The notes beneath the pieces are model-generated. The model made no database searches and was not told the DNA's origin. It saw nothing but the letters and a program-made list of their open reading frames with translations. The position numbers and the translations under genes are program-made. From assembly GCA_015232395.1 (NCBI GenBank), contig JADFZT010000024.1, positions 1 to 58,951 of the forward strand: a stretch of DNA of 58,951 nt, in the 5' to 3' direction. Source of the DNA: Magnetococcales bacterium (lineage in GTDB: Bacteria > Pseudomonadota > Magnetococcia > Magnetococcales > JADFZT01). Positions 1 to 58,951 of this stretch are shown piece after piece (within the stretch, counting starts at the first letter, position 1; every line of letters begins with the position of its first letter).

Positions 1-9
1 ACGGCGATT

Positions 10-78
10 TCTCCCAATTCACTATGCGAACCAATATCCTGCACCAGCCACACACGCCCAACTGCCGGATTTAGGTTA
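10..78. repeat. Dispersed repeat, copy 1
   Basis: This stretch resembles 36992-37062. Shared blocks include CCCAATTCAC, GAACCAATA, CACACCCAACTGCC-like sequence and a following GG-TTTAG/GTCTAG motif. No gene covers either copy. It may be a remnant of a mobile element or a conserved noncoding repeat; its true length is cut off by the window edge. Confidence 0.5.
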
Positions 79-250
79 ATGGCAGCCTGCCTGAACCTGA
101 CTGAACCAGGCATCCTTGATCATTTACAAGGGTTTCCTGATTTATTGGGGATGAAGCTGCCAGGGGCTGCAAGGGAGAGATGGTCAGCAGCCCCTCAGGC
201 CAAAAGGGCGGGGAGCTATCAAAAAACCTGAAATCATCCTGAACATCGAA

Positions 251-288
251 GCCCCCCCTCCCGAAATCGATCTTCAGGAGAGGGGGGC
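251..288 (-). terminator. Hairpin downstream of bamD, possible terminator
   Basis: An inverted repeat (GCCCCCCCTC with GAGGGGGGC, inner arms CCGAAA/TTCAGG) starts 10 bases past the bamD stop. Read on the minus strand it forms a long GC-rich stem; a T6 run lies about 25 bases further on rather than directly after the stem. It is a plausible 3' end for the hpnCDE-bamD transcript or an RNA-stabilising hairpin. Confidence 0.45.
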
Positions 289-297
289 AAACTGGAA

Positions 298-1233
298 TCA
301 GGATCCGGGTATCATGCCGCTTGGTGGGCCGGGGGTGATGCCTTGGAAGAACTGCTTGAAGAGTGAACCCTCCTGCACCTCCCGGCGCAGAGCGCGTAGC
401 TGGGATTTGGAGATCAGCTCTCCCCCCTGCATCATGCCTATGGCCCACTTATAGAACATGCCGTTGGGAAAGTTGTGTCCCAGCACCACCGCATAGTTGC
501 GGGCTTCTTCCTTAAGCCCCAGCTTGAAGGAGCCCAACGCCAGGCTGAAGAGCGCCTCCTCCACAAAGGGGGTGCCGTTATATTCGTCATCATCCACCAC
601 CCCGGAAAAACGCTTGATGGCGGCGATATATTCCGACCGGTCCAAATAATACCGCCCCACCACCATCTCCTGCTCCGCCAGACGAAAGCGGCAGAGCACC
701 AACATCCGATTGGCTTCCCAGGCATAGTCGCTGTCCGGAAAACGGGTGATCAGCTCCTTGAAGGCGACAATCGCCTCCCGGGTGCGGCCTTGATCCCGAT
801 GGGCGGTGGAAATTTGCTGATAAAAGGCCAGCCCACGCATATAATAGGCATAGGTGACGTGGCGATTGCGGGGATGCAGGCGAATATATCGCCGGGTCGC
901 AGCCAGGGCCTCTTCATACTCCCCCAGCTGATAGTTGGCATAGATGAGATTGAGCTGGGCGCGGGTGGCCCAGGGGGAAAAGGGATGTTTGCGATCCAAC
1001 TCCTCAAAGCGCGCCACAGCGGTTTTGTATTTATCCGCTTTGATCGCCTCCACCCCCTGCTGATAGAGCACTTCCGGTGGATCGGTGGACTCCTCCCGAT
1101 TTTCCTGGGTGCCGCTGCATCCGGTAAAAACCAGCAGAAGGCCGATCACCAAAAAGTGCTGGATCACCTTCAGCCCTGACCAATCAGACGGATTCACCGA
1201 TGGGGTGCGCCGGGCGGCCGAATCAAGAATCAT
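298..1233 (-). CDS. bamD: Outer membrane assembly lipoprotein BamD
   Basis: BamD is the essential lipoprotein partner of BamA in the machine that inserts beta-barrel proteins into the outer membrane. The 311-aa product has an N-terminal hydrophobic stretch ending in a lipobox (VFTGC, Cys about 39), then TPR-like helical repeats starting around LYQQGVEAI. Motifs typical of the family follow: KYKTAVARFEELDRKHPFSPWA, the YAYYMRGLAFY segment, and FPDSDYAWEANRM with the RLAEQEMVVGRYY helix. Length is slightly above the usual 245-290 aa. The ATG start has AGAGG about 11 bases upstream; a GTG at codon 23 (1167) would give a signal peptide of more normal length. The gene lies about 100 bp downstream of hpnE on the same strand, with a hairpin just after its stop. 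Confidence 0.9.
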   Translation of the reverse strand: MILDSAARRTPSVNPSDWSGLKVIQHFLVIGLLLVFTGCSGTQENREESTDPPEVLYQQGVEAIKADKYKTAVARFEELDRKHPFSPWATRAQLNLIYANYQLGEYEEALAATRRYIRLHPRNRHVTYAYYMRGLAFYQQISTAHRDQGRTREAIVAFKELITRFPDSDYAWEANRMLVLCRFRLAEQEMVVGRYYLDRSEYIAAIKRFSGVVDDDEYNGTPFVEEALFSLALGSFKLGLKEEARNYAVVLGHNFPNGMFYKWAIGMMQGGELISKSQLRALRREVQEGSLFKQFFQGITPGPPSGMIPGS

Positions 1234-1338
1234 GGGCTAAAAACCTCTTTATAAAGGGATTTTCCTGCTCTTGGGCCACGGCCACATTCCGGGCTTTGGG
1301 GGGATACCCCGAGTCCATTGCCGAGCTTTCAGGGAAAC

Positions 1339-2745
1339 TTACACAATTTTAGCGCCGGTGGCCAATGCGTTGAAGGTTTTTTTAGCCGCCAGGGTGGCGC
1401 TCGCCACACTCCCCTCCAGGGTGGCGGGCAATCCCGTATCGGTCCAATCTCCAGCGATCCATAGATTTTTCCAGGGGGTAACAATCCCTGGTCGCAGTGG
1501 GGTGGTGCCGGGTCTGGCGGCAAAGGTGGCCCGATGCTCTTTGATCACCCGAAGTTTTTGGGCTGGAACCCCTGCCAGTTCCGGCAACACCTGGGCGATC
1601 TCCCCCTGAACCATCCGGGAGAGCCTGGCCGATGACCAGCGGGCCTCCTCATAAGCGCCACTCATGACAACGCTCACCCCCTGGCTCATCGATGCCCCGT
1701 CCACACCACTTCCCGAAAAGAGCCATTGGCTCTGCATGAAGGGTAGCCCCACCAGAGGAGCAGGCAAGGAAACGGGCTCGGGATAGCGCAGGTGGAGGGA
1801 GACGATGGGGGCGGTTTGCAACCCCTGCCAACCGGAGTGGGCAGCCCATTGGGGAAGCAAGCGACTGAGGGCATGAGGGGGGAGCGTGCTGATGATGGGT
1901 ACACTTCCCCGGGTGGCAATCACCCCCCGTTGGGTCAAAACCTGATCGATCCCCTGCCCCTCACTGACCACCCCTTTGACCCGGCAGCGGTTGATCACAT
2001 GCCCCCCTCGTTGGGAAATAAAGCGAACAGCCGGATCAATCAATATCTCCGACAGGGGGGCGGTAGGGATCAGGGTTTGGGCATGGTGGCGGCTGCCGTA
2101 AAAAAGATCTTTCAAAACCCGGGCAAAAAGAGCGGCATTGGCTGTTTCGGGGGGCTCGTTGAGGGTGGCCAGGCAGAGAGGATACCAGAGCCAGTGGTTG
2201 AGGGTTTCGCTGGTTTGGCCGTGGCGACTGAGCCACTGGCTGACGGAAATCGCCTCCCAGCGGTTTGGATCACCCCACAAAGCTGGCCCGATTCTGAGTG
2301 CAGCCAAGAGATCCCTCTTGGGCAAGGGGCCAAAGCGGGTGAGACCGGCAAACAGATGAATCGGAGCGGGCAGGTTGGGGCAGCTCAGTTGATGAAATCC
2401 CTGCTCCCGGGTCCAATAGCTCACCGACACCCCCTCTGAGCGGTGCAGCTTTGCGCGGGTGCCGAGCTTATCCAGATAGGCCAGGGTGTGGTGATAGGCC
2501 CCGACAAGCAGATGGGGGCCGTTATCCAGGGTTTCGCCAAAGGTGGGATCATAAAAAGAGCGTGCCCGCCCCCCGGATGTTGGGGCCGCCTCCAGGATTA
2601 ATGGCTTCCTCCCCGCCTCCACCAGAGCCACCCCAGCCGCCAGCCCTGCGACCCCCGCGCCCAAAATCAGAACATCGAACGCGGGAAAATGTTGGCTGGA
2701 ACGGGCCTTCTCAGCTGGAAGAATTCTTTCAGCCGAGGGGGGCAT
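1339..2745 (-). CDS. hpnE: Squalene-forming FAD-dependent oxidoreductase HpnE
   Basis: HpnE reduces hydroxysqualene to squalene in the three-step HpnC-HpnD-HpnE route used by many bacteria in place of a single squalene synthase. The 468-aa protein opens with a Rossmann dinucleotide-binding motif (LILGAGVAGLAAG, about 26-39) and an acidic strand end (PLILEA). A C-terminal FAD-contact motif NLWIAGDWTDTGLPATLEG (about 430-450) is typical of the phytoene-desaturase/amine-oxidase superfamily. The ATG overlaps the 3' end of hpnD by 17 bases, so translation is probably coupled. Together with the two upstream trans-prenyltransferase homologues the assignment is firm. No squalene-hopene cyclase is present in the window. 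Confidence 0.9.
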   Translation of the reverse strand: MPPSAERILPAEKARSSQHFPAFDVLILGAGVAGLAAGVALVEAGRKPLILEAAPTSGGRARSFYDPTFGETLDNGPHLLVGAYHHTLAYLDKLGTRAKLHRSEGVSVSYWTREQGFHQLSCPNLPAPIHLFAGLTRFGPLPKRDLLAALRIGPALWGDPNRWEAISVSQWLSRHGQTSETLNHWLWYPLCLATLNEPPETANAALFARVLKDLFYGSRHHAQTLIPTAPLSEILIDPAVRFISQRGGHVINRCRVKGVVSEGQGIDQVLTQRGVIATRGSVPIISTLPPHALSRLLPQWAAHSGWQGLQTAPIVSLHLRYPEPVSLPAPLVGLPFMQSQWLFSGSGVDGASMSQGVSVVMSGAYEEARWSSARLSRMVQGEIAQVLPELAGVPAQKLRVIKEHRATFAARPGTTPLRPGIVTPWKNLWIAGDWTDTGLPATLEGSVASATLAAKKTFNALATGAKIV

Positions 2746-3646
2746 GGAGACGTTTTTTTTCGCTACGCCAGATGCGCCAGGCGATCCACAGCCGGGCTGG
2801 AATCGTCAACGTGACCGGGGTGGTGAAGGGGTTGAAACCGCTCTTTTCCAGTTTGGTAAGGTAGGTCCGGTAGATACCGCTCATCACCAGCGCCGGGAGA
2901 AGATGGTTGCGTTTGGAAAAGAGGGGGATCATTCGTTCGGCCTGTTCATAATGGCTTGCGGCCACCTGCCCTACAGAGGCCATGGCTGAGCCCAGCGCCG
3001 GACTCCAGGCGCGGTTGAGGATTTGCTCGTCGCTCACCCCGTGTTGGGCCAAAATTTCCCGGGGCAGATAGATCCGCCCAAGCTCGGCATCCTCGGCAAC
3101 ATCCCGCAGGATATTGGTGAGCTGAAAGGCGGTCCCCAAATGATAGGCCAGTCGGTCTTGCTGTTCCGGAGAAGGGGATTGGCTCTGCTCTTCCCAGGTA
3201 AAGATCCGCATGGCCACCACCCCCACGGCCACGGCGACTTTTTGACAGTAGGCGATGAGTTCATCCAGGCTCTCATAGCGCGTTTTTTCCAGATCCATCG
3301 CCATGCCCTCAAGAATAATGAAAAAGGGCTCCCGGGGGAGGCGAAAGAGGCTGCTGATTCGGGCCACTTCCTGGGTGACCGGATGGTGGGACTCCCCGTC
3401 AAAAGCAGAGGTTAATTCCTTCTGCCACCAGGAGAGGCGCTCCCGGGCGTGGGTTTCGTCGTGGCCGCTATCCACCACATCGTCCACCTCCCGACAGTAG
3501 GCGTAGAGGGCATACATGGCCTGGCGCCGGGCCTTGGGCAAAAACAGCATGGGATAAAAAAAAGAGGTGTTGGCCTGTCGGGTTCGGTCCAAACAATAGC
3601 GTGGCGGGGGGATACCCGAAGGGATGGGAAGCGGTGAGGCTGTCAT
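2729..3646 (-). CDS. hpnD: Presqualene diphosphate synthase HpnD
   Basis: HpnD condenses two farnesyl diphosphates to presqualene diphosphate. The 305-aa product has the squalene/phytoene synthase signatures: first Asp-rich motif in YAYCREVDDVVD and second motif in QLTNILRDVAEDAELGRIYLP. The reading frame stays open upstream for 53 codons inside hpnC, but the family start MTASPLPIPSG is an ATG that overlaps the hpnC stop as ATGA, the normal coupled arrangement, so I start it at 3646. The C-terminus ends in a basic amphipathic helix (ARLWIAWRIWRSEKKR), possibly membrane-associated. Confidence 0.92.
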   Translation of the reverse strand: MTASPLPIPSGIPPPRYCLDRTRQANTSFFYPMLFLPKARRQAMYALYAYCREVDDVVDSGHDETHARERLSWWQKELTSAFDGESHHPVTQEVARISSLFRLPREPFFIILEGMAMDLEKTRYESLDELIAYCQKVAVAVGVVAMRIFTWEEQSQSPSPEQQDRLAYHLGTAFQLTNILRDVAEDAELGRIYLPREILAQHGVSDEQILNRAWSPALGSAMASVGQVAASHYEQAERMIPLFSKRNHLLPALVMSGIYRTYLTKLEKSGFNPFTTPVTLTIPARLWIAWRIWRSEKKRLHAPLG

Positions 3647-4542
3647 GACCAGGTCCGGGTCAAGGCGTGTCGAAAACAGCCCAGCCGATCCCAGTTGGAG
3701 AGGCTGGGGCGGGAACGCAGGGTGTTGCCCCCCAACTCTTCGATCTGCTCCAACAGGGCCATGCCCGATTCCCAGATCACCCCCAGCTCCAGATTGAGAG
3801 GCCACTTCACCGCCGTAAGAAGGGGCTCACCCTCCTCAAACAGCGCCCGGGTTTCCGCCACCAGATGGAGCATCAACCCCCCCAGCATCGGTGAAAAACG
3901 TCGGGATTTGATCATCTCCGCCGTCACTTCATAGCGATCCATCTCCTCCTTGGGGAGATAGAGGGGGCGACCGCTCCAGGCATCCTGCCCCAAATCCTGC
4001 CAATGGTTGGCCAGTTGCAGGGCGGTGCAGATAGCATCGGACCAAAGCTGTCGCTCCACGGATTGGCTGTGGGGCAGGTAGGGTTCCACATCCGCCAGAT
4101 GGAGCATCATCCGCCCCACGGGGTTGGCGGAATAACGGCAATAGTCCAAAAGCTCCCGGGTGGTGTCGTAGGTTTTGATGGTGACATCCATGCGGAAGGC
4201 GGTCAAAAGATCGAAGAGCGGTGTGGGGGGGAGTCCGGTGGCTTCGAAGGTGTAGGTCAAGGCGTTGAAAATAGGGTGGTTTGGCTCCCCCGAGGCGGCT
4301 TTTTGCAGACGCCGGGACCAGTCGTCCAAAAGCTGCAATCGCACCTGATCGCTACGTCCGGGAAGGTCGGCAAAATCATCAGCGGTTCGGGCAAAGGCAT
4401 AGATGGCGTAGAGATGGGGTCGAATGCGACTGGGAGCCAGCAGGGAGCCCACCGGAAAATTTTCCGAATGGTTGTGAACGATCGTTCGGCAATAGTTGAA
4501 GTCCTGCTTCAGCTTGCCTGGAATGTGATTGAAAATAGACAT
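3643..4542 (-). CDS. hpnC: Hydroxysqualene synthase HpnC
   Basis: HpnC converts presqualene diphosphate to hydroxysqualene and is a paralogue of HpnD. From the ATG at 4542 (MSIFNHIPGKLK) the protein is 299 aa. It carries FPVGSLLAP near the N-terminus, the first Asp-rich motif in YAFARTADDFAD and the second in QLANHWQDLGQDAW, where the W-QD variant is typical of HpnC rather than HpnD. A TTG 90 bases further upstream also keeps the frame open but adds residues unlike the family. It is the first gene of hpnC-hpnD-hpnE and overlaps hpnD by 4 bases. The pathway feeds hopanoid or other squalene-derived lipids in the envelope. Confidence 0.9.
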   Translation of the reverse strand: MSIFNHIPGKLKQDFNYCRTIVHNHSENFPVGSLLAPSRIRPHLYAIYAFARTADDFADLPGRSDQVRLQLLDDWSRRLQKAASGEPNHPIFNALTYTFEATGLPPTPLFDLLTAFRMDVTIKTYDTTRELLDYCRYSANPVGRMMLHLADVEPYLPHSQSVERQLWSDAICTALQLANHWQDLGQDAWSGRPLYLPKEEMDRYEVTAEMIKSRRFSPMLGGLMLHLVAETRALFEEGEPLLTAVKWPLNLELGVIWESGMALLEQIEELGGNTLRSRPSLSNWDRLGCFRHALTRTWS

Positions 4543-5140
4543 AACGGCTTTAAGTATAGCGCGCTTTTCCACCGTAAAGAACAGTCCTCGCCCCCATTGG
4601 GGATAATTCCTGATTAAAACATGCAGTGACAAGGAGATTCAAGGTTGTGGCATGAAAAGTGCATTAGCTGGTGAAGCGCAGCAAGCAGCTCTTTCAAAAT
4701 CTTTCCTGATGGGGACAAATCCCGACAATAACAGGAAAAAAAGAGCCGAAAATGGCGCTGGAGCTGAGGACACCTTCCAGGTGCCAGCCAAAAAACTGTC
4801 AAAAATGTCATGGGCGTGTAAAGCAGACTGTTTTCCTGTGATGAAGGGGCCGAAAGCGGTTTTTTTTGGTTTGCTCAAGCAGGCTATCGGTTTTTTGGCT
4901 TGAATTTGTATTGCATTGATAAGCATCATGTTTTAACCAAGCAAGCAGGCACATTCCAGGGGCACCGGCCACCTCCTCCAGGGGGATTCGGGATCTTTTT
5001 TCCGATTTCAGTTCGGTTGCTCTTGTCGTGAAAAGGCAATTGTCGTACTTTTGCGTTAGATTTTTGACACATCGGGATCTACCAGGGTGTCTGTTTTGAC
5101 GTTGGCAACCACCAACCAAAAAGAATGAGTATCCGGGAAA
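4543..5140. other. Intergenic region between divergent hpnC and sigma-54 regulator operons
   Basis: About 600 bases separate the divergent hpnC and 5141 genes. No convincing gene is seen. A short open frame at 4652-4903 has no recognisable domain and no good ribosome site. TTGACA-like hexamers occur near 5067 and 5096 without a good -10 partner, and no convincing -24/-12 element was found. It must hold the promoters of both operons. Confidence 0.4.
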
Positions 5141-6142
5141 ATGCGTGAAATAATTGGCGAATCAGCATGCATGAAACAGCTTTTCAAGCTGGTCGAAAGG
5201 GTGGCCGCCGCCAACTCCACGGTGCTCGTCCTGGGTGAAAGCGGAACCGGCAAGGAGCTCATTGCCCGGGCCATTCACACCAATTCACCCCGTCATGACA
5301 ACGCGTTGATCCCCGTCAACTGCGGGGCCATCCCTGAAGACCTGCTGGAATCAGAACTCTTCGGCCATGTGCGGGGAGCCTTTACCGGGGCTGCCAACAC
5401 CCGAATGGGCCGCTTTGAGCTGGCCAACGGCGGCATTTTGTTCCTCGACGAAATTGGCGACATGAGCGCCAAACTCCAGGTCAAAATGCTGCGGGTGCTC
5501 CAGGAAAAAGTCGTGGAGCCGGTGGGCAGCACCAAATCGGTCAAGGTGGATGTACGGGTGATCGCCGCCACCCATAAAAATCTGGAAAAAGAGGTCTTGG
5601 AGGAGCGTTTTCGGGAAGATCTTTTTTATCGCCTGAACGTCGTTCCCCTCCATGTGCCGCCACTGCGGGAGAGGGGCAACGATATCCTTCTTCTGGTGGA
5701 TCATTTTCTGGGAAAATATGCCAAAATCCAAGGACGCTCCCCAGTAAAGGTGGGTTCGGAGATCCAAAACATTTTCATCAACTATCGCTGGCCGGGTAAC
5801 GTCCGGGAGCTGGAAAACCTGATGGAGCGTCTGACCATCCTGGCCGATGACGAGGTGCTTCCGGATGATCTTCCCGTCAAAATGCTGGATGGGGCGACCA
5901 ACATCCAATCCAAAAATGCCGCCATCCCTGCCACCGATTTTTTGGTCAAACGCCCCTCTGGAGAGTCCATCGATTTTAATCGCGAAGTGGCCTCCTTCGA
6001 AAATCAGCTGATCCTTTCAGCCCTCAACTCCACCGGCTGGAACAAAAACAAAGCCGCTCGCCTGCTCAATCTGAATCGCACCACGCTGGTGGAAAAAATC
6101 AAGAAAAAAGGTCTGGAACCCATGGAACGGGTGGAGGGGTAA
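5141..6142 (+). CDS. Sigma-54 activator lacking a receiver domain
   Basis: This 333-aa protein is a bacterial enhancer-binding protein that would remodel sigma-54 RNA polymerase. It consists almost entirely of the AAA+ domain: Walker A GESGTGKE (32-39), the sigma-54 contact loop GAFTGA (79-84), Walker [10 protein letters not shown] (about 99-107) and the arginine-finger region [13 protein letters not shown]-terminal Fis-type helix-turn-helix follows ([20 protein letters not shown]). There is no N-terminal sensory domain, so activity must be set by expression level or a partner, as in PspF. Its stop is 1 base before the next gene, and a second sigma-54 activator closes the same operon. A flagellar role is possible by association but not shown. 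Confidence 0.85.
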
Positions 6143-6143
6143 C

Positions 6144-9059
6144 GTGTTTTGTCGCCTAGGCAAGCCTCTGATCGGTTTAGTCATCGCCCTGATCATCCTG
6201 ATCATCCCGGGTCAGGCTCAGGCGTTTTTTTCCTCCCTCCAGTATGAAACCGAAAATCAGGGCAAACGGGAAATTTTTACTTTCAATGTGCCCTCCGGCG
6301 CGGTGAAACCCGAAGTTTTCCTGCTGGACCCCACCACCCTTCAAGTGGATATCCGGGGCATTCTCTCTCTGCCTCTGGGGGATTTCGATCCCGAACAGAG
6401 CCGCTGGGTGGATCGAATCCTCATAGAGGAGATGTCCGGGGAGCATATGGGCGTCCATATGAGCATCCACCTGAAGGAGCCCTTCCTCGATTTTCGGGGC
6501 AGTCTGGGCCAGGCGGCGGCAGATAAAGGAGCCCCGTTCCGTCTTGAAATAGAACCCGCCCCCAAACCCCAAGCGGCAGGCCCGGCCCGGTTGATGGAAG
6601 GACTGGTGCTGCCTGGCCGACACGGAACACTGCTGATCATCTCCCACACCGGCAGCGGTTTTGTCGAAGAATCCATGGATGCCGGCCCCAAGGTGGTCCG
6701 TCTCAGCTGGCAGGGCACCAGCCTGGATAGTCGCTGGCGGGATGTGATTCCAGCTGGATTGGTGGAGGGCATTTCGGTCTATGAATTTTCCCCCGGCCAG
6801 GTGGAGATGGAAGTAAAAATGCATCCATCCACCGAAGCGGTGCGGTTTTTCCGCAGCTCCGAGGCAGGCACCTTCATCATGGAGCTTTCAGAAGTGGCTG
6901 CCCGGGATCAATATGCCCCCACCCGCAGCGCCGAAGCCCGGGAGATCATCCGCCTGCGTAAATCCGCTGCCGAAAAGGGCCATCCCCGCCCTCTGAATCG
7001 CCTCACACCGATTTTCATCAACGGCTCCGAACCCCTGGAAAAAAATGGCCAGGAGGTGGATGAGTCCTATTATATGGACAACGCTCGCCAAGCCGTGCGA
7101 GATCACCGCTACCCCAAGGCCAAAGCCTATCTGGACATGCTGCTGAAGCTTTTCCCCGATACGGTCAACCGGGAGATTGTCGATTTTTACCAGCTCGATA
7201 TTTCGGCATTAATGGATTGGAAACCGGGTTGGCGGCTGGCGGAGCTGGAGACCACTCTGGCCCGCTATCCCAACCATTTCAACTATCCCCGCTATCGCCT
7301 GATGCAACTGGGACTTTATAACGATTCCAGCCTCTTTGAAAACGCAGCTGGGCTGATGTGTGATGCCAACCTGCCCCGAAACGAACCGGCTGTCTGGCTG
7401 GAGCGGGGTCGAACTGCCATGGGGCTCACACGCATGACCCATACCGGGCGCGCTCAGTTGGATAAAGCTCCCTGTCTGTCACCTTTCCTGCCAGCCCCTT
7501 CGGATACCTGGATTAACTATCAGGATGCGGTGGTGGATGCAGCGCGCAGCTATCTGCAAAAGGCCCAGGAGTTGGACTCCCTCAACGGCCCCGTCGGTGC
7601 TCAAGCGCGGTTTTTATTGGCTCGCCTGCAAAAAGAGCGGGGGGATCCCAAAGGGGCCATCGCCATTCTGGAAGAGACCTCCAGCCAGCACATGTCGCGG
7701 ATTTCCGAGCGGCCTGATCAACTGATGGAGATCGCCGATCTCTATTACGACCAGGAGCGCTACAATGAAGCCCTGGAATATTATGCCCGCTTCCTCAACT
7801 ATTATCCCCATCTTGAGAGCCTGGCCCCCCGGGCCATCCTCCGGGTAGCCAACGCGCGCACCCATCAGGGGGAGGTAGAGGCGGCCCTGCTGCTCTACGA
7901 TAAGCTGGAAATCGAATATCCCGACTCTGAAAGCGCTAGTTGGGGACGAATCCGTCGCTTGCAGATGGAGCCCCAGCTCAAGGCATTTTGTGAAACCAAA
8001 GGGCCTTACTACCGAAAAGTGGGTCAGACCGAGTTTATTGACAAATTTTGCAAAAACACCCGTGGTGTGGAAGAGCTTCTGGCGGCACTCGAAAAGATCA
8101 TTGCCAAAACCAGCATCCCCTCCGCTCTGGCCGAGGCCTACCTGACCAAGGGGGCGCTTCTGGGGGAGGCGGACCGACATCTGGAGGCGATCAACGCCCT
8201 CAATCAGCTTTTGACCCTGACCTCCCGGCAAGAACCGGTCGCCCGCACCGGCAAGCTCAAACAAAAATATCTGGTCGCCGGTATGGCTGACGCCCTTCAA
8301 AACAACCGACCCGAGGCAGCGATACACCTGGCCGAAGCCCATGGGGAGGATTGGCGCAATCATCCCGACTATGTAGAGGCCAAAACCCAACTGGCCGAAG
8401 GACTGCAGCGCCTGGGGCTCTATGAGCACTCCCTCCCCCTGCTGAAAGGCTCGAACCAACCGGGAGCGCGAGAACTCACCCGCTTCGGCGAGGCCGCCCA
8501 AAAGGGCATTCACCTGGGGATATCCCGGGATGCCGACGGACGGGTACACGCCACCCCGGAGAGCGCCCGGGTACGGCTGGATGAAGGGCGCCGCCTGGTT
8601 CAGCAAAAAGATTGGGAAGGCATTTTGATTTTGCTGGAAGATCTGCCGGATGAACTGCTCAATGACGCTGGCAAGGCCGAACGCCTGCGCCTCCTCGCCC
8701 GGGCCCAGGCGGAACGGGGACGTTTTCCCCAGGCAGTACAATCCTTTGAGGAGCTGCTCTATCAGCGACCGATGGGTGAAGGGATGGATCATTTCGAGTA
8801 TGCTGACGTCCTGCAAATGTGGAAAGGGGATGCCAAGGCGTTGCCGATCTACCGGAAAGTGGCAACAGAAGCGGAGAATAAGGAACTTCAGGCATTGGCG
8901 CGGGTGCGAATCGGAGATATCCTGCAAAGATCAGGGGATCTGAAAGAAGCCCGGGATCAATACCGCCAGGTGGCCGAATCGGAGCCCGAAAAACTATTGG
9001 GGCAGGTCTCCGGTGAAAATGCCGCGCAACTTGACATGAACATGGGAATGGCCAACTAA
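6144..9059 (+). CDS. Large exported TPR-repeat protein
   Basis: A 971-aa protein with an N-terminal signal or anchor (LIGLVIALIILIIPGQAQA). About 230 residues of beta-rich sequence follow, resembling AMIN-like envelope domains (IFTFNVPSGAVKPEVFLLDPTTLQVDI region), then a long helical array of TPR-like units. Examples of TPR consensus are RYNEALEYYARFLNYYPHLE, EVEAALLLYDKLEIEYPDSE and RFPQAVQSFEELLYQRPMGE. Such proteins usually scaffold complexes in the periplasm. The start is a GTG 1 base after the stop of the receiver-less activator, and the FlbD-like activator follows 6 bases after its stop, so all belong to one operon. A link to flagella or envelope assembly is inferred only from these neighbours; I do not recognise a named family. 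Confidence 0.8.
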   Translation: MFCRLGKPLIGLVIALIILIIPGQAQAFFSSLQYETENQGKREIFTFNVPSGAVKPEVFLLDPTTLQVDIRGILSLPLGDFDPEQSRWVDRILIEEMSGEHMGVHMSIHLKEPFLDFRGSLGQAAADKGAPFRLEIEPAPKPQAAGPARLMEGLVLPGRHGTLLIISHTGSGFVEESMDAGPKVVRLSWQGTSLDSRWRDVIPAGLVEGISVYEFSPGQVEMEVKMHPSTEAVRFFRSSEAGTFIMELSEVAARDQYAPTRSAEAREIIRLRKSAAEKGHPRPLNRLTPIFINGSEPLEKNGQEVDESYYMDNARQAVRDHRYPKAKAYLDMLLKLFPDTVNREIVDFYQLDISALMDWKPGWRLAELETTLARYPNHFNYPRYRLMQLGLYNDSSLFENAAGLMCDANLPRNEPAVWLERGRTAMGLTRMTHTGRAQLDKAPCLSPFLPAPSDTWINYQDAVVDAARSYLQKAQELDSLNGPVGAQARFLLARLQKERGDPKGAIAILEETSSQHMSRISERPDQLMEIADLYYDQERYNEALEYYARFLNYYPHLESLAPRAILRVANARTHQGEVEAALLLYDKLEIEYPDSESASWGRIRRLQMEPQLKAFCETKGPYYRKVGQTEFIDKFCKNTRGVEELLAALEKIIAKTSIPSALAEAYLTKGALLGEADRHLEAINALNQLLTLTSRQEPVARTGKLKQKYLVAGMADALQNNRPEAAIHLAEAHGEDWRNHPDYVEAKTQLAEGLQRLGLYEHSLPLLKGSNQPGARELTRFGEAAQKGIHLGISRDADGRVHATPESARVRLDEGRRLVQQKDWEGILILLEDLPDELLNDAGKAERLRLLARAQAERGRFPQAVQSFEELLYQRPMGEGMDHFEYADVLQMWKGDAKALPIYRKVATEAENKELQALARVRIGDILQRSGDLKEARDQYRQVAESEPEKLLGQVSGENAAQLDMNMGMAN

Positions 9060-9065
9060 CGCGTC

Positions 9066-10433
9066 ATGAAAGAGCGTAAGGAAATTCTTCTAATCGGCAG
9101 CAACAACCCCGCCTTGTCGGACCTCTCCCGACAAATTTTCAAGGCAGGGGCTGAGGCTGTCATGGTCGCGGACATGGCTCAGGCCAAGGCACGCCTTTCC
9201 AGCCAAATGGCCTCCCTGGTGGTGCTGTTGATCGACGGCATCCCTGATCCCCTGGACCCCATCCGGGAGTTCAACTTTTTATTTCAAGGATTACCCATCC
9301 TCCTGGCCACCGAAAAGGGTGCTGTGGGGGAAGCCCAGCAAACGATTGCGGCGGGTGCTGCGGATTATCTGATGCTGCCGGTGGAAGATGCCGTGGTGGT
9401 CACCCTCCTCAGGCGGCATGCCTCCAGCCCCTTTGATCCGGAGTTGGGCCGGGGTCGTCATCTCATCACCGCCGATCCTTCCATGCTGAGACTCCTCAAC
9501 AAAACCCGCCGGGTGGCCCGCTCCAAGGCCAATGTCCTGGTGCAGGGGGAGAGCGGCACGGGCAAAGAATTGATCGCCCGTTTTGTCCATCAGGTTTCTG
9601 ATCGTGCAGCGGGTCCGTTCATCGCCATCAACTGCGCCGCTCTTCCGGAAAATCTCCTGGAGTCAGAACTCTTTGGCCATGCCAAGGGGGCTTTTACCGG
9701 GGCCTTGGCTGATCGCAAAGGTAAATTTCAGCAGGCCAACGGCGGCACGATTTTTCTCGATGAAATTTCCGAGATGTCCCTGAACCTCCAATCCAAGCTC
9801 CTGCGGGTACTTCAAGAAAAAGAGGTCGATCCGGTAGGAGGACGGGGAGCGATCTCCCTGGATGTCCGCGTGGTCGCCTCCACCAACCGCGAACTGAAGG
9901 ATTGGGTCGCTGAGGGTCACTTCAGGGAAGATCTTTTTTATCGTCTGAACGTCTTTCCGGTCATGCTGCCCCCCTTGCGGCAGCGCACCAAGGATGTAGT
10001 GCTGCTGGCCAACCATTTTCGCAAGCGTTTTATCCAGGATCTGGATCGCAACGATATCACCTTTGCTCCGGACACCATCGCCATTCTCAACAGCTATACC
10101 TGGCCCGGCAACGTCCGGGAGCTGGAAAATGCCATCCATCGAGCACTGCTCATGGCAGAAGGGGATCAGATTGGCGCTGACGATCTGATGCTGGAATATG
10201 ACGGTGGAGAAGCGGTGAGCGCTGGTGGCGGCATGGGAGAAACAGCACCAGCCGCTGAAACGGAGGAGGACCGGATTCACCTCCCCGTGGGCACCACCGT
10301 CCGGGAGATGGAAGAAATTTTAATCCGCCGCACGCTGGATGAGGTCAACGGCAACCGCACCCGAGCTGCCGAACTTTTGGGGATCTCCATCCGTACGCTA
10401 CGCAATAAATTGAACGAATATGCCGGACGCTAA
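9066..10433 (+). CDS. flbD: FlbD-like sigma-54 activator with degenerate receiver
   Basis: A 455-aa enhancer-binding protein: receiver-like domain (1-115), AAA+ domain with Walker A GESGTGKE (161-168), GAFTGA (208-213), Walker B TIFLDEISEM, and a Fis-type helix-turn-helix (NRTRAAELLGISIRTLRNKL, about 429-448). The receiver fold is degenerate. The acidic pair after strand 1 is replaced (ILLIGSNN where active receivers have DD), and the strand-5 Lys is replaced (DYLMLPVE instead of a KP motif), although an Asp remains at LLID57GIP. Caulobacter FlbD, the sigma-54 activator of flagellar class III genes, likewise has a non-canonical receiver, and the HTH and linker match it in style. Two sigma-54-like promoters precede fliK and flgD in this window. 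Confidence 0.8.
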   Translation: MKERKEILLIGSNNPALSDLSRQIFKAGAEAVMVADMAQAKARLSSQMASLVVLLIDGIPDPLDPIREFNFLFQGLPILLATEKGAVGEAQQTIAAGAADYLMLPVEDAVVVTLLRRHASSPFDPELGRGRHLITADPSMLRLLNKTRRVARSKANVLVQGESGTGKELIARFVHQVSDRAAGPFIAINCAALPENLLESELFGHAKGAFTGALADRKGKFQQANGGTIFLDEISEMSLNLQSKLLRVLQEKEVDPVGGRGAISLDVRVVASTNRELKDWVAEGHFREDLFYRLNVFPVMLPPLRQRTKDVVLLANHFRKRFIQDLDRNDITFAPDTIAILNSYTWPGNVRELENAIHRALLMAEGDQIGADDLMLEYDGGEAVSAGGGMGETAPAAETEEDRIHLPVGTTVREMEEILIRRTLDEVNGNRTRAAELLGISIRTLRNKLNEYAGR

Positions 10434-10905
10434 CCTCGTCACCTCCCGGGTTCATGCTCCCAGCCTGAGGTTTTTGGCTGCCCTGCTACTCACCACGACA
10501 CTTTTGATCAGCGGCTGCACCCAACCCGAAACAGAGGTGGATCCGATGGTTTTTGCCGGAGATGGCACCATCGACACCCTCAACCGCTATCTGCGTCCGA
10601 GCCATTATTGGTATGGCAAGGTGGCCCAGATGTCGGAACGGGTCAACGCCGACCGGGAGGCTTTCAAAGCCAAAAATGCCGTCTACCTGACCCTGCTTCG
10701 GGAGCGCCGGGAGCAAGTACGGGTGGCGGTGGAAAAAGCCCGCAACGAGGGGGGAGATGCTCGAAAAGCCCGCAAAGAGGTGATCACCTTCTATCGGGAT
10801 CAGCTGGAAAAATTGCGCGCAGCCAGCCGCAAGGAGTCCAAAGCCCTGCGCAAGAGCAAGGTGTGGCTGAATCAGGCCATGCGTTCCCTGGAGGAAGTGC
10901 TGTAG
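10420..10905 (+). CDS. Small lipoprotein, coiled-coil, unknown function
   Basis: A 161-aa protein with a signal peptide and lipobox (LLISGC, Cys about 33), then a highly charged helical region rich in Arg, Lys and Glu (about 65-160) that would form coiled coil. The ATG overlaps the last 14 bases of the flbD-like gene, so it is the fourth gene of that operon and probably translationally coupled. No Asp at +2 after the lipid Cys (CTQ), so outer-membrane sorting is expected by the usual rule. I do not recognise the family. Its place suggests a role linked to the exported TPR protein upstream. Confidence 0.7.
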   Translation: MPDANLVTSRVHAPSLRFLAALLLTTTLLISGCTQPETEVDPMVFAGDGTIDTLNRYLRPSHYWYGKVAQMSERVNADREAFKAKNAVYLTLLRERREQVRVAVEKARNEGGDARKARKEVITFYRDQLEKLRAASRKESKALRKSKVWLNQAMRSLEEVL

Positions 10906-11054
10906 TTCAACACCCACAATAACGCCCCCCGATTGGGTCGTTCCCACCAAATCAGCCCACCCTGTCTACCGATACCTTGGCATTTTTTTATAGCCATTCC
11001 AATTCAAAAAGGCACCTACGCTTTGCCCTGACATGCCATTTCCGGGGGGAATAC

Positions 11055-11094
11055 GCGTAGGATGTGGTGAGCCGCGCGAACCGCATCAATCAAG
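11055..11094. repeat. REP-like palindromic repeat (GATGYGGTGAGC...ACCGCATC)
   Basis: GATGTGGTGAGCCGCGCGAA then CCGCATCAATCAAG. The ends are inverted (GATGYGGT with ACCGCATC), so the unit can fold into a hairpin. Related copies are at 18747-18784, 18821-18851 (opposite orientation) and 48609-48650. All lie outside genes. Confidence 0.6.
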
Positions 11095-11129
11095 ACGGAT
11101 ATGCCATCTTTACAAAAAAAATCAAGACC

Positions 11130-11146
11130 TTGGGGCTGCGCCCCAA
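11130..11146 (-). terminator. Possible terminator downstream of rfbA
   Basis: A perfect stem TTGGGGC/GCCCCAA with a 3-base loop. On the minus strand it is followed within 8 bases by a T8 run, which fits intrinsic termination for transcripts leaving rfbA, whose stop is about 150 bases upstream. A second stem (GTGGGC TCT GCCCAC) lies near 11200-11215 between the two. Confidence 0.45.
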
Positions 11147-11298
11147 ACCCCCTGGAGTTGGTAAGGCAAAGTCAAAAGATAAGATCAAAAGACAAACCGT
11201 GGGCTCTGCCCACACCCGGAAGGGAGATAATCCCCCTTCACCCCTAATCGTAAAATCAAAGGCAAGGTCAACCGGGGACAAATCCGGAAAGCCCTCCA

Positions 11299-12180
11299 TC
11301 ACTTTTTGGACAAGGCATCCACAATGCGCATCAGGTAGCGACCATAATCGCTCTCATGGATGGGCTTGGCCAACGCAGCCAAATCTTCCAGTGTGATATA
11401 GCCCTTGTTGAAGGCGATCTCTTCAGGACAGGCAATTTTAAAGAGCTGGCGTTTTTCCACTGAACGGATAAATTCCGAAGCTTCGATCAACGATTCCGGG
11501 GTACCCGCATCCATCCAAGCCCACCCCCGCCCCAAAATTTCCACATACAGCTCTCCCCGATCCAGGTAGCGACGGTTGAGATCGGTGATTTCCAACTCTC
11601 CCCGGGTAGAAGGCTTCACCTCTTCAACAAAATCCACCACCCGATGATCATAAAAATAGATCCCCGGCACCGCCAGATTGGAGCGGGGAGCGGTGGGTTT
11701 TTCCGCCAGGGAGCAGGCCACCCCTTTTTCATCCACCTCCACCACCCCATAGCGCTCGGGACGCTCCACCACATAGCCCAATATCGCAGCGCCCGACCGG
11801 CTTTTTTGGGTACAGCGTTGCAGCATCTCCTGCATGCCGTTGCCAAAGAGCAAATTATCCCCCAACACCAAGGCACACGGCCCCCCGGCGATAAACTCCC
11901 GGGCGATCAAAAAGGCCTGGGAGATGCCATCCGGAGAGGGTTGCTCGGCATAGCGCAGATCCAACCCCCACTGGCTGCCATCCCCCAATAGACGCCGATA
12001 GAGTTCCTGATGCTCCGGGGTGGTGATGAGCATGATTTCCCGAATCCCGGCCAGCATCAGGATCGACAGGGAGTAGTAGATCATGGGCTTGTCGTAGATG
12101 GGGAGCAGATGTTTGCTGATACCGATGGTCATGGGATGAAGCCGAGAGCCCCGCCCACCTGCCAATAGAATGCCTTTCAT
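11299..12180 (-). CDS. rfbA: Glucose-1-phosphate thymidylyltransferase
   Basis: Makes dTDP-glucose from dTTP and glucose-1-phosphate, the first step to dTDP-rhamnose and related sugars for LPS or exopolysaccharide. The 293-aa protein has the nucleotidyltransferase signature GILLAGGRGSRLHPMT at residues 3-18, then SKHLLPIYDKPMIYYSLS, and LVLGDNLLFG with the metal-binding Asp. WAWMDAGTPESL appears near residue 225. Length is typical (about 290). AGGAG lies about 12 bases before the ATG. It follows rfbB on the same strand with a 54-base gap. RmlC and RmlD are not in the window. Confidence 0.95.
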   Translation of the reverse strand: MKGILLAGGRGSRLHPMTIGISKHLLPIYDKPMIYYSLSILMLAGIREIMLITTPEHQELYRRLLGDGSQWGLDLRYAEQPSPDGISQAFLIAREFIAGGPCALVLGDNLLFGNGMQEMLQRCTQKSRSGAAILGYVVERPERYGVVEVDEKGVACSLAEKPTAPRSNLAVPGIYFYDHRVVDFVEEVKPSTRGELEITDLNRRYLDRGELYVEILGRGWAWMDAGTPESLIEASEFIRSVEKRQLFKIACPEEIAFNKGYITLEDLAALAKPIHESDYGRYLMRIVDALSKK

Positions 12181-12234
12181 GATCCACTCATCTCCTGCGG
12201 GGAAGGACTGACGACTGCATCTACCCTCCAGATT

Positions 12235-13311
12235 TTATGGATGACTCTCCCTGCCCAACCCCAAACGCTGCCCACGATAGCGCCGACCAAGAATCTCCCG
12301 CCACCAGGCTTCACGCTCCAGATACCAAACCACGGTCTCTTCCAGGCCCGTCTCGAAAGCGTGTTGGGGCTGCCAGCCGAGTTCATTTTGCAATTTATCG
12401 CTGGCCACCGCATAGCGCCGGTCATGGCCCGGGCGATCCGCCACAAAGGAAATGAGATCTTCATGGGGCCGATGGGGAGAGTCAGGGCGCAGCTGATCGA
12501 GAATCCGACACACCCGGGTGACCACCTCCAAATTGGTTTTTTCCCCAAAGCCCCCCACAAGCCAGCTCTCCCCCACCCGCCCCCGTTGCAGGATGGTCAA
12601 GAGCGCCCGGGCGTGATCATCCACATGAAGCCAATCCCGCACCTGCCCGCCATCCCCATAAACCGGCAAGAGTTGGCCATCCACCGCCCGGGAGATGATG
12701 AGGGGGATCAGTTTTTCCGGAAACTGGAAGGGGCCGTAGTTGTTGGAGCAGTTGGAGATGAGAATCGGCAGCCCGTAGGTGTGATGCCAGGCCCGCACCA
12801 GGTGGTCGGCGCTGGCCTTGCTGGCGGAATAGGGGGAGCGGGGATCATATGGGCTGGTCTCACTGAAGCGCCCTTCAGCGCCCAGGGAGCCAAACACCTC
12901 ATCGGTGGAAACGTGTAAAAATCGAAACCGCTTTTGCTCACTCTCCCCAAGCCCCCGCCAATAACCGAGGCAGGCTTCCAGGAGATGACCGGTACCGACG
13001 ATATTGGTTTCAATGAAGGCCGGGGGGTTGTCGATGGAGCGGTCCACATGGCTCTCAGCAGCCAGATGGATCACCCCATCCGGCTGAAACCCCCGAACCA
13101 CCCGGGCGACCCCTTCCCCATCCCGAATATCGGTTTTTTCAAACGCGTAGCGGCCATCCCCCACCACCCCATCAAGCCCCCCCGGAACCGCCGCATAGGT
13201 CAAAACGTCCAGGTTGAGCACCTGGTGGGGTGTGGTGGCGATCAGCTGTCGAATCAGGGCAGAGCCGATAAATCCGCTACCGCCGGTGACGAGAATCCGC
13301 AAAGGGGTCAT
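12235..13311 (-). CDS. rfbB: dTDP-glucose 4,6-dehydratase
   Basis: Converts dTDP-glucose to dTDP-4-keto-6-deoxyglucose. The 358-aa short-chain dehydrogenase-type protein has the NAD-binding motif TGGSGFIGS (9-17), the VIHLAAESHVDRSID segment, the THVSTDEVFG-like stretch LHVSTDEVFGSLG and the catalytic YSASKASADHLVRA (Tyr-x3-Lys). The later NCSNNYGPFQFPEKLIPL motif is diagnostic for this enzyme. It is the upstream gene of the rfbB-rfbA pair. A tail of about 20 residues after the usual C-terminus is not conserved in style. Confidence 0.95.
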   Translation of the reverse strand: MTPLRILVTGGSGFIGSALIRQLIATTPHQVLNLDVLTYAAVPGGLDGVVGDGRYAFEKTDIRDGEGVARVVRGFQPDGVIHLAAESHVDRSIDNPPAFIETNIVGTGHLLEACLGYWRGLGESEQKRFRFLHVSTDEVFGSLGAEGRFSETSPYDPRSPYSASKASADHLVRAWHHTYGLPILISNCSNNYGPFQFPEKLIPLIISRAVDGQLLPVYGDGGQVRDWLHVDDHARALLTILQRGRVGESWLVGGFGEKTNLEVVTRVCRILDQLRPDSPHRPHEDLISFVADRPGHDRRYAVASDKLQNELGWQPQHAFETGLEETVVWYLEREAWWREILGRRYRGQRLGLGRESHP

Positions 13312-13509
13312 CTGCCGGGCATCTCAGAAGCCTTTAATGTGGTGGGAATCGATACCGAATCAGGGCCAAACCGACAAAACCACGACAGCTGGTGATGCAA
13401 CGCCCCGGATGGGTCACCAGCCTTGCATCTTCGAAGCCATGATGGTGGATTCCCTCCCGCCGCCGGAGAGAATGGAAGCACATCCGCCCCTCTCAAGCAT
13501 CAGGCCCCA

Positions 13510-16242
13510 TCAGGAGCTGCTGCAATATTGGCCAAAGCGCTCCACATCCGCCCCATCAAAAGTGCCGTCCTCGTTGAGATCACAGGCAAACGCCCCCTCT
13601 CCCCCTTGGCAAATATCCTTGAAAAGCAGGGCATCAAACCAATCCCAGCGACGATCACCATTCAGGTCACACTCGGCTTGGGGCAGTTCCCCATCCAGAG
13701 CGGCGGCATCCAGGGTCAGGTCGATCTCAAAAAAACCCAGATCCCCTTCGGTTTCGGCATCCGACCCCACACTTACCCGCCCAAACCAATAGCGGTTTTC
13801 GGGGGTGGGGATGGTCCACTCCAAGAGCAGATCAAAGGGCTCACCCCGCACAGGGCTCCCCACCTGGCTGCTCACAGTGAGATTTTCAGCATCACTCCCC
13901 GATACCCGGGCAATGATCAACTCACCGCTATCCGGCGTGTTCCCGCTGGTATCGGTAGCAGCCCAGTTGTGGACCACCACTTGATAAAAACCGGGATCGG
14001 GATTTTCAATCTCGCAGGCTTCCTCCGAGGTGGGAGAGGTGGAGGAGCAGACCAGGGCACGACTGGAAAAATCATAGATATAGAGATCCAGATCCGGGGC
14101 ACTGCTCTCCCCGATATGCACCAGCAAACGCAGATCCCCCTCCATGACCTGCACGATGGAGAGGAAGGTTCCCGATTCCGCCGAACCATCTCCATCCTGG
14201 GGGGAATCCGGTGTGGGATCCTGATACAGCTCCAGCGCCATCAGCTCCCCTTCTGAAAGCCCCTGCACCTGGATGTTCAACGCCGCCACATCGATGCCGG
14301 TGTTGATCCCTTCGATCACATAGCGCCCCGTGGCCTGCTCGCTGCCGACAGAGACGCTATCGGGCAGGGAAGAGAAGGCGGGTTTGAGGGCGATGGGCAG
14401 ATGGGCGGGGGGGACATTGATATCAGGAGAAAAAACCGCCTGGCCAAAGGCCCATTCGTCGGGGGTGGCCTGATCGGTCACGAGGCCAAAAAATTCAATC
14501 TCCCGGGTCGTTCCCGGCGCCAGGGTAAAGGTGTGGGGCTCCACCGAGACGATCACCCCCGGGGGGGAATCGATGTTAACGCTCCAGGTCACCGCCCCCT
14601 GGGACTCCCCCTTCAAGGTCCGGATCCAGCGGCATTGATCCAGGAAGCAAAAGTCCTGACCCAGGCTCGCCAGGTTCAGGGTGTGGGGCTCTCCTCCCAG
14701 GGCTGGATTGGCGGCAAAAAAAGTTTCATCGGTTTCGTCCAGCACAAAGCCGGCCCGCACTGCCTGGGAGACGTCAATCCGCCCGGCACCGATATCAAAA
14801 GGGGTCGCCGCCTGGGAATCCTCTTCCCGCAATACCCCGTTGATGGCGGTGGTCATGAGGGCTGAGTGAATCTCCAGGGGGCTCCAGTGGGGACGGAGGG
14901 CTTTCAGCAGCAGCATGGCTCCGGCGACGTGGGGGCTTGCCATGGAGGTGCCGGACTGAAAATCCCACGCGATCTCCCCCCCCTCCCCCACAGCTGCGAG
15001 AATATCGGTTCCGGGGGCTGAGAGGTCGGGTTTGATCACGCCGGGAGCCAGGGTGGCGGGGCCTCGGGAGCTGGATGTTTTGACGGAATCGAAGTCGTCG
15101 CTGCCGGCGTTGATGGTGGTGTTACCGACGGCGGTGAGCCAGGGGGTGTTGGCGGGAGAGCTGATGGTGGTGCTGTCGGAGCCATTATTGCCAGCAGAGA
15201 CAGCCACGGAGATGCCTGCGGCGATGGCTCGCAAAAAGGGAATCGCCTCGCCGGAGGCATCGCTCCAGGGGTCGGCTTCATTATCCTGACCGATGGAATA
15301 GTTGATCACATCCACACCATCGAGAATCGCCTGCTCGATGGCGGCGAGAACAGCATCTTCCGGGCAGTAGGAGCTGTTGCAGACCCGATAGGAGATGATG
15401 TTGGCGTGGGGGGCGACCCCGGAGATGCGCCGCGCTTCGCCATCCGGGACTTGAGAGTCGCTCAAGTCCACTTTGTTGCCAGCGGCGATGGAGGCGGTGT
15501 GGGAGCCGTGGCCCTGCACATCCAGGGGATCATTGCCATCAATCAAATCATAGGCGCCGATTAATTTACTGTTACAGGGAAAGCCCGGTTCATAATTGGC
15601 GTCGTCCCCGTCGCACACCCCATAGTAGCGGCCTTTGGGGTTGGTGTGGGTATAACCGTCGTCACCGGTGGCGAGGAAGGCGGGGTTTTCGGGGTTGATG
15701 CCGGAGTCGATGATACCGACCACCATCCCCTCCCCCTGGCTGGAAATCCCCGCCCCCCGGCTCCAAAGATCGGTGGCACGGATCCAGGCGGGGGAAGTGT
15801 CCGTATGGAGCTTGCGCAGGGGGGCGGGCCGCACGGAAACGACTCCGGGAATCTTGGCCACCTCCCGGGCTTGGGCGGGATCCATTTTGGCGCTCAGGCC
15901 AAAAAAGATCAGGTCATAGGCAAACCGCACCTCCAGGGAGCGCCCCACCTTTTTACCGATCTCCCCCACCACCCGGTTGCGGGTGTTGTTGAGATGCTGG
16001 CGATAGGCCCGGACTTTTTGATCCGTAGGATCAATTTTCTTCCCCCGCGCCATCCGGGTTGGGGCCAATCCCGGCAAATCCCCGGCATAGCGATCCAGGG
16101 GGGTGCCCTCCAGCACGATGAGATAGTGACCGGAAAGCTTTGACCCCGGCCCACCCCGATCCCAAGCGCCCCCCTTCCCTTCCACCGACCCGGCAGAGAG
16201 GCTCACCAACAGCGAGACCATCACGATCAAAACCCGCACCAT
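13510..16242 (-). CDS. Secreted subtilisin-like protease with dockerin-like C-terminus
   Basis: An S8-family serine protease. From the ATG at 16242 (910 aa) it has a signal peptide (VRVLIVMVSLLVSLSAG) and an I9-type propeptide region (HYLIVLEG to VVSVRP). The catalytic domain carries Asp in GIIDSGIN (about 179), His in GHGSHTAS (about 245), oxyanion Asn in SAGNNGS (about 352) and Ser in SGTSMASPHVAGA (about 433). A long beta-rich region and a pre-peptidase-like segment (LDLYIYDFSS, GFYQVVVHNW) follow. The extreme C-terminus holds two Asp-rich loops, CDLNGDRRWDWFD and CDLNEDGTFDGAD, 31 residues apart, resembling dockerin type I or EF-hand calcium loops. A TTG at 16299 extends the frame but lacks support. 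Expected to be exported or secreted. Confidence 0.88.
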   Translation of the reverse strand: MVRVLIVMVSLLVSLSAGSVEGKGGAWDRGGPGSKLSGHYLIVLEGTPLDRYAGDLPGLAPTRMARGKKIDPTDQKVRAYRQHLNNTRNRVVGEIGKKVGRSLEVRFAYDLIFFGLSAKMDPAQAREVAKIPGVVSVRPAPLRKLHTDTSPAWIRATDLWSRGAGISSQGEGMVVGIIDSGINPENPAFLATGDDGYTHTNPKGRYYGVCDGDDANYEPGFPCNSKLIGAYDLIDGNDPLDVQGHGSHTASIAAGNKVDLSDSQVPDGEARRISGVAPHANIISYRVCNSSYCPEDAVLAAIEQAILDGVDVINYSIGQDNEADPWSDASGEAIPFLRAIAAGISVAVSAGNNGSDSTTISSPANTPWLTAVGNTTINAGSDDFDSVKTSSSRGPATLAPGVIKPDLSAPGTDILAAVGEGGEIAWDFQSGTSMASPHVAGAMLLLKALRPHWSPLEIHSALMTTAINGVLREEDSQAATPFDIGAGRIDVSQAVRAGFVLDETDETFFAANPALGGEPHTLNLASLGQDFCFLDQCRWIRTLKGESQGAVTWSVNIDSPPGVIVSVEPHTFTLAPGTTREIEFFGLVTDQATPDEWAFGQAVFSPDINVPPAHLPIALKPAFSSLPDSVSVGSEQATGRYVIEGINTGIDVAALNIQVQGLSEGELMALELYQDPTPDSPQDGDGSAESGTFLSIVQVMEGDLRLLVHIGESSAPDLDLYIYDFSSRALVCSSTSPTSEEACEIENPDPGFYQVVVHNWAATDTSGNTPDSGELIIARVSGSDAENLTVSSQVGSPVRGEPFDLLLEWTIPTPENRYWFGRVSVGSDAETEGDLGFFEIDLTLDAAALDGELPQAECDLNGDRRWDWFDALLFKDICQGGEGAFACDLNEDGTFDGADVERFGQYCSSS

Positions 16243-16542
16243 ACCAACCCACCTATCTCCATCACCCCCCGAGCCTATCCAGCCTTCAGGGAGAGCCAAC
16301 GTTGGTCAGCCACTTCGGGATAAAAATCAAATATTCAATCCCCACCACTTTCCATCCCCCTCACCCTAGCACAGAGGATGACCCCCCTTCATCAGAAACC
16401 TGAAAGACACCAAACAAACGGGGAGGCACAAAAGTCGTTTTGGGATTGAAATGTATATGATGGTAATATACAGGCATGATTGATTTTAAAAAGATCAGCG
16501 GCTTTGACTGGGATTGTGGCAACGAGCAAAGAAGCGTAGCAA

Positions 16543-16663
16543 TGTAGGGTGGAGACTGCTTTTGTGCCCACCACACCCTTCAGAAAAAACAAAATCTCAA
16601 AAATTCAGCATCATACAGCATTCTCAAGCTGGTGGTGGACACATAAGACGTGCCCACCCTACG
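16543..16663. repeat. Inverted-repeat element with GTAGGGTGG ends
   Basis: The left arm (16543-16578, TGTAGGGTGGAGACTG then TTTGTGCCCACCACACC) and right arm (16631-16663) are near-perfect inverted copies. The right arm reads GTAGGGTGGGCACGTC then TTATGTGTCCACCACC on the minus strand. They enclose about 50 bases with no coding potential. The layout fits a small non-autonomous element or a long hairpin. It lies in the 680-base gap between the divergent protease gene and the gene at 16922; the rest of that gap shows nothing else clear. Confidence 0.6.
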
Positions 16664-16921
16664 GAAAATATCCCTGTTCTTTCCCTTTCACCATGCGCTT
16701 CACAGGGAGAAGAGCCTGGCATCCAACAAGCCAGAGGAAGGATTCCTGGCGCTCCTTGATTGGGTTCCCGTCTTCCCCCGCTCGGGATCAAATCCCCCCC
16801 TTTCCCAAGCCGTTGCCCCCCAACCAGCCCCGAATCAGCAAAAACAGATTGAACCCAGCCAAGCAACACGCTAGGTTGTCCCTCATTCAAAGGGCATTTC
16901 ATTGGGGTATGGGAGGGTTGT

Positions 16922-18616
16922 GTGGCGGATTCAGAGACCAAACATCCGGAAGAAGAGAGCACCACCCCCAGTGGGTTTTGGACTTTGGCTGCGGCGCTCA
17001 CGCCAAAAAAAGAGACCCTCTCCCAAATCAATCTGGGGGCTGTGACCGATAAAGTGGCTCCCCTCAAAGAAGCCCTCTCCCAGATGGAAATGGGGGGCTT
17101 GGGGGAAAAAGTACGCGCCAAAACCGCTTCCCTCCCCCGGGCCGGGCTGTGGGCTGGTGTTGTGGTGGTGGCCGGAGTGCTGGTAGCCGGAACCTATGCC
17201 CTCTTTTCTTCCCCAGCCACTCCCCCCCCCATGGAAACCACGCTCCAAGCCAAGAACGATGACAAGGCGGGCGCATTAAAGGATAAGGCCCAAGTTGAGC
17301 AGGCACTTGATAAAGCCAAAAAGATTGAAAAGGATCCCGGCAGCCGCCAAGCTGGAAAGATAAAAAATCCCGCCGAAAAAACAGATCAGAATAAAAATGT
17401 CAGCCAAACAAAACCAGTGGCTGAAAAAATACCCGCCCCCCTCACAGCTGGAACCAAGGTCACCGTCATCACCCTGCCGCCCCCCAGCCCGGGGTATGAT
17501 CTCCCCGCTGAAAAGATGACCCAGCTGGAAAAAAAGCTGGGAATGACTCGGCAGAGGCTGGAAAAATCTCTGAAACATCTCAAGAAAAGAGGCGTTCCCC
17601 AGGATAAGGTGGAAGCCCGGCTGGAAAAAATGGCCCAGCAGTTTCACCACCTGGCGACTGAAATCGACGCTCTAAATGAGGAAGATCACAACGTCACCCG
17701 ACTCATCAAAAAAGCGCAGCACCTGCTGGAAAGGGGTGAAAAGCTCCAACCCGCCCTGAAAAAATCCCTGGGCTCCACCCTGGGAAAACAGGGGATCACC
17801 CAGCCCAACATCGATCAACAGCTGGAAGCCTTTGCCAGCCAACATCAAAACCTCAAAACCACCCTCGCCCGCTTCCAATCCGGTGGCAAGGGGGCCTCCC
17901 GACTCATTCAGCAAGCCCGTGCTCTGCTCAAAGAAAACCAGTTCCGCAAAGCCAAAAAGCTGATCCCCGAAGCCCGGCAAACCCAGATCGAAAAAACCAT
18001 CGCGTTTCATGAAGAGACCGAACACTACAGCCTCCAGGCCGCCGCCCTCGCCGCCGCCAACGGCCAGCTGCAAATCGCCCTGTTCGACACGCTCAAAGCC
18101 ATTGAATCCTTTCAGGAAGCCATCGACCTCACCCCCAACACCGCCATCAAGGAGATGGTTACCTATCAAGATTTGATGGGAGCGGCCCTGATGCGGTCCG
18201 GGCGCTTTGATCTCGCGGAAGCTCACTTTGAAACAGCCGCGCTGATGGACAAAATCGCCCACCCCCCCAAGCCCCTGACCTCCTCCTTCAGCCTGGATAA
18301 GCTCGCCCTCTCCCAAACAGATCGCCCCCACCATCAGGAAGCCGAGCTGTTTTTGGAGCTCTCCCTGAAAATCAAAAAGCTGGCCACGGGGGAAAACAGC
18401 CTGTTCGTCATGGAGGCTCTGGGCAACCTGGCAGGATTTTTCAACCGAAAAGGCCAGCCCGAAAAAGCCGAGCAGCTCTATCAGCAGGCTCTCACCACCC
18501 TGGAAGCCAACTATCCCGACCTGCCCGTCACCCGCAAAATCCGCAACGACTATTCCATTTTTCTATTGGAAGCGGGACGAAAAAAAGAGGCCACAATGGT
18601 GTTTGATCGGGAATAG
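16922..18616 (+). CDS. Membrane-anchored coiled-coil/TPR protein
   Basis: A 564-aa protein starting at a GTG preceded by GGGAGGG. Residues 1-70 carry two imperfect copies of an LSQ(I/M)..G......KV unit (about 35-70), then one transmembrane helix (LWAGVVVVAGVLVAGTYALF, about 77-97). A Lys/Glu/Ala-rich linker and two related helical modules of about 70 residues follow. Each module contains a KRGVPQDKVEARLEKMAQQF-like helix and ends in RLIKKAQHLLE or RLIQQARALLK. The C-terminal third has TPR units (FDLAEAHFETAALMD, QPEKAEQLYQQALTTLE). Topology predicts a periplasmic C-terminal body. Neighbours are unrelated and point away, so it is probably monocistronic. I do not recognise the family. Confidence 0.75.
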   Translation: MADSETKHPEEESTTPSGFWTLAAALTPKKETLSQINLGAVTDKVAPLKEALSQMEMGGLGEKVRAKTASLPRAGLWAGVVVVAGVLVAGTYALFSSPATPPPMETTLQAKNDDKAGALKDKAQVEQALDKAKKIEKDPGSRQAGKIKNPAEKTDQNKNVSQTKPVAEKIPAPLTAGTKVTVITLPPPSPGYDLPAEKMTQLEKKLGMTRQRLEKSLKHLKKRGVPQDKVEARLEKMAQQFHHLATEIDALNEEDHNVTRLIKKAQHLLERGEKLQPALKKSLGSTLGKQGITQPNIDQQLEAFASQHQNLKTTLARFQSGGKGASRLIQQARALLKENQFRKAKKLIPEARQTQIEKTIAFHEETEHYSLQAAALAAANGQLQIALFDTLKAIESFQEAIDLTPNTAIKEMVTYQDLMGAALMRSGRFDLAEAHFETAALMDKIAHPPKPLTSSFSLDKLALSQTDRPHHQEAELFLELSLKIKKLATGENSLFVMEALGNLAGFFNRKGQPEKAEQLYQQALTTLEANYPDLPVTRKIRNDYSIFLLEAGRKKEATMVFDRE

Positions 18617-18746
18617 GCTCGCTCAAACAAAAACCCCTCTGGCCAGGGCTCGAACCACCCTCACCAAAGGGGTATAACTGCCGTAAAGGATGGCTGACAA
18701 CCTTCCCCAAAGCCTCCGACTCCAACCAAAAATCCTCGGGGAACCC

Positions 18747-18851
18747 ATAGGATGCGGTGAGCAACGCGAACCGCATCAATCAAAACTCTCTGGTTCAAAC
18801 ACCTGTGAAAGCTCCCGAACGATGCGGTTCGCGCGGCTCACCGCATCCTAC
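18747..18851. repeat. Facing pair of REP-like repeats
   Basis: Two copies of the GATGCGGTGAGC...ACCGCATC repeat face each other at 18747-18784 and 18821-18851, separated by about 36 bases. Each is itself partly palindromic. The pair sits between the convergent ends of the 16922 TPR gene and the 18885 cNMP-binding gene, where it could form a bidirectional structure or mark an insertion. Confidence 0.6.
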
Positions 18852-18884
18852 ATAAGCGACCCACCCAAGCCTTCCAACCAAGGG

Positions 18885-19436
18885 CTATCTCAGGGTAGCC
18901 CGCCCCCCTGCCCAGGAGTCATTTTCCATCCGCTTGATCGCCAGCGTCAGGTGCTCGGCAAAGCTGGGGAAGCGTTCACACAGATCCCGCAGGTGGTCCC
19001 CATCCATCACCAGCAAGTCCCCCTCTTCCATCACCTGAGCCGTCAGGGTGTGGCGGCCATGTCTGGAGACAGTACACACCTCCCCCACACAGCGCCCCTC
19101 ACTGAACTCCCGGCGATCCTGCCACTCCTCGGAATCATCCCCGTCGGCCAAGTCGCAATAGCCGTAAGCGCCGAAATCCATCCACTCATGCTTGTGCATC
19201 TTGTGGCCCACCGCCACCCGCCCCTTGCGGATGATGAAAATGGCATCGTCGTGCTCTCCCTCGTGGAAAAGCACCTGCCCCTCCTTCACATGCATCAGAT
19301 GGACAAAATCGTTCAGCCTCTGGCACTCCTCCGGGGTCAATTCTGCAAGGTAGGGATTTTTTTCCAACCACTCCCTGCGACGCTCAACCAACGCTTCTGG
19401 TCCACTCAGTGGTTCCGCCCTTTTTTCCACTCTCAT
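18885..19436 (-). CDS. Cyclic-nucleotide-binding domain protein with acidic insertion
   Basis: A 183-aa single-domain protein. The CNB fold is recognisable from FVHLMHVKEGQVLFHEGEHDDAIFIIRKGRVAVG, and a phosphate-binding-cassette-like segment follows (FSEGRCVGEVCTVSRHGRHTLTAQV) with a final LLVMDGDHL strand. Between them is an unusual insertion of about 30 residues rich in Asp and Glu (DLADGDDSEEW). No DNA-binding or catalytic domain is attached, so it probably acts through a partner. The ATG at 19436 is preceded by GGAGGAGAGC; an alternative start 15 codons earlier is less likely. Whether it binds cAMP or cGMP cannot be told. Confidence 0.75.
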   Translation of the reverse strand: MRVEKRAEPLSGPEALVERRREWLEKNPYLAELTPEECQRLNDFVHLMHVKEGQVLFHEGEHDDAIFIIRKGRVAVGHKMHKHEWMDFGAYGYCDLADGDDSEEWQDRREFSEGRCVGEVCTVSRHGRHTLTAQVMEEGDLLVMDGDHLRDLCERFPSFAEHLTLAIKRMENDSWAGGRATLR

Positions 19437-19811
19437 GATCCGCTCTCCTCCGTCAGCAAAACCAGCCACACACCCACGCAAGGGGTCCTGCTACCCCTCA
19501 CTCCTCGCGGCTGGGATCCAAATAATATGAGAGGGCCTGTCAGGCCTTTTTTTGATAGATGGGGAAACCCAAATACTTGGACAACGACACCCTGAACAAG
19601 TTCCAAAAAATTGAATGGGCATATGAATTGTTTTTTGGGGAAGGCTTGCTGAAAAAACATCCTCATGAGGAGGGTGAATCAGGGGGAAGAAGATAGCATA
19701 AGGGAATTGTAGCAAGCTTGCCGGTCAAAGATGACGACTACTAAACGCTTGAGCTACCAGAGCTGTTTAAACGAATGATAATGGCATGATGCTGGACGGC
19801 ATGACATCAAC
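19437..19811. other. Intergenic region
   Basis: No convincing gene. It contains a short perfect stem, GGCCTG-T-CAGGCC followed by T7 on the plus strand near 19537-19557, but no plus-strand gene ends nearby, so a terminator role is doubtful. The promoter of the cNMP-binding gene should lie here. Confidence 0.35.
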
Positions 19812-20419
<608 letters not shown>

Positions 20420-20459
20420 TCAACAGCAACACGTCTGCCCTTCCGAGACACTCTCCCTC

Positions 20460-21716
20460 TTAAGGATAGACCGGAAAACGGCTGCACATCTCCCCAACCC
20501 GCTCTCTCACACCAGCCTCTACCTCCGGATCCCCCTCTGGATTTTTATCCAGAGCGTTCAACACCTGCACAATCATCTCACCGATAGCGGTAAATTCAGC
20601 CACACCAAACCCACGACTGGTGGCGGCGGGGGTGCCCAGGCGAATGCCTGAGGTGATGAAAGGGCTTCTTGGATCATTGGGGATCGCATTTTTGTTGCAG
20701 GTCAGGCCCGAGCGCTCCAGAGCCTTTTCCGCTTCCTTGCCGGTGATGTTCAAGCTCGTCAGATCCACCAGCATCAGGTGATTGTCGGTGCCTCCGGAAA
20801 CAATCCGCAACCCTCCGGCCACCAAGGTTTCGGCCAGGGCGTGGGCGTTGGCACGAACGGCTTGGCAATAGCGGGTAAATTCAGGCGAGAGCGCCTCTTT
20901 GAAGGCTACCGCCTTGGCGGCGATCACATGCATCAAAGGCCCCCCCTGGGTACCGGGAAAAATCTTCGAGTTGATCTTTTTCGCCAGATCCTCCCGGTTG
21001 GTAAGGATCATCCCCCCCCGGGGGCCTCTCAAGGTTTTGTGGGTGGTGGTGGTGACGATATCCGCATGGGGAAAGGGGTTTGGATGCTCACCGGTCGCAA
21101 CCAATCCCGCAAAGTGGGCCATATCCACCACCATCGCCGCCCCCACCTCGTCACAGATTTCCCGAAACTTGGGAAAATCGATGATCCGGCTATAGGCGGA
21201 AGCGCCCGCCACGATAATTTTGGGCTTGTGCTCCCGGGCCAACGCCGCCACCTGGTCGTAATCGATCCGCTCGGTGGTGGATTCCAATCCATACTGGACT
21301 GCCTTGAAGACCTGCCCGGAAAAGCTCACCTTGGAGCCGTGGGTCAGATGTCCCCCATCAGCCAGAGACATCCCCAGGATGGTATCCCCCGGAGCCGCCA
21401 CAGCCAGATAAGCCGCCATATTCGCCTGGGAGCCCGAATGGGGCTGAACATTGGCGAATTCACAGCCGAAGAGTTCCTTGGCTCGCGCAATCGCCAAATC
21501 TTCCGCCTGATCCACATATTCACAGCCGCCATAATAGCGCTTGTGGGGATAGCCTTCGGCATATTTGTTGGTCATGATGGAGCCCTGGGCCTCCAGCACG
21601 GCCGGGCTGACAATATTTTCCGAGGCGATCAATTCGATCTGATCCCGCTGCCGCCCCAGTTCAGCCTGGATGGCGTTGTAGATTTCCGGATCTTGGCTTT
21701 GCAAAAGGGTGCTCAT
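20460..21716 (-). CDS. glyA: Serine hydroxymethyltransferase
   Basis: PLP enzyme interconverting serine and glycine with tetrahydrofolate, the main source of one-carbon units. The 418-aa protein has [20 protein letters not shown], the [20 protein letters not shown] segment, the [10 protein letters not shown] motif, and the PLP-Lys in [18 protein letters not shown] (Lys about 230). Length is typical. GGAG lies about 9 bases before the ATG, and the rpiB stop is 6 bases upstream, so the two are co-transcribed; the rpiB-glyA pairing is common in proteobacteria. Confidence 0.97.
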
Positions 21717-21722
21717 TCAGGT

Positions 21723-22157
21723 CTACTCCGCAGGTTCCAGTTTATCGATACGCCGTTGGTGACGGCCCCCGTCAAAGGGTTCGGCCAGCCACACCTTGAG
21801 AATTTCTTCCGCTACCGCCGGTCCCGTCACCCGCCCCCCCAACACCAAAACATTGGCGTCGTTGTGCCGTCGGGACATGCGGGCGGTATAGTCGTCATGA
21901 CAGAGAGCAGCACGGATGCCGGAAAAACGGTTGGCCGCCATGGACATGCCCAGGCCAGTGCCACAGAGCAAAAGCCCCCGCTCCCCTTCCCCATTCAAAA
22001 GGGCCTGGCAGAGCTTTTTGGCATAGTCACCATAATCCACCGACTGGGCACCATCCACCCCCAGGTCCACCACCTCGACCCCCTGGCCACGCATCTGCTC
22101 CACCAAGGCTGCCTTCAGCTCCCAGGCGCCGTGATCACACGCTACAAGTATTCGCAT
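21723..22157 (-). CDS. rpiB: Ribose-5-phosphate isomerase B
   Basis: Interconverts ribose-5-phosphate and ribulose-5-phosphate. The 144-aa protein (ATG at 22157) shows the RpiB/LacAB features: ILVACDHGAWELK at the N-terminus, VDYGDYAKKLCQAL, LLLCGTGLGMSMAANRFSGIRAALCHDDYTARMSRRHNDANVLVLGGR, and a C-terminal EPFDGGRHQRRI. The catalytic Cys lies in LLLCGTG. A TTG nine codons upstream is an alternative start, but AAGGA lies about 12 bases before the ATG. Directly upstream of glyA. Confidence 0.95.
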   Translation of the reverse strand: MRILVACDHGAWELKAALVEQMRGQGVEVVDLGVDGAQSVDYGDYAKKLCQALLNGEGERGLLLCGTGLGMSMAANRFSGIRAALCHDDYTARMSRRHNDANVLVLGGRVTGPAVAEEILKVWLAEPFDGGRHQRRIDKLEPAE

Positions 22158-22241
22158 TTTGGTTGATTTTCCTTGAAAATTCAAATAATCCGGTATTCAT
22201 GAAGAGGGAAAAGCGCACCAAGCTCAGGTCATGAGCCGCCT

Positions 22242-22808
22242 TCACGATTTGCTGTTCAGATCCGCCTCACAGGCTTCTGGAGCCTGGGGTTGGGCCTCTT
22301 CCTTCTGTTTTTTATCCCGGCGAAAGCGAAAACGCCTACGGGCCTTGCGCATCTTTTCCGAACGCCGATCCCGGGTGGCCTCGATAAACCAATGGGCGAT
22401 GTAATAGCTGAACACTCCGGCCAGAGGGGCCAGAATGGTGCTACCCAGGGTGATAGGCCAAAAAAGTTCGGAAAGGTTTTCGATGATGGCCGGGTCAAAA
22501 TGGTCAGAACCGCTCTCCATCCCCATCATCCCTGCGCCCATTTTATAATCAGCCCAGAAAAAAATCGGAAAAGTCAGCGGATTTCCCACTACCGTACCGA
22601 TCCAGGAAGCCACCTTCGATCCCCCAAAGATCAGGCACAGTGCCGTCGATAACAGCAGGTGAAATCCCAAAAACGGGGTAAAAGAGACCATCACCCCAAA
22701 TGAGACCCCCAAGGCGATGTCGTGGGAATCGGCAGGTAAACGGTGCAGTCGAATCAGCTGGTAACGAAAAAAATCCTTGGGTTCGCGCTTTTTTTTCGGT
22801 TCGGTCAA
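22242..22808 (-). CDS. DUF2062 inner-membrane protein
   Basis: A 188-aa membrane protein of the DUF2062 family. Typical features are the motif HDIALGVSFGVMVSFTPFLGFH followed by LLLSTALCLIFGGSKVASWIGTVVGNPLTFP, with further hydrophobic segments around 120-140 (LGSTILAPLAGVFSYYIAHW). The tail is strongly basic (RRSEKMRKARRRFRFRRDKK). No other ATG gives a sensible N-terminus, so the start appears to be TTG. It lies between lapB and rpiB on the same strand. Function of the family is not established. Confidence 0.85.
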   Translation of the reverse strand: MTEPKKKREPKDFFRYQLIRLHRLPADSHDIALGVSFGVMVSFTPFLGFHLLLSTALCLIFGGSKVASWIGTVVGNPLTFPIFFWADYKMGAGMMGMESGSDHFDPAIIENLSELFWPITLGSTILAPLAGVFSYYIAHWFIEATRDRRSEKMRKARRRFRFRRDKKQKEEAQPQAPEACEADLNSKS

Positions 22809-22875
22809 GGCTCACAACCCCGTCCAAAACAGCTATTTGGTGATCAATTCTGCTCCCCCATGGACAAACATCCCA

Positions 22876-24081
22876 TCAAAGGGGTTCAGAGGTATCCCAA
22901 CGGTGGCACTGGGGACATTTCCAGTAAATGTCCTTGGACTTGAAACCACACTGGGAGCACTGAAAATTTTTGTGCTGACTCGTCAGGTGGTCCAAACACC
23001 CCTCGGCCACATAAAAAACATCCCGCCAATTCCCTTGCTTGGCCTCCAGGGCAATCAAACGCCGGGCTACTTCCGCCATGCCGGGATATTTGATCTGACC
23101 TTTGCGCAGCACCTCGGCGGCTTCCTCCAAGCGTCCCGCTTCCGACAACATTTGGCTCCAGCGAATGATCAACCGGGCCGAAGCGGAAGGGGCGTCCACC
23201 GCCTCGCTCATACACTTTTCGAATCCCTCGGCATCGCCCAGCAGATCGTAAGCCCGTTTGAGCGGATCCACCAGCAGAAAAAAGTGGCTGGGACGGGTCT
23301 TTTTGAGAGTGGAGAAACTTTTGATCGCTTGGCGAACGTTACCCACCTCCAACTGCCACTCCCCCAACAACCGACACGCCTCAACACAGCCGGGAAAAAC
23401 CTTGAGAGCGGCCTGAAACTGGGAAATGGCCCGGTCTGCTTCCGACTCCCGCAACGCCTCCTGCCCCATTTTCAGGCGAATGTGCGCCTCCCGCCGGGGA
23501 TCGCTCTGACCGGTCACCTTGTGGAGCTTGTGGAGAATTTCCAGGGCGGCGGCCCAGCGCCCCTCACTTTCGTGGAGGGCCTGCAATCCTGCCAAGGCCT
23601 TTTGGTGGTTGGGGGCCACCTCCAACACCTGCCGGTAGGCCTCCACCGCCCGGTCCACAAACCCGCCCTGACGAAAATCTTCCGCCAGCCCAAACATGGC
23701 CCCGCTACGGATATCCACAGGCAGATTGGGCCTGGCAATGATGTTTTGGTGGATACGAATGGCCCGCCCCACCTCTCCACGGGCGCGAAAAAGACTGCCC
23801 AGGGAGAGATAGATCTCTACCGTTTCGGAATTGATGCGCACCACCTTGATAAACTCTTCGATGGCTTTGTCCGGCTCGTCGGCGAGAAGAAAATTGAGCC
23901 CCCGAAGATAGAGTGCCGACTCCTCCTCCCGGCGCGCCCGACGTCCCTCCCGGGAACCCTCCTGCCAGCCCCGGCGAAACCCGGCCCGATAGACCAAACC
24001 GCCACAGGCTACGGCAACAACCAGCCATCCCACTTGTGAGAAGGTTAGCAGTCCATTGAGGGAGTCACTGGAAAAATCCAT
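22876..24081 (-). CDS. lapB: LPS assembly regulator LapB
   Basis: LapB (YciM) is an inner-membrane TPR protein that directs FtsH to degrade LpxC and so balances LPS synthesis. The 401-aa protein has one N-terminal transmembrane helix (VGWLVVAVACGGLVYRAGF), a basic stretch, about nine TPR units (from YLRGLNFLLADEPDKAIEEF), and a C-terminal rubredoxin-like knuckle with two CxxC pairs (CSQCGF and CPQCHRW). All are diagnostic. It follows lapA, downstream of rpsA-ihfB, the order conserved in many proteobacteria, with about 210 bases between lapA and lapB here. Confidence 0.95.
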   Translation of the reverse strand: MDFSSDSLNGLLTFSQVGWLVVAVACGGLVYRAGFRRGWQEGSREGRRARREEESALYLRGLNFLLADEPDKAIEEFIKVVRINSETVEIYLSLGSLFRARGEVGRAIRIHQNIIARPNLPVDIRSGAMFGLAEDFRQGGFVDRAVEAYRQVLEVAPNHQKALAGLQALHESEGRWAAALEILHKLHKVTGQSDPRREAHIRLKMGQEALRESEADRAISQFQAALKVFPGCVEACRLLGEWQLEVGNVRQAIKSFSTLKKTRPSHFFLLVDPLKRAYDLLGDAEGFEKCMSEAVDAPSASARLIIRWSQMLSEAGRLEEAAEVLRKGQIKYPGMAEVARRLIALEAKQGNWRDVFYVAEGCLDHLTSQHKNFQCSQCGFKSKDIYWKCPQCHRWDTSEPL

Positions 24082-24175
24082 GGTTCGGTCTGTGGGGGAT
24101 AGACATCTTGGGGGTCAAGTTCAGGGGCAAAGCCCGAATTCGATACACAATGATGGTGGTTTATGATCCTGCGAT

Positions 24176-24267
24176 AGCAGGGAGGCTGTTCGGCAATGCA
24201 ATCCCTGGTGAGCAGGGAGGCTGTTTAAGCGATGCGCCCCCTGATGGGCAGAGAGGCTGTTCAGCCC
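24176..24267. repeat. Three tandem GCAGGGAGGCTGTT repeats
   Basis: Three consecutive units begin AGCAGGGAGGCTGTTC (24176), AGCAGGGAGGCTGTTT (24211) and GCAGAGAGGCTGTTC (24248), period 35-37 bases, with diverged spacers. They lie in the lapA-lapB gap. The third unit also forms the hairpin at 24255-24275. Confidence 0.65.
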
Positions 24268-24275
24268 GGACAGCC
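24255..24275. terminator. Hairpin in lapA-lapB gap
   Basis: GGCTGT-TCAGCCCGG-ACAGCC forms a 6-bp stem about 20 bases after the lapA stop. On the minus strand, the direction of lapA, it is not followed by a T run. On the plus strand it is followed by CC then T6, but no plus gene is near. It could attenuate or stabilise the lapA transcript before lapB. Confidence 0.35.
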
Positions 24276-24293
24276 CCTTTTTTCGGATCTGGA

Positions 24294-24599
24294 TCAGAGC
24301 TGGATATCATCCTCAAGAGGCAGGTTGCGCAGATTGGCCAACTCTTCCTCCAGTTCACGATTTTCCTGTAGCAGCTGGCCAACCCGCTGGCGGGGCTTAA
24401 AACTACTGAGCCAGCCGGTGAGAGACCCCACCAACAAACCGATTAACAGGGGCACCAAAACCAGTCCAAACAGCGGGATGTGGTCGAAAGTCACCCCCCC
24501 AGGGATGTGAACAGTCACCTCGGTCTGGTTGGCCATGGCAAATTGTAGAGAGAAGAAACCAATGGCCGCGACCAGGATCAGATTAAGCCAGACGAACAT
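24294..24599 (-). CDS. lapA: LPS assembly protein LapA (DUF1049)
   Basis: LapA is a small inner-membrane protein acting with LapB in LPS homeostasis. From the ATG at 24599 it is 101 aa, the usual length, with two transmembrane helices (NLILVAAIGFFSLQFAMAN and PLFGLVLVPLLIGLLVGSL). Between them are the family motif NQTEVTVHIPGG and, after the second helix, a C-terminal coiled coil (VGQLLQENRELEEELANLRNL). The frame is open 47 codons further upstream, but that part is not LapA-like. Position between ihfB and lapB is conserved. Confidence 0.85.
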   Translation of the reverse strand: MFVWLNLILVAAIGFFSLQFAMANQTEVTVHIPGGVTFDHIPLFGLVLVPLLIGLLVGSLTGWLSSFKPRQRVGQLLQENRELEEELANLRNLPLEDDIQL

Positions 24600-24989
24600 A
24601 TTTTGAAAACCATTGGGGAGCAGGCGTTCCACCCAGAGAACGGATTTGGTGGATCTCCCCCCCTTTGCAAGGGGACGCCCAAGGGGATCGAGAGCATAAC
24701 CGGATTCTATTACAATCGGTTCCGTTGTAACCAGCCCCATACTGCGACCCAGCCTTTTGGTCCTGCTTTTGGCAACTGACAGTCGAGGCCTCCCCTGTCA
24801 TGAAGGAAGACCCCGACCGACAAAAGCCACAGTACCGATTGGTTTCGATCCCACCATTGAATCCAGGCAGGATGGCGAACCAGATAAGGCGAACCCCAAA
24901 AAGCCGGGAGTAGGCCATTCAATCAATCCAGGCCAGCTGAAAAACCGTTCCAGCTCAACCAGAAGGCAGGTGTGTCCCGGGTGACGGAG
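24600..24989. other. Intergenic region between ihfB and lapA
   Basis: About 390 bases with no convincing gene on either strand; the open frames present have no domain and no clear ribosome site. In related clusters ihfB and lapA are close together, so this may be inserted or decayed sequence, and lapA may have its own promoter here. Confidence 0.35.
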
Positions 24990-25265
24990 TCAGCTGTCCA
25001 CCCGTTGACGAAGTTCCTTCCCGGCTTTAAAGAAAGGCACCCGTTTTTCAGCTACCTGCACCCTTTCGCCGGTTTTAGGATTACGTCCCTCCCAGGCAGA
25101 GCGTACTTTAACACTGAAACTCCCGAAGCCCCGCAGTTCGACACGTTCTTGTCGCCCCAGAGCTCCGCTGATTTCATTGAGCACCGTTGTAACAGCCACT
25201 TCAGCCTCTTTCCGTGAGAGACCCTTGCGCTGGACCACAGCGTCAATCAGTTCGGATTTGGTCAT
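24990..25265 (-). CDS. ihfB: Integration host factor beta subunit
   Basis: DNA-bending nucleoid protein, partner of IHF-alpha; among other roles it assists sigma-54 promoters. The 91-aa protein begins MTKSELIDAVVQRKGLS and has the DNABII signature VELRGFGSFSVKVRSAWEGRNPKTGE with the intercalating Pro. GRNPKTG and the KAGKELRQRV tail are IHF-beta-like. It follows rpsA with a 33-base gap, as in most proteobacteria. Relevant here because the window has sigma-54-type promoters and activators. Confidence 0.95.
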   Translation of the reverse strand: MTKSELIDAVVQRKGLSRKEAEVAVTTVLNEISGALGRQERVELRGFGSFSVKVRSAWEGRNPKTGERVQVAEKRVPFFKAGKELRQRVDS

Positions 25266-25298
25266 GGGAAACCTCTTCAGATCCGGTATGAAAAAAAG

Positions 25299-27014
25299 TC
25301 ACTCTCCCCCGCCGGCCTGTTCAAGCGCCTTGCTGAGTGCCTCACCCAGACTGCTGGTAGCACTACCCTTGTCCGAGGTGTACTCTTTCAAGGCCTTGCG
25401 CTCCTGGGAGACTTCCATGGCTTTGATGGACAAGAGAATTTTACGCTTTTGACGGTCAACCTGGAGAATATTGGCATTGATTTCGTCACCAACGGCAGGC
25501 CCTGCTGAACCCTTCTCATCCATGGACATCTCGGACTTACGCAGCAAACCGTCCACTGAGTCGCCGAGTTCCAGGATGACGCCGGAGTTGACCACCTCTT
25601 TGACAATACCCTTGACCTGACTGCCTTTGGGGTTGGCATCGGCCCACTGGCTCCAGGTATCGGGGCTCGCCTGTTTGAGTCCCAGGGAGATGCGCTCCTT
25701 GTCGGGATCCAGGGAGAGAACAATGGTCTCCACCTCCTGACCTCTTTGGAAACTTTTCAGGGCTTCCTGGCCGGAGTTGGGTTCCCAGGTGACATCGGAG
25801 AGATGCACCAAGCCGTCGATATCCCCTTCCAGGCCGATGAAGAGCCCGAACTCGGTGATATTTTTGATCTCCCCCCGAACGGTGGCACCGACAGGATTGC
25901 TGGAGGCAAAAGCGTGCCAGGGGTTTTCCTGACATTGCTTGACTCCCAGAGAGATGCGCCGACGGTCCGGATCCACATCCAGAACCATCACTTCCACCTT
26001 CTGGCCTACCTCCAGAATCTTGGAGGGGTGGATATTTTTCTTGGTCCAGGCGAGTTCGGAAACGTGGGCCAAGCCCTCGACACCCGATTCCAGCTCCACA
26101 AAGGCACCGTAGTCGGTGATGTTGGTGACCACGCCGAAAAATTTGGTGCCTGGGGGATATTTCGCACCCACGCCTTCCCAGGGATCGGTGAGGAGCTGTT
26201 TCATCCCCAAGGAGATGCGCTGGGTTTCGGGATTGAATTTGATCACCTGCACAGCGACGGTATCGCCCACGCCAACGACACTGGAGGGGTGTTTGACCCG
26301 CTTCCAGGACATGTCGGTGATGTGCAGAAGGCCGTCCAAGCCGCCCAGATCAACAAAGGCACCGTAGTCGGTGATATTTTTCACCACACCATCCAGGATC
26401 ATGCCCTCATGGAGGGTTTCCAGGAGAGCGGCTCTGGCGGTTTCCCGCTGGCGCTCGATGACGGTACGGCGGGAAACGACGATATTGCCCCGGCGACGAT
26501 CCATTTTCAGGATGTCGAAGGGTTGCTCCTCCTCCTGAAGACGGGAGATGTCGTGAACCGGACGGACATCCACCTGGGAGCCGGGCAGGAAGGCGGCCAG
26601 GGTGTTGATATCGACTGTATACCCCCCCTTGACCTTGCCCAGAATCCGACCTGTAACGGTCTCCTTGGCAGCGAAGGCCTTTTCCAGAACCAGCCACGCC
26701 TCTTCGCGCTTGGCTTTTTCCCGGGAAAGAACGGCCTGGCCGTTCTGGTCTTCGCAGCGTTCCACGAAGACATCCACCTGGTCGCCAACCGTCACAGAGA
26801 GCGTGCCGTCCGGATCGTTAAATTCCCGGATGGTCAGCCGGCCTTCGGACTTCAGGCCTACATCAATGACGAATTCGTCACCTTCTCTTTGAATGATAGT
26901 CCCCGTAATGACTTGGCCTTCTTTGCCAACACCATTTTTGAATGACTCTTCGAGAAGGGCGCTAAAATCCTCGTCTGCAATTTCGAGGTCTTGGGTTTGA
27001 TCTTCGCCTACCAC
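25299..27014 (-). CDS. rpsA: 30S ribosomal protein S1
   Basis: S1 binds mRNA leaders and helps initiation on structured or weak ribosome sites. The 571-aa protein contains six S1/OB repeats; the third to sixth are clearest by their internal motifs GVVKNITDYGAFVDLGGLDGLLHITDMSW, GVVTNITDYGAFVELESGVEGLAHVSE, GEIKNITEFGLFIGL and GIVKEVVNSGVILEL. The start is GTG with AAGGTGAA about 8 bases upstream. It follows cmk by 7 bases. A tail rich in Gly, Ser and Ala ends the protein. Confidence 0.97.
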   Translation of the reverse strand: MVGEDQTQDLEIADEDFSALLEESFKNGVGKEGQVITGTIIQREGDEFVIDVGLKSEGRLTIREFNDPDGTLSVTVGDQVDVFVERCEDQNGQAVLSREKAKREEAWLVLEKAFAAKETVTGRILGKVKGGYTVDINTLAAFLPGSQVDVRPVHDISRLQEEEQPFDILKMDRRRGNIVVSRRTVIERQRETARAALLETLHEGMILDGVVKNITDYGAFVDLGGLDGLLHITDMSWKRVKHPSSVVGVGDTVAVQVIKFNPETQRISLGMKQLLTDPWEGVGAKYPPGTKFFGVVTNITDYGAFVELESGVEGLAHVSELAWTKKNIHPSKILEVGQKVEVMVLDVDPDRRRISLGVKQCQENPWHAFASSNPVGATVRGEIKNITEFGLFIGLEGDIDGLVHLSDVTWEPNSGQEALKSFQRGQEVETIVLSLDPDKERISLGLKQASPDTWSQWADANPKGSQVKGIVKEVVNSGVILELGDSVDGLLRKSEMSMDEKGSAGPAVGDEINANILQVDRQKRKILLSIKAMEVSQERKALKEYTSDKGSATSSLGEALSKALEQAGGGE

Positions 27015-27021
27015 TGGAGGT

Positions 27022-27756
27022 TCACCTTTTAAAGTTATGGGCTGAATCCCGTATCAACCCTTCCACCAAACGGAGGACCCGCATGACACTTTCTTCTCGG
27101 GAAAGACGGGTCGTATCCACCAATACCGAATCCGTAGCAGAAGCCAATGGGGCATGGGCTCGCTGGGCATCCCGTGCATCTCGCTCCTGCATTCTGGACT
27201 GGATGTCGTGGAAATTAACAGTTTCTCCCCGCCCTTGCAACTCCAAAGCCCGCCGTCTTGCACGCTCTTCGAGGCTAGCGGTGAGGAAAATTTTCAAAGG
27301 GGCATCCGGCCACACCACAGTACCGACATCCCGGCCATCCAGCAGGACATTTTCCACCCCCCCATAACCCCGCTGAAACCCAAGCAGGGCCTCGCGTACT
27401 TCGGGTAATGCCGCCACCCGGGAAGCGGCCTGACCGACCTTTTCCTCCCGCAGGTGGGCACTCACATCCCGACCATTTAAAAAAGCCCGAAAATCGATAC
27501 CTTCCACGGAACGGAACTGAAAATCCATTCCCCTGGCAATCCGAGCCAGCTCATCTGGCGCCTCCAACCCCTCCTGCAGGGAAATCAGCCCCACCGCCCG
27601 ATAGATGGAACCGGTATCCAGATAGCGGAAGCCCAACCTGACCGATACCTCCCGGCACACCATCCCCTTGCCAGCCCCAGCCGGACCATCCACCGCAACC
27701 ACCAGCCGAGAGGTGACCGGATCCATTTTGGCCGAGGTCTTTTCAGCCTGCGCCAT
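27022..27756 (-). CDS. cmk: Cytidylate kinase
   Basis: Phosphorylates CMP and dCMP with ATP. The 244-aa protein has the P-loop VAVDGPAGAGKGMVCREV (about 20-37), YLDTGSIYRAVGL, the LLDGRDVGTVVWPDAPLKIFLTAS motif and the ERDARDAQRAHAPL lid region. The aroA stop and this ATG overlap as TGATG; a GTG one codon earlier (27759) is an alternative. The Ser-for-Met in YRA (YLDTGSIYRA) departs from the usual TGAMYRA but keeps the local fold. Confidence 0.95.
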   Translation of the reverse strand: MAQAEKTSAKMDPVTSRLVVAVDGPAGAGKGMVCREVSVRLGFRYLDTGSIYRAVGLISLQEGLEAPDELARIARGMDFQFRSVEGIDFRAFLNGRDVSAHLREEKVGQAASRVAALPEVREALLGFQRGYGGVENVLLDGRDVGTVVWPDAPLKIFLTASLEERARRRALELQGRGETVNFHDIQSRMQERDARDAQRAHAPLASATDSVLVDTTRLSREESVMRVLRLVEGLIRDSAHNFKR

Positions 27757-29108
27757 CACCCTGGCCCCTCCACAACCAAATTCGCACCCAGACCGGTCAT
27801 GGCGGTTGCGAATCCTGGAAACGAGGTGTTGATATTATCACATCGGGTCACGGTGACCGGTTTGTGACAGCAGAGCCCGGCTATGAGCAGGCTCATGGCG
27901 ATGCGATGGTCGGTGTGGGAATCCACCCGCACGCCCCCGGGCAATGTTCCCCCGGCCCCCATGATTCGCGCCCCATCAGGCAACTCTTCCACCCGGGCCC
28001 CCAACTCCAAAAGCCCCTTGGCCATGGCAGCGATGCGGTCGGACTCCTTGACCCGAAGCTCCTCAGCCCCGGACAACACAGTCTCGCCATGGGCCAGGGC
28101 AGCCGCTGTAAAAAATATCGGAAATTCGTCGATGGCCCGGGGGACGGTCTGCGGAGGGACCGTTATTCCGCTCAATTTGGAATAACGCACCCGAAGATCC
28201 ACTACCGGCTCACCCCCCACCTCCCGCTCATTCAAGCGCTCGATATCCCCCCCCATGGCCAGGAGCAGATCCAGCAATCCGGTCCGGGTCGGATTGAAAC
28301 CGACCCCTTCCAGGAGAATATCAGAGCCCGGCACCACCAGAGCAGCGACGATGGGAAAGGCGGCGGCGGAAAAATCTCCCGGCACCCGAATGGATTGTCC
28401 TTTGAGATCGGGCCACCCCTCGACCGTGACCTTGAGCCCTTCCCGTTTTACCTCAGCGCCAAAGGCACTCAACATCCGTTCGGTGTGATCCCGAGTGAGC
28501 GCGGGCTCGGTAACCGACGTTTCCCCTGCGGTGTTGAGACCCGCCAAAAGCACGGCGGTTTTGACCTGGGCTGAAGCGACGGGGCTGATATAGTCGATGG
28601 GAATCAGCTCCGTGCCTTCAATCACCAGCGGTGCAAACCGCCCCCCGTCCCGGCCCAAAATCCGCGCTCCCATGGAACGCAGGGGTTTGGCAATTCGCCC
28701 CATGGGACGATATCTTAAGCTGTCGTCCCCAGTGAGTATAGTCATAAAAGGACGATTGGCGAGTACGCCAGCCAAAAGCCGCATGGCGGTACCGGAGTTG
28801 CCCACATCCAGAACGTTGTCCGGCTCTGACAGACCATCCAGCCCCACCCCATCGATGAGATAACGCCCCTCACCGGTGCGCTCAATCGCCACACCCATGG
28901 CCTCAAAAGCGGCCACGGTTCGCAGCACATCCTCCCCCTCCAGGAGGTTTTCCACCCGGGTCTCCCCCTCGGCCAGGCTACCGAAAATAATCGAACGATG
29001 GGAGATGGATTTATCCCCCGGCGGCTGGATGGTTCCTGAGAGTGGGGAGCCTGCCTGCGCCTGTAGCACCAGCCCATCCCTGGATGCGGCGGAGTTTGTT
29101 GCGACCAT
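27756..29108 (-). CDS. aroA: 3-phosphoshikimate 1-carboxyvinyltransferase (EPSP synthase)
   Basis: Sixth shikimate-pathway step. The 450-aa protein has GTIQPPGDKSISHRSIIFGSLAEG, LDVGNSGTAMRLLAGVL, and DGDDSLRYRPM-like LTGDDSLRYRPMGRIAKPL, with RVKESDRIAAMAKGLLELGA near the C-terminus and DHRIAMSLLIAGL. LDVGNSGTAMRLLAG with Ala after GT is the class II arrangement. It follows tyrA by a single base and overlaps cmk, as part of pheA-tyrA-aroA-cmk-rpsA-ihfB. Confidence 0.96.
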   Translation of the reverse strand: MVATNSAASRDGLVLQAQAGSPLSGTIQPPGDKSISHRSIIFGSLAEGETRVENLLEGEDVLRTVAAFEAMGVAIERTGEGRYLIDGVGLDGLSEPDNVLDVGNSGTAMRLLAGVLANRPFMTILTGDDSLRYRPMGRIAKPLRSMGARILGRDGGRFAPLVIEGTELIPIDYISPVASAQVKTAVLLAGLNTAGETSVTEPALTRDHTERMLSAFGAEVKREGLKVTVEGWPDLKGQSIRVPGDFSAAAFPIVAALVVPGSDILLEGVGFNPTRTGLLDLLLAMGGDIERLNEREVGGEPVVDLRVRYSKLSGITVPPQTVPRAIDEFPIFFTAAALAHGETVLSGAEELRVKESDRIAAMAKGLLELGARVEELPDGARIMGAGGTLPGGVRVDSHTDHRIAMSLLIAGLCCHKPVTVTRCDNINTSFPGFATAMTGLGANLVVEGPG

Positions 29109-29109
29109 C

Positions 29110-30018
29110 TCAATCCTCCCCCAGGGGGCTTGTATGCAAAATTTTATTTTCGCTCAACACCCGATCCCGGGTGGTTTTGGAGCGGTCGAAGCTATCGAAA
29201 AGCGCCTCTCCGTCCCGGGCTTTCACCTGCCGGGCCAAGGCATCCAGGTTATCCCGAAACCGCTCCAGAATGAGGAGAATCGCCTCGCTGTTTTCCAGAC
29301 AGATATCCCGCCACATGGTGGGGTCTGAGGAAGCGATGCGGGTAAAATCCCGAAAGCCGCCAGCGGCATAACGAAACACCTCGGCACGAATATGCTCTTC
29401 CTGATCCGACAGGGTGTTGACCACGTTATAGGCCATCAGATGGGGCAGATGGCTGGTGGCCGCCAGCACTTGATCGTGATACTCGGCACCCATGGTTTCC
29501 ACCCGGGAACCTGCCGCTTCCCACACCAGGCGTACCAGCTCCAGGGCTGGCTGGTGGGTCTCGTCTGTCGGGGTCAGGATGGTGCGGCTGCCCTGAAAAA
29601 GAGAGGGAAATGAGGCGGATACCCCCACCCGCTCCCGCCCGGCAATGGGGTGCCCGCCCACAAACCAGCACCCTTCAGGCATGAGGGGTTCGCAAGCGGC
29701 GACAATGCTGCCCTTGACGCTCCCCACATCGGTCACTACCGCCCCGCGACTCAGAGATGGCGCCATCTGGGCCACCACCTGGGCAATGGAGCGCACCGGG
29801 GTCGCCACCAACACCATGGTGGCCCCCTGGACCCCGTCGGTAATGGAATCGGTCGCCCGATCCACCACCCCCATCTCCAGGGCCATTTCCCGGGAAGCGG
29901 CAGAGCGATTAACCCCGACCACCTCCCCCACCAAACCCTGCTCCCGCAGGGATTGAGCCAGGGAACCACCGATAAGCCCGACCCCGATAATAGTCAGGCG
30001 GTTGACAAAAAAAGACAT
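29110..30018 (-). CDS. tyrA: Prephenate/arogenate dehydrogenase
   Basis: Oxidatively decarboxylates prephenate (or arogenate) toward tyrosine. The 302-aa protein has an N-terminal NAD(P) motif LTIIGVGLIGGSLAQSLRE (8-26), VLVATPVRS, TDVGSVKGSIVAACE, the GGHPIAGRERVGVSAS catalytic motif with His, and a helical C-terminal domain (ATSHLPHLMAYNVVNTL). No fused chorismate mutase or ACT domain. It begins 3 bases after the pheA stop. Substrate choice between prephenate and arogenate cannot be told from the sequence by eye. Confidence 0.94.
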   Translation of the reverse strand: MSFFVNRLTIIGVGLIGGSLAQSLREQGLVGEVVGVNRSAASREMALEMGVVDRATDSITDGVQGATMVLVATPVRSIAQVVAQMAPSLSRGAVVTDVGSVKGSIVAACEPLMPEGCWFVGGHPIAGRERVGVSASFPSLFQGSRTILTPTDETHQPALELVRLVWEAAGSRVETMGAEYHDQVLAATSHLPHLMAYNVVNTLSDQEEHIRAEVFRYAAGGFRDFTRIASSDPTMWRDICLENSEAILLILERFRDNLDALARQVKARDGEALFDSFDRSKTTRDRVLSENKILHTSPLGED

Positions 30019-30021
30019 GTT

Positions 30022-31137
30022 TTAAAGTACCCGACGGGGATAGGAGCCCAGAAGTTTGGTGTCGAGTTCGGGAATGCCCCGAAGTTCGTCCAGAGCAGCC
30101 GCCACCTGGGGATCCTGCCGGTGCCCTTGAAAATCGATAAAGAAAAGATATTCCCAGGCTTTTTTCCGGGCGGGCCGGGATTCGATGGTGGTGAGATTGA
30201 CTTCCCGCTGGGCAAAAATACCCAACACCCGATGCAAAAAACCGGGTTTGTCCGGGAAGGAGAGCATCAGGCTGGTGCGATCCTCTCCCGTGCGTTCAGT
30301 ATCCTGGCGACCAATCACCAAAAAACGATTACCGTGGTCGGGTTGATCGCCAATCTGACTGGAAAGGACGTTCAAACCAAAATGATCCGCAGCATAAACC
30401 CCGGCAATGGCCGCCGCACCCTTATGTTCCCGAGCCTTGCGGGCCGCCTTGGCTGTGGAGGAGACCACCTCTACCTGAACATCCGGGAGATGACGCTCCA
30501 ACCAGTGGCGGCATTGGGATTGGGCCAGGGGATGACAATAGAGCACCTTGATTTCATTGAGATCGGTCTCTTGGGAGAGGAGTGTGGGGGCCACCGGCAC
30601 ATAGACCTCACCACATATTTTCAGAGGTGAATCCACAAAACGATCCAAGGTGTGGCTCACCATCCCCTCACTGGAATTTTCCACCGGCACTACTCCATAA
30701 TCGGCCCGGGCCGACTCCACTTCGAGAAACAGCTCATCGATGGAAGAGGCCGCAGCAAAGGTGCAGGAAGAACCGAATTGCTTTTTGGCGGCTTGATGGG
30801 TAAAAGTCGCTTCCGGCCCCAGATAGACCACGGTCAGCTGCTGCTCCAGGTTGAGGCAGGCGGAGATGATTTCACGAAAAATCCGGTGCATCCCTTCTGT
30901 GGGAAAGGGGCCTTGGTGGCGCTCTTCCAAGCGGCGGTGAATCTGGGCTTCCCGGGCGGGTCGATAGAAGAGGGGATCTGCGGACTTGCCCTTGGCCTCC
31001 CCCACTTTCATTACCCAGTGGGCGCGTTCCATGAGCAGGTCGTGGATCTGGTTATCGATCCGATCAATGGATTGCCGGCACTCCGCGAGAATCGACTCAA
31101 GGGCCGAACCGGATTTACTTGGTTTTTCGGCGCTCAC
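30022..31137 (-). CDS. pheA: Chorismate mutase/prephenate dehydratase
   Basis: The bifunctional P-protein makes phenylpyruvate from chorismate. Of 371 aa, about 15-100 is an AroQ chorismate mutase (ECRQSIDRIDNQIHDLLMERAHWVMKVGEAKG, then YRPAREAQIHRRLEE). The prephenate dehydratase domain follows (VVYLGPEATFTHQAAKKQFG; YGVVPVENSSEGMVSHTLDRF with the catalytic Thr-Arg-Phe variant H-T-L-D-R-F). The C-terminal ACT domain (TSLMLSFPDKPGFLHRVLGIFAQREVNLTTIESRP) binds phenylalanine for feedback control. It opens the aromatic-to-rpsA operon. Confidence 0.95.
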   Translation of the reverse strand: MSAEKPSKSGSALESILAECRQSIDRIDNQIHDLLMERAHWVMKVGEAKGKSADPLFYRPAREAQIHRRLEERHQGPFPTEGMHRIFREIISACLNLEQQLTVVYLGPEATFTHQAAKKQFGSSCTFAAASSIDELFLEVESARADYGVVPVENSSEGMVSHTLDRFVDSPLKICGEVYVPVAPTLLSQETDLNEIKVLYCHPLAQSQCRHWLERHLPDVQVEVVSSTAKAARKAREHKGAAAIAGVYAADHFGLNVLSSQIGDQPDHGNRFLVIGRQDTERTGEDRTSLMLSFPDKPGFLHRVLGIFAQREVNLTTIESRPARKKAWEYLFFIDFQGHRQDPQVAAALDELRGIPELDTKLLGSYPRRVL

Positions 31138-31474
31138 GGGGGGGGAACCTTACGAGGGGTTGGAGGTGGATAACGACAGCCAGAAGATAAACTGTAGCCC
31201 ACACCGAAGCCGTTGGCAATACCCTGATCCGGGAAAATGGCGCAAAAAACGAAGGGCGGTATTTTTCCCAAACCAATGAAAGCATCCTCCCAACGGCCAC
31301 TTGAGGCTGATGAACTTCAGCACCCCCCCTGTATCGGGGCTACCGGAAACAATCCCCACCTCTAGCCTTGGAAAAATCCATGTTATGCTGGCGAGGTTCT
31401 GTTCAAAAGATGAGCCCCCCGGGGTGCCATCACCTTTCAGCTTCTTTTAAGCCCCATTTTTCATTGAGACCGCC
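31138..31474. other. Divergent intergenic region, pheA / sulfatase
   Basis: About 340 bases between divergent genes. No coding sequence or clear repeat is seen. It must contain the pheA operon promoter and probably that of the plus-strand sulfatase, but I cannot identify either confidently. A Trp/Phe-type leader peptide was looked for and not found. Confidence 0.35.
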
Positions 31475-32986
31475 ATGCCCCACACCTACCGGTTGATTCT
31501 CCTCCTGGGTCTGCTCACCCTACCCCTCTCCCCTCTGCCCACCCAAGCGGCTGACGATCCCCCCTCCCCTAAGAAACGCCCCCACATCTTCTGGATTCTG
31601 GTGGACACCCTGCGCCTGGATCACACCTCACTCCCGGGATATGGGCGAAACACCACCCCCCATATAAAAGCCTTTGCCCAAGAGGCCACCCTGTTTGAAA
31701 GTGCCAAGAGCCAAGCCTCCTGGACCATTCCCGCAGTGGCTTCCCTGCTCACCGGGCAGTTTCCCTTCAACCACGGCATCCTCACCCGTCCCAGTCAACA
31801 ACCGGAACAGCAACGCCTCACCGGCACCCTCATTCAAACCGTAAAAGAGGCGGGGGGATATCACGGGGTATCGATCCAAAGAAACCACATGATCGAACAT
31901 TTGACTGGAGATTTTACCGAACACCATCCCCAGACCGACTGGCAAAAAAATTCGGACGGGGACGCGGTGACAGAGGCCCTGGAGGTGGTCAAAAAACATG
32001 TGGGAACCGAAAAACCCTCCCCCGCTCCCACCCCCGCCTCCCCCCTGCTACTCTTCCTGGGCCTCTTCAACCCCCACTGGCCCTATGTCTGGTCCCTTCA
32101 GGAGGGGGAGTGGTTTGAACGCTATCTCACCGACCAGACATTTCAGCAGAGCCCCTCCCGAAACATCCAGCGATTTCCCTTTCCAGGAGGAGAACTCACC
32201 CCAAGCCATCTCCCCGAAAAGCTCCGAAAGCGCTTTCCAACCGCCGAAACCCTCTACAATCCAAATCAGCCTGGCTACCAAAAACCCAGCCCCTTTTTCC
32301 AACGAATCAAACACCAGGGGGGCTATCGGGATGAACGCCTCTATATTGCCGCCTATGACGCCGAAATCCGCTACACCGATCAACAGATTGGACGTTTTCT
32401 GAATGATCTCAAAAAAAACGCCCTCTATGACAACGCCCTGATCATCGTCATGGCCGACCACGGAGAGCTGATGAACGAACAGGACACCACCCCATTCCAC
32501 CACGGCTCCCACCTCTATAACGCCGAACTGGCCGTTCCCCTGATGATCAAATTTCCCCATCAGACCCAACAGCAAGTGGTCACCCCCACCATCCGCTCCA
32601 TGGATCTTTGGCCTACCTTGCTGGACTATCTCGCCCTGCCCCATCCCCCGGTGGACGGCCAAAGTCTGCTCCCGCTCATCCAGGGCAAAGAGGTCGATTT
32701 TGACCAACGCCCGGTCATCTCCTACACCGAAGCCGAAGGCCCCAAAATTTCTCTCTACCGGGAGGGCCATCATCTGATCCATACCCTCCGGAACCGGGAG
32801 AGCCGACTTTACCGGCAAGATCTGGATCCCCTGGAGCAAAATAATTTGGCCGCAGACCAACCCCGATGGGTGGAGGCACTCACAACCTTTCTCTGCCAAC
32901 ACCACTGCCCCCCATGGCTGACGACCACAGAAAAACAAACTCCAGAAATGAACCCAACAAGACCAACAAACTTTTCTAATTATTGA
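31475..32986 (+). CDS. Exported sulfatase-fold enzyme with Thr nucleophile
   Basis: A 503-aa alkaline-phosphatase-superfamily protein with a signal peptide (LILLLGLLTLPLSPLPTQA). Metal-site motifs are ILVDTLRLDH (Asp44), VMADHGELMNE (Asp328, His329) and FHHGSHLYNAELAVPLMIKFP. The nucleophile motif aligning with Cys-x-Pro-x-Arg of sulfatases reads TIPAVASLLTG, putting Thr84 at the formylglycine position and Val for the Arg. Thr nucleophiles are known in LtaS, EptA and OpgB-type phosphotransferases and in many 'sulfatase' homologues of unknown substrate. A phosphoester transfer or hydrolysis is therefore at least as likely as sulfate removal. Two genes downstream lies a close paralogue (35146), with a radical SAM gene between. 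No catalytic test can be inferred from sequence alone. Confidence 0.82.
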   Translation: MPHTYRLILLLGLLTLPLSPLPTQAADDPPSPKKRPHIFWILVDTLRLDHTSLPGYGRNTTPHIKAFAQEATLFESAKSQASWTIPAVASLLTGQFPFNHGILTRPSQQPEQQRLTGTLIQTVKEAGGYHGVSIQRNHMIEHLTGDFTEHHPQTDWQKNSDGDAVTEALEVVKKHVGTEKPSPAPTPASPLLLFLGLFNPHWPYVWSLQEGEWFERYLTDQTFQQSPSRNIQRFPFPGGELTPSHLPEKLRKRFPTAETLYNPNQPGYQKPSPFFQRIKHQGGYRDERLYIAAYDAEIRYTDQQIGRFLNDLKKNALYDNALIIVMADHGELMNEQDTTPFHHGSHLYNAELAVPLMIKFPHQTQQQVVTPTIRSMDLWPTLLDYLALPHPPVDGQSLLPLIQGKEVDFDQRPVISYTEAEGPKISLYREGHHLIHTLRNRESRLYRQDLDPLEQNNLAADQPRWVEALTTFLCQHHCPPWLTTTEKQTPEMNPTRPTNFSNY

Positions 32987-33036
32987 CCCTGGAAACAATG
33001 CCACCTAAATTTTGATCGCTATTTGGTCGAATTAAG

Positions 33037-33065
33037 AAGACAATTGAACGATTCATACATATAAT
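33037..33065 (+). promoter_or_regulatory. Candidate sigma-70 promoter for the radical SAM gene
   Basis: AAGACA (33037-33042), 17-base spacer, then a perfect TATAAT (33060-33065), in an unusually AT-rich stretch 70 bases upstream of the start at 33135. The -35 matches four of six consensus bases. It implies the radical SAM gene can be transcribed separately from the upstream sulfatase. Confidence 0.5.
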
Positions 33066-33134
33066 TTTCCCTCAATCAATTCAGCAAATCATCCGAACCA
33101 ATCCCGTACCAACCTTTCCCAAACGAACAAATCA

Positions 33135-34424
33135 ATGCCTCAGCAAACGGACACACATAAACTGCAAACCACCGAAAGCAAAGAGGTCACTTTGGTCGAC
33201 CCAAAAAACGCAGACGCCATCCTCTACCAGACCGTCTGGGATCGAATGGATCCTGATGATACGGACCTGCCCTTGGTGTTGGATTATCCCCCACGGATGG
33301 CTTGGCTCTCCCTGACGACCCAGTGCAACCTGACTTGCACCCACTGTGTTCGCTACACCAACAAGCTTCTGAATATCGAAAAACCGGACATTGAAATGAG
33401 TGATCCGCTCTTTGAGCAGATCAAGAAGGAACTCATGCCTGGTCTGGAAGGGTGCATTTTGGGGGGGAACAATTTTGGTGAACAGCTGATTTCAAAGAAG
33501 TTTCTCCAATTTTCAAGTCTGACCGGCCAATCCGACACCCTCACTGAAATCATCACCAACGGTACCGCCCTGACCCGGGAACGGGCGCAATATATTGTGG
33601 ATAACGACATCCAGGTTCGGCTTTCTCTGGAAGGGGCCACTGAACAAACCTACACCATGACCCGGGGTGCCCGTTTTTCCAAACTCTACGAGCAGCTCAA
33701 ATACTATTCCCAACTGCTCAAAGATAATCCGAAGAGCAAATCCCAGCTGATCTTTAACTTTGTCATGTTTGCCGGCGGCGCCCGGGATCTGCCCAAAGTG
33801 ATTGAGCTGGCAGCCGAACTGGGTTTCTTGGGCGTGACGGTCATTCTTTTCTATCCGCGCAACGAATTTCAGCGTTTTCAGTCCATGCTCTACCATCGTT
33901 CGCTTTTTGAAGAGGTGTACCGCGAAAGCCAGGCCCTGGCGGAAAAGCATCAAGTCATTCTCAACATGCCCAAGCCCCTGGCCATGGGCCGGATGGAAGC
34001 CACCCTCGACCCCTCAGAAACACAACAGAGCGAAACCGCCCCGCAAAAACTCTATTGCGGCCTCCCCTGGTCTGCCATTTCCATTGATGCCGACGGCAAG
34101 GTCTACCCCTGCTGCTCCTCCAAGGTGATGGGCAACCTGAACGACAATTCATTGATGGAAATATGGAATAACAAAGAATATCAAAAACTTCGCAAGGGAA
34201 TATTGACCGGACGCAAAATGGCCATGATCTGCAAGGGGTGTCAGTGGGCACGCTGGGGAAAAGAGACGGTCATGACCGAAACCGCCATCATGCGCTCCAT
34301 CGGGCTGTTCGACAGCATTCCAGCCATGGAACTCAGCAAATTATTGGTCTTGAAACTGCTCTCCAAACTTCCTGGTCAAGCCAAAATCAAACAGATATTA
34401 AAAGCCATCCACTCCCGAATATAG
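33135..34424 (+). CDS. Radical SAM/SPASM protein between two sulfatase-fold genes
   Basis: A 429-aa cytosolic iron-sulfur enzyme. The radical SAM cluster motif is CNLTCTHC (Cys64, 68, 71), followed by a GGNNFGE segment, the TNGTALT motif and the RLSLEGATEQTY strand. A C-terminal SPASM region supplies Cys308, Cys326, Cys327, Cys366 and Cys369 (YCGLPW, YPCCSSK, ICKGC) for auxiliary Fe-S binding. SPASM enzymes modify peptides, proteins or small metabolites, and anaerobic sulfatase-maturating enzymes belong here. However, the flanking sulfatase-fold proteins have Thr at the maturation site, so another substrate is likely. The last 50 residues form a basic helical tail. No precursor peptide gene was recognised nearby. 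Confidence 0.85.
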   Translation: MPQQTDTHKLQTTESKEVTLVDPKNADAILYQTVWDRMDPDDTDLPLVLDYPPRMAWLSLTTQCNLTCTHCVRYTNKLLNIEKPDIEMSDPLFEQIKKELMPGLEGCILGGNNFGEQLISKKFLQFSSLTGQSDTLTEIITNGTALTRERAQYIVDNDIQVRLSLEGATEQTYTMTRGARFSKLYEQLKYYSQLLKDNPKSKSQLIFNFVMFAGGARDLPKVIELAAELGFLGVTVILFYPRNEFQRFQSMLYHRSLFEEVYRESQALAEKHQVILNMPKPLAMGRMEATLDPSETQQSETAPQKLYCGLPWSAISIDADGKVYPCCSSKVMGNLNDNSLMEIWNNKEYQKLRKGILTGRKMAMICKGCQWARWGKETVMTETAIMRSIGLFDSIPAMELSKLLVLKLLSKLPGQAKIKQILKAIHSRI

Positions 34425-34509
34425 TTTATCATCCAGACTGGGACGTTGAGGCAGAACTTGGCTGAGCCGTTGAGACAGGGGGGCAATAGATTCCCCTTAT
34501 ACCAACGCT

Positions 34510-34753
34510 TATAGCAGTTCTATCTCAAAATTGAACATTCTTCCCTGACTCGTCATCCCCGCGAAGGCGGGGATCCAGGGAGCTGATGATTGCTCTCAAG
34601 GAAAAACCAAATCTTCAAGAAAGGCCGGTATTTTGCTGAAAGTGATACAAGATTTTGGAAAGGTTCGCGCCAGCCCCCCTGGATTCCCGCATTCGCGGGA
34701 ATGACAGAAAAAGTACAGCGGCATATGTCCAATTCTTGATTTGAATTGCTATA
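34510..34753. mobile_element. MITE-like element with terminal inverted repeats
   Basis: A 244-base noncoding element. Outer ends TATAGCAGTTC and GAATTGCTATA start imperfect inverted repeats of about 29 bases that continue through an ATTGRACAT block. Inside lie the facing blocks CATCCCCGCGAAGGCGGGGA (34554-34573) and its partner ATTCCCGCATTCGCGGGAAT (34683-34702), each itself a hairpin. Related copies are at 57823-58001 and, inverted and partial, at 37988-38047. No transposase is inside, so it would be non-autonomous. Confidence 0.65.
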
Positions 34754-35072
34754 TCCACCTTGTTTTTGCTTTTCAAGTGAGAACCCCGCCTCCCACCTGA
34801 CTCTTCTCACCTTTGGCAAATGCGTTTGAAAAACCAAACAAACAGCAAAAGGCAAGGGAATCGTTCGGCGGGCCTCCTTTCCCAAGCACCCAAAGGCGGT
34901 CAGTCACCCTCCACCCACAACCACCCCGCCCGATGCCAATCAAGCCGGAAACCAAAGAAAAACCGATCAAAGAGCCAAAAATAGTTGCACATTGGGAAAC
35001 AAGTTGGTGTTAGAATGTGACAGGCTGGAGAATAGATCAATTGCACCACCCTTTGTGCAGTCAAATTGACGA

Positions 35073-35101
35073 TTGACAAGTTCCCTGAAAAAACATCTAC
35101 A
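35073..35101 (+). promoter_or_regulatory. Candidate promoter for the second sulfatase
   Basis: A perfect TTGACA (35073-35078), 17-base spacer, then TCTACA (35096-35101), a weak -10 with three of six consensus bases, 45 bases upstream of the start at 35146. The pairing is only suggestive. Confidence 0.3.
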
Positions 35102-35145
35102 GATTTTCTCTCAAGCGTAGCCATCTGAATAAAGGCTTAAAAATC

Positions 35146-36714
35146 ATGAAGATTGACAATCGGCTCACACCGCTGCTGCTATTGCTGGCGCTACCCCTGC
35201 TGCTGATGCCGGGTGGGAATAGCTTTGCAGAGACCGAGTCAGCCCCCCCTGTGCTGTGGGAGGTCAATCCCCTGACAGTCACCTCCAACACGCCTGTGAA
35301 AGATACCGACGCCACTTTGGTTGCGGATAAATTTGGTCGCCTGGACAGCTCCGCTGGCAACCCGGATCAGGGTGGGGGAAATCCCCGACCCGGGGCGGAG
35401 CTGCCACCGGAACTCATTCCACCCGACCCTCAAAATTTACCCAATATTTTCATGATCCTGGTGGACACCCTGCGCTACGACCACACCAACATGGGTGGTT
35501 ATGTGCGCAATACCACGCCCAACATGGAAGAATTTTCCGAGACCGCCTACGTCTTCAAAAATGCCAAAAGCCAAGCTTCCTGGACCATTCCGGCCACCGC
35601 CTCGATCCTCTACGGACTCTACCCTCAAAACCACGGTATCAACGCCAAACCGGACACCCGTCCTCTGGAAGATCCGGCCACGGGAACCCTCATCACCCAG
35701 TTTCAAAATTTGGGGGGCTATCACGCCATCTCCATCCAGAGAAACTCCAACATCGAATATCTCATCGGTGATTTTGACGAACACTATTCCCATGGCCGTT
35801 GGTATCTCCACTCCGATGGCAGCGCCGTAATAGAAGCGATGAATCGGGCTCAAGGCATCTCTCCCAGGGATAAAACCTTCATGTTTCTAGGGCTCTTCAG
35901 TCCCCATTGGCCCTATAACTTTTCCATCGATGACACCGACTATTTTGAAGAGTTTTTGATTGATGAAACCTACCGGAATACCGGCGAAAAGCTGATCGAA
36001 GCCACCTCATTTGCCTCCCCTGCGGGGGAACTGACCTACATGGATATTCCGGAAAACATCCGAGAAGGTTTCTCCCTTCCACCAGATGGTGAAGACGCCT
36101 ACCGGGATGCCCGCATCTATGTAGCCGCCTACGATGCCGAAGTGAAATATGCCGATGAACAGATCGGAGTTTTCCTGGATAGGCTGAAGGAGCTGGATCT
36201 CTATGACGACGCCATTGTCATCATCATGGCGGATCACGGCGAAATCATGAGCGAACAGGAGCAACCGTTCCACCACGGGAACCACCTTTTCGACTCTGAG
36301 CTGGCGGTGCCTCTGATGATCAAATTCCCCAATCAAAATCGTCAGGAAACAGTCCTCTCCTCTGTTCGTTCAGTGGATGTCTTGCCGACCCTCCTGGATT
36401 ATCTCAACATCAACACTACCAAGGAGATCGACGGCAAAACCCTCTATCCCCTGCTCAAGGGTGATACAATCGATTTTGCCGAGCGCCCCCTCTTTTCCTA
36501 CATTGAAACAGTCGGCACCAAAATGTCCCTCTACAGCTCGGAAATGCATCTGATAGAACATGCCCATTCGGGTGAGGGGCTCCTGTTCAACGTCGACAAT
36601 GATCCATCTGAACAGACCGATCTGGCCGGGGTCAAACCAATACAGCTGGAAACCCTCCAGGAATCCATCTATGAGATTCATTGCCCAGCGGTTTCGGATA
36701 AGTGTGGGGAATGA
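35146..36714 (+). CDS. Exported sulfatase-fold enzyme with Thr nucleophile, paralogue
   Basis: A 522-aa paralogue of the gene at 31475. It has a signal peptide (LLLLALPLLLMPGGNSFA) and a Pro/Gly-rich linker of about 70 residues absent in the first copy. The same active-site set follows: ILVDTLRYDH (Asp107), TIPATASILYG with Thr147 at the formylglycine position, IMADHGEIMSE and FHHGNHLFDSELAVPLMIKFP. The blocks NAKSQASWTIPA, GLFSPHWPY and RSVDVLPTLLDYL closely track those of the first copy, so the two arose by duplication. The Ser in SASW is two residues from the Thr and does not fit the Ser/Cys-x-Pro-x-Arg motif. AAAGG lies about 10 bases before the ATG. Confidence 0.82.
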   Translation: MKIDNRLTPLLLLLALPLLLMPGGNSFAETESAPPVLWEVNPLTVTSNTPVKDTDATLVADKFGRLDSSAGNPDQGGGNPRPGAELPPELIPPDPQNLPNIFMILVDTLRYDHTNMGGYVRNTTPNMEEFSETAYVFKNAKSQASWTIPATASILYGLYPQNHGINAKPDTRPLEDPATGTLITQFQNLGGYHAISIQRNSNIEYLIGDFDEHYSHGRWYLHSDGSAVIEAMNRAQGISPRDKTFMFLGLFSPHWPYNFSIDDTDYFEEFLIDETYRNTGEKLIEATSFASPAGELTYMDIPENIREGFSLPPDGEDAYRDARIYVAAYDAEVKYADEQIGVFLDRLKELDLYDDAIVIIMADHGEIMSEQEQPFHHGNHLFDSELAVPLMIKFPNQNRQETVLSSVRSVDVLPTLLDYLNINTTKEIDGKTLYPLLKGDTIDFAERPLFSYIETVGTKMSLYSSEMHLIEHAHSGEGLLFNVDNDPSEQTDLAGVKPIQLETLQESIYEIHCPAVSDKCGE

Positions 36715-36991
36715 AAACAGAGTCATCTCACCATGGGAGGGAAGGCTTGAGGGGGATGACTTGAGGGAGATGGCTTGAAGGGGTGATAAGGCAGTTGATC
36801 AAGCAGACCAAAAATAGTGTCCCAAAAAAACGGTATCACAACTTTGCCCAGGCTCTGACCTCTGGGGGGCATGACCTCTCCAGAAACCAGACCGGCTCGG
36901 GGAAAACACTTCAGATCGCTGTATCGGATAGATAACTGGCCATCTTGAGATCTTGGGGCGCAGCTCGTGTAGCTGACAAGGTGACAGTCAC

Positions 36992-37062
36992 TTTTCCCAA
37001 TTCACCATACGAACCAATAGGCGACAAGCTGCCGCACACACCCAACTGCCAGGTCTAGCTTG
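36992..37062. repeat. Dispersed repeat, copy 2
   Basis: Second copy of the repeat at 10-78, in the same orientation. The 390-base gap between the sulfatase and the STAS gene that contains it shows no other feature. Confidence 0.5.
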
Positions 37063-37103
37063 AACGACTGGATTTCAGTTTAAAAAAACAGTTCCATCAA
37101 TCT

Positions 37104-37616
37104 TCAGCTCGATCTGCGGGATTTTTGATGAAATTCACTCCCGGAGATCACCTCCAGGATCGACCCCCGTGCCTGTTGATATTTGGAAAATGTCGCACAC
37201 CCTTTGGGGCTCGCGGAACAGTGGGCTCGATCTGCAGGAAACTTATCCCTCAGGTGGGGATATTTTTCGAACAGCTGAGAGAGCACCTGCCACCTGTCCC
37301 AGCTATCTCTGTTGTCATTAAGCTCTTCTGCCAACTCCGTCACTACCCCTAAAACAGCCATGGTTTCATGGGAACAGCTTCTGGTGGGGCTGTTGACGAT
37401 TTTTAACCTCTTTTTGTTACCATCCTCTTTCAACCGATAGAGAATTCCCAGGCCACAAGGATCAATCGATTTGCAGGCACTGATATCGATTTCCACGTAG
37501 GCGTGGTTTTTTACCCGATCATGAATTTTTTTAAAAGAAGTGAGGTCCTGGTATCCGAAGACACCGTTGATGGTAATAATGGCCTTGTCGTCTCGTTCCG
37601 TGAGTTCAATAGACAT
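37104..37616 (-). CDS. STAS-domain protein with Cys in place of the phospho-Ser
   Basis: A 170-aa protein starting at an ATG with AGGTG about 8 bases upstream. Residues 1-100 form a STAS domain: SIELTERDDKAIITINGVFGYQDLTSF, YVEIDISACKSIDPCGLGILYRLKEDG and RLKIVN. The anti-sigma-factor-antagonist signature normally reads D-S-S-G, the second Ser being phosphorylated; here it is DPCG, so that switch is missing. The remaining 70 residues are helical, Cys- and basic-rich and not recognised. It is isolated, with no serine kinase or phosphatase gene nearby. It could be a constitutive or redox-sensitive antagonist, or part of an MlaB-like system; this is inference. Confidence 0.7.
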   Translation of the reverse strand: MSIELTERDDKAIITINGVFGYQDLTSFKKIHDRVKNHAYVEIDISACKSIDPCGLGILYRLKEDGNKKRLKIVNSPTRSCSHETMAVLGVVTELAEELNDNRDSWDRWQVLSQLFEKYPHLRDKFPADRAHCSASPKGCATFSKYQQARGSILEVISGSEFHQKSRRSS

Positions 37617-37987
37617 TTTGTCACCTGTCAGCTCATCCTGAAATGGGTGGATGGCTCCTCCAAGTTGGGTGTTTTCCCTTTGTCTCCATACTAAAATTCC
37701 AGGGTCAACAATCGATATTGAAATGTTGTTCACACCGGAAGCCAAACGAGGGGTCGAGTTGGATGGGTGTTGTGGGGAAAATCTCTGCAACTTGAGACAG
37801 GGAATGGACTTTTTGAGAATCAAGAACATTTTGGATGGTTTTTTGACCGTTTCAAACCATGTGAAACTTATTCACATCCTCCATCACCTGAGAGATCCGA
37901 AAGCAAATAATCCATTTTGAAACAAACCGTTACAAACAGAGGGAAGAAAAAATCCAAGGTGGTGGTCGCTGGAAAATGCCAAAGGTG

Positions 37988-38047
37988 AGATTTGGTTTTT
38001 CCTTGAGGACAATCATCACTCCCTGGATCCCCGCCTTCGTGGGAATG
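37988..38047. repeat. Partial MITE copy, inverted
   Basis: The sequence from AGATTTGGTTTTTCCTTGAG to CCCGCCTTCGTGGGAATG is the reverse complement, with few changes, of the left half of the element at 34510-34753 (about 34554-34616). The other half is missing. An open frame at 37976-38275 runs through it and is not believed. From here to about 38650 nothing else is recognised. Confidence 0.65.
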
Positions 38048-38648
38048 GTGGCCAAAGAGGAACAGCACATACTAATGGAAGGCCATAGAAGGGGAGTGGC
38101 TTTGAGGGACAGGCAGGTCGAGCTTATCAACCCGAAGGGAGTTTATCGAAGGATTCTTCCCGACAGGCTCAACGATCCCAGAGGGAATGTTTGGTGGGGG
38201 AATTTCCGATGGACAAGTGAAGAGGACGGCCCTGGCAGGTTTCCTCTTTTGGGAAAATCCCCCTTAAAAAATTGATCTGATTTTAAATAAATAAATGAAT
38301 CTGTTGCCAAAGCCCAAAATGGGGCTTTGTCCAGCGGTTGTGTTCAGTCAAACATGTTGGATCTCCTTTCTGTTTTTTTCCGTCGTTGAGGGGGACAGCT
38401 GATCTCTATGATTCAGCCCCTACCCACTCCAGCGATTTGGACAGACCTCCCCCGAAATGGATCAACCTGATTCGGCTCCCTCTGATCATTGGGACTCTAT
38501 CTTAATCGCCAACTATAACGATTTTATGACGAAAACATCACATTTAAACAAAATCGGCTTTATTTTCTCCCTCCGAGGCTTTTTTTTCAGCCATCAACCC
38601 CCTTTTCCGGCCTTCGGAACGTTTTTTCCCCGCCATACGACCTTCCCA

Positions 38649-38894
38649 TCAGGATGGAGGGGGGATTTTTTTCTCCTCTTTGGGCTTTACCATCCGCACC
38701 AGCCACCAGATTCCAAGCCCGGTTAAAACCACATTGATCACGATGCCAACCAACCAAAAAAGAGTCACGAACAAACTCCCGATCCTGATAAAATGTCCCC
38801 GCCAGGAATAACGCCCCCAACGAAACCAACGGCCTGGCCATAAATGCCGGACCCCACGAAAAAAAAGGCCGCCCCAACGAAAAAATCGCCCCAT
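38649..38894 (-). CDS. Small Arg/aromatic-rich membrane protein (uncertain)
   Basis: An 81-aa open frame from an ATG at 38894, 90 bases after the gmhB stop and on the same strand. The N-terminal half repeats Arg with Trp or Phe (RFFRWGG, LFFRG, WPGRWFRWGRYSWRGHF). It is followed by one clear transmembrane helix (LFVTLFWLVGIVINVVLTGLGIWWLV) and a Lys/Glu/Pro tail. The hydropathy pattern argues for a real protein; the ribosome site is weak (GGAG about 13 bases away). No family recognised. Confidence 0.4.
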   Translation of the reverse strand: MGRFFRWGGLFFRGVRHLWPGRWFRWGRYSWRGHFIRIGSLFVTLFWLVGIVINVVLTGLGIWWLVRMVKPKEEKKIPPPS

Positions 38895-38981
38895 GGACAA
38901 CACAACTCCAAAACAGCGGGAGATCACTCCCTCGCGCAGCCCCTCGACAACCAACCACCACTCGCCCCCAACAGCCGATGG

Positions 38982-39488
38982 TCAACGCCCGATGATTCCC
39001 CTCAAACGTGTCAGCAGGTTTCCGCCGGAAAAAAGATGCCCCACCACCCCAGCCGCTGCTGCAGCCTGCATGTCAGAAGGTTTATCCCCCACCATGAAGC
39101 TGTCTGCCAGATTGACCGGCCACTCCTGGATCGCCCTTAAAAGCATGCCGGGAGCTGGTTTACGGCAATCACATGACCGACGATATTTTCCCTCCCCTGC
39201 CGTGGGGTGATGGGGGCAGTAGTAAAAACCATCTACCCGAGCCCCCTCCCCGGCCAGCTCCCGGTTCATCCAGCCATGGAGCCTCTCCACCGCTGCTTCA
39301 TCATAATAGCCTCTGGCCACTCCGGATTGATTGGTCACCACAAAGACCCAAAAACCGGCCTCGTTCAATGACCGCACCCCCTCCCTGGCCCCTTCGATCC
39401 AGCGAAAATCCCGGGGATCGTGGAGATAGCCGGTATCGACATTGAGCACCCCATCCCGATCCAGAAAAGCTGCGGGCCGCTCTCTCAT
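38982..39488 (-). CDS. gmhB: D-glycero-beta-D-manno-heptose-1,7-bisphosphate 7-phosphatase
   Basis: HAD phosphatase of the ADP-heptose pathway for the LPS inner core. From the ATG at 39488 it is 168 aa and begins MRERPAAFLDRDGVLNVD (Asp nucleophile in FLDRDG). FVVTNQSGVARGYY follows, then the zinc-loop CPHHPTAGEGKYRRSCDCRKPAPGM (Cys-x-His ... Cys-x-Cys) that defines GmhB, and SFMVGDKPSDMQAAAAAGV. The frame is open to 39656, with an ATG at 39584, but those N-terminal residues are not family-like and overlap the divergent small gene at 39598. Confidence 0.92.
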   Translation of the reverse strand: MRERPAAFLDRDGVLNVDTGYLHDPRDFRWIEGAREGVRSLNEAGFWVFVVTNQSGVARGYYDEAAVERLHGWMNRELAGEGARVDGFYYCPHHPTAGEGKYRRSCDCRKPAPGMLLRAIQEWPVNLADSFMVGDKPSDMQAAAAAGVVGHLFSGGNLLTRLRGIIGR

Positions 39489-39597
39489 CGAAGGAGTGGT
39501 GCCAGCCCCTGGTGCAGTGTCCCCCTTCAAAGCGTTGGTATAATTATTGCTTCTTCCAACAGCACCCTTGATCTGCTCATCCATGAAGGAGTCTCCC

Positions 39598-39849
39598 ATG
39601 AAGAACGACACCCAACCAGCCTTGAAAAAGCTGGAAAAACTCAAAACACTGCCCAACGTCTATGACACGATCCTGGCACAATTCAACGTTGGAAAAATGA
39701 CGGATGTGGGCAGTCTGCAAGGCAACCAACTGGCACGCTTCCAATTTGTCGTTGACTACTATTTTGAAAAATTTTTCCCGATGGAGTTGGCCACCCCCTC
39801 CGGTCGGGTTTCTCGAAAATGGCGCTTTGGTTCCCTCTTCGGGTTTTAA
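39598..39849 (+). CDS. Small hypothetical protein with perfect ribosome site
   Basis: An 83-aa protein whose ATG is preceded by AAGGAG with a 6-base spacer, an ideal Shine-Dalgarno. It starts with a Lys-rich helix (ALKKLEKLKTLPNVYDTILAQF), then GKMTDVGSLQGNQLARFQFVVDYYF, and ends in a basic aromatic stretch (RKWRFGSLFGF). No domain recognised; soluble by hydropathy. It is divergent from gmhB and converges on the cNMP-binding gene, whose stop is 11 bases from its own. Confidence 0.6.
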   Translation: MKNDTQPALKKLEKLKTLPNVYDTILAQFNVGKMTDVGSLQGNQLARFQFVVDYYFEKFFPMELATPSGRVSRKWRFGSLFGF

Positions 39850-39859
39850 CACCAATCCG

Positions 39860-40279
39860 TCAGGACGCTTGCCGGGACCTCTCATCCAGGTCCCGGCGAA
39901 GCTGAATAACCTCCAGATTGAGCGCCCAGAGCCGTTGGGACATGGAGGTCAAAATTTTCAGCGCCAGAGAGGGATCCTGGGCGATCCGCTCCAGAAAAAT
40001 CTCACGATCCATGGTCAGCACCCTTGCCCGCCCCAATGCCCGAACCGTGGCTGAACGGGGTAGATCATCAAAACAGGCCATCTCACCAAAAAGATCATCC
40101 CCCCCCTTTTCCAATACCGCCAGACGGGAAGAGGGCTCCCCTTGAGCCCCGGTAATCACCTCCACCTGACCTTCGAGAATAAAAAAAAGATCCCCCCCCG
40201 CCTCCCCTTGCCGGAGAATCACTGCGCCGTTTTCATAGACCTTGCCCAAAAACTCAGGCTGTCGCTCCTGAAACAGCAT
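39860..40279 (-). CDS. Cyclic-nucleotide-binding domain protein
   Basis: A 139-aa single CNB domain. It shows GKVYENGAVILRQGEAGGDLFFILEGQVEVI, then the phosphate-binding cassette DLFGEMACFDDLPRSATVRALG with the Glu, Arg and Ser-Ala expected for cAMP-type sites, RVLTMDREIFLERI, and a C-terminal helix. No effector domain. AAGGGGGGAAGT stands right before the ATG. In contrast to the protein at 18885 the binding pocket is intact, so genuine cyclic-nucleotide binding is likely. Confidence 0.85.
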   Translation of the reverse strand: MLFQERQPEFLGKVYENGAVILRQGEAGGDLFFILEGQVEVITGAQGEPSSRLAVLEKGGDDLFGEMACFDDLPRSATVRALGRARVLTMDREIFLERIAQDPSLALKILTSMSQRLWALNLEVIQLRRDLDERSRQAS

Positions 40280-40438
40280 ACTTCCCCCCTTGAACCGTTG
40301 TGCCTTGCTTCCAAACCCGAAACCGTTGCACCCAAAAACCGTTATGCCATGAAATCCGAGGCACCCTCAACAGAGATACCCCCGTCCAAAAAAGCCCATC
40401 CCCTTCTCCCAGCGAAGATCTCCCCGACAGCTTTTTTC

Positions 40439-40756
40439 CTACTCCATTTCGAAAACCCGTTCCACCGACTCTTCCATGACCCGTATAAAGGCCCGCTCCC
40501 CAAGCCGACCCTCCTCAACGACCTGACGCCATTCCACCCGAATCACCTCACCCAGACGATAATCCTGTAGGCGATAGTCGTAATATTCAACCCGATCCCC
40601 CGGCTTAACGTAAACATCCGCCTCCAACTCCACATAAACACCGCTTCGAAGATCTATTCCGACCCAGGCCAAGGCTTCATTCTGGAAAGAAAGAGAGAGC
40701 CAAAACAGAAGAGCCAACCGCCCCATCCATCCAGAAATGGTCACGGGATGATTCAT
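40439..40756 (-). CDS. Small exported protein, DUF5334-like
   Basis: From the ATG at 40756 it is 105 aa with a signal peptide (WMGRLALLFWLSLSFQNEALA). The mature part GIDLRSGVYVELEADVYVKPGDRVEYYDYRLQDYRLGEVIRVE resembles the short beta-rich DUF5334 family (pattern G-x-D-Y/L-x-x-G-x-Y-V-E-I/L-E ... D-Y-x-x-x-x-Y). Expected in the periplasm; function unknown. Match made from memory, so tentative. Confidence 0.6.
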   Translation of the reverse strand: MNHPVTISGWMGRLALLFWLSLSFQNEALAWVGIDLRSGVYVELEADVYVKPGDRVEYYDYRLQDYRLGEVIRVEWRQVVEEGRLGERAFIRVMEESVERVFEME

Positions 40757-41030
40757 GACCAACCCGATTCCAACAGCCTACGGAGACACCTGATCATCTT
40801 GACCTGTTCTTTGATTATTTGACCACCGGATGACACAAACCCCATTGGCTTAAAAAAACCCATGCCCGCAAAAAAGTGGTGAGGTAAAAAGATTTCCACG
40901 CCCCCCCCTGACCCGCCAGGATCTATTTTAACTGGGTAACCGGATGGCGGCTTTCGTTTCATCACCACAATGGGAATCAACCTGCGGAGAGGAACTCCTG
41001 CCGGGAACCCACCTGAGGGAAAAAAATCCG

Positions 41031-41603
41031 TCACTCATTTTCAAGCCAACGCATAAAATTGGCCGTACCCGTGCGCTCGGTCCAGCCGGACTTGCGATAA
41101 AAACCCCGCTTGAAGGATTCCCACTCTTTGCCGTTGACCAGCTGCAAACGCACCGCTCCCCGCTTAAGCGCCTCTCTTTGAACCGCTTCCAACAACCCCT
41201 TGCCCACCCCCTGCCCCCGGCAGTCGGAACGGACAAACAGCTCAGAGAGATACCCCTCCAACCCGGCCAAAAAAAGATAGGGGAGCCAATGGACTGATAG
41301 ATAGCCAAGCACCTCCCCCCCATCCCCCTCAGCCACCCAAACCGTATGGTCCTCCCCACTGATGGCGTGGGCCAGATGAGTCTGCAAGCGGTTGAGAACT
41401 TTTTCCCCAGGCCAGCTCTCCATGTGCTCAAACCAGCCGACCTGGCGGAGAATGGCCAAAATGGCCTCCCCATCCGCCAACACCGCCTCCCGAACGCAAA
41501 AAGCCCGCTCCCCACTCTCCGGGGAAGCGGTCTCTTTGCTCTGGGCATCTGCTGTTTCACCCCCCGAGGCGCCGCACTTTCCCTGGGAGGAAGTGTCGCT
41601 CAT
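41031..41603 (-). CDS. GNAT-family acetyltransferase
   Basis: A 190-aa GNAT N-acyltransferase: CVREAVLADGEAILAILRQ at the start of the domain, TVWVAEGDGGEVLGYLSVHW, and the acetyl-CoA site LSELFVRSDCRGQGVGKGLLEAVQREALKRGA with motif A R-G-Q-G-V-G-K, then GFYRKSGWTERT. The first 35 residues are a low-complexity extension. Its ATG directly abuts the sucrose synthase stop, so it is the last gene of the sucrose operon. Substrate unknown. Downstream, 40757-41030, shows no supported gene. Confidence 0.85.
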   Translation of the reverse strand: MSDTSSQGKCGASGGETADAQSKETASPESGERAFCVREAVLADGEAILAILRQVGWFEHMESWPGEKVLNRLQTHLAHAISGEDHTVWVAEGDGGEVLGYLSVHWLPYLFLAGLEGYLSELFVRSDCRGQGVGKGLLEAVQREALKRGAVRLQLVNGKEWESFKRGFYRKSGWTERTGTANFMRWLENE

Positions 41604-43967
41604 TCAGGTGGGAACCCGGGCAGCCAGGGGGCGATATTGGAGACGCAGGTACATCTCCAGATAGCGCTCAAGCCCCTCCCGCTCGGATCGATAGAGCCAT
41701 TTGCCAAAACCGTGCAGGGCGGTCAGGGTCAAGGTCTTGCTGGCATAGATTTCCCAGGTGTAGCGGCTCTGCACCCGCTCCAAGGCCCCTTGGGAAATCC
41801 GCTGCCACTCCGATGGATCCCCCTGGCAGCGTTCCAAAAAGTCAGCGATCAGATCTGCTGAAGCGGCCCCGTCAGCCGGATCCACATGATAGCCCGACTC
41901 CCCGGCTACAATCACCTCCTTGGGACCACCGTTGCAGGTGGCAAAAGTGGGCAGACCCGTGCTCATCGCTTCCACCACCGTCAGGCCAAAGGCCTCATAC
42001 CAGGCAGGCTGAATGAAAGCCCCCCGGCTATCGGCCACCACCCGATAGATCTCCCCATTCAAGCGCCGGTCGGTGCTGGCCTTGAGCCAGCGCACCGAAT
42101 CATCCAGACCGTACTGATCCATCAGCCGGTGCATGGTCAAAATCTGCTCCCGCTCCTCCCGATCACTGGAAGCCTCCACATCCACAAAGCCGCCGATCAC
42201 CACCAGATTGGCCAACTTCTGCAACCGGGGATTCCCCCCATACCACTCCAGCAGTCCCGTCAGGTTTTTAATCTTGTCCAACCGGGCCATGGTAAAAAGC
42301 AGGGGTTTGTTGCGATCCTTGAGCACCCCCCGGCGGCCATGGTGGGGCTCGCTGCCGTAGATCATATCCTCGATGGTGTCGCTAAACTCCCCCAGTCGGC
42401 CTTCGGTGTTGTCATAGGGGAAAAACAGCTCCGGGTTGACCCCGGGGGAGACGATGTTGAACTTGGGATTGTGGACATCGATACCGGAAACCACCCGCTG
42501 GAGCCCAGGCATGGTGAACGCCATGTGGCTCTCATACTGCCCCACCCGCTGCTCATCCCCGGCGATCTCCTGATAGGTGCTGGCGATGATAAAGTCAGCG
42601 GAGTTCATGCCGATGAGATCAACGCTGAACTGGGATGAAAAGTGGTAGTGGTCGTCCTGATCCTGCCAATAGAGGGCGGAATTGAAATATTTGGTCTTCT
42701 CCAAGGCGTGGGCGATGGTGGTGAGGGTGGCACCCAGCCTCCGGGCGACCAGCGCTGCGGTGAGGTTGCCGTCGGAATAGTTGCCGATGATGAGATCAGC
42801 CCCCCCCAGGCGCTCCAAAATTTCCTTTTCCGAATCCCTCGCAAAGCGCTCCATAAAGGGCCACAGATCAAAGCGGGAGATCCAGTGGGGCACCGCCTCG
42901 CCGGAAGGATAGCGGAAGGGAATCCGCAAAATCACCGCCCGCTCCGTACCCCTGACGGTCTCCATGGGCCGATCGCAACCGGTCCCCTGGGCATCGGGAA
43001 TCAGCCGGGTGATCACCAAAATCCGTGGCTCCTCCTTGCGTCCCTGGGCCACAAGGCGGCGTTTCATCTCCATTTCCAGACCCCGGACCTGATCCAGGAT
43101 ATAGACCACCTGCCCTCCGGTATCGGGCAAACCCAGCACATCATCCTGACCAAAATAGCCGTGGGGGGTGAAAACCACGATGGTGGAGATGGGGACGGCC
43201 CGCTCCAAAAAGGTCTGTAGTGTTTCAGCATCAGGTTGACGCAATAACCGGGAGAGAAGCCCCATGGTCTCCCGCACCCGGGCGGTGTCCGCCCCCCAAC
43301 CGGCCCCAAAACCAAACTTGCCCAAAGAGCTGTTAAAGCCAGGTGCCCCCCCCTCAGCTGTACTCTTTTCCAGGATCGCCTCGGCCTTGGCCAAAGCCTC
43401 CTGCAAGGTGGCCAGATCCGGGATGAGTTTGGGATCGATCATCGGTAGATGACCCGTAGCGGTGCGGCGGCTGATAAATTCCAACAGCGCCTGGCCACAG
43501 ATGTGTGGATCTTCCGCAAACCGATTGGCCAAAATCCGCCCCATCGCCTCCACACCGTTGCCGATGCCAGCCGGTCCCTCACCAGGGGGATAGAAACGGG
43601 TAAAGGGGGAAAAATCGAGTTCCAGAATCTCTTCTTCCCCGTCTCCCCGGCTACCCGGCACCTGACCTTCCTTGATTTCCAGATAAGCGAGGGTCGAAAT
43701 CTCCTCCCTCCCGCCACGACCCAGGTCGTAGCGGAAAAAACGCCACCGGGCCACCTCGGGACGGGTCGATAAGGCGATCCATTCCGGATGAATCAAAGCC
43801 TCCTGCACCTGACCAAAAGCGGTATCCATACAGAGGACATCCGGGGAGACCTCCTGGTGGCTGCTGCGATAGGTTTCCTGCCACGCCAATAGTTCATCCC
43901 TGAGCAATACCGTCTTATCATGATGACCGAGCTGTTTCATCAGCTCGAAAATGGGTTCAGTCGTCAC
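41604..43967 (-). CDS. Sucrose synthase
   Basis: Reversibly makes sucrose and NDP from NDP-glucose and fructose; in bacteria it often works as a cleavage enzyme. From the GTG at 43967 it is 787 aa, near the usual 790-810. After N-terminal regulatory regions the GT-B core has [69 protein letters not shown], and the C-terminal donor site [28 protein letters not shown] (E-x7-E). The start overlaps the SPS stop by 11 bases with GGAGGAACAG upstream; the frame reaches 44243 but only through SPS. The fructokinase-SPS-SuSy order argues for a sucrose cycle. Confidence 0.93.
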
Positions 43968-46140
43968 GTCCCTGTTCCTCCTCCGGAATCCGGATGTTCC
44001 CCAAAAAATGGTAGTGGTTGATCCCTTCCAGGATGCCCCAGGCGTGGGGCTCCTCGGCAAAATAGATGCGGGGTTGGCCTTGCAGATGATCCAGCTCTGA
44101 ATGGTGGTTGCCCACCACCAGCCCCAGCATGTTTTCCTTGAGCATTTCCTCGTCATTCCCCGAATCCCCCGCCACCAAAATGCGCTCCAGGGGCAGCCCC
44201 CATTTGATAGCCAGATGGGTGATGGCCAACCCCTTGGAAGCACGCAGGGGGAGCAAATCCAAAAATTCCTGGTGGGAAAAAATCACCCGGGCGTGGAGAT
44301 CCCGCTTGCGCAAATATTGTAAAATTTTCTTTTTGGTGGGGACTTTCTCCGAATCGACAAAATAGCTGATTTTGTGGGGGCCCTGCTCCTCTTTGGGCTG
44401 GGGGCGCAGACCGGGCAGCTCTGCCATCGCCTCCAGCACCCCCTCCCGGTCCCAACGATAGTCGATATGCTTGGCCCAACCGGTATCCTCGACCATCCCC
44501 TGACGATAGTGAATGACACTGCCCACAGAGGTGATCATAAAATCCGGGACCGGCACGTTCCACTCTTTGAGAACCGCCAGAGTCCCTTTGAGGTTACGCC
44601 CGGTGGCTACTCCAAACCCCACCTTATCCCCCCCCTCCACCAGGATATTGAGCAAGGCACACAACCCCTTGCGATCCCCGATCAGGGTGTTGTCGATATC
44701 GCAAACCAGTAGCCTGTCAGCGGTGGGAAGGCTGTATTTACGGGTAATCTGCGAGGGAAACTTGCGGCTCTCTTCCCGTTTCAGGGCCTGCTCCATCACC
44801 CGCAGATATTTTTCCACATGTCCCTGCCAAGAGTAGTGCTTGTGGGCTCCCTGCACGCCACTCCGAGACCAACGCCGCCACTGAAGACGATGGCTCAAGG
44901 CATCCACCAGCGCCGATTGCATGCCCGCCACATCCAGGGGGTCGATGAGCAAGCCATTTTTGCAGTTGGCGATAATCTCGTTGGGGCCGCCGTCGTTGGT
45001 GGCTACCAGGGGCACCCCACTGGCAGCGGCTTCGATCAGGGTCAACCCAAAAGGTTCGGTCAAAGCGGGGTTGACGAACACCCCCCGACTTTTGGCAGCC
45101 AGCTGATAGAGATCCGGCACATCATCGGCTTCATGCTCCTTGGGCAGGGCCAGCTTGCCATAAAGATCATAGCGGTCCATCAGCAGAAGCAACCGGGTGA
45201 GCACCTCCCGGGTGCCCCGATCCATGGATTGAATATCCACCCGCTGCCCGGCCACAATCACCAGGTTGGCCAACGCCCGCAGCCGGGGGCTCTCCCCAAA
45301 AGCCCGCACCAGAGTGGCCAAATTTTTTCGCTCATCCGCCCGGGCCAGGGCCAGGATCATGGGGCGGTTGGGCTCCCGCAAAAAACGCCTCAATTTTTCC
45401 CGGATAGGGGGGTGAAAAGCCATGCGGCCCGGAGGATGAAAGCGACTGAGATCCACCCCCGGAGGAATCACCACCATGCGCCGGGGCTGGTAATCATCAT
45501 AGGCGGCATACTGCTCATCCACCTCCTGGTGGGTGGAGGTTACCACGAAAGCGGCGTTGCCGATGGCGATCTCTTCGGCCTCGATGCGCTGGCTGATGTT
45601 ATAGCGGGATTCGATGACCTCCTCACTCAAACCCTTTTCCAGAAGGCGCTCCCGCTTGACCCGCCCCAGGGAGTGGCCGGTATGCGCATGCATCACCCCC
45701 AGCAGACGAGAAAGCCGGGTTCCCACCAGGCCCGCATCGGCATAGTGGCTGTGTACCACGTCAGGGAGCCTGCCAATGGCGCGAAAATGGCGCAAGACGT
45801 TATCGGCATAGCCATCCAGGTGGGGCCAGAGGCTCTCCTTGCGCAGATAGCGCCGGGGGCCACAGGGGAGGCGAATAATCCGGCAATTGGGACCAAGCTC
45901 CTCCTCAGGTGCGGCATAGTCCGGAGAGATCCGGGCATCAAACACCTGCCGGGTGAGAAGATCCACCCGCCCCACCTTGGGATGTTGGGCCAAAGCCCGG
46001 GCCAGCTCCAAGACGTAGGTGATCTGCCCCCCGGTATCGGCATCCTTGCCCAGCTCCGGTTCCCGCCCCCGGATGAGGCCATGAATGGAGATCAGTGCAA
46101 TATAAAAAGGCTGGGGCGTGCTTGGGTCTACGTCTGCCAT
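43957..46140 (-). CDS. Sucrose-phosphate synthase fused to sucrose-phosphatase
   Basis: A 727-aa two-domain enzyme. About 1-470 is an SPS GT-B glycosyltransferase ([85 protein letters not shown]). About 475-727 is a HAD sucrose-phosphate phosphatase with nucleophile motif [10 protein letters not shown] (Asp481, Asp483), SVGSVIHY, and [26 protein letters not shown]. The intact D-x-D-x-T suggests the phosphatase is active, so sucrose can be made from UDP-glucose and fructose-6-phosphate in one polypeptide. It overlaps fructokinase by 13 bases and sucrose synthase by 11. Confidence 0.94.
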
Positions 46141-47108
46141 TGGGCCATAAATCCTTCATAAAGGGTGGGATCTGCCGGGGTGGCACCGCGCACACTGCAT
46201 ATCGCCCGGGCAAAGCCGTTGGCCCGCTCCAGGAGTTGGGGCAGAGGCCAGCCCCGGTAGAGCCCCAAAATCAACACCGCACTGAAGGCATCTCCCGCTC
46301 CCACGGTATCGATCAAGGGGGTTTCATCCGCCCCCTTCCCCCCCCCATTTTCATCACTCTGCAGCACCACATCCCCCTGGGCCAGAAAAGCCCCGTGCTC
46401 CCCCATGGTCACCGTGATCATTTGGGCACCGAAATCCACCGACAAGCGGCCCGTCAAAGCCTCCAGTCGATCCCGGGAGACCCGCTCCCCCTGGCTCTTG
46501 CCCATCTGGCCGGTGAGGGTATCCAGCTCTCCGGCATTCATCTTGACCACATCCACACCACGCAAAAGCCCCAAAAGCTGCTGCTCATCCCACCAGGGCG
46601 GACGCAGGTTGAGATCCATCATTACCGGCCCTGCCACCGCCCCACGGGCCTTGATCAGAGTCTCCCGGGAGAGGGGCGAACGGGCGATCAGGGAGCCGTG
46701 ATAAAACAGGCCACTCCCCCCCCCTGCCCCCTCCTCTTTCAGAAGAGATTCCAGTGGCGACCAATCGATAAAATCATACGCCTGCTCCGGCAGAATCGAA
46801 AAACAGGGCTGTGCCTCGGCCAAAGCCACCTCTACCCGTCCGGTGGGGTGGGCGCCATCCTGCTGCATGCCGACGGTGGTCATCCCCTGGCGGGCCATCT
46901 GTTCCAGCACCCGATCTCCCAGAGAATCCTGCCCCACCCGACTGATAAAAAGGGGGTCCAGGCCAAAACCGGCCAGATGCCAGGCCACATTGAAGGGGGC
47001 TCCCCCCAAGACTTCGATGCCATCCTCAAATTGATCAAACAATACTTCGCCGAACAGGATCGGTCGGCCCGATGGGGAAACACCCCCCTTTTGCTGCACT
47101 TCGGTCAT
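46128..47108 (-). CDS. PfkB-family fructokinase
   Basis: Phosphorylates fructose released by sucrose synthase. From the ATG at 47108 (AAGGG about 8 bases upstream) it is 326 aa, with the PfkB features ILFGEVLFDQFEDGIEVLGGAPFNVAWHLAGFG, DLNLRPPWW, NAGELDTL, and the signature 2 DTVGAGDAFSAVLILGL with the catalytic Asp in GAGD. An upstream ATG at 47165 lacks a ribosome site. It is the first gene of the sucrose operon. The substrate is assigned from the operon; other sugars cannot be excluded from sequence. Confidence 0.9.
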   Translation of the reverse strand: MTEVQQKGGVSPSGRPILFGEVLFDQFEDGIEVLGGAPFNVAWHLAGFGLDPLFISRVGQDSLGDRVLEQMARQGMTTVGMQQDGAHPTGRVEVALAEAQPCFSILPEQAYDFIDWSPLESLLKEEGAGGGSGLFYHGSLIARSPLSRETLIKARGAVAGPVMMDLNLRPPWWDEQQLLGLLRGVDVVKMNAGELDTLTGQMGKSQGERVSRDRLEALTGRLSVDFGAQMITVTMGEHGAFLAQGDVVLQSDENGGGKGADETPLIDTVGAGDAFSAVLILGLYRGWPLPQLLERANGFARAICSVRGATPADPTLYEGFMAQWQT

Positions 47109-47604
47109 CAAACATTCCCTTCCCGGCCATTCAGGCCACCCTGTCAGGCGATTAAGAGCTGACATATTGCGACAGATTCCAAGGAGCTGTCAGCCTTGAG
47201 ATATCATAAAGAAAACCGCACCCCGCTACAAACATCCCCTACTCTCTTTCACCCTTACCCAAAGGAATACCGCCGGAATCCCAAAGGCCGCCATGAGAAA
47301 AGCCTGGCTGGACAACCAACAGCCTTGGATTCACCACTTGGAGGAGGCCTGGAAGCACCTCCCAAAGGGAGGCCCTTGGCGACATTGTCGGCAATCTGCT
47401 AACTTGTTTGATGGTATTCGTTATAATAGTGACAACAATCAGTCGCATTTCCAAAAACACCAAATTTTGCCTTCCCTCATTCGGTCTCAATGAAGAGGGT
47501 ATGATTCCCTGGCAAGGAAAACAGCCACTGTGGACCGATAAAGACCACTGTCAATCATAACCAATCATGGCGCGCCCCTTCCGCAGCCGGGAAGGAACCA
47601 AAAG
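47109..47604. other. Divergent intergenic region, sucrose operon / receiver gene
   Basis: About 500 bases without a supported gene. A perfect TATAAT occurs on the plus strand at 47422-47427, but no good -35 lies 16-18 bases before it. The sucrose operon promoter should be here; I see no clear operator. Confidence 0.35.
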
Positions 47605-47985
47605 ATGAAAACAATCAAAGCCTTTATCGTCGATGACGATGTGGATGCCATTAGACTCGCCGCCACCATCCTCTCCAAGGCGGGTTATGAGGTGGCATCA
47701 GAAACCGACAGCCGCCAAGCCCTCTCCCGTATTCTCAAGGAGCAGCCCGATTGTGTCCTGCTGGATATCATGATGCCTGACTTGGACGGGCTCCAGCTCT
47801 GCGGTAAAATCCGCGCCACCCCCCGCCTCGCCAAGGTCAAGGTGGTCATGGTCTCGGCCAAATCCTATAAATTCGACCGGGAGCAGGCCTTTCGTTTCGG
47901 CGCAGATGCCTACTTCGTCAAGCCTATCAAACCCAAATCCCTCCTGGAAGGGTTGGAACGCCTGTTCAGCGACCCAACCACCTGA
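47605..47985 (+). CDS. Single-domain response regulator
   Basis: A 126-aa stand-alone receiver with a complete active site: acidic pair and Asp in AFIVDDDVDAI, phosphoacceptor Asp in CVLLDIMMPDLDG (about 51), Ser in VVMVSAKSY and Lys in YFVKPIKPKS. No output domain, so it would act by protein contact, for example in chemotaxis or a phosphorelay. GGAAGGAACC precedes the ATG. No histidine kinase gene is nearby. A GGCTGT/ACAGCC stem at 48019-48036 follows the stop but lacks a T tract. Confidence 0.88.
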   Translation: MKTIKAFIVDDDVDAIRLAATILSKAGYEVASETDSRQALSRILKEQPDCVLLDIMMPDLDGLQLCGKIRATPRLAKVKVVMVSAKSYKFDREQAFRFGADAYFVKPIKPKSLLEGLERLFSDPTT

Positions 47986-48555
47986 AATATAAACAACTTC
48001 CAATTCGCCACCCAGCCCGGCTGTTACTTGACAGCCAGCAAACAGGGACAGGCCTACCCACTCCGCACCTAAGCGACCCACCCTCCTCGTCCCCCAAATA
48101 CCATTCTGCTTTCACCTCCAGCCGTATTTTAGATATCGGACCCATGGTTTGACATCCATCAAATAAATACCCGGAATTTCCATTTAAAATTTGTCGATAT
48201 TGATTTTTCCAACTATACATATAAGGAGATTTTCTGACGGATTTTTTTTTCTTGTTGAATAGGCGTTGGAAAGCCTCCCAGGGTTTTCCAACTGCCTGAG
48301 GGCCGATAGGGGGAAAGGCCTCCCCCCCCTCTGAGCCTCAACCTTATCGGCCCCGCTTAACTCCCCCCATATTTTAACCGTTTTTCGCCACCCTGCTCGC
48401 CCTTTATCACCCGCCTTATTCGATACCGTGCATCACTTTGTATCGTCACTTTATCCAAAAATGGCACAAGCAACGCGCCTACTTCGCCATTCCCGCACCA
48501 GTGGAAATCCAGCAGTCACCCGTGCAAATATCTCGATATCAATGTGTTTCGACCC

Positions 48556-48720
48556 AAAAAACACCAAGCGTTCTCTGATTTCAAAGGTGCCATCTTCAGG
48601 AAAACCCACGCGTAGAATGTGGTGAGCCGCACAAACCGCATCGATCAAGAGTGTCATTCCACTTTAATTTGGAACGACAATACACGCCTCCAGTGAATTT
48701 TCGAGCGCGCCATTTTCAAG
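48556..48720. repeat. Two degenerate copies of a ~45-base repeat with a REP-like unit between
   Basis: 48671-48720 and 48556-48600 are related (minus strand: CTTGAAAATGGCGCGCTCGA versus CCTGAAGATGGCACCTTTGA, then AAATTCA/AATCAGA and G(G)CGTG/CTTGGTGT). A third copy lies at about 50503-50554 in the opposite orientation. Between them, 48609-48650 is a copy of the GATGYGGTGAGC...ACCGCATC repeat. The whole 870-base gap from 47986 to 48853 has no supported gene. Confidence 0.5.
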
Positions 48721-48853
48721 AAAAACATCGGTATTCCCAGGCTTTTTTTAAAGAACCACTGACTCCTGTTCGATAAACAGGCGGCGGCTCCCAGAAAAAA
48801 CCGGGTGTAGATGGCAAGTCGGCAGGGTGATCGAGGGGGCAGGTTTTTTTGGG

Positions 48854-49771
48854 CTACGAATCCATGTTGGTCGCCAGCAACCGGGTGACCTCTTCACGGA
48901 GCCAGATGTTGGGGGCGCTTTTGTCCGTACGGGGGTGCCAAGCCAAAGCCAGGCGCAGGGGAGAGGTTTTGAATGGCAGGGGCGAAACAGTCAGCCCCAG
49001 AGGCTTGGCCAGATAGTGGGCCGTGCCATCGGGAACGATGCAGATCAGGTCGCTCTCGGCCACCATGAAAGGCACCAGACTCAAGGAGTAGGTCCGGGCA
49101 ACGATACGCCGTTCTCGGCCCATCTGGGTCAGGGCCTCGTCCACCACTGTGGAACTCATCCCCCGGGGATAGTAGTGGACATGCCGAGCGGCCAAAAACC
49201 CTTCCAGGTTGAAACCGTCCTTGAGGAGAGGGTGGTCCGGACGATGGAGGCAGACATAGTGCATCTGAAAAAGACGCCGCAACAAAACCGTGGTCGGCAC
49301 CCACTGGAAACGGCTGAACACCAGATCCGCCCCGCCATTTTCCAGAATGGAGACTTCGTCATCCCCCCCCACATCCACCAGTTCGATGGTGACCCCTGGT
49401 GCGACCTGGGCCAATCTTTCCAGGAGTTGGGGCAGAAGAACCGTAGCGGCATAATCCACCATGCCCAGCCGAAAAAAATGCTCGGATTGGGCTGGCTCGA
49501 AGGTCTCCTGCTCCAGAGCCTGACGCACCTGAACCAAAGCCCTGGAAACCGGCCCAGCCAATTCCAGCGCCCGGGCCGTGGGCTCCATACGGTGCCCTGA
49601 TTTAACAAACAGCGGATCTCCAAAAATTTCCCGAAGCCGCCGCAGGGTATTGCTCATCGCCGCCTGGGTGATGCCCAAGGCACGCCCAGCCCGGGTCACC
49701 CCCCGTTCGGTCATGAGGGTATCGAAGGCGACCAGCAGGTTCAGGTCAAATTTGGCAAGATCTTTACGCAT
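48854..49771 (-). CDS. LysR-family transcriptional regulator
   Basis: A 305-aa LysR regulator. The N-terminal winged helix-turn-helix is typical: FDLNLLVAFDTLMTERGVTRAGRALGITQAAMSNTLRRLREIFGDPLFVKSG, then a linker helix and a periplasmic-binding-like effector domain (FRLGMVDYAATVLLPQLLERL onward). The sequence style (LNLLVAFD, PLFV) resembles the NodD/LeuO-like branch. No divergent gene sits next to it, so its target is not evident. The ATG is at 49771. Confidence 0.9.
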   Translation of the reverse strand: MRKDLAKFDLNLLVAFDTLMTERGVTRAGRALGITQAAMSNTLRRLREIFGDPLFVKSGHRMEPTARALELAGPVSRALVQVRQALEQETFEPAQSEHFFRLGMVDYAATVLLPQLLERLAQVAPGVTIELVDVGGDDEVSILENGGADLVFSRFQWVPTTVLLRRLFQMHYVCLHRPDHPLLKDGFNLEGFLAARHVHYYPRGMSSTVVDEALTQMGRERRIVARTYSLSLVPFMVAESDLICIVPDGTAHYLAKPLGLTVSPLPFKTSPLRLALAWHPRTDKSAPNIWLREEVTRLLATNMDS

Positions 49772-50311
49772 CCATGCTCCAACTGCAACACAAGCTCCAA
49801 CCCCAATACAGCGAAATGTCAGTCATTTATCATTAAAATACAATGATACCTGAATTACCAGGGATTGCGATATATCAAACCCGGATCCAGCCATTTTTCT
49901 TCGAAAAGTCAACTGGCTCGGGATCTAATGGCGGTGAGGCAACTGGATATCGCCTACTTTTCTCCGCTGTAATCTGTTACACTGCCTGAATATAAAGCCC
50001 CCCATATCAATAAATGACCCCCATTTTTAGACAAAATAGGTTGCACCCTCCTCTAACAAAAGTTACAGTTCGTCACACAATAGAGATCGGAACAATTGTT
50101 CCGGTTTGGTGGGGTATGGATACTTTTAGTTTCCCCGCTCCGCCACTAGGCTGGCAGGCAAAGGTCACCCCCCCCTCTACGACCCGACCCTGCCAGCCCC
50201 CAGTTCCCCCCTGCTCCTGTCAGAAACAAATTCTGCTCCAAATCCCCTGCCCCTGCTTGATTTTTTTCAACCTTCACCCTGTCATACAAATTCTGGTTCA
50301 AAACCGAAAAA

Positions 50312-50439
50312 CCTGCCACAGAGAACACAGAGGTCACAGAGGAAAAGCGTGAAAAACAGCTGATTTTTCCGACGACTACCGGACACGAGCTTGGCTCGAT
50401 TTTGGTTTTCTCTGTGTTCTCTGTCTCCTCTGTGGCTGA
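50312..50439. repeat. Inverted pair of CACAGAGAACACAGAG repeats
   Basis: The left arm (50312-50345) reads GCCACAGAGAACACAGAGG then TCACAGAGGAAA. The right arm (50407-50439) read on the minus strand is GCCACAGAGGAGACAGAGAA then CACAGAGAAA. They enclose about 60 bases. The arms could form a long imperfect hairpin or the ends of a small mobile element. Confidence 0.6.
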
Positions 50440-50493
50440 ACGTTTTTTTTATTCGACTCACCTGTTAAACCGGAATTGGCATCAGTCTGTTAT

Positions 50494-50611
50494 CGTCGTT
50501 CCATTGGGAAAAGGCGCTCCTGAAATCCACTGGAGACACGTATCGTTTTGCTGATAGGGGTAAAAAAAAGGTCGAGGGAAAGTCGGTGCGCCATTCTCAA
50601 TTGGAACGACC
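50494..50611. repeat. Inverted-repeat element near fliP 3' end
   Basis: The left arm 50494-50520 (GTCGTTCCATTGGGAA then AAGGCGCTCC) and right arm 50585-50611 (minus strand: GTCGTTCCAATTGAGA then ATGGCGCACC) are inverted copies. The left half also contains the repeat shared with 48556-48720. The 960-base gap between LysR and fliP holds this and the pair at 50312-50439, plus a short GGCTGGCAGG/CCTGCCAGCC stem near 50148-50199, and no supported gene. Confidence 0.55.
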
Positions 50612-50731
50612 AGACCAACCGACCCTCCAGCATCTGACGAGGAAAAACTGAAAAAAAGAGAAAACTGAGTAGAAAAAGATAAAAAGAGAGAAAAAAGAGT
50701 CCGGGGAAAAGTTCAAAAAGGAAGGGTCGAA

Positions 50732-51523
50732 CTATTTGAAGGATTGCACCAGAGAACCCACCACCAACGCCCAGCCATCCACCAACACAAACAAAATCAG
50801 CTTGACCGGCATGGAAATCACCAACGGTGGCAACATCATCATACCCATGGACATGACCACACTGGCCACCACCATATCGATGATCAAAAAGGGGAGATAG
50901 ACCATGAAGCCGATCTGAAAGGCGGTCTTCAGCTCTGAAATCATGAAGGCGGGAATCACCAGCCGCAGGGGCACATCCGCTGGATTTTGCGCCTTTTCCA
51001 CGCCGGAAAGCCGCATGAAAAGCTCCAGATCCTTCTCCCGGGTCTGGCGCATCATAAAGGAGCGAATCGGCACCACAGCCCGATCCCAAGCGGTCTCTTC
51101 GTTGATCTGCTTATCCAGATAGGGCTGAATGGCGTCGTTGTTGACCCGATCAAATACCGGCCCCATCACAAAAAAGGTGATGAAAAGAGCCAGGGCAATC
51201 AGTACCTGGTTGGGGGGTTGGCCTTGGAGTCCCAAAGCCTGACGCACAAAAGACATCACCACAATCACCCGGGTAAACGAGGTGACCATGACCAGCAGGC
51301 CGGGGGCCAGGGAAAAGAGGGTGAGCAGGGCCAGAATCTGCAGGCCGATACCGACCTGCTCAGGATCAGCCTGACCGGTGACACTGCCGGTATTAAAGCT
51401 CAGTTGCGGGAGATTGACCTCAGCGGCCCAGGCGACAACGGGAGCCCCAAACAAAACAGCCAGAATGGCGACAATCGCCACCCCTGCCGTGACAACGGGA
51501 ACTCTTGCTGTCAAACGCCTCAC
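50732..51523 (-). CDS. fliP: Flagellar export protein FliP
   Basis: Core of the flagellar type III export gate, with FliQ and FliR. The 263-aa protein has a signal peptide (VPVVTAGVAIVAILAVLFGAPVVAWA) and four further hydrophobic helices. The family signatures MVTSFTRVIVVMSFVRQALGLQGQPPNQVLIALALFITFFVMGP and FMISELKTAFQIGFMVYLPFLIIDMVVASVVMSMGMMMLPP are present. It starts at a GTG overlapping the fliO stop (GTGA). FliQ and FliR do not follow within the window, so the usual fliPQR string is broken here by about 960 bases of repeats and the LysR gene. Confidence 0.96.
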   Translation of the reverse strand: MRRLTARVPVVTAGVAIVAILAVLFGAPVVAWAAEVNLPQLSFNTGSVTGQADPEQVGIGLQILALLTLFSLAPGLLVMVTSFTRVIVVMSFVRQALGLQGQPPNQVLIALALFITFFVMGPVFDRVNNDAIQPYLDKQINEETAWDRAVVPIRSFMMRQTREKDLELFMRLSGVEKAQNPADVPLRLVIPAFMISELKTAFQIGFMVYLPFLIIDMVVASVVMSMGMMMLPPLVISMPVKLILFVLVDGWALVVGSLVQSFK

Positions 51524-51900
51524 CGGGTGACCTCCTCCGGCGGAGCAAGCTCTTTGCCGGACACTTCCGCCAACATCGATATCCGATCCCGCGTGACGCC
51601 GATCAGCCAGGCCTGTTCTCCAACCTTGACCAGGCGCACCCCGACACCGGGGGCCAGATTTCGGCCATCCATCACCTGGATGGGACCGCCGCCACCCAAC
51701 CCCGGTTGAAATCGTTTACCAAAGCGAACCACCAAGGCCGCCACCACAATCAATAGCATCAAGAAGCCGGCAACCCGAACCCCCTGCCCCAGATAGTCGA
51801 TCACCACGGGTGATCCCTCTCCGGCGGCAAATGCCAAGGCAGGCAGCCACATCCCGAAGCAAAGCAGCCCGACCACCCCCATGGCCCGCCCCCAACCCAT
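51520..51900 (-). CDS. fliO: Flagellar biosynthesis protein FliO
   Basis: FliO assists assembly of the FliP ring. The 126-aa protein has an N-terminal signal or helix (GVVGLLCFGMWLPALAFAA), a second helix (VAGFLMLLIVVAALVVRFG) and a short cytoplasmic domain (IQVMDGRNLAPGVGVRLVKVGEQAWLIGVT) typical of the family. It overlaps fliN by one base (TGATG) and fliP by four. Sequence conservation in FliO is low, but size, topology and position agree. Confidence 0.88.
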   Translation of the reverse strand: MGWGRAMGVVGLLCFGMWLPALAFAAGEGSPVVIDYLGQGVRVAGFLMLLIVVAALVVRFGKRFQPGLGGGGPIQVMDGRNLAPGVGVRLVKVGEQAWLIGVTRDRISMLAEVSGKELAPPEEVTR

Positions 51901-52280
51901 CAGCGCAGATTCTCCAGACGTTCAGACAAGGAGACGATATCGGTGATGCGCACCCCCAACTTGTCTTTGATCATCACCACCTCACCAAAGGCCAAAAGCC
52001 GATTGTTGACGTGGATTTCCAAAGGATCGTCAGCCTCCTTTTCCAGCTCCACCAGGGATCCCTTGTTGAGTTTCAGGAGATCCTTGATCTGCATTCGGAC
52101 ATGCCCCAACCGCACCGAGACATCCAGGGGGACATCCATGAGGAGTTCGAGGTTTTTGGGGATCCCCCCCCCCTCTTCATCTTCGTCCAAGCCATTGAGG
52201 TCCATCGCCGAGATTGGGCTCGCCGCCTCCTCAAAGCCTTCCTCTTCCATATCCATCTCTTCGCCGAGATCTTCCGCCAT
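51900..52280 (-). CDS. fliN: Flagellar motor switch protein FliN
   Basis: FliN forms the lower C-ring and takes part in switching and export. From the ATG at 52280 it is 126 aa: an acidic N-terminal region, then the SpoA/FliN domain (LLMDVPLDVSVRLGHVRMQIKDLLKLNKGSLVELEKEADDPLEIHVNNRLLAFGEVVMIKDKLGVRITDIV). A GTG three codons upstream is an alternative; GGGGAG fits both. It begins 25 bases after the fliM stop. Confidence 0.94.
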   Translation of the reverse strand: MAEDLGEEMDMEEEGFEEAASPISAMDLNGLDEDEEGGGIPKNLELLMDVPLDVSVRLGHVRMQIKDLLKLNKGSLVELEKEADDPLEIHVNNRLLAFGEVVMIKDKLGVRITDIVSLSERLENLR

Positions 52281-52305
52281 ACCATGCACTCCCCGGATTA
52301 ACGAT

Positions 52306-53301
52306 TCACTCGGAATCGGTAATGATCTGGGTAACCCGTACCGCCCGCTTCCCGTTCACAACGCCGGCCAGCCCCTTGAATTTGGTCTTGCCCTCTACTT
52401 CGATGGGCATCTCTTCGGACATGTCGTTGTTAAACTCCACCACATCTCCGACTTTCAAATTAAACATATCCCCTACCGTCATCGTCGCCCGGGAAACCAC
52501 TGGTGAAAGCTTAACCGCCACGTGGTTGAGTTCATCCACCAAGGCGGCCATCCAGGCGGAGGAACCTTCCACGGCATCCCGCTGCTGGAAACCCACCTTC
52601 AGCTGCTGCTTGAACAGCTCCAGGATTACCGATGGGAAGCAGACCGTCAACGTCCCTTCAAACTCTCCGATCTCCACAGAAAAGGTGATCAGAAAGACCG
52701 TCTCATCCAGGGGCATCACCGCCGCGAATTGAGGCTGATTTTCCCAACGGGTCAAAACCAGCCGAAAAGCGGGATCGAGCTTTTTCCAGGAGAGTTCGAT
52801 CTGCTCCCGGGTGACATCCATGATTCGGTCGATCACCTTCATTTCGAAGGGAGAAAAATTACGGAAAGGCCGCTCTGAATCGCCGCTGCCACCGAAAAAA
52901 CCTTCGAGAATATGATACATCACCTCCCCGTCGATGGAAATCAGCGCCATGGACTGGGAAGGCTCCACCCGGAGAATATCGATAAAGATCGGCGGATCAA
53001 GGCCGTGGAGAAAACGACCGAAAATTTGATTGATGGTGGCCTTGGGCTGAACATGTACTTCCCGGCCCACCTTTTGGCTCAGTTTAAAGGAGAGCTGAGA
53101 GGCCAGATGTTCGTTGATGAGATCCAAGCCCGGCAGAGCACCCACCCGGATGGCGGTCTTCTGGCCGAAGTAAAAAGAGGTAACCTGCTTCTCCTCGCTG
53201 GGAGCTGGCATATCCTCATCGACCCCTTCCAGGTCGATGGAGCCCTCTTCGAGCCCTGTCATCAGGGCATCGATCTCTTCGGTAGAGAGAATCTGAGACA
53301 T
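52306..53301 (-). CDS. fliM: Flagellar motor switch protein FliM
   Basis: The middle C-ring protein that binds phosphorylated CheY and sets rotation direction. The 331-aa product starts with the CheY-binding segment ILSTEEIDALMTGLEEG, followed by the central CheC-like domain (LPGLDLINEHLASQLSFKLS ... GEVMYHILEGFFGG) and a C-terminal SpoA domain (VGDMFNLKVGDVVEFN, KFKGLAGVVNGKRAVRV). All three parts are present at normal length. It follows fliL after 36 bases. Confidence 0.96.
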   Translation of the reverse strand: MSQILSTEEIDALMTGLEEGSIDLEGVDEDMPAPSEEKQVTSFYFGQKTAIRVGALPGLDLINEHLASQLSFKLSQKVGREVHVQPKATINQIFGRFLHGLDPPIFIDILRVEPSQSMALISIDGEVMYHILEGFFGGSGDSERPFRNFSPFEMKVIDRIMDVTREQIELSWKKLDPAFRLVLTRWENQPQFAAVMPLDETVFLITFSVEIGEFEGTLTVCFPSVILELFKQQLKVGFQQRDAVEGSSAWMAALVDELNHVAVKLSPVVSRATMTVGDMFNLKVGDVVEFNNDMSEEMPIEVEGKTKFKGLAGVVNGKRAVRVTQIITDSE

Positions 53302-53337
53302 GGTTGATTACCGCCTTTACCCGACAGCCTTCACACG

Positions 53338-53841
53338 CTACTGAATAACGAATTCGGTGAAATAGACCCGTTTGACGGTGCCGTTCACCAGAAGGGCGTT
53401 AATTCTCGACAACAGCTCCTCACGCAGACGGAATTTGCCTTCCAGGGCCTGCAACTCCTTGGAGTTTTTGGAGGTAAGCAGCGCCAGAATGATATCCTGC
53501 AACTGGGGCTGCCGCCGTTCCAACTCCGGCCTCAGAGCTTCGTTGTCCATCTCCAGCTGGATGGTGGTTTTCAGATAACGGTTGCCCCGGGATTCGTTCA
53601 GATTGACCACGAAGGGGTCGAGTTTAAACATCTCCCCGACCAGCTCCACGGGATCCTTGGGCTCCGCCTGTTCCTGGGGGTCCACCTCCTCAGTCTCGAC
53701 AGCCTCTTGGGTGGCCGTCGAATTGCCAAGGAACCAACCACCCCCCGCTCCGATCAAGAGGGCTACCACCGGCAAGATGATCTTGCCCATGCCACCGCCA
53801 CCACCTTCTGATTCTTCTTCCTGACCTTCGTCTTCCGCCAT
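53338..53841 (-). CDS. fliL: Flagellar basal-body-associated protein FliL
   Basis: FliL is a single-pass inner-membrane protein that forms rings around the stator. The 167-aa product has an acidic cytoplasmic start, one transmembrane helix (GKIILPVVALLIGAGGGWFLG), a Glu/Pro linker, and the periplasmic domain (FKLDPFVVNLNESRGNRYLKTTIQLEMDNEAL ... IILALLTSKNSKELQALEGK ... VYFTEFVIQ). Its ATG is about 200 bases after the flgE stop, a gap that holds a strong hairpin, so fliLMNOP may form a separate or attenuated transcript. Confidence 0.94.
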   Translation of the reverse strand: MAEDEGQEEESEGGGGGMGKIILPVVALLIGAGGGWFLGNSTATQEAVETEEVDPQEQAEPKDPVELVGEMFKLDPFVVNLNESRGNRYLKTTIQLEMDNEALRPELERRQPQLQDIILALLTSKNSKELQALEGKFRLREELLSRINALLVNGTVKRVYFTEFVIQ

Positions 53842-53974
53842 GACGCACCTTTAGGGAATAAACCGCGAGTGTTGGAACTTATCAAGTTATAAGAAAAAAC
53901 AGCATTTCACAACGTTCCCCACCAAGCCAGGGATTTCAGGCTCAATTCACCGAAAAACCGACCAGCCGGGTGCA

Positions 53975-54001
53975 CGCCCCCTTCGATAATACCCGGGGGC
54001 G
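53975..54001. terminator. Hairpin between flgE and fliL
   Basis: CGCCCCC (53975-53981) pairs with GGGGGCG (53995-54001). On the minus strand it lies about 40 bases past the flgE stop; a T5 run comes about 17 bases later. The spacing is poor for an intrinsic terminator, so attenuation or mRNA stabilisation is as likely. Confidence 0.35.
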
Positions 54002-54039
54002 GCTATCTGGCTAGGGATATGGAGGGAAAAAATCAGGGG

Positions 54040-55482
54040 TTACCGCTTGAGGGCCAACAACTCTTCCAGCATGCCGTCGGAGACGGTCACGATGCGGGAG
54101 TTGGCCTGGAAGCCCCGTTGAGTGGCAATCATCTGGACAAATTCACCGGCCATGTCCACGTTGGATTGCTCCAGGGCATAGGAGATGATGCTCCCCAGAC
54201 GACCACTCTCAGGCTCGCTCACCCGGGGAACCCCGGAAGTGTTGGTTTCGCCAAAAAGATTGGAACCCACCTGATCCAGGTTCATCTCATTATCAAAGTC
54301 CACCAGGGAGATCTGATAAAGGGATTTGGACTCACCGTTGGTGTAAACACCGACGATGGAGCCATCCGAATTGACGGAGATGGAATCCAGGAAACCCGTG
54401 GGATAGCCGTCCGGGTCGAGGCTCAGGGTGGTGGAATCGGTGGCATACTGCACGGTGCCCAGGCGACCGGTGTTATCGTCAACGCTACCGGTGGTGGATG
54501 TCAGCGTAAAGCTCATGTCGGTGACATCGGCCTTCATATAGTCGTTGGTGGAGTCACCGTAGCTGTCCAAAGCATCTCCGAAGTCAAAGAGAATGTCCTG
54601 GGCTTCTGATCCATCAAAAGTGATGGAGAGGGGTACGGAACCTTCTGTCAGCAGATAACCGGACGTATCGAAGGTCAGGGTACCGGGGGTGTAGGTGGCG
54701 CTGGTGGCGTCTGCCGTGGTGGGCTGGGCGATTTCGGTATAATCACCGGTGCCGGTGGCTCCTTCCAGCTCTTCGGTGGGGGCAACCAGGTGCCACTCCC
54801 ACTCGTTGTCGTCGATTTTGCGGAAATGAACCAACAGGGTATGGCGCTCCCCCTGGGCATCATAAACCGGCACCGAGGTCTGGAAGTTGTAGCTCTCCGG
54901 ATCGTTGGGATCATAAGGATAGGTGGTGTCGGAAATAATTTCTGCCGTGGAATCGAGATTCAATTCCAACTCTACCAGGTTGGTCTGCCGGGGTTCGGCG
55001 GTCTGATAGGCGGAAAGATCGATATCGGTGGTGCCACCGGTGGCCAAGCCGCTCTCATCCAGAGCCCAGCCCTGGAGAATCATGCCGCTGTTGGTCACCA
55101 GATTGCCGTTCAGGTCCAGCATGAAATCACCAGCCCGGGTGTAATAATAGCCATCCGATCCAGTGGAAGAGCTGGCATCGTCCCGGACCATGAAAAAGCC
55201 CTGGCCGTCGATGGCCAGATCGGTCGCGCTGGTGGTGGAACTGAAAGAACCCTGGGTCATATCCTGATCCACGGCGGCAAGCGCCACTCCGGTTCCCACC
55301 TGGTTGGCGGAATTGGCGCCGGATCTACCCACGGTCTGGATCAAGACATCCTCAAAGGTGGTCCGACTTCCCTTGAAGGCCGTGGTGTTGGCGTTGGCCA
55401 GGTTGTTACCGATGACGGTCATCGCTTCGCTCAGGTTCGTCAAAGCGCTTGATCCAGCGTACATTGCTTGCAAAATGGACAT
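54040..55482 (-). CDS. flgE: Flagellar hook protein FlgE
   Basis: Main subunit of the hook. The 480-aa protein has the rod/hook N-terminal motif SALTNLSEAMTVIGNNLANANTTAFKGSRTTFEDVL, a variable Asp/Thr/Ser-rich middle and the conserved C-terminus (LEQSNVDMAGEFVQMIATQRGFQANSRIVTVSDGMLEELLALKR). GGGAGAG lies about 8 bases before the ATG. It follows flgD by about 60 bases without a visible promoter, so it is probably read from the flgD site upstream. Confidence 0.96.
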   Translation of the reverse strand: MSILQAMYAGSSALTNLSEAMTVIGNNLANANTTAFKGSRTTFEDVLIQTVGRSGANSANQVGTGVALAAVDQDMTQGSFSSTTSATDLAIDGQGFFMVRDDASSSTGSDGYYYTRAGDFMLDLNGNLVTNSGMILQGWALDESGLATGGTTDIDLSAYQTAEPRQTNLVELELNLDSTAEIISDTTYPYDPNDPESYNFQTSVPVYDAQGERHTLLVHFRKIDDNEWEWHLVAPTEELEGATGTGDYTEIAQPTTADATSATYTPGTLTFDTSGYLLTEGSVPLSITFDGSEAQDILFDFGDALDSYGDSTNDYMKADVTDMSFTLTSTTGSVDDNTGRLGTVQYATDSTTLSLDPDGYPTGFLDSISVNSDGSIVGVYTNGESKSLYQISLVDFDNEMNLDQVGSNLFGETNTSGVPRVSEPESGRLGSIISYALEQSNVDMAGEFVQMIATQRGFQANSRIVTVSDGMLEELLALKR

Positions 55483-55542
55483 TTATGCTCTCCCAAAAAG
55501 TCGACCGCCCGTTTCCCGGGTTCAGTCGTCCGTCTTTTCTAT

Positions 55543-56199
55543 CTAGCCGTCTGCCTCTTCTACCCGGCGAATGTCTTCAAAAGCGACTGCGTATCCATCA
55601 ATATCCAGAACCGGACCGGAGTCGTCATTGATGACCCCCGTCACCCGTCCGGATTGCAGTGTTGTGATCTTGCTGGTATCCCCATTTTCCATCCAGGCGG
55701 CAAAGGTGTAGCTGCCGTCCGAAAGCAGCGGGTCATCGATGGCCAGGGTCCACTCGCCGACACCATACTCTTCAGGGGCCAGCTCCATCGCCAGGTTGCC
55801 GTAGGAATCATATATTCCCACCGTCACCGATCCCGCTTCCGACAGCTCGAAGGCCACTTCGCCATGACCATCCTCAACCGTCATCACGTTGCCTTCCACC
55901 ACCACATCCCGACCGATATAGGAGACCGCCTGATTCAGCTGATCCACACCCAGAGTCGAAAGCAGTTCCGTCAGCAGTTCATTGGTGGTCTGCTGCTCAC
56001 CCAAGCCGGTGAAGGTAGCGAGCTGAGCGGTAAACTCGGTGTTTTCCATGGGCTCCAGAGGATCCTGATATTGCAGCTGGGTGGTCAGCATGTTGAGAAA
56101 GTCCAGTTGCAGATCTGCAGCCTCGGTGGAGCTGGTGGAAAAGAGATCCTCGTCGGTGCCATACAGAGGAACGGTGCTGTCTAAAAGGGATACGTCCAT
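55543..56199 (-). CDS. flgD: Flagellar hook assembly scaffold FlgD
   Basis: FlgD caps the growing hook and is lost when assembly is complete. From the ATG at 56199 (GGAGAG 5 bases upstream) it is 218 aa. The N-terminal capping motif FLNMLTTQLQYQDPLEPMENTEFTAQLATFTGLGEQ is diagnostic. It is followed by a FlgD Ig/Tudor-like region (VTVGIYDSYGNLAMELAPEEYGVGEWTLAIDDPLLSDGSYTF). An earlier start at 56259 lacks support. A sigma-54-like element sits about 100 bases upstream. Confidence 0.95.
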   Translation of the reverse strand: MDVSLLDSTVPLYGTDEDLFSTSSTEAADLQLDFLNMLTTQLQYQDPLEPMENTEFTAQLATFTGLGEQQTTNELLTELLSTLGVDQLNQAVSYIGRDVVVEGNVMTVEDGHGEVAFELSEAGSVTVGIYDSYGNLAMELAPEEYGVGEWTLAIDDPLLSDGSYTFAAWMENGDTSKITTLQSGRVTGVINDDSGPVLDIDGYAVAFEDIRRVEEADG

Positions 56200-56300
56200 T
56201 GATTCTCTCCGGCTGGCCCGGGCTGCTGGTAACGGGACGATCCCCTCACCTGCCATCATGCCCTGCCATCTTCGTCAGCTTGTTGTTCGCTTATCTCTAT

Positions 56301-56317
56301 TCCAACATCCGTGCCAC
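56301..56317 (-). promoter_or_regulatory. Candidate sigma-54 promoter for flgD-flgE
   Basis: Read on the minus strand: GTGGCACGGATGTTGGA. The -24 TGGCAC is perfect and GG is 10 bases from the -12 dinucleotide, which is GG instead of the usual GC. The predicted start (about 56290) is some 90 bases before the flgD ATG. Confidence 0.55.
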
Positions 56318-56472
56318 ATCTACAAACTGAAAAAATGGGCATTTTTCAGGCTTTTTTTGACCTTTTTGGACACAAACCGGTCAAACGGACCCTTTTTCCA
56401 CTTCAGGACCCGGAACTCTTTGCCTCAGAGGGTGGCAACTATTGCCCCCCTGCAAAGGTTGCCTGATGGGGG

Positions 56473-57582
56473 TCAGGCAAAAACATTCAGTGCCGAGCCG
56501 TCATCCACCACATGGGGGATCCCCCCCAGCACCTGCTCGGTCACCTCATCCAAACCGCTCTTGGCGTGACCTCCCCCCGGGGAGCCCTCCTCAGAGTCCC
56601 CCCCTTCCCCACCGGCCCACTCCCACTCCGGCTGACCGCTGCCATCATCCACCTGGACCTGCACATCACCAAACGCGATATTTTGCTTGGCCAGGGCCTC
56701 CCGCAGCTGATTCATATGGCGGTTCAGCAGATCCTTGGCATTTTCATTATCGGTATTGATCATCAGGTTGAGGCGACCCTCTTCATCCATCTGAAATTTC
56801 AGATTGAGGGTACCCAGATCTTTTGGATCCAGGGTGAGGCGCATCTGGTCCGGGGCGCCGGGGCGGCTGATCAAAATGGGACGCCCCACCCGCTGGGCCA
56901 GCTCTTCACCGAATGAGGGGGAAGCCGCAGAGAGGGCCCCCTTCATGGTGACGCCACTCTTGGCCGCAGCCGCTCCCGTAGAAGCCTGACGCAACCCCGA
57001 AAGAAGATTGTTGTCCACATCCTCACCGATGGAGGCGGACATGAGTTCGGAAAAATTCACCGGCCCCTTGGACGCCTGCTGGGCCGTGGCATTGGGAGAG
57101 GCAGGCAGGGCAAATCCCTGGGCCTGTTTGCCAGCCATTTGGGCCGCAGCCTTGGCCTCGGCTTCGCTCATGGGTGCCCCGTTCAATTCAACGGCACCCT
57201 CCCCCCCACCTTCAGCCTGACCGGCAAAAAACGTCCCGGAACTCAAGCGGGCTTCTGTTTTGGCATGGCGTGAGCTTGTTTCCCGATGGCGACGGGTAAC
57301 CGTGCGACGGGTTTGACCTTCCGCCTCAGCGGCAACTCCCCCTTGGACATCCTCTTCAGGGGTCTCGTTGCTGCGGCTCTCTTCGTTGGCAGCGCGGGCG
57401 GTTTCCGAAGAGGTTTCCGGTTTGTTTTCAGTGCTGACCGGTTTGGCGGAAGTGACCGCCTCATCGAGCATTTTTTGGAAGTCCGACGGCGACCCATCCG
57501 CCTCGGAAACTTCCGGCTGTTTGATCTGTGGAGCAGCTCCGGGACCTGAAAGTCCAGGCAGTGGTGTGGCAAAGGGTGTCAT
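56473..57582 (-). CDS. fliK: Flagellar hook-length control protein FliK
   Basis: FliK measures hook length and switches export specificity. The 369-aa protein has a long low-complexity, Glu/Ser/Ala/Thr-rich middle typical of the ruler. Its C-terminal Flg_hook domain reads QMRLTLDPKDLGTLNLKFQMDEEGRLNLMINTDNENAKDLLNRHMNQLREALAKQNIAFGDVQVQVDD. AAGGGAAGCA stands before the ATG. It is the first gene of the fliK-flgD-flgE-fliLMNOP run, with 270 bases before flgD. Confidence 0.93.
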   Translation of the reverse strand: MTPFATPLPGLSGPGAAPQIKQPEVSEADGSPSDFQKMLDEAVTSAKPVSTENKPETSSETARAANEESRSNETPEEDVQGGVAAEAEGQTRRTVTRRHRETSSRHAKTEARLSSGTFFAGQAEGGGEGAVELNGAPMSEAEAKAAAQMAGKQAQGFALPASPNATAQQASKGPVNFSELMSASIGEDVDNNLLSGLRQASTGAAAAKSGVTMKGALSAASPSFGEELAQRVGRPILISRPGAPDQMRLTLDPKDLGTLNLKFQMDEEGRLNLMINTDNENAKDLLNRHMNQLREALAKQNIAFGDVQVQVDDGSGQPEWEWAGGEGGDSEEGSPGGGHAKSGLDEVTEQVLGGIPHVVDDGSALNVFA

Positions 57583-57641
57583 TGCTTCCCTTTCTCAAGC
57601 AAACGGTTCAAAGGGTTTGTTTTCCTGTTCGACCCTATACT

Positions 57642-57659
57642 ATTCAACCCCCGTGCCAA
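57642..57659 (-). promoter_or_regulatory. Candidate sigma-54 promoter for fliK
   Basis: Read on the minus strand: TTGGCACGGGGGTTGAAT. The -24 TTGGCAC is perfect and the spacing GG-N10 is exact; the -12 dinucleotide is GA, where GC is usual. Predicted start about 57632, 50 bases before the fliK ATG. The similar element before flgD supports both. Confidence 0.6.
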
Positions 57660-57822
57660 CACAGTTTTTTGCTTGTTTTCAACAAGTTACGATAAATATT
57701 TAACAATTTCAGGCAGGACAAAGATACCCGGACAGGCGTTTTTTACCGGGTCCACATGGCCTCTCTTGCCGGGTTCAGAGGATGGGGGTCACAGATCAGA
57801 AGGGCAGATTTAGAGGATATTG

Positions 57823-58001
57823 TGATTCCAATTGAAAATGACACATGCCTTCCCTGATACGTCATTCCCGCGAAGGCGGGAATCCAGAGAGGTAAAGTTT
57901 GCCCTCAAGAAAAATGGAAATCTTCAGAAAAGTTGTGTTTTTCAATCATTCTGAACTGTTGCGTGTGAAGCTCTGGATTCCCGCATTCGCGGGAATGATA
58001 A
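57823..58001. mobile_element. MITE-like element, second copy
   Basis: Same design as 34510-34753: a left flank with ATTGAAAATGACACATGCCT and TTCCCTGA, then GTCATTCCCGCGAAGGCGGG, a middle with CTCAAGAAAAA and AAATCTTCAGAAAA, and the facing ATTCCCGCATTCGCGGGAAT block (57979-57998). The right outer terminal repeat seen in the first copy is missing. It lies between fliK and the transposase remnant. Confidence 0.65.
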
Positions 58002-58082
58002 ACATCTAGCCGACCCCCTAAACGAGCGTATCCTTAGTTGACAGAGCAATCAACGCAGGAAAGCCCGAATCAGGAGGTCGTG

Positions 58083-58877
58083 ATGAAACTATACGGTGCC
58101 ATCGATCTGCATTCCAACAATTCTGTGGTGGCTGTGTTGGACGAACAGGACCGAGTGGTTTACCAGAGCCGTCTGGCAAATGATCTGGGGACCATTATCC
58201 AGGCGCTTTTTCCTTACAAGGGGAGGTTGCAGGGCCTTGTCGTAGAGTCCACGTATAACTGGTACTGGTTGGTTGATGGTTTGATGGAATCTGGGCATAC
58301 AGTCCATTTGGCCAACACAGCGGCGATTCGCCAATACGAAGGACTGAAATATTCTGATGACAATCATGATGCTCGGTGGCTGGCTCACATGTTGAGGCTT
58401 GGTGTTTTGAAAGAGGGACACATTTATCCCAAAGAAGACCGTCCACTTCGGGATTTATTGCGTAAGCGTGCTCAATTGGTAGGCCAGAGAACGGCTCAGA
58501 TGCTCAGTATTCAAAATTTGTATGCACGAAACAGCGCCAAGCGGATAACGGCTAACCAGATTCGGAAAATGACGGAAGCGGATGTCGATCTGGAAGTTGC
58601 CGATTTTCATCTTGGCATGGCCATCAAGAGTAATTTGGCGGTATTTAAGTGTACTGAAGTTTCACCGATTCATGTAGCTTTGGATCATGCGGCCAAGCCC
58701 AACAACACGGATACCAAAGGATTTCGTGAGGGATTGTGTGGTGCTGGGAAAACCCGCGAAAAATCCTCCGACAAAGCCACTTTCGCGATTGTTCATCGGA
58801 GGTCTGAGAAGGCAAAACTGGCCCTTCCTTTGACCTTATGCTGGCGCTGGGGAGAGGCCGCCAGTTTGGAGGCATAG
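58083..58877 (+). pseudogene. Broken IS110-family transposase
   Basis: An open frame from an ATG with an ideal AGGAGGT site. Residues 1 to about 190 match the IS110 DEDD domain: YGAIDLHSNNSVVAVLDEQ (Asp), LVVESTYNWYWLVDGL (Glu), KYSDDNHDARWLAHMLRLG (Asp pair) and KRAQLVGQRTAQMLSIQNL. From about codon 195 (near 58665) the sequence no longer fits IS110, and the conserved C-terminal Ser-containing transposase_20 domain is absent. That part reads sensibly only on the opposite strand as another transposase end. The gene is therefore disrupted and 264 aa instead of about 340. The rest may lie beyond the window. Confidence 0.75.
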
Positions 58878-58951
58878 ATCCAGGTCACGGTCATGGCCAT
58901 CATGCAAAAGTTCAGATGGTTTGTCACCGCGAAGGAGTTGCGAGCTTGGCT
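58685..58951 (-). pseudogene. C-terminal fragment of a second transposase, with internal stop
   Basis: The minus strand translates to NSFAVTNHLNFCMMAMTVTW, IYASKLAASPQRQHKVKGR, ASFAFSDLR, a TGA at 58793-58795, then TIAKVALSEDFSRVFPAP and HNPSRNPLVSVLLGLAA before a final TGA at 58685-58687. Both parts are in one frame, so the first TGA looks like a nonsense change in a DDE-type transposase C-terminus. The exact IS family is not recognised. It is cut by the window edge. Its end lies inside the IS110-like gene, pointing to one element inserted in another. Confidence 0.55.

Follow-up and report, generated by a model that had tools for sequence, protein, structure and literature searches.

A radical SAM/SPASM protein between two exported Thr-type PF00884 proteins: a genome-specific neighbourhood in a Magnetococcales bacterium

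Layout of the locus

The window is the whole 58,951-nucleotide stretch of contig JADFZT010000024.1 (assembly GCA_015232395.1) that was analysed. It contains three open reading frames, designated S1, rSAM and S2, which together span 5.2 kb (Table 1). These frames are real, with the coordinates and lengths that an earlier, sequence-only reading of the DNA had given, and, as stated there, all of them lie on the plus strand. The flanking genes on both sides are on the minus strand. To the left of S1 these are rpsA, cmk, aroA, tyrA and pheA; to the right of S2 they encode a STAS-like protein and a HAD phosphatase and are followed by sucrose genes. The minus-strand sucrose cluster (41604–47165) comprises sucrose synthase, sucrose-phosphate synthase/phosphatase and a PfkB-type sugar kinase.

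Table 1. Positions of the features discussed, in window coordinates.
Feature	Position	Strand	Description
S1	31475–32986	+	503 aa, exported PF00884 protein
rSAM	33135–34424	+	429 aa, cytosolic radical SAM / twitch-SPASM protein (predicted)
~243-bp repeat	34510–34753		in the rSAM–S2 gap
S2	35146–36714	+	522 aa, exported PF00884 protein
Changed gene order near pheA	30022–31137 and 298–2745		comparison with sister families

The intergenic gaps measure 148 bp (S1–rSAM) and 721 bp (rSAM–S2). The repeat in the second gap is present in about 40 copies genome-wide (87–99% identity), has palindromic, REP-like ends (GTCATCCCCGCGAAGGCGGGGATCC ... GGATTCCCGCATTCGCGGGAATGAC) and folds far better than shuffled sequences (z −5.7). 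An ORF in this gap (34553–34885) overlaps the repeat. No convincing small ORF was found when the gaps were searched for a precursor peptide, and a promoter and terminator scan of the locus gave a result no better than chance.

A recent transfer of the three genes is not indicated, since their GC3 (0.63–0.65) resembles that of the neighbours. The gene order is nevertheless unlike that of sister families. In some of these, YfiO-like and amine-oxidase-like genes directly precede pheA, but here they are 28 kb away; in another arrangement it is fliP that directly precedes pheA, and here fliP is found at 50732–51523. Because the genes upstream of pheA in sister families lie elsewhere in the window, the three-gene stretch is a site of rearranged order.

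The exported proteins and their paralogs

S1 and S2 match the PF00884 profile (5e-39 and 9e-35), carry Sec-type signal peptides as judged by eye (MPHTYRLILLLGLLTLPLSPLPTQA; MKIDNRLTPLLLLLALPLLLMPGGNSFA) and are about 46–49% identical to each other (46% over 454 aa). They are thus exported paralogs of the alkaline-phosphatase superfamily, as had been proposed, and the Cys/Ser target of sulfatases is indeed missing: Thr occupies the nucleophile position (S1, T84; S2, T147). It lies within the motif S-W-T-x-P/A, which is common to the five-member family described below, and Thr is the usual residue at this position in the nearest relatives as well. The predicted metal ligands are D44, D328 and H329 plus H343 in S1, and D107, D363 and H364 plus H377 in S2. 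D107, T147, D363 and H364 (S2 numbering) are invariant in a 16-sequence alignment, so that both proteins have the Thr together with the Asp and Asp-His metal residues expected of a Thr-nucleophile enzyme of this superfamily.

The AlphaFold model of S2 (pTM 0.78) is confident over most of the domain. In a fold search its best matches were soluble S1 sulfatases (a sulfatase class, not to be confused with protein S1) and phosphonate monoester hydrolases (PMH), and the 50 best matches included no membrane-anchored phosphotransferase. S1 and S2 have a signal peptide only (by eye) and score about 39 bits or less against EptA, LtaS and OpgB profiles with cut-offs of 404–1250. They share fold and PF00884 profile with FGly-dependent sulfatases but lack the Cys/Ser residue that those enzymes require within the (C/S)xPxR motif (PMC5066984).

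A profile search of the host genome returned six PF00884 proteins, all with Thr at the nucleophile position. Five of them form one family with 42–61% identity: S1 and S2 together with the copies carried by contigs C57, C42 and C21. By pairwise identity S1 and S2 are each other's closest paralog (48.9%); in the tree, the five members are grouped with full support and S1, S2 and the C21 copy are left without resolution among themselves, hence the pair is not a recent tandem duplication. The pair is accordingly duplicated, as had been noted, in the sense of paralogy, but the duplication is old and part of a five-paralog family in which the tree leaves a sister pairing of S1 and S2 without resolution. 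Close copies of the family were found in none of 47 genomes of the same order. When 84,980 genomes were scanned with family patterns, 42 loci were recovered; most of their sulfatase-like proteins are 21–31% identical, and none is a close family member.

The C42 paralog is situated about 2.3 kb from a polysaccharide (sugar-transferase) cluster with WecG, Bac_transf, Wzz and Poly_export genes (L068, 53–10918), on the opposite strand and with apparent transposase fragments in between. The position of this one paralog suggests a link of the S1/S2 family to glycans and gives modest support to a possible common role in surface polysaccharides. On contig C57, a secreted-looking GH39/GH42-like protein with leucine-rich repeats (L067, 12823–15414) is encoded about 2.2 kb from the family member. 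A gene on contig C21 (L069, 8490–9407) has a product that matches delta carbonic anhydrase (E 1e-73), an enzyme class more familiar from eukaryotic algae.

As to chemistry, the equivalent Thr/acid/Asp-His metal site in MCR-1 works through a phospho-Thr (PMC5216409). From this, the invariant Thr and metal site and the fold, we infer that S1 and S2 hydrolyse or transfer phospho(di)esters. The Thr, activated by the metal bound to Asp and Asp-His, would attack a phospho(di)ester. By analogy with MCR-1 a phospho-Thr intermediate would form, to be hydrolysed or handed to an acceptor, presumably in the periplasm. The substrate is likely to be a phosphorylated cell-surface glycan or lipid; we came across no reported substrate for Thr-type PF00884 proteins of the S1/S2 branch.

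The radical SAM protein and its relatives

The middle gene product matches the Radical_SAM (1.3e-9) and SPASM (6.8e-17) profiles and has no signal peptide as judged by eye. The SAM-cluster motif CX3CX2C is formed by C64, C68 and C71, and the SPASM region contains five cysteines (C308, C326, C327, C366, C369). It is therefore the cytosolic radical SAM protein with a 5-Cys SPASM region that had been described. A GG-x-N-x-GE motif is present at 110–116. Nearly all of the relatives that were checked retain the SAM-cluster cysteines and the auxiliary cysteines 308, 326, 366 and 369; C327 is an extra one that is not always kept among them. An AlphaFold model from the single sequence reached a pLDDT of 39 and was left out of the inferences.

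A SPASM-type radical SAM protein adjoining PF00884 genes, with weak similarity to the anaerobic sulfatase-maturating enzyme (anSME) profile, may be taken for an anSME that oxidises the active-site residue of S1 and S2. This is highly improbable. The score of rSAM against TIGR03942 is about 38.2–39.9 bits against a cut-off of 349, which no protein of the genome reaches (best 44.3). The five SPASM cysteines, four of them conserved, point to a twitch protein with a single auxiliary cluster, whereas two auxiliary clusters take 7–8 cysteines. The genome has no Cys/Ser-type PF00884 protein, and the target residue in S1, S2 and their paralogs is Thr, the oxidation of which would yield a ketone rather than FGly; FGly formation from Thr has never been demonstrated (PMC5066984). 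The doubt raised earlier about sulfatase maturation was thus justified by the Thr, the HMM scores and the cysteine set: neither S1 nor S2 is an FGly sulfatase, and rSAM does not belong to the anSMEs. A role in defence was also rejected, matches to the viperin superfamily being weak only.

The best sequence match in the PDB is BtrN, with which the cysteine sets align. BtrN, a twitch enzyme, has a single Cys4 auxiliary cluster and oxidises an aminocyclitol by two electrons (PMC9012708), and rSAM shows the same combination of CX3CX2C with one predicted Cys4 auxiliary cluster. Against the twitch radical SAM family NF033640 it scores 65.4 bits, below the cut-off of 170. The best NCBIfam matches of all four rSAM family members are TIGR04317, a tungsten-enzyme maturase family (95.5 bits for rSAM), and TIGR04311 (77.8 bits). 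This would fit a maturase for a metalloenzyme of the tungsten or molybdenum oxidoreductase type that has nothing to do with its neighbours. However, the scores are far under the cut-offs (380 and 400), no such oxidoreductase gene was recognised nearby, and the nearest relatives with readable context are in glycan clusters, so we hold this explanation to be improbable.

No close rSAM homologue was detected in the 47 genomes of the order, in 398 genomes of the phylum (E ≤ 1e-20), or in 84,980 genomes scanned with single-sequence peptide patterns; such scans of genome contigs use short patterns and may miss relatives. The closest relatives are G413 (34% identity, truncated at a contig end), G398 (29%, with its frame split) and G507 (at locus L181; E 9e-87 when the family alignment was used). 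The two nearest relatives whose surroundings can be read are in exopolysaccharide clusters: L181 is surrounded by genes for GT4 glycosyltransferases, an exosortase, an HldE-like protein and a methyltransferase, L182 by Wzz, Poly_export, Wzy_C, a flippase and glycosyltransferases. Lower-scoring relatives occur in mixed contexts. At L129 (96–1255) a relative has its core and SPASM parts in two ORFs in different frames, with the break at an A-rich stretch. A glycan link of rSAM is suggested by relatives at about 30% identity, with others in mixed contexts.

According to this model rSAM would be a cytosolic twitch enzyme that binds a single SAM cluster and a single predicted Cys4 auxiliary cluster. 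Most likely, and as in BtrN, a deoxyadenosyl radical would take hydrogen from a small-molecule or sugar precursor, an electron would pass to the auxiliary cluster, and the oxidised sugar would go into an envelope polysaccharide. The substrate could also be a peptide instead of a sugar.

Co-occurrence, interpretation and known systems

The three genes do not travel together in the data searched. No rSAM gene lies beside the other three S1/S2 paralogs (0/3, the C21 copy being cut by a contig end on one side), no recognisable rSAM relative is near any of the 42 sulfatase-like loci fetched from the 84,980 genomes, and no sulfatase-like ORF was seen around the nearest rSAM relatives (0/19 loci). 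Whole-genome searches of the order, a phylum sample and other phyla did not yield the set, and neither did searches of GTDB contigs, viral contigs and plasmids. Since S1/S2-type and rSAM-type genes are found apart, an outcome that the sequence-only reading had itself named as refuting its proposal, the undescribed three-gene system suggested there is not supported; the three genes are a genome-specific neighbourhood and not a conserved system.

Taken as a whole, we consider it probable that this neighbourhood combines secreted Thr-type phosphoester enzymes, S1 and S2, with a twitch sugar oxidoreductase, rSAM. The alternatives to this reading overlap with it and with each other, so their likelihoods need not add up to unity; those concerning chance and a functional cassette differ on a shared pathway, not on the identity of the proteins. 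The neighbourhood may well be due to pure chance, an explanation we rate a little short of even: an unrelated rSAM gene would have been inserted between an old S1–S2 tandem pair. The mutual closeness of S1 and S2, the repeat-rich rSAM–S2 gap and a gene order around pheA unlike that of relatives fit this, but the tree gives no resolved sister pairing of S1 and S2, and rSAM is on the same strand as both.

A functional cassette, in which an unusual sugar or head group is produced by rSAM in the cytosol and has its phosphoester transferred, cleaved or trimmed by S1 and S2 after export, is rather unlikely. It is favoured by the bracketing of the only rSAM of its kind by two of only five paralogs, on one strand within a compact stretch of a minus-strand region, by its position where the order near pheA differs from sister families, and by some glycan context for both families. 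Opposed to this are the large gaps, the second one with a repeat, the three paralogs without an rSAM neighbour and the lack of co-occurrence at the 42 and 19 loci. That S1, S2 and rSAM share a surface-polysaccharide pathway is possible, and rSAM may, as the sequence-only reading proposed, act on a group that the exported enzymes handle. In its strongest form this would be a lineage-specific surface-glycan module, with rSAM making an unusual oxidised sugar and the five-member secreted family moving or removing its phosphoester. We regard such a module as unlikely; if true, Thr-type PF00884 proteins of this branch would, as far as known, receive their first function.

Under the preferred reading, of a genome-specific neighbourhood, the main value of the locus lies in the correction of an easy misannotation, as a radical SAM gene beside "sulfatase" genes mimics a sulfatase with its maturase. 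The Thr-type branch is a frequent one, as about half of the PF00884 sequences in the Pfam seed (30 of 59) have Thr at the nucleophile position according to the SulfAtlas paper (PMC5066984), and most of it is uncharacterised. A genome with five paralogs would therefore be a reasonable place to seek a substrate.

Among known systems, anSME and rSAM both belong to the radical SAM plus SPASM superfamily and are encoded next to PF00884 genes, but rSAM differs in its fewer auxiliary cysteines, its score far under the cut-off and a genome without a Cys/Ser target. PMH and S1 sulfatases (e.g. PDB 4UPK, 7OZ8) resemble S1 and S2 in fold, Asp plus Asp-His and solubility; they use FGly derived from Cys/Ser where proteins S1 and S2 have Thr. 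EptA/MCR and LtaS have the Thr nucleophile and the acid plus Asp-His metal site in common with S1 and S2 but, unlike these, are membrane-anchored, are outside the 50 best fold matches and give HMM scores far under the cut-offs. Thr-type "sulfatase-like" proteins of the TLPSHAS branch (Planctomycetota, Acidobacteriota and others) share with S1 and S2 the fold, the Thr at the nucleophile position and the motifs DTxRxD, T-x-P/A-x-x-S, ADHGE/SDHGE and PF/xHG, although they are only about 25–30% identical and, among those fetched, often longer; proteins S1 and S2, by contrast, are short and soluble, with FLGLFxPHWPY. For rSAM the counterpart is BtrN, in which the SAM CX3CX2C and the four auxiliary-cluster cysteines align; rSAM is longer, has the additional Cys327 and carries the GGxNxGE motif in place of GEPL.
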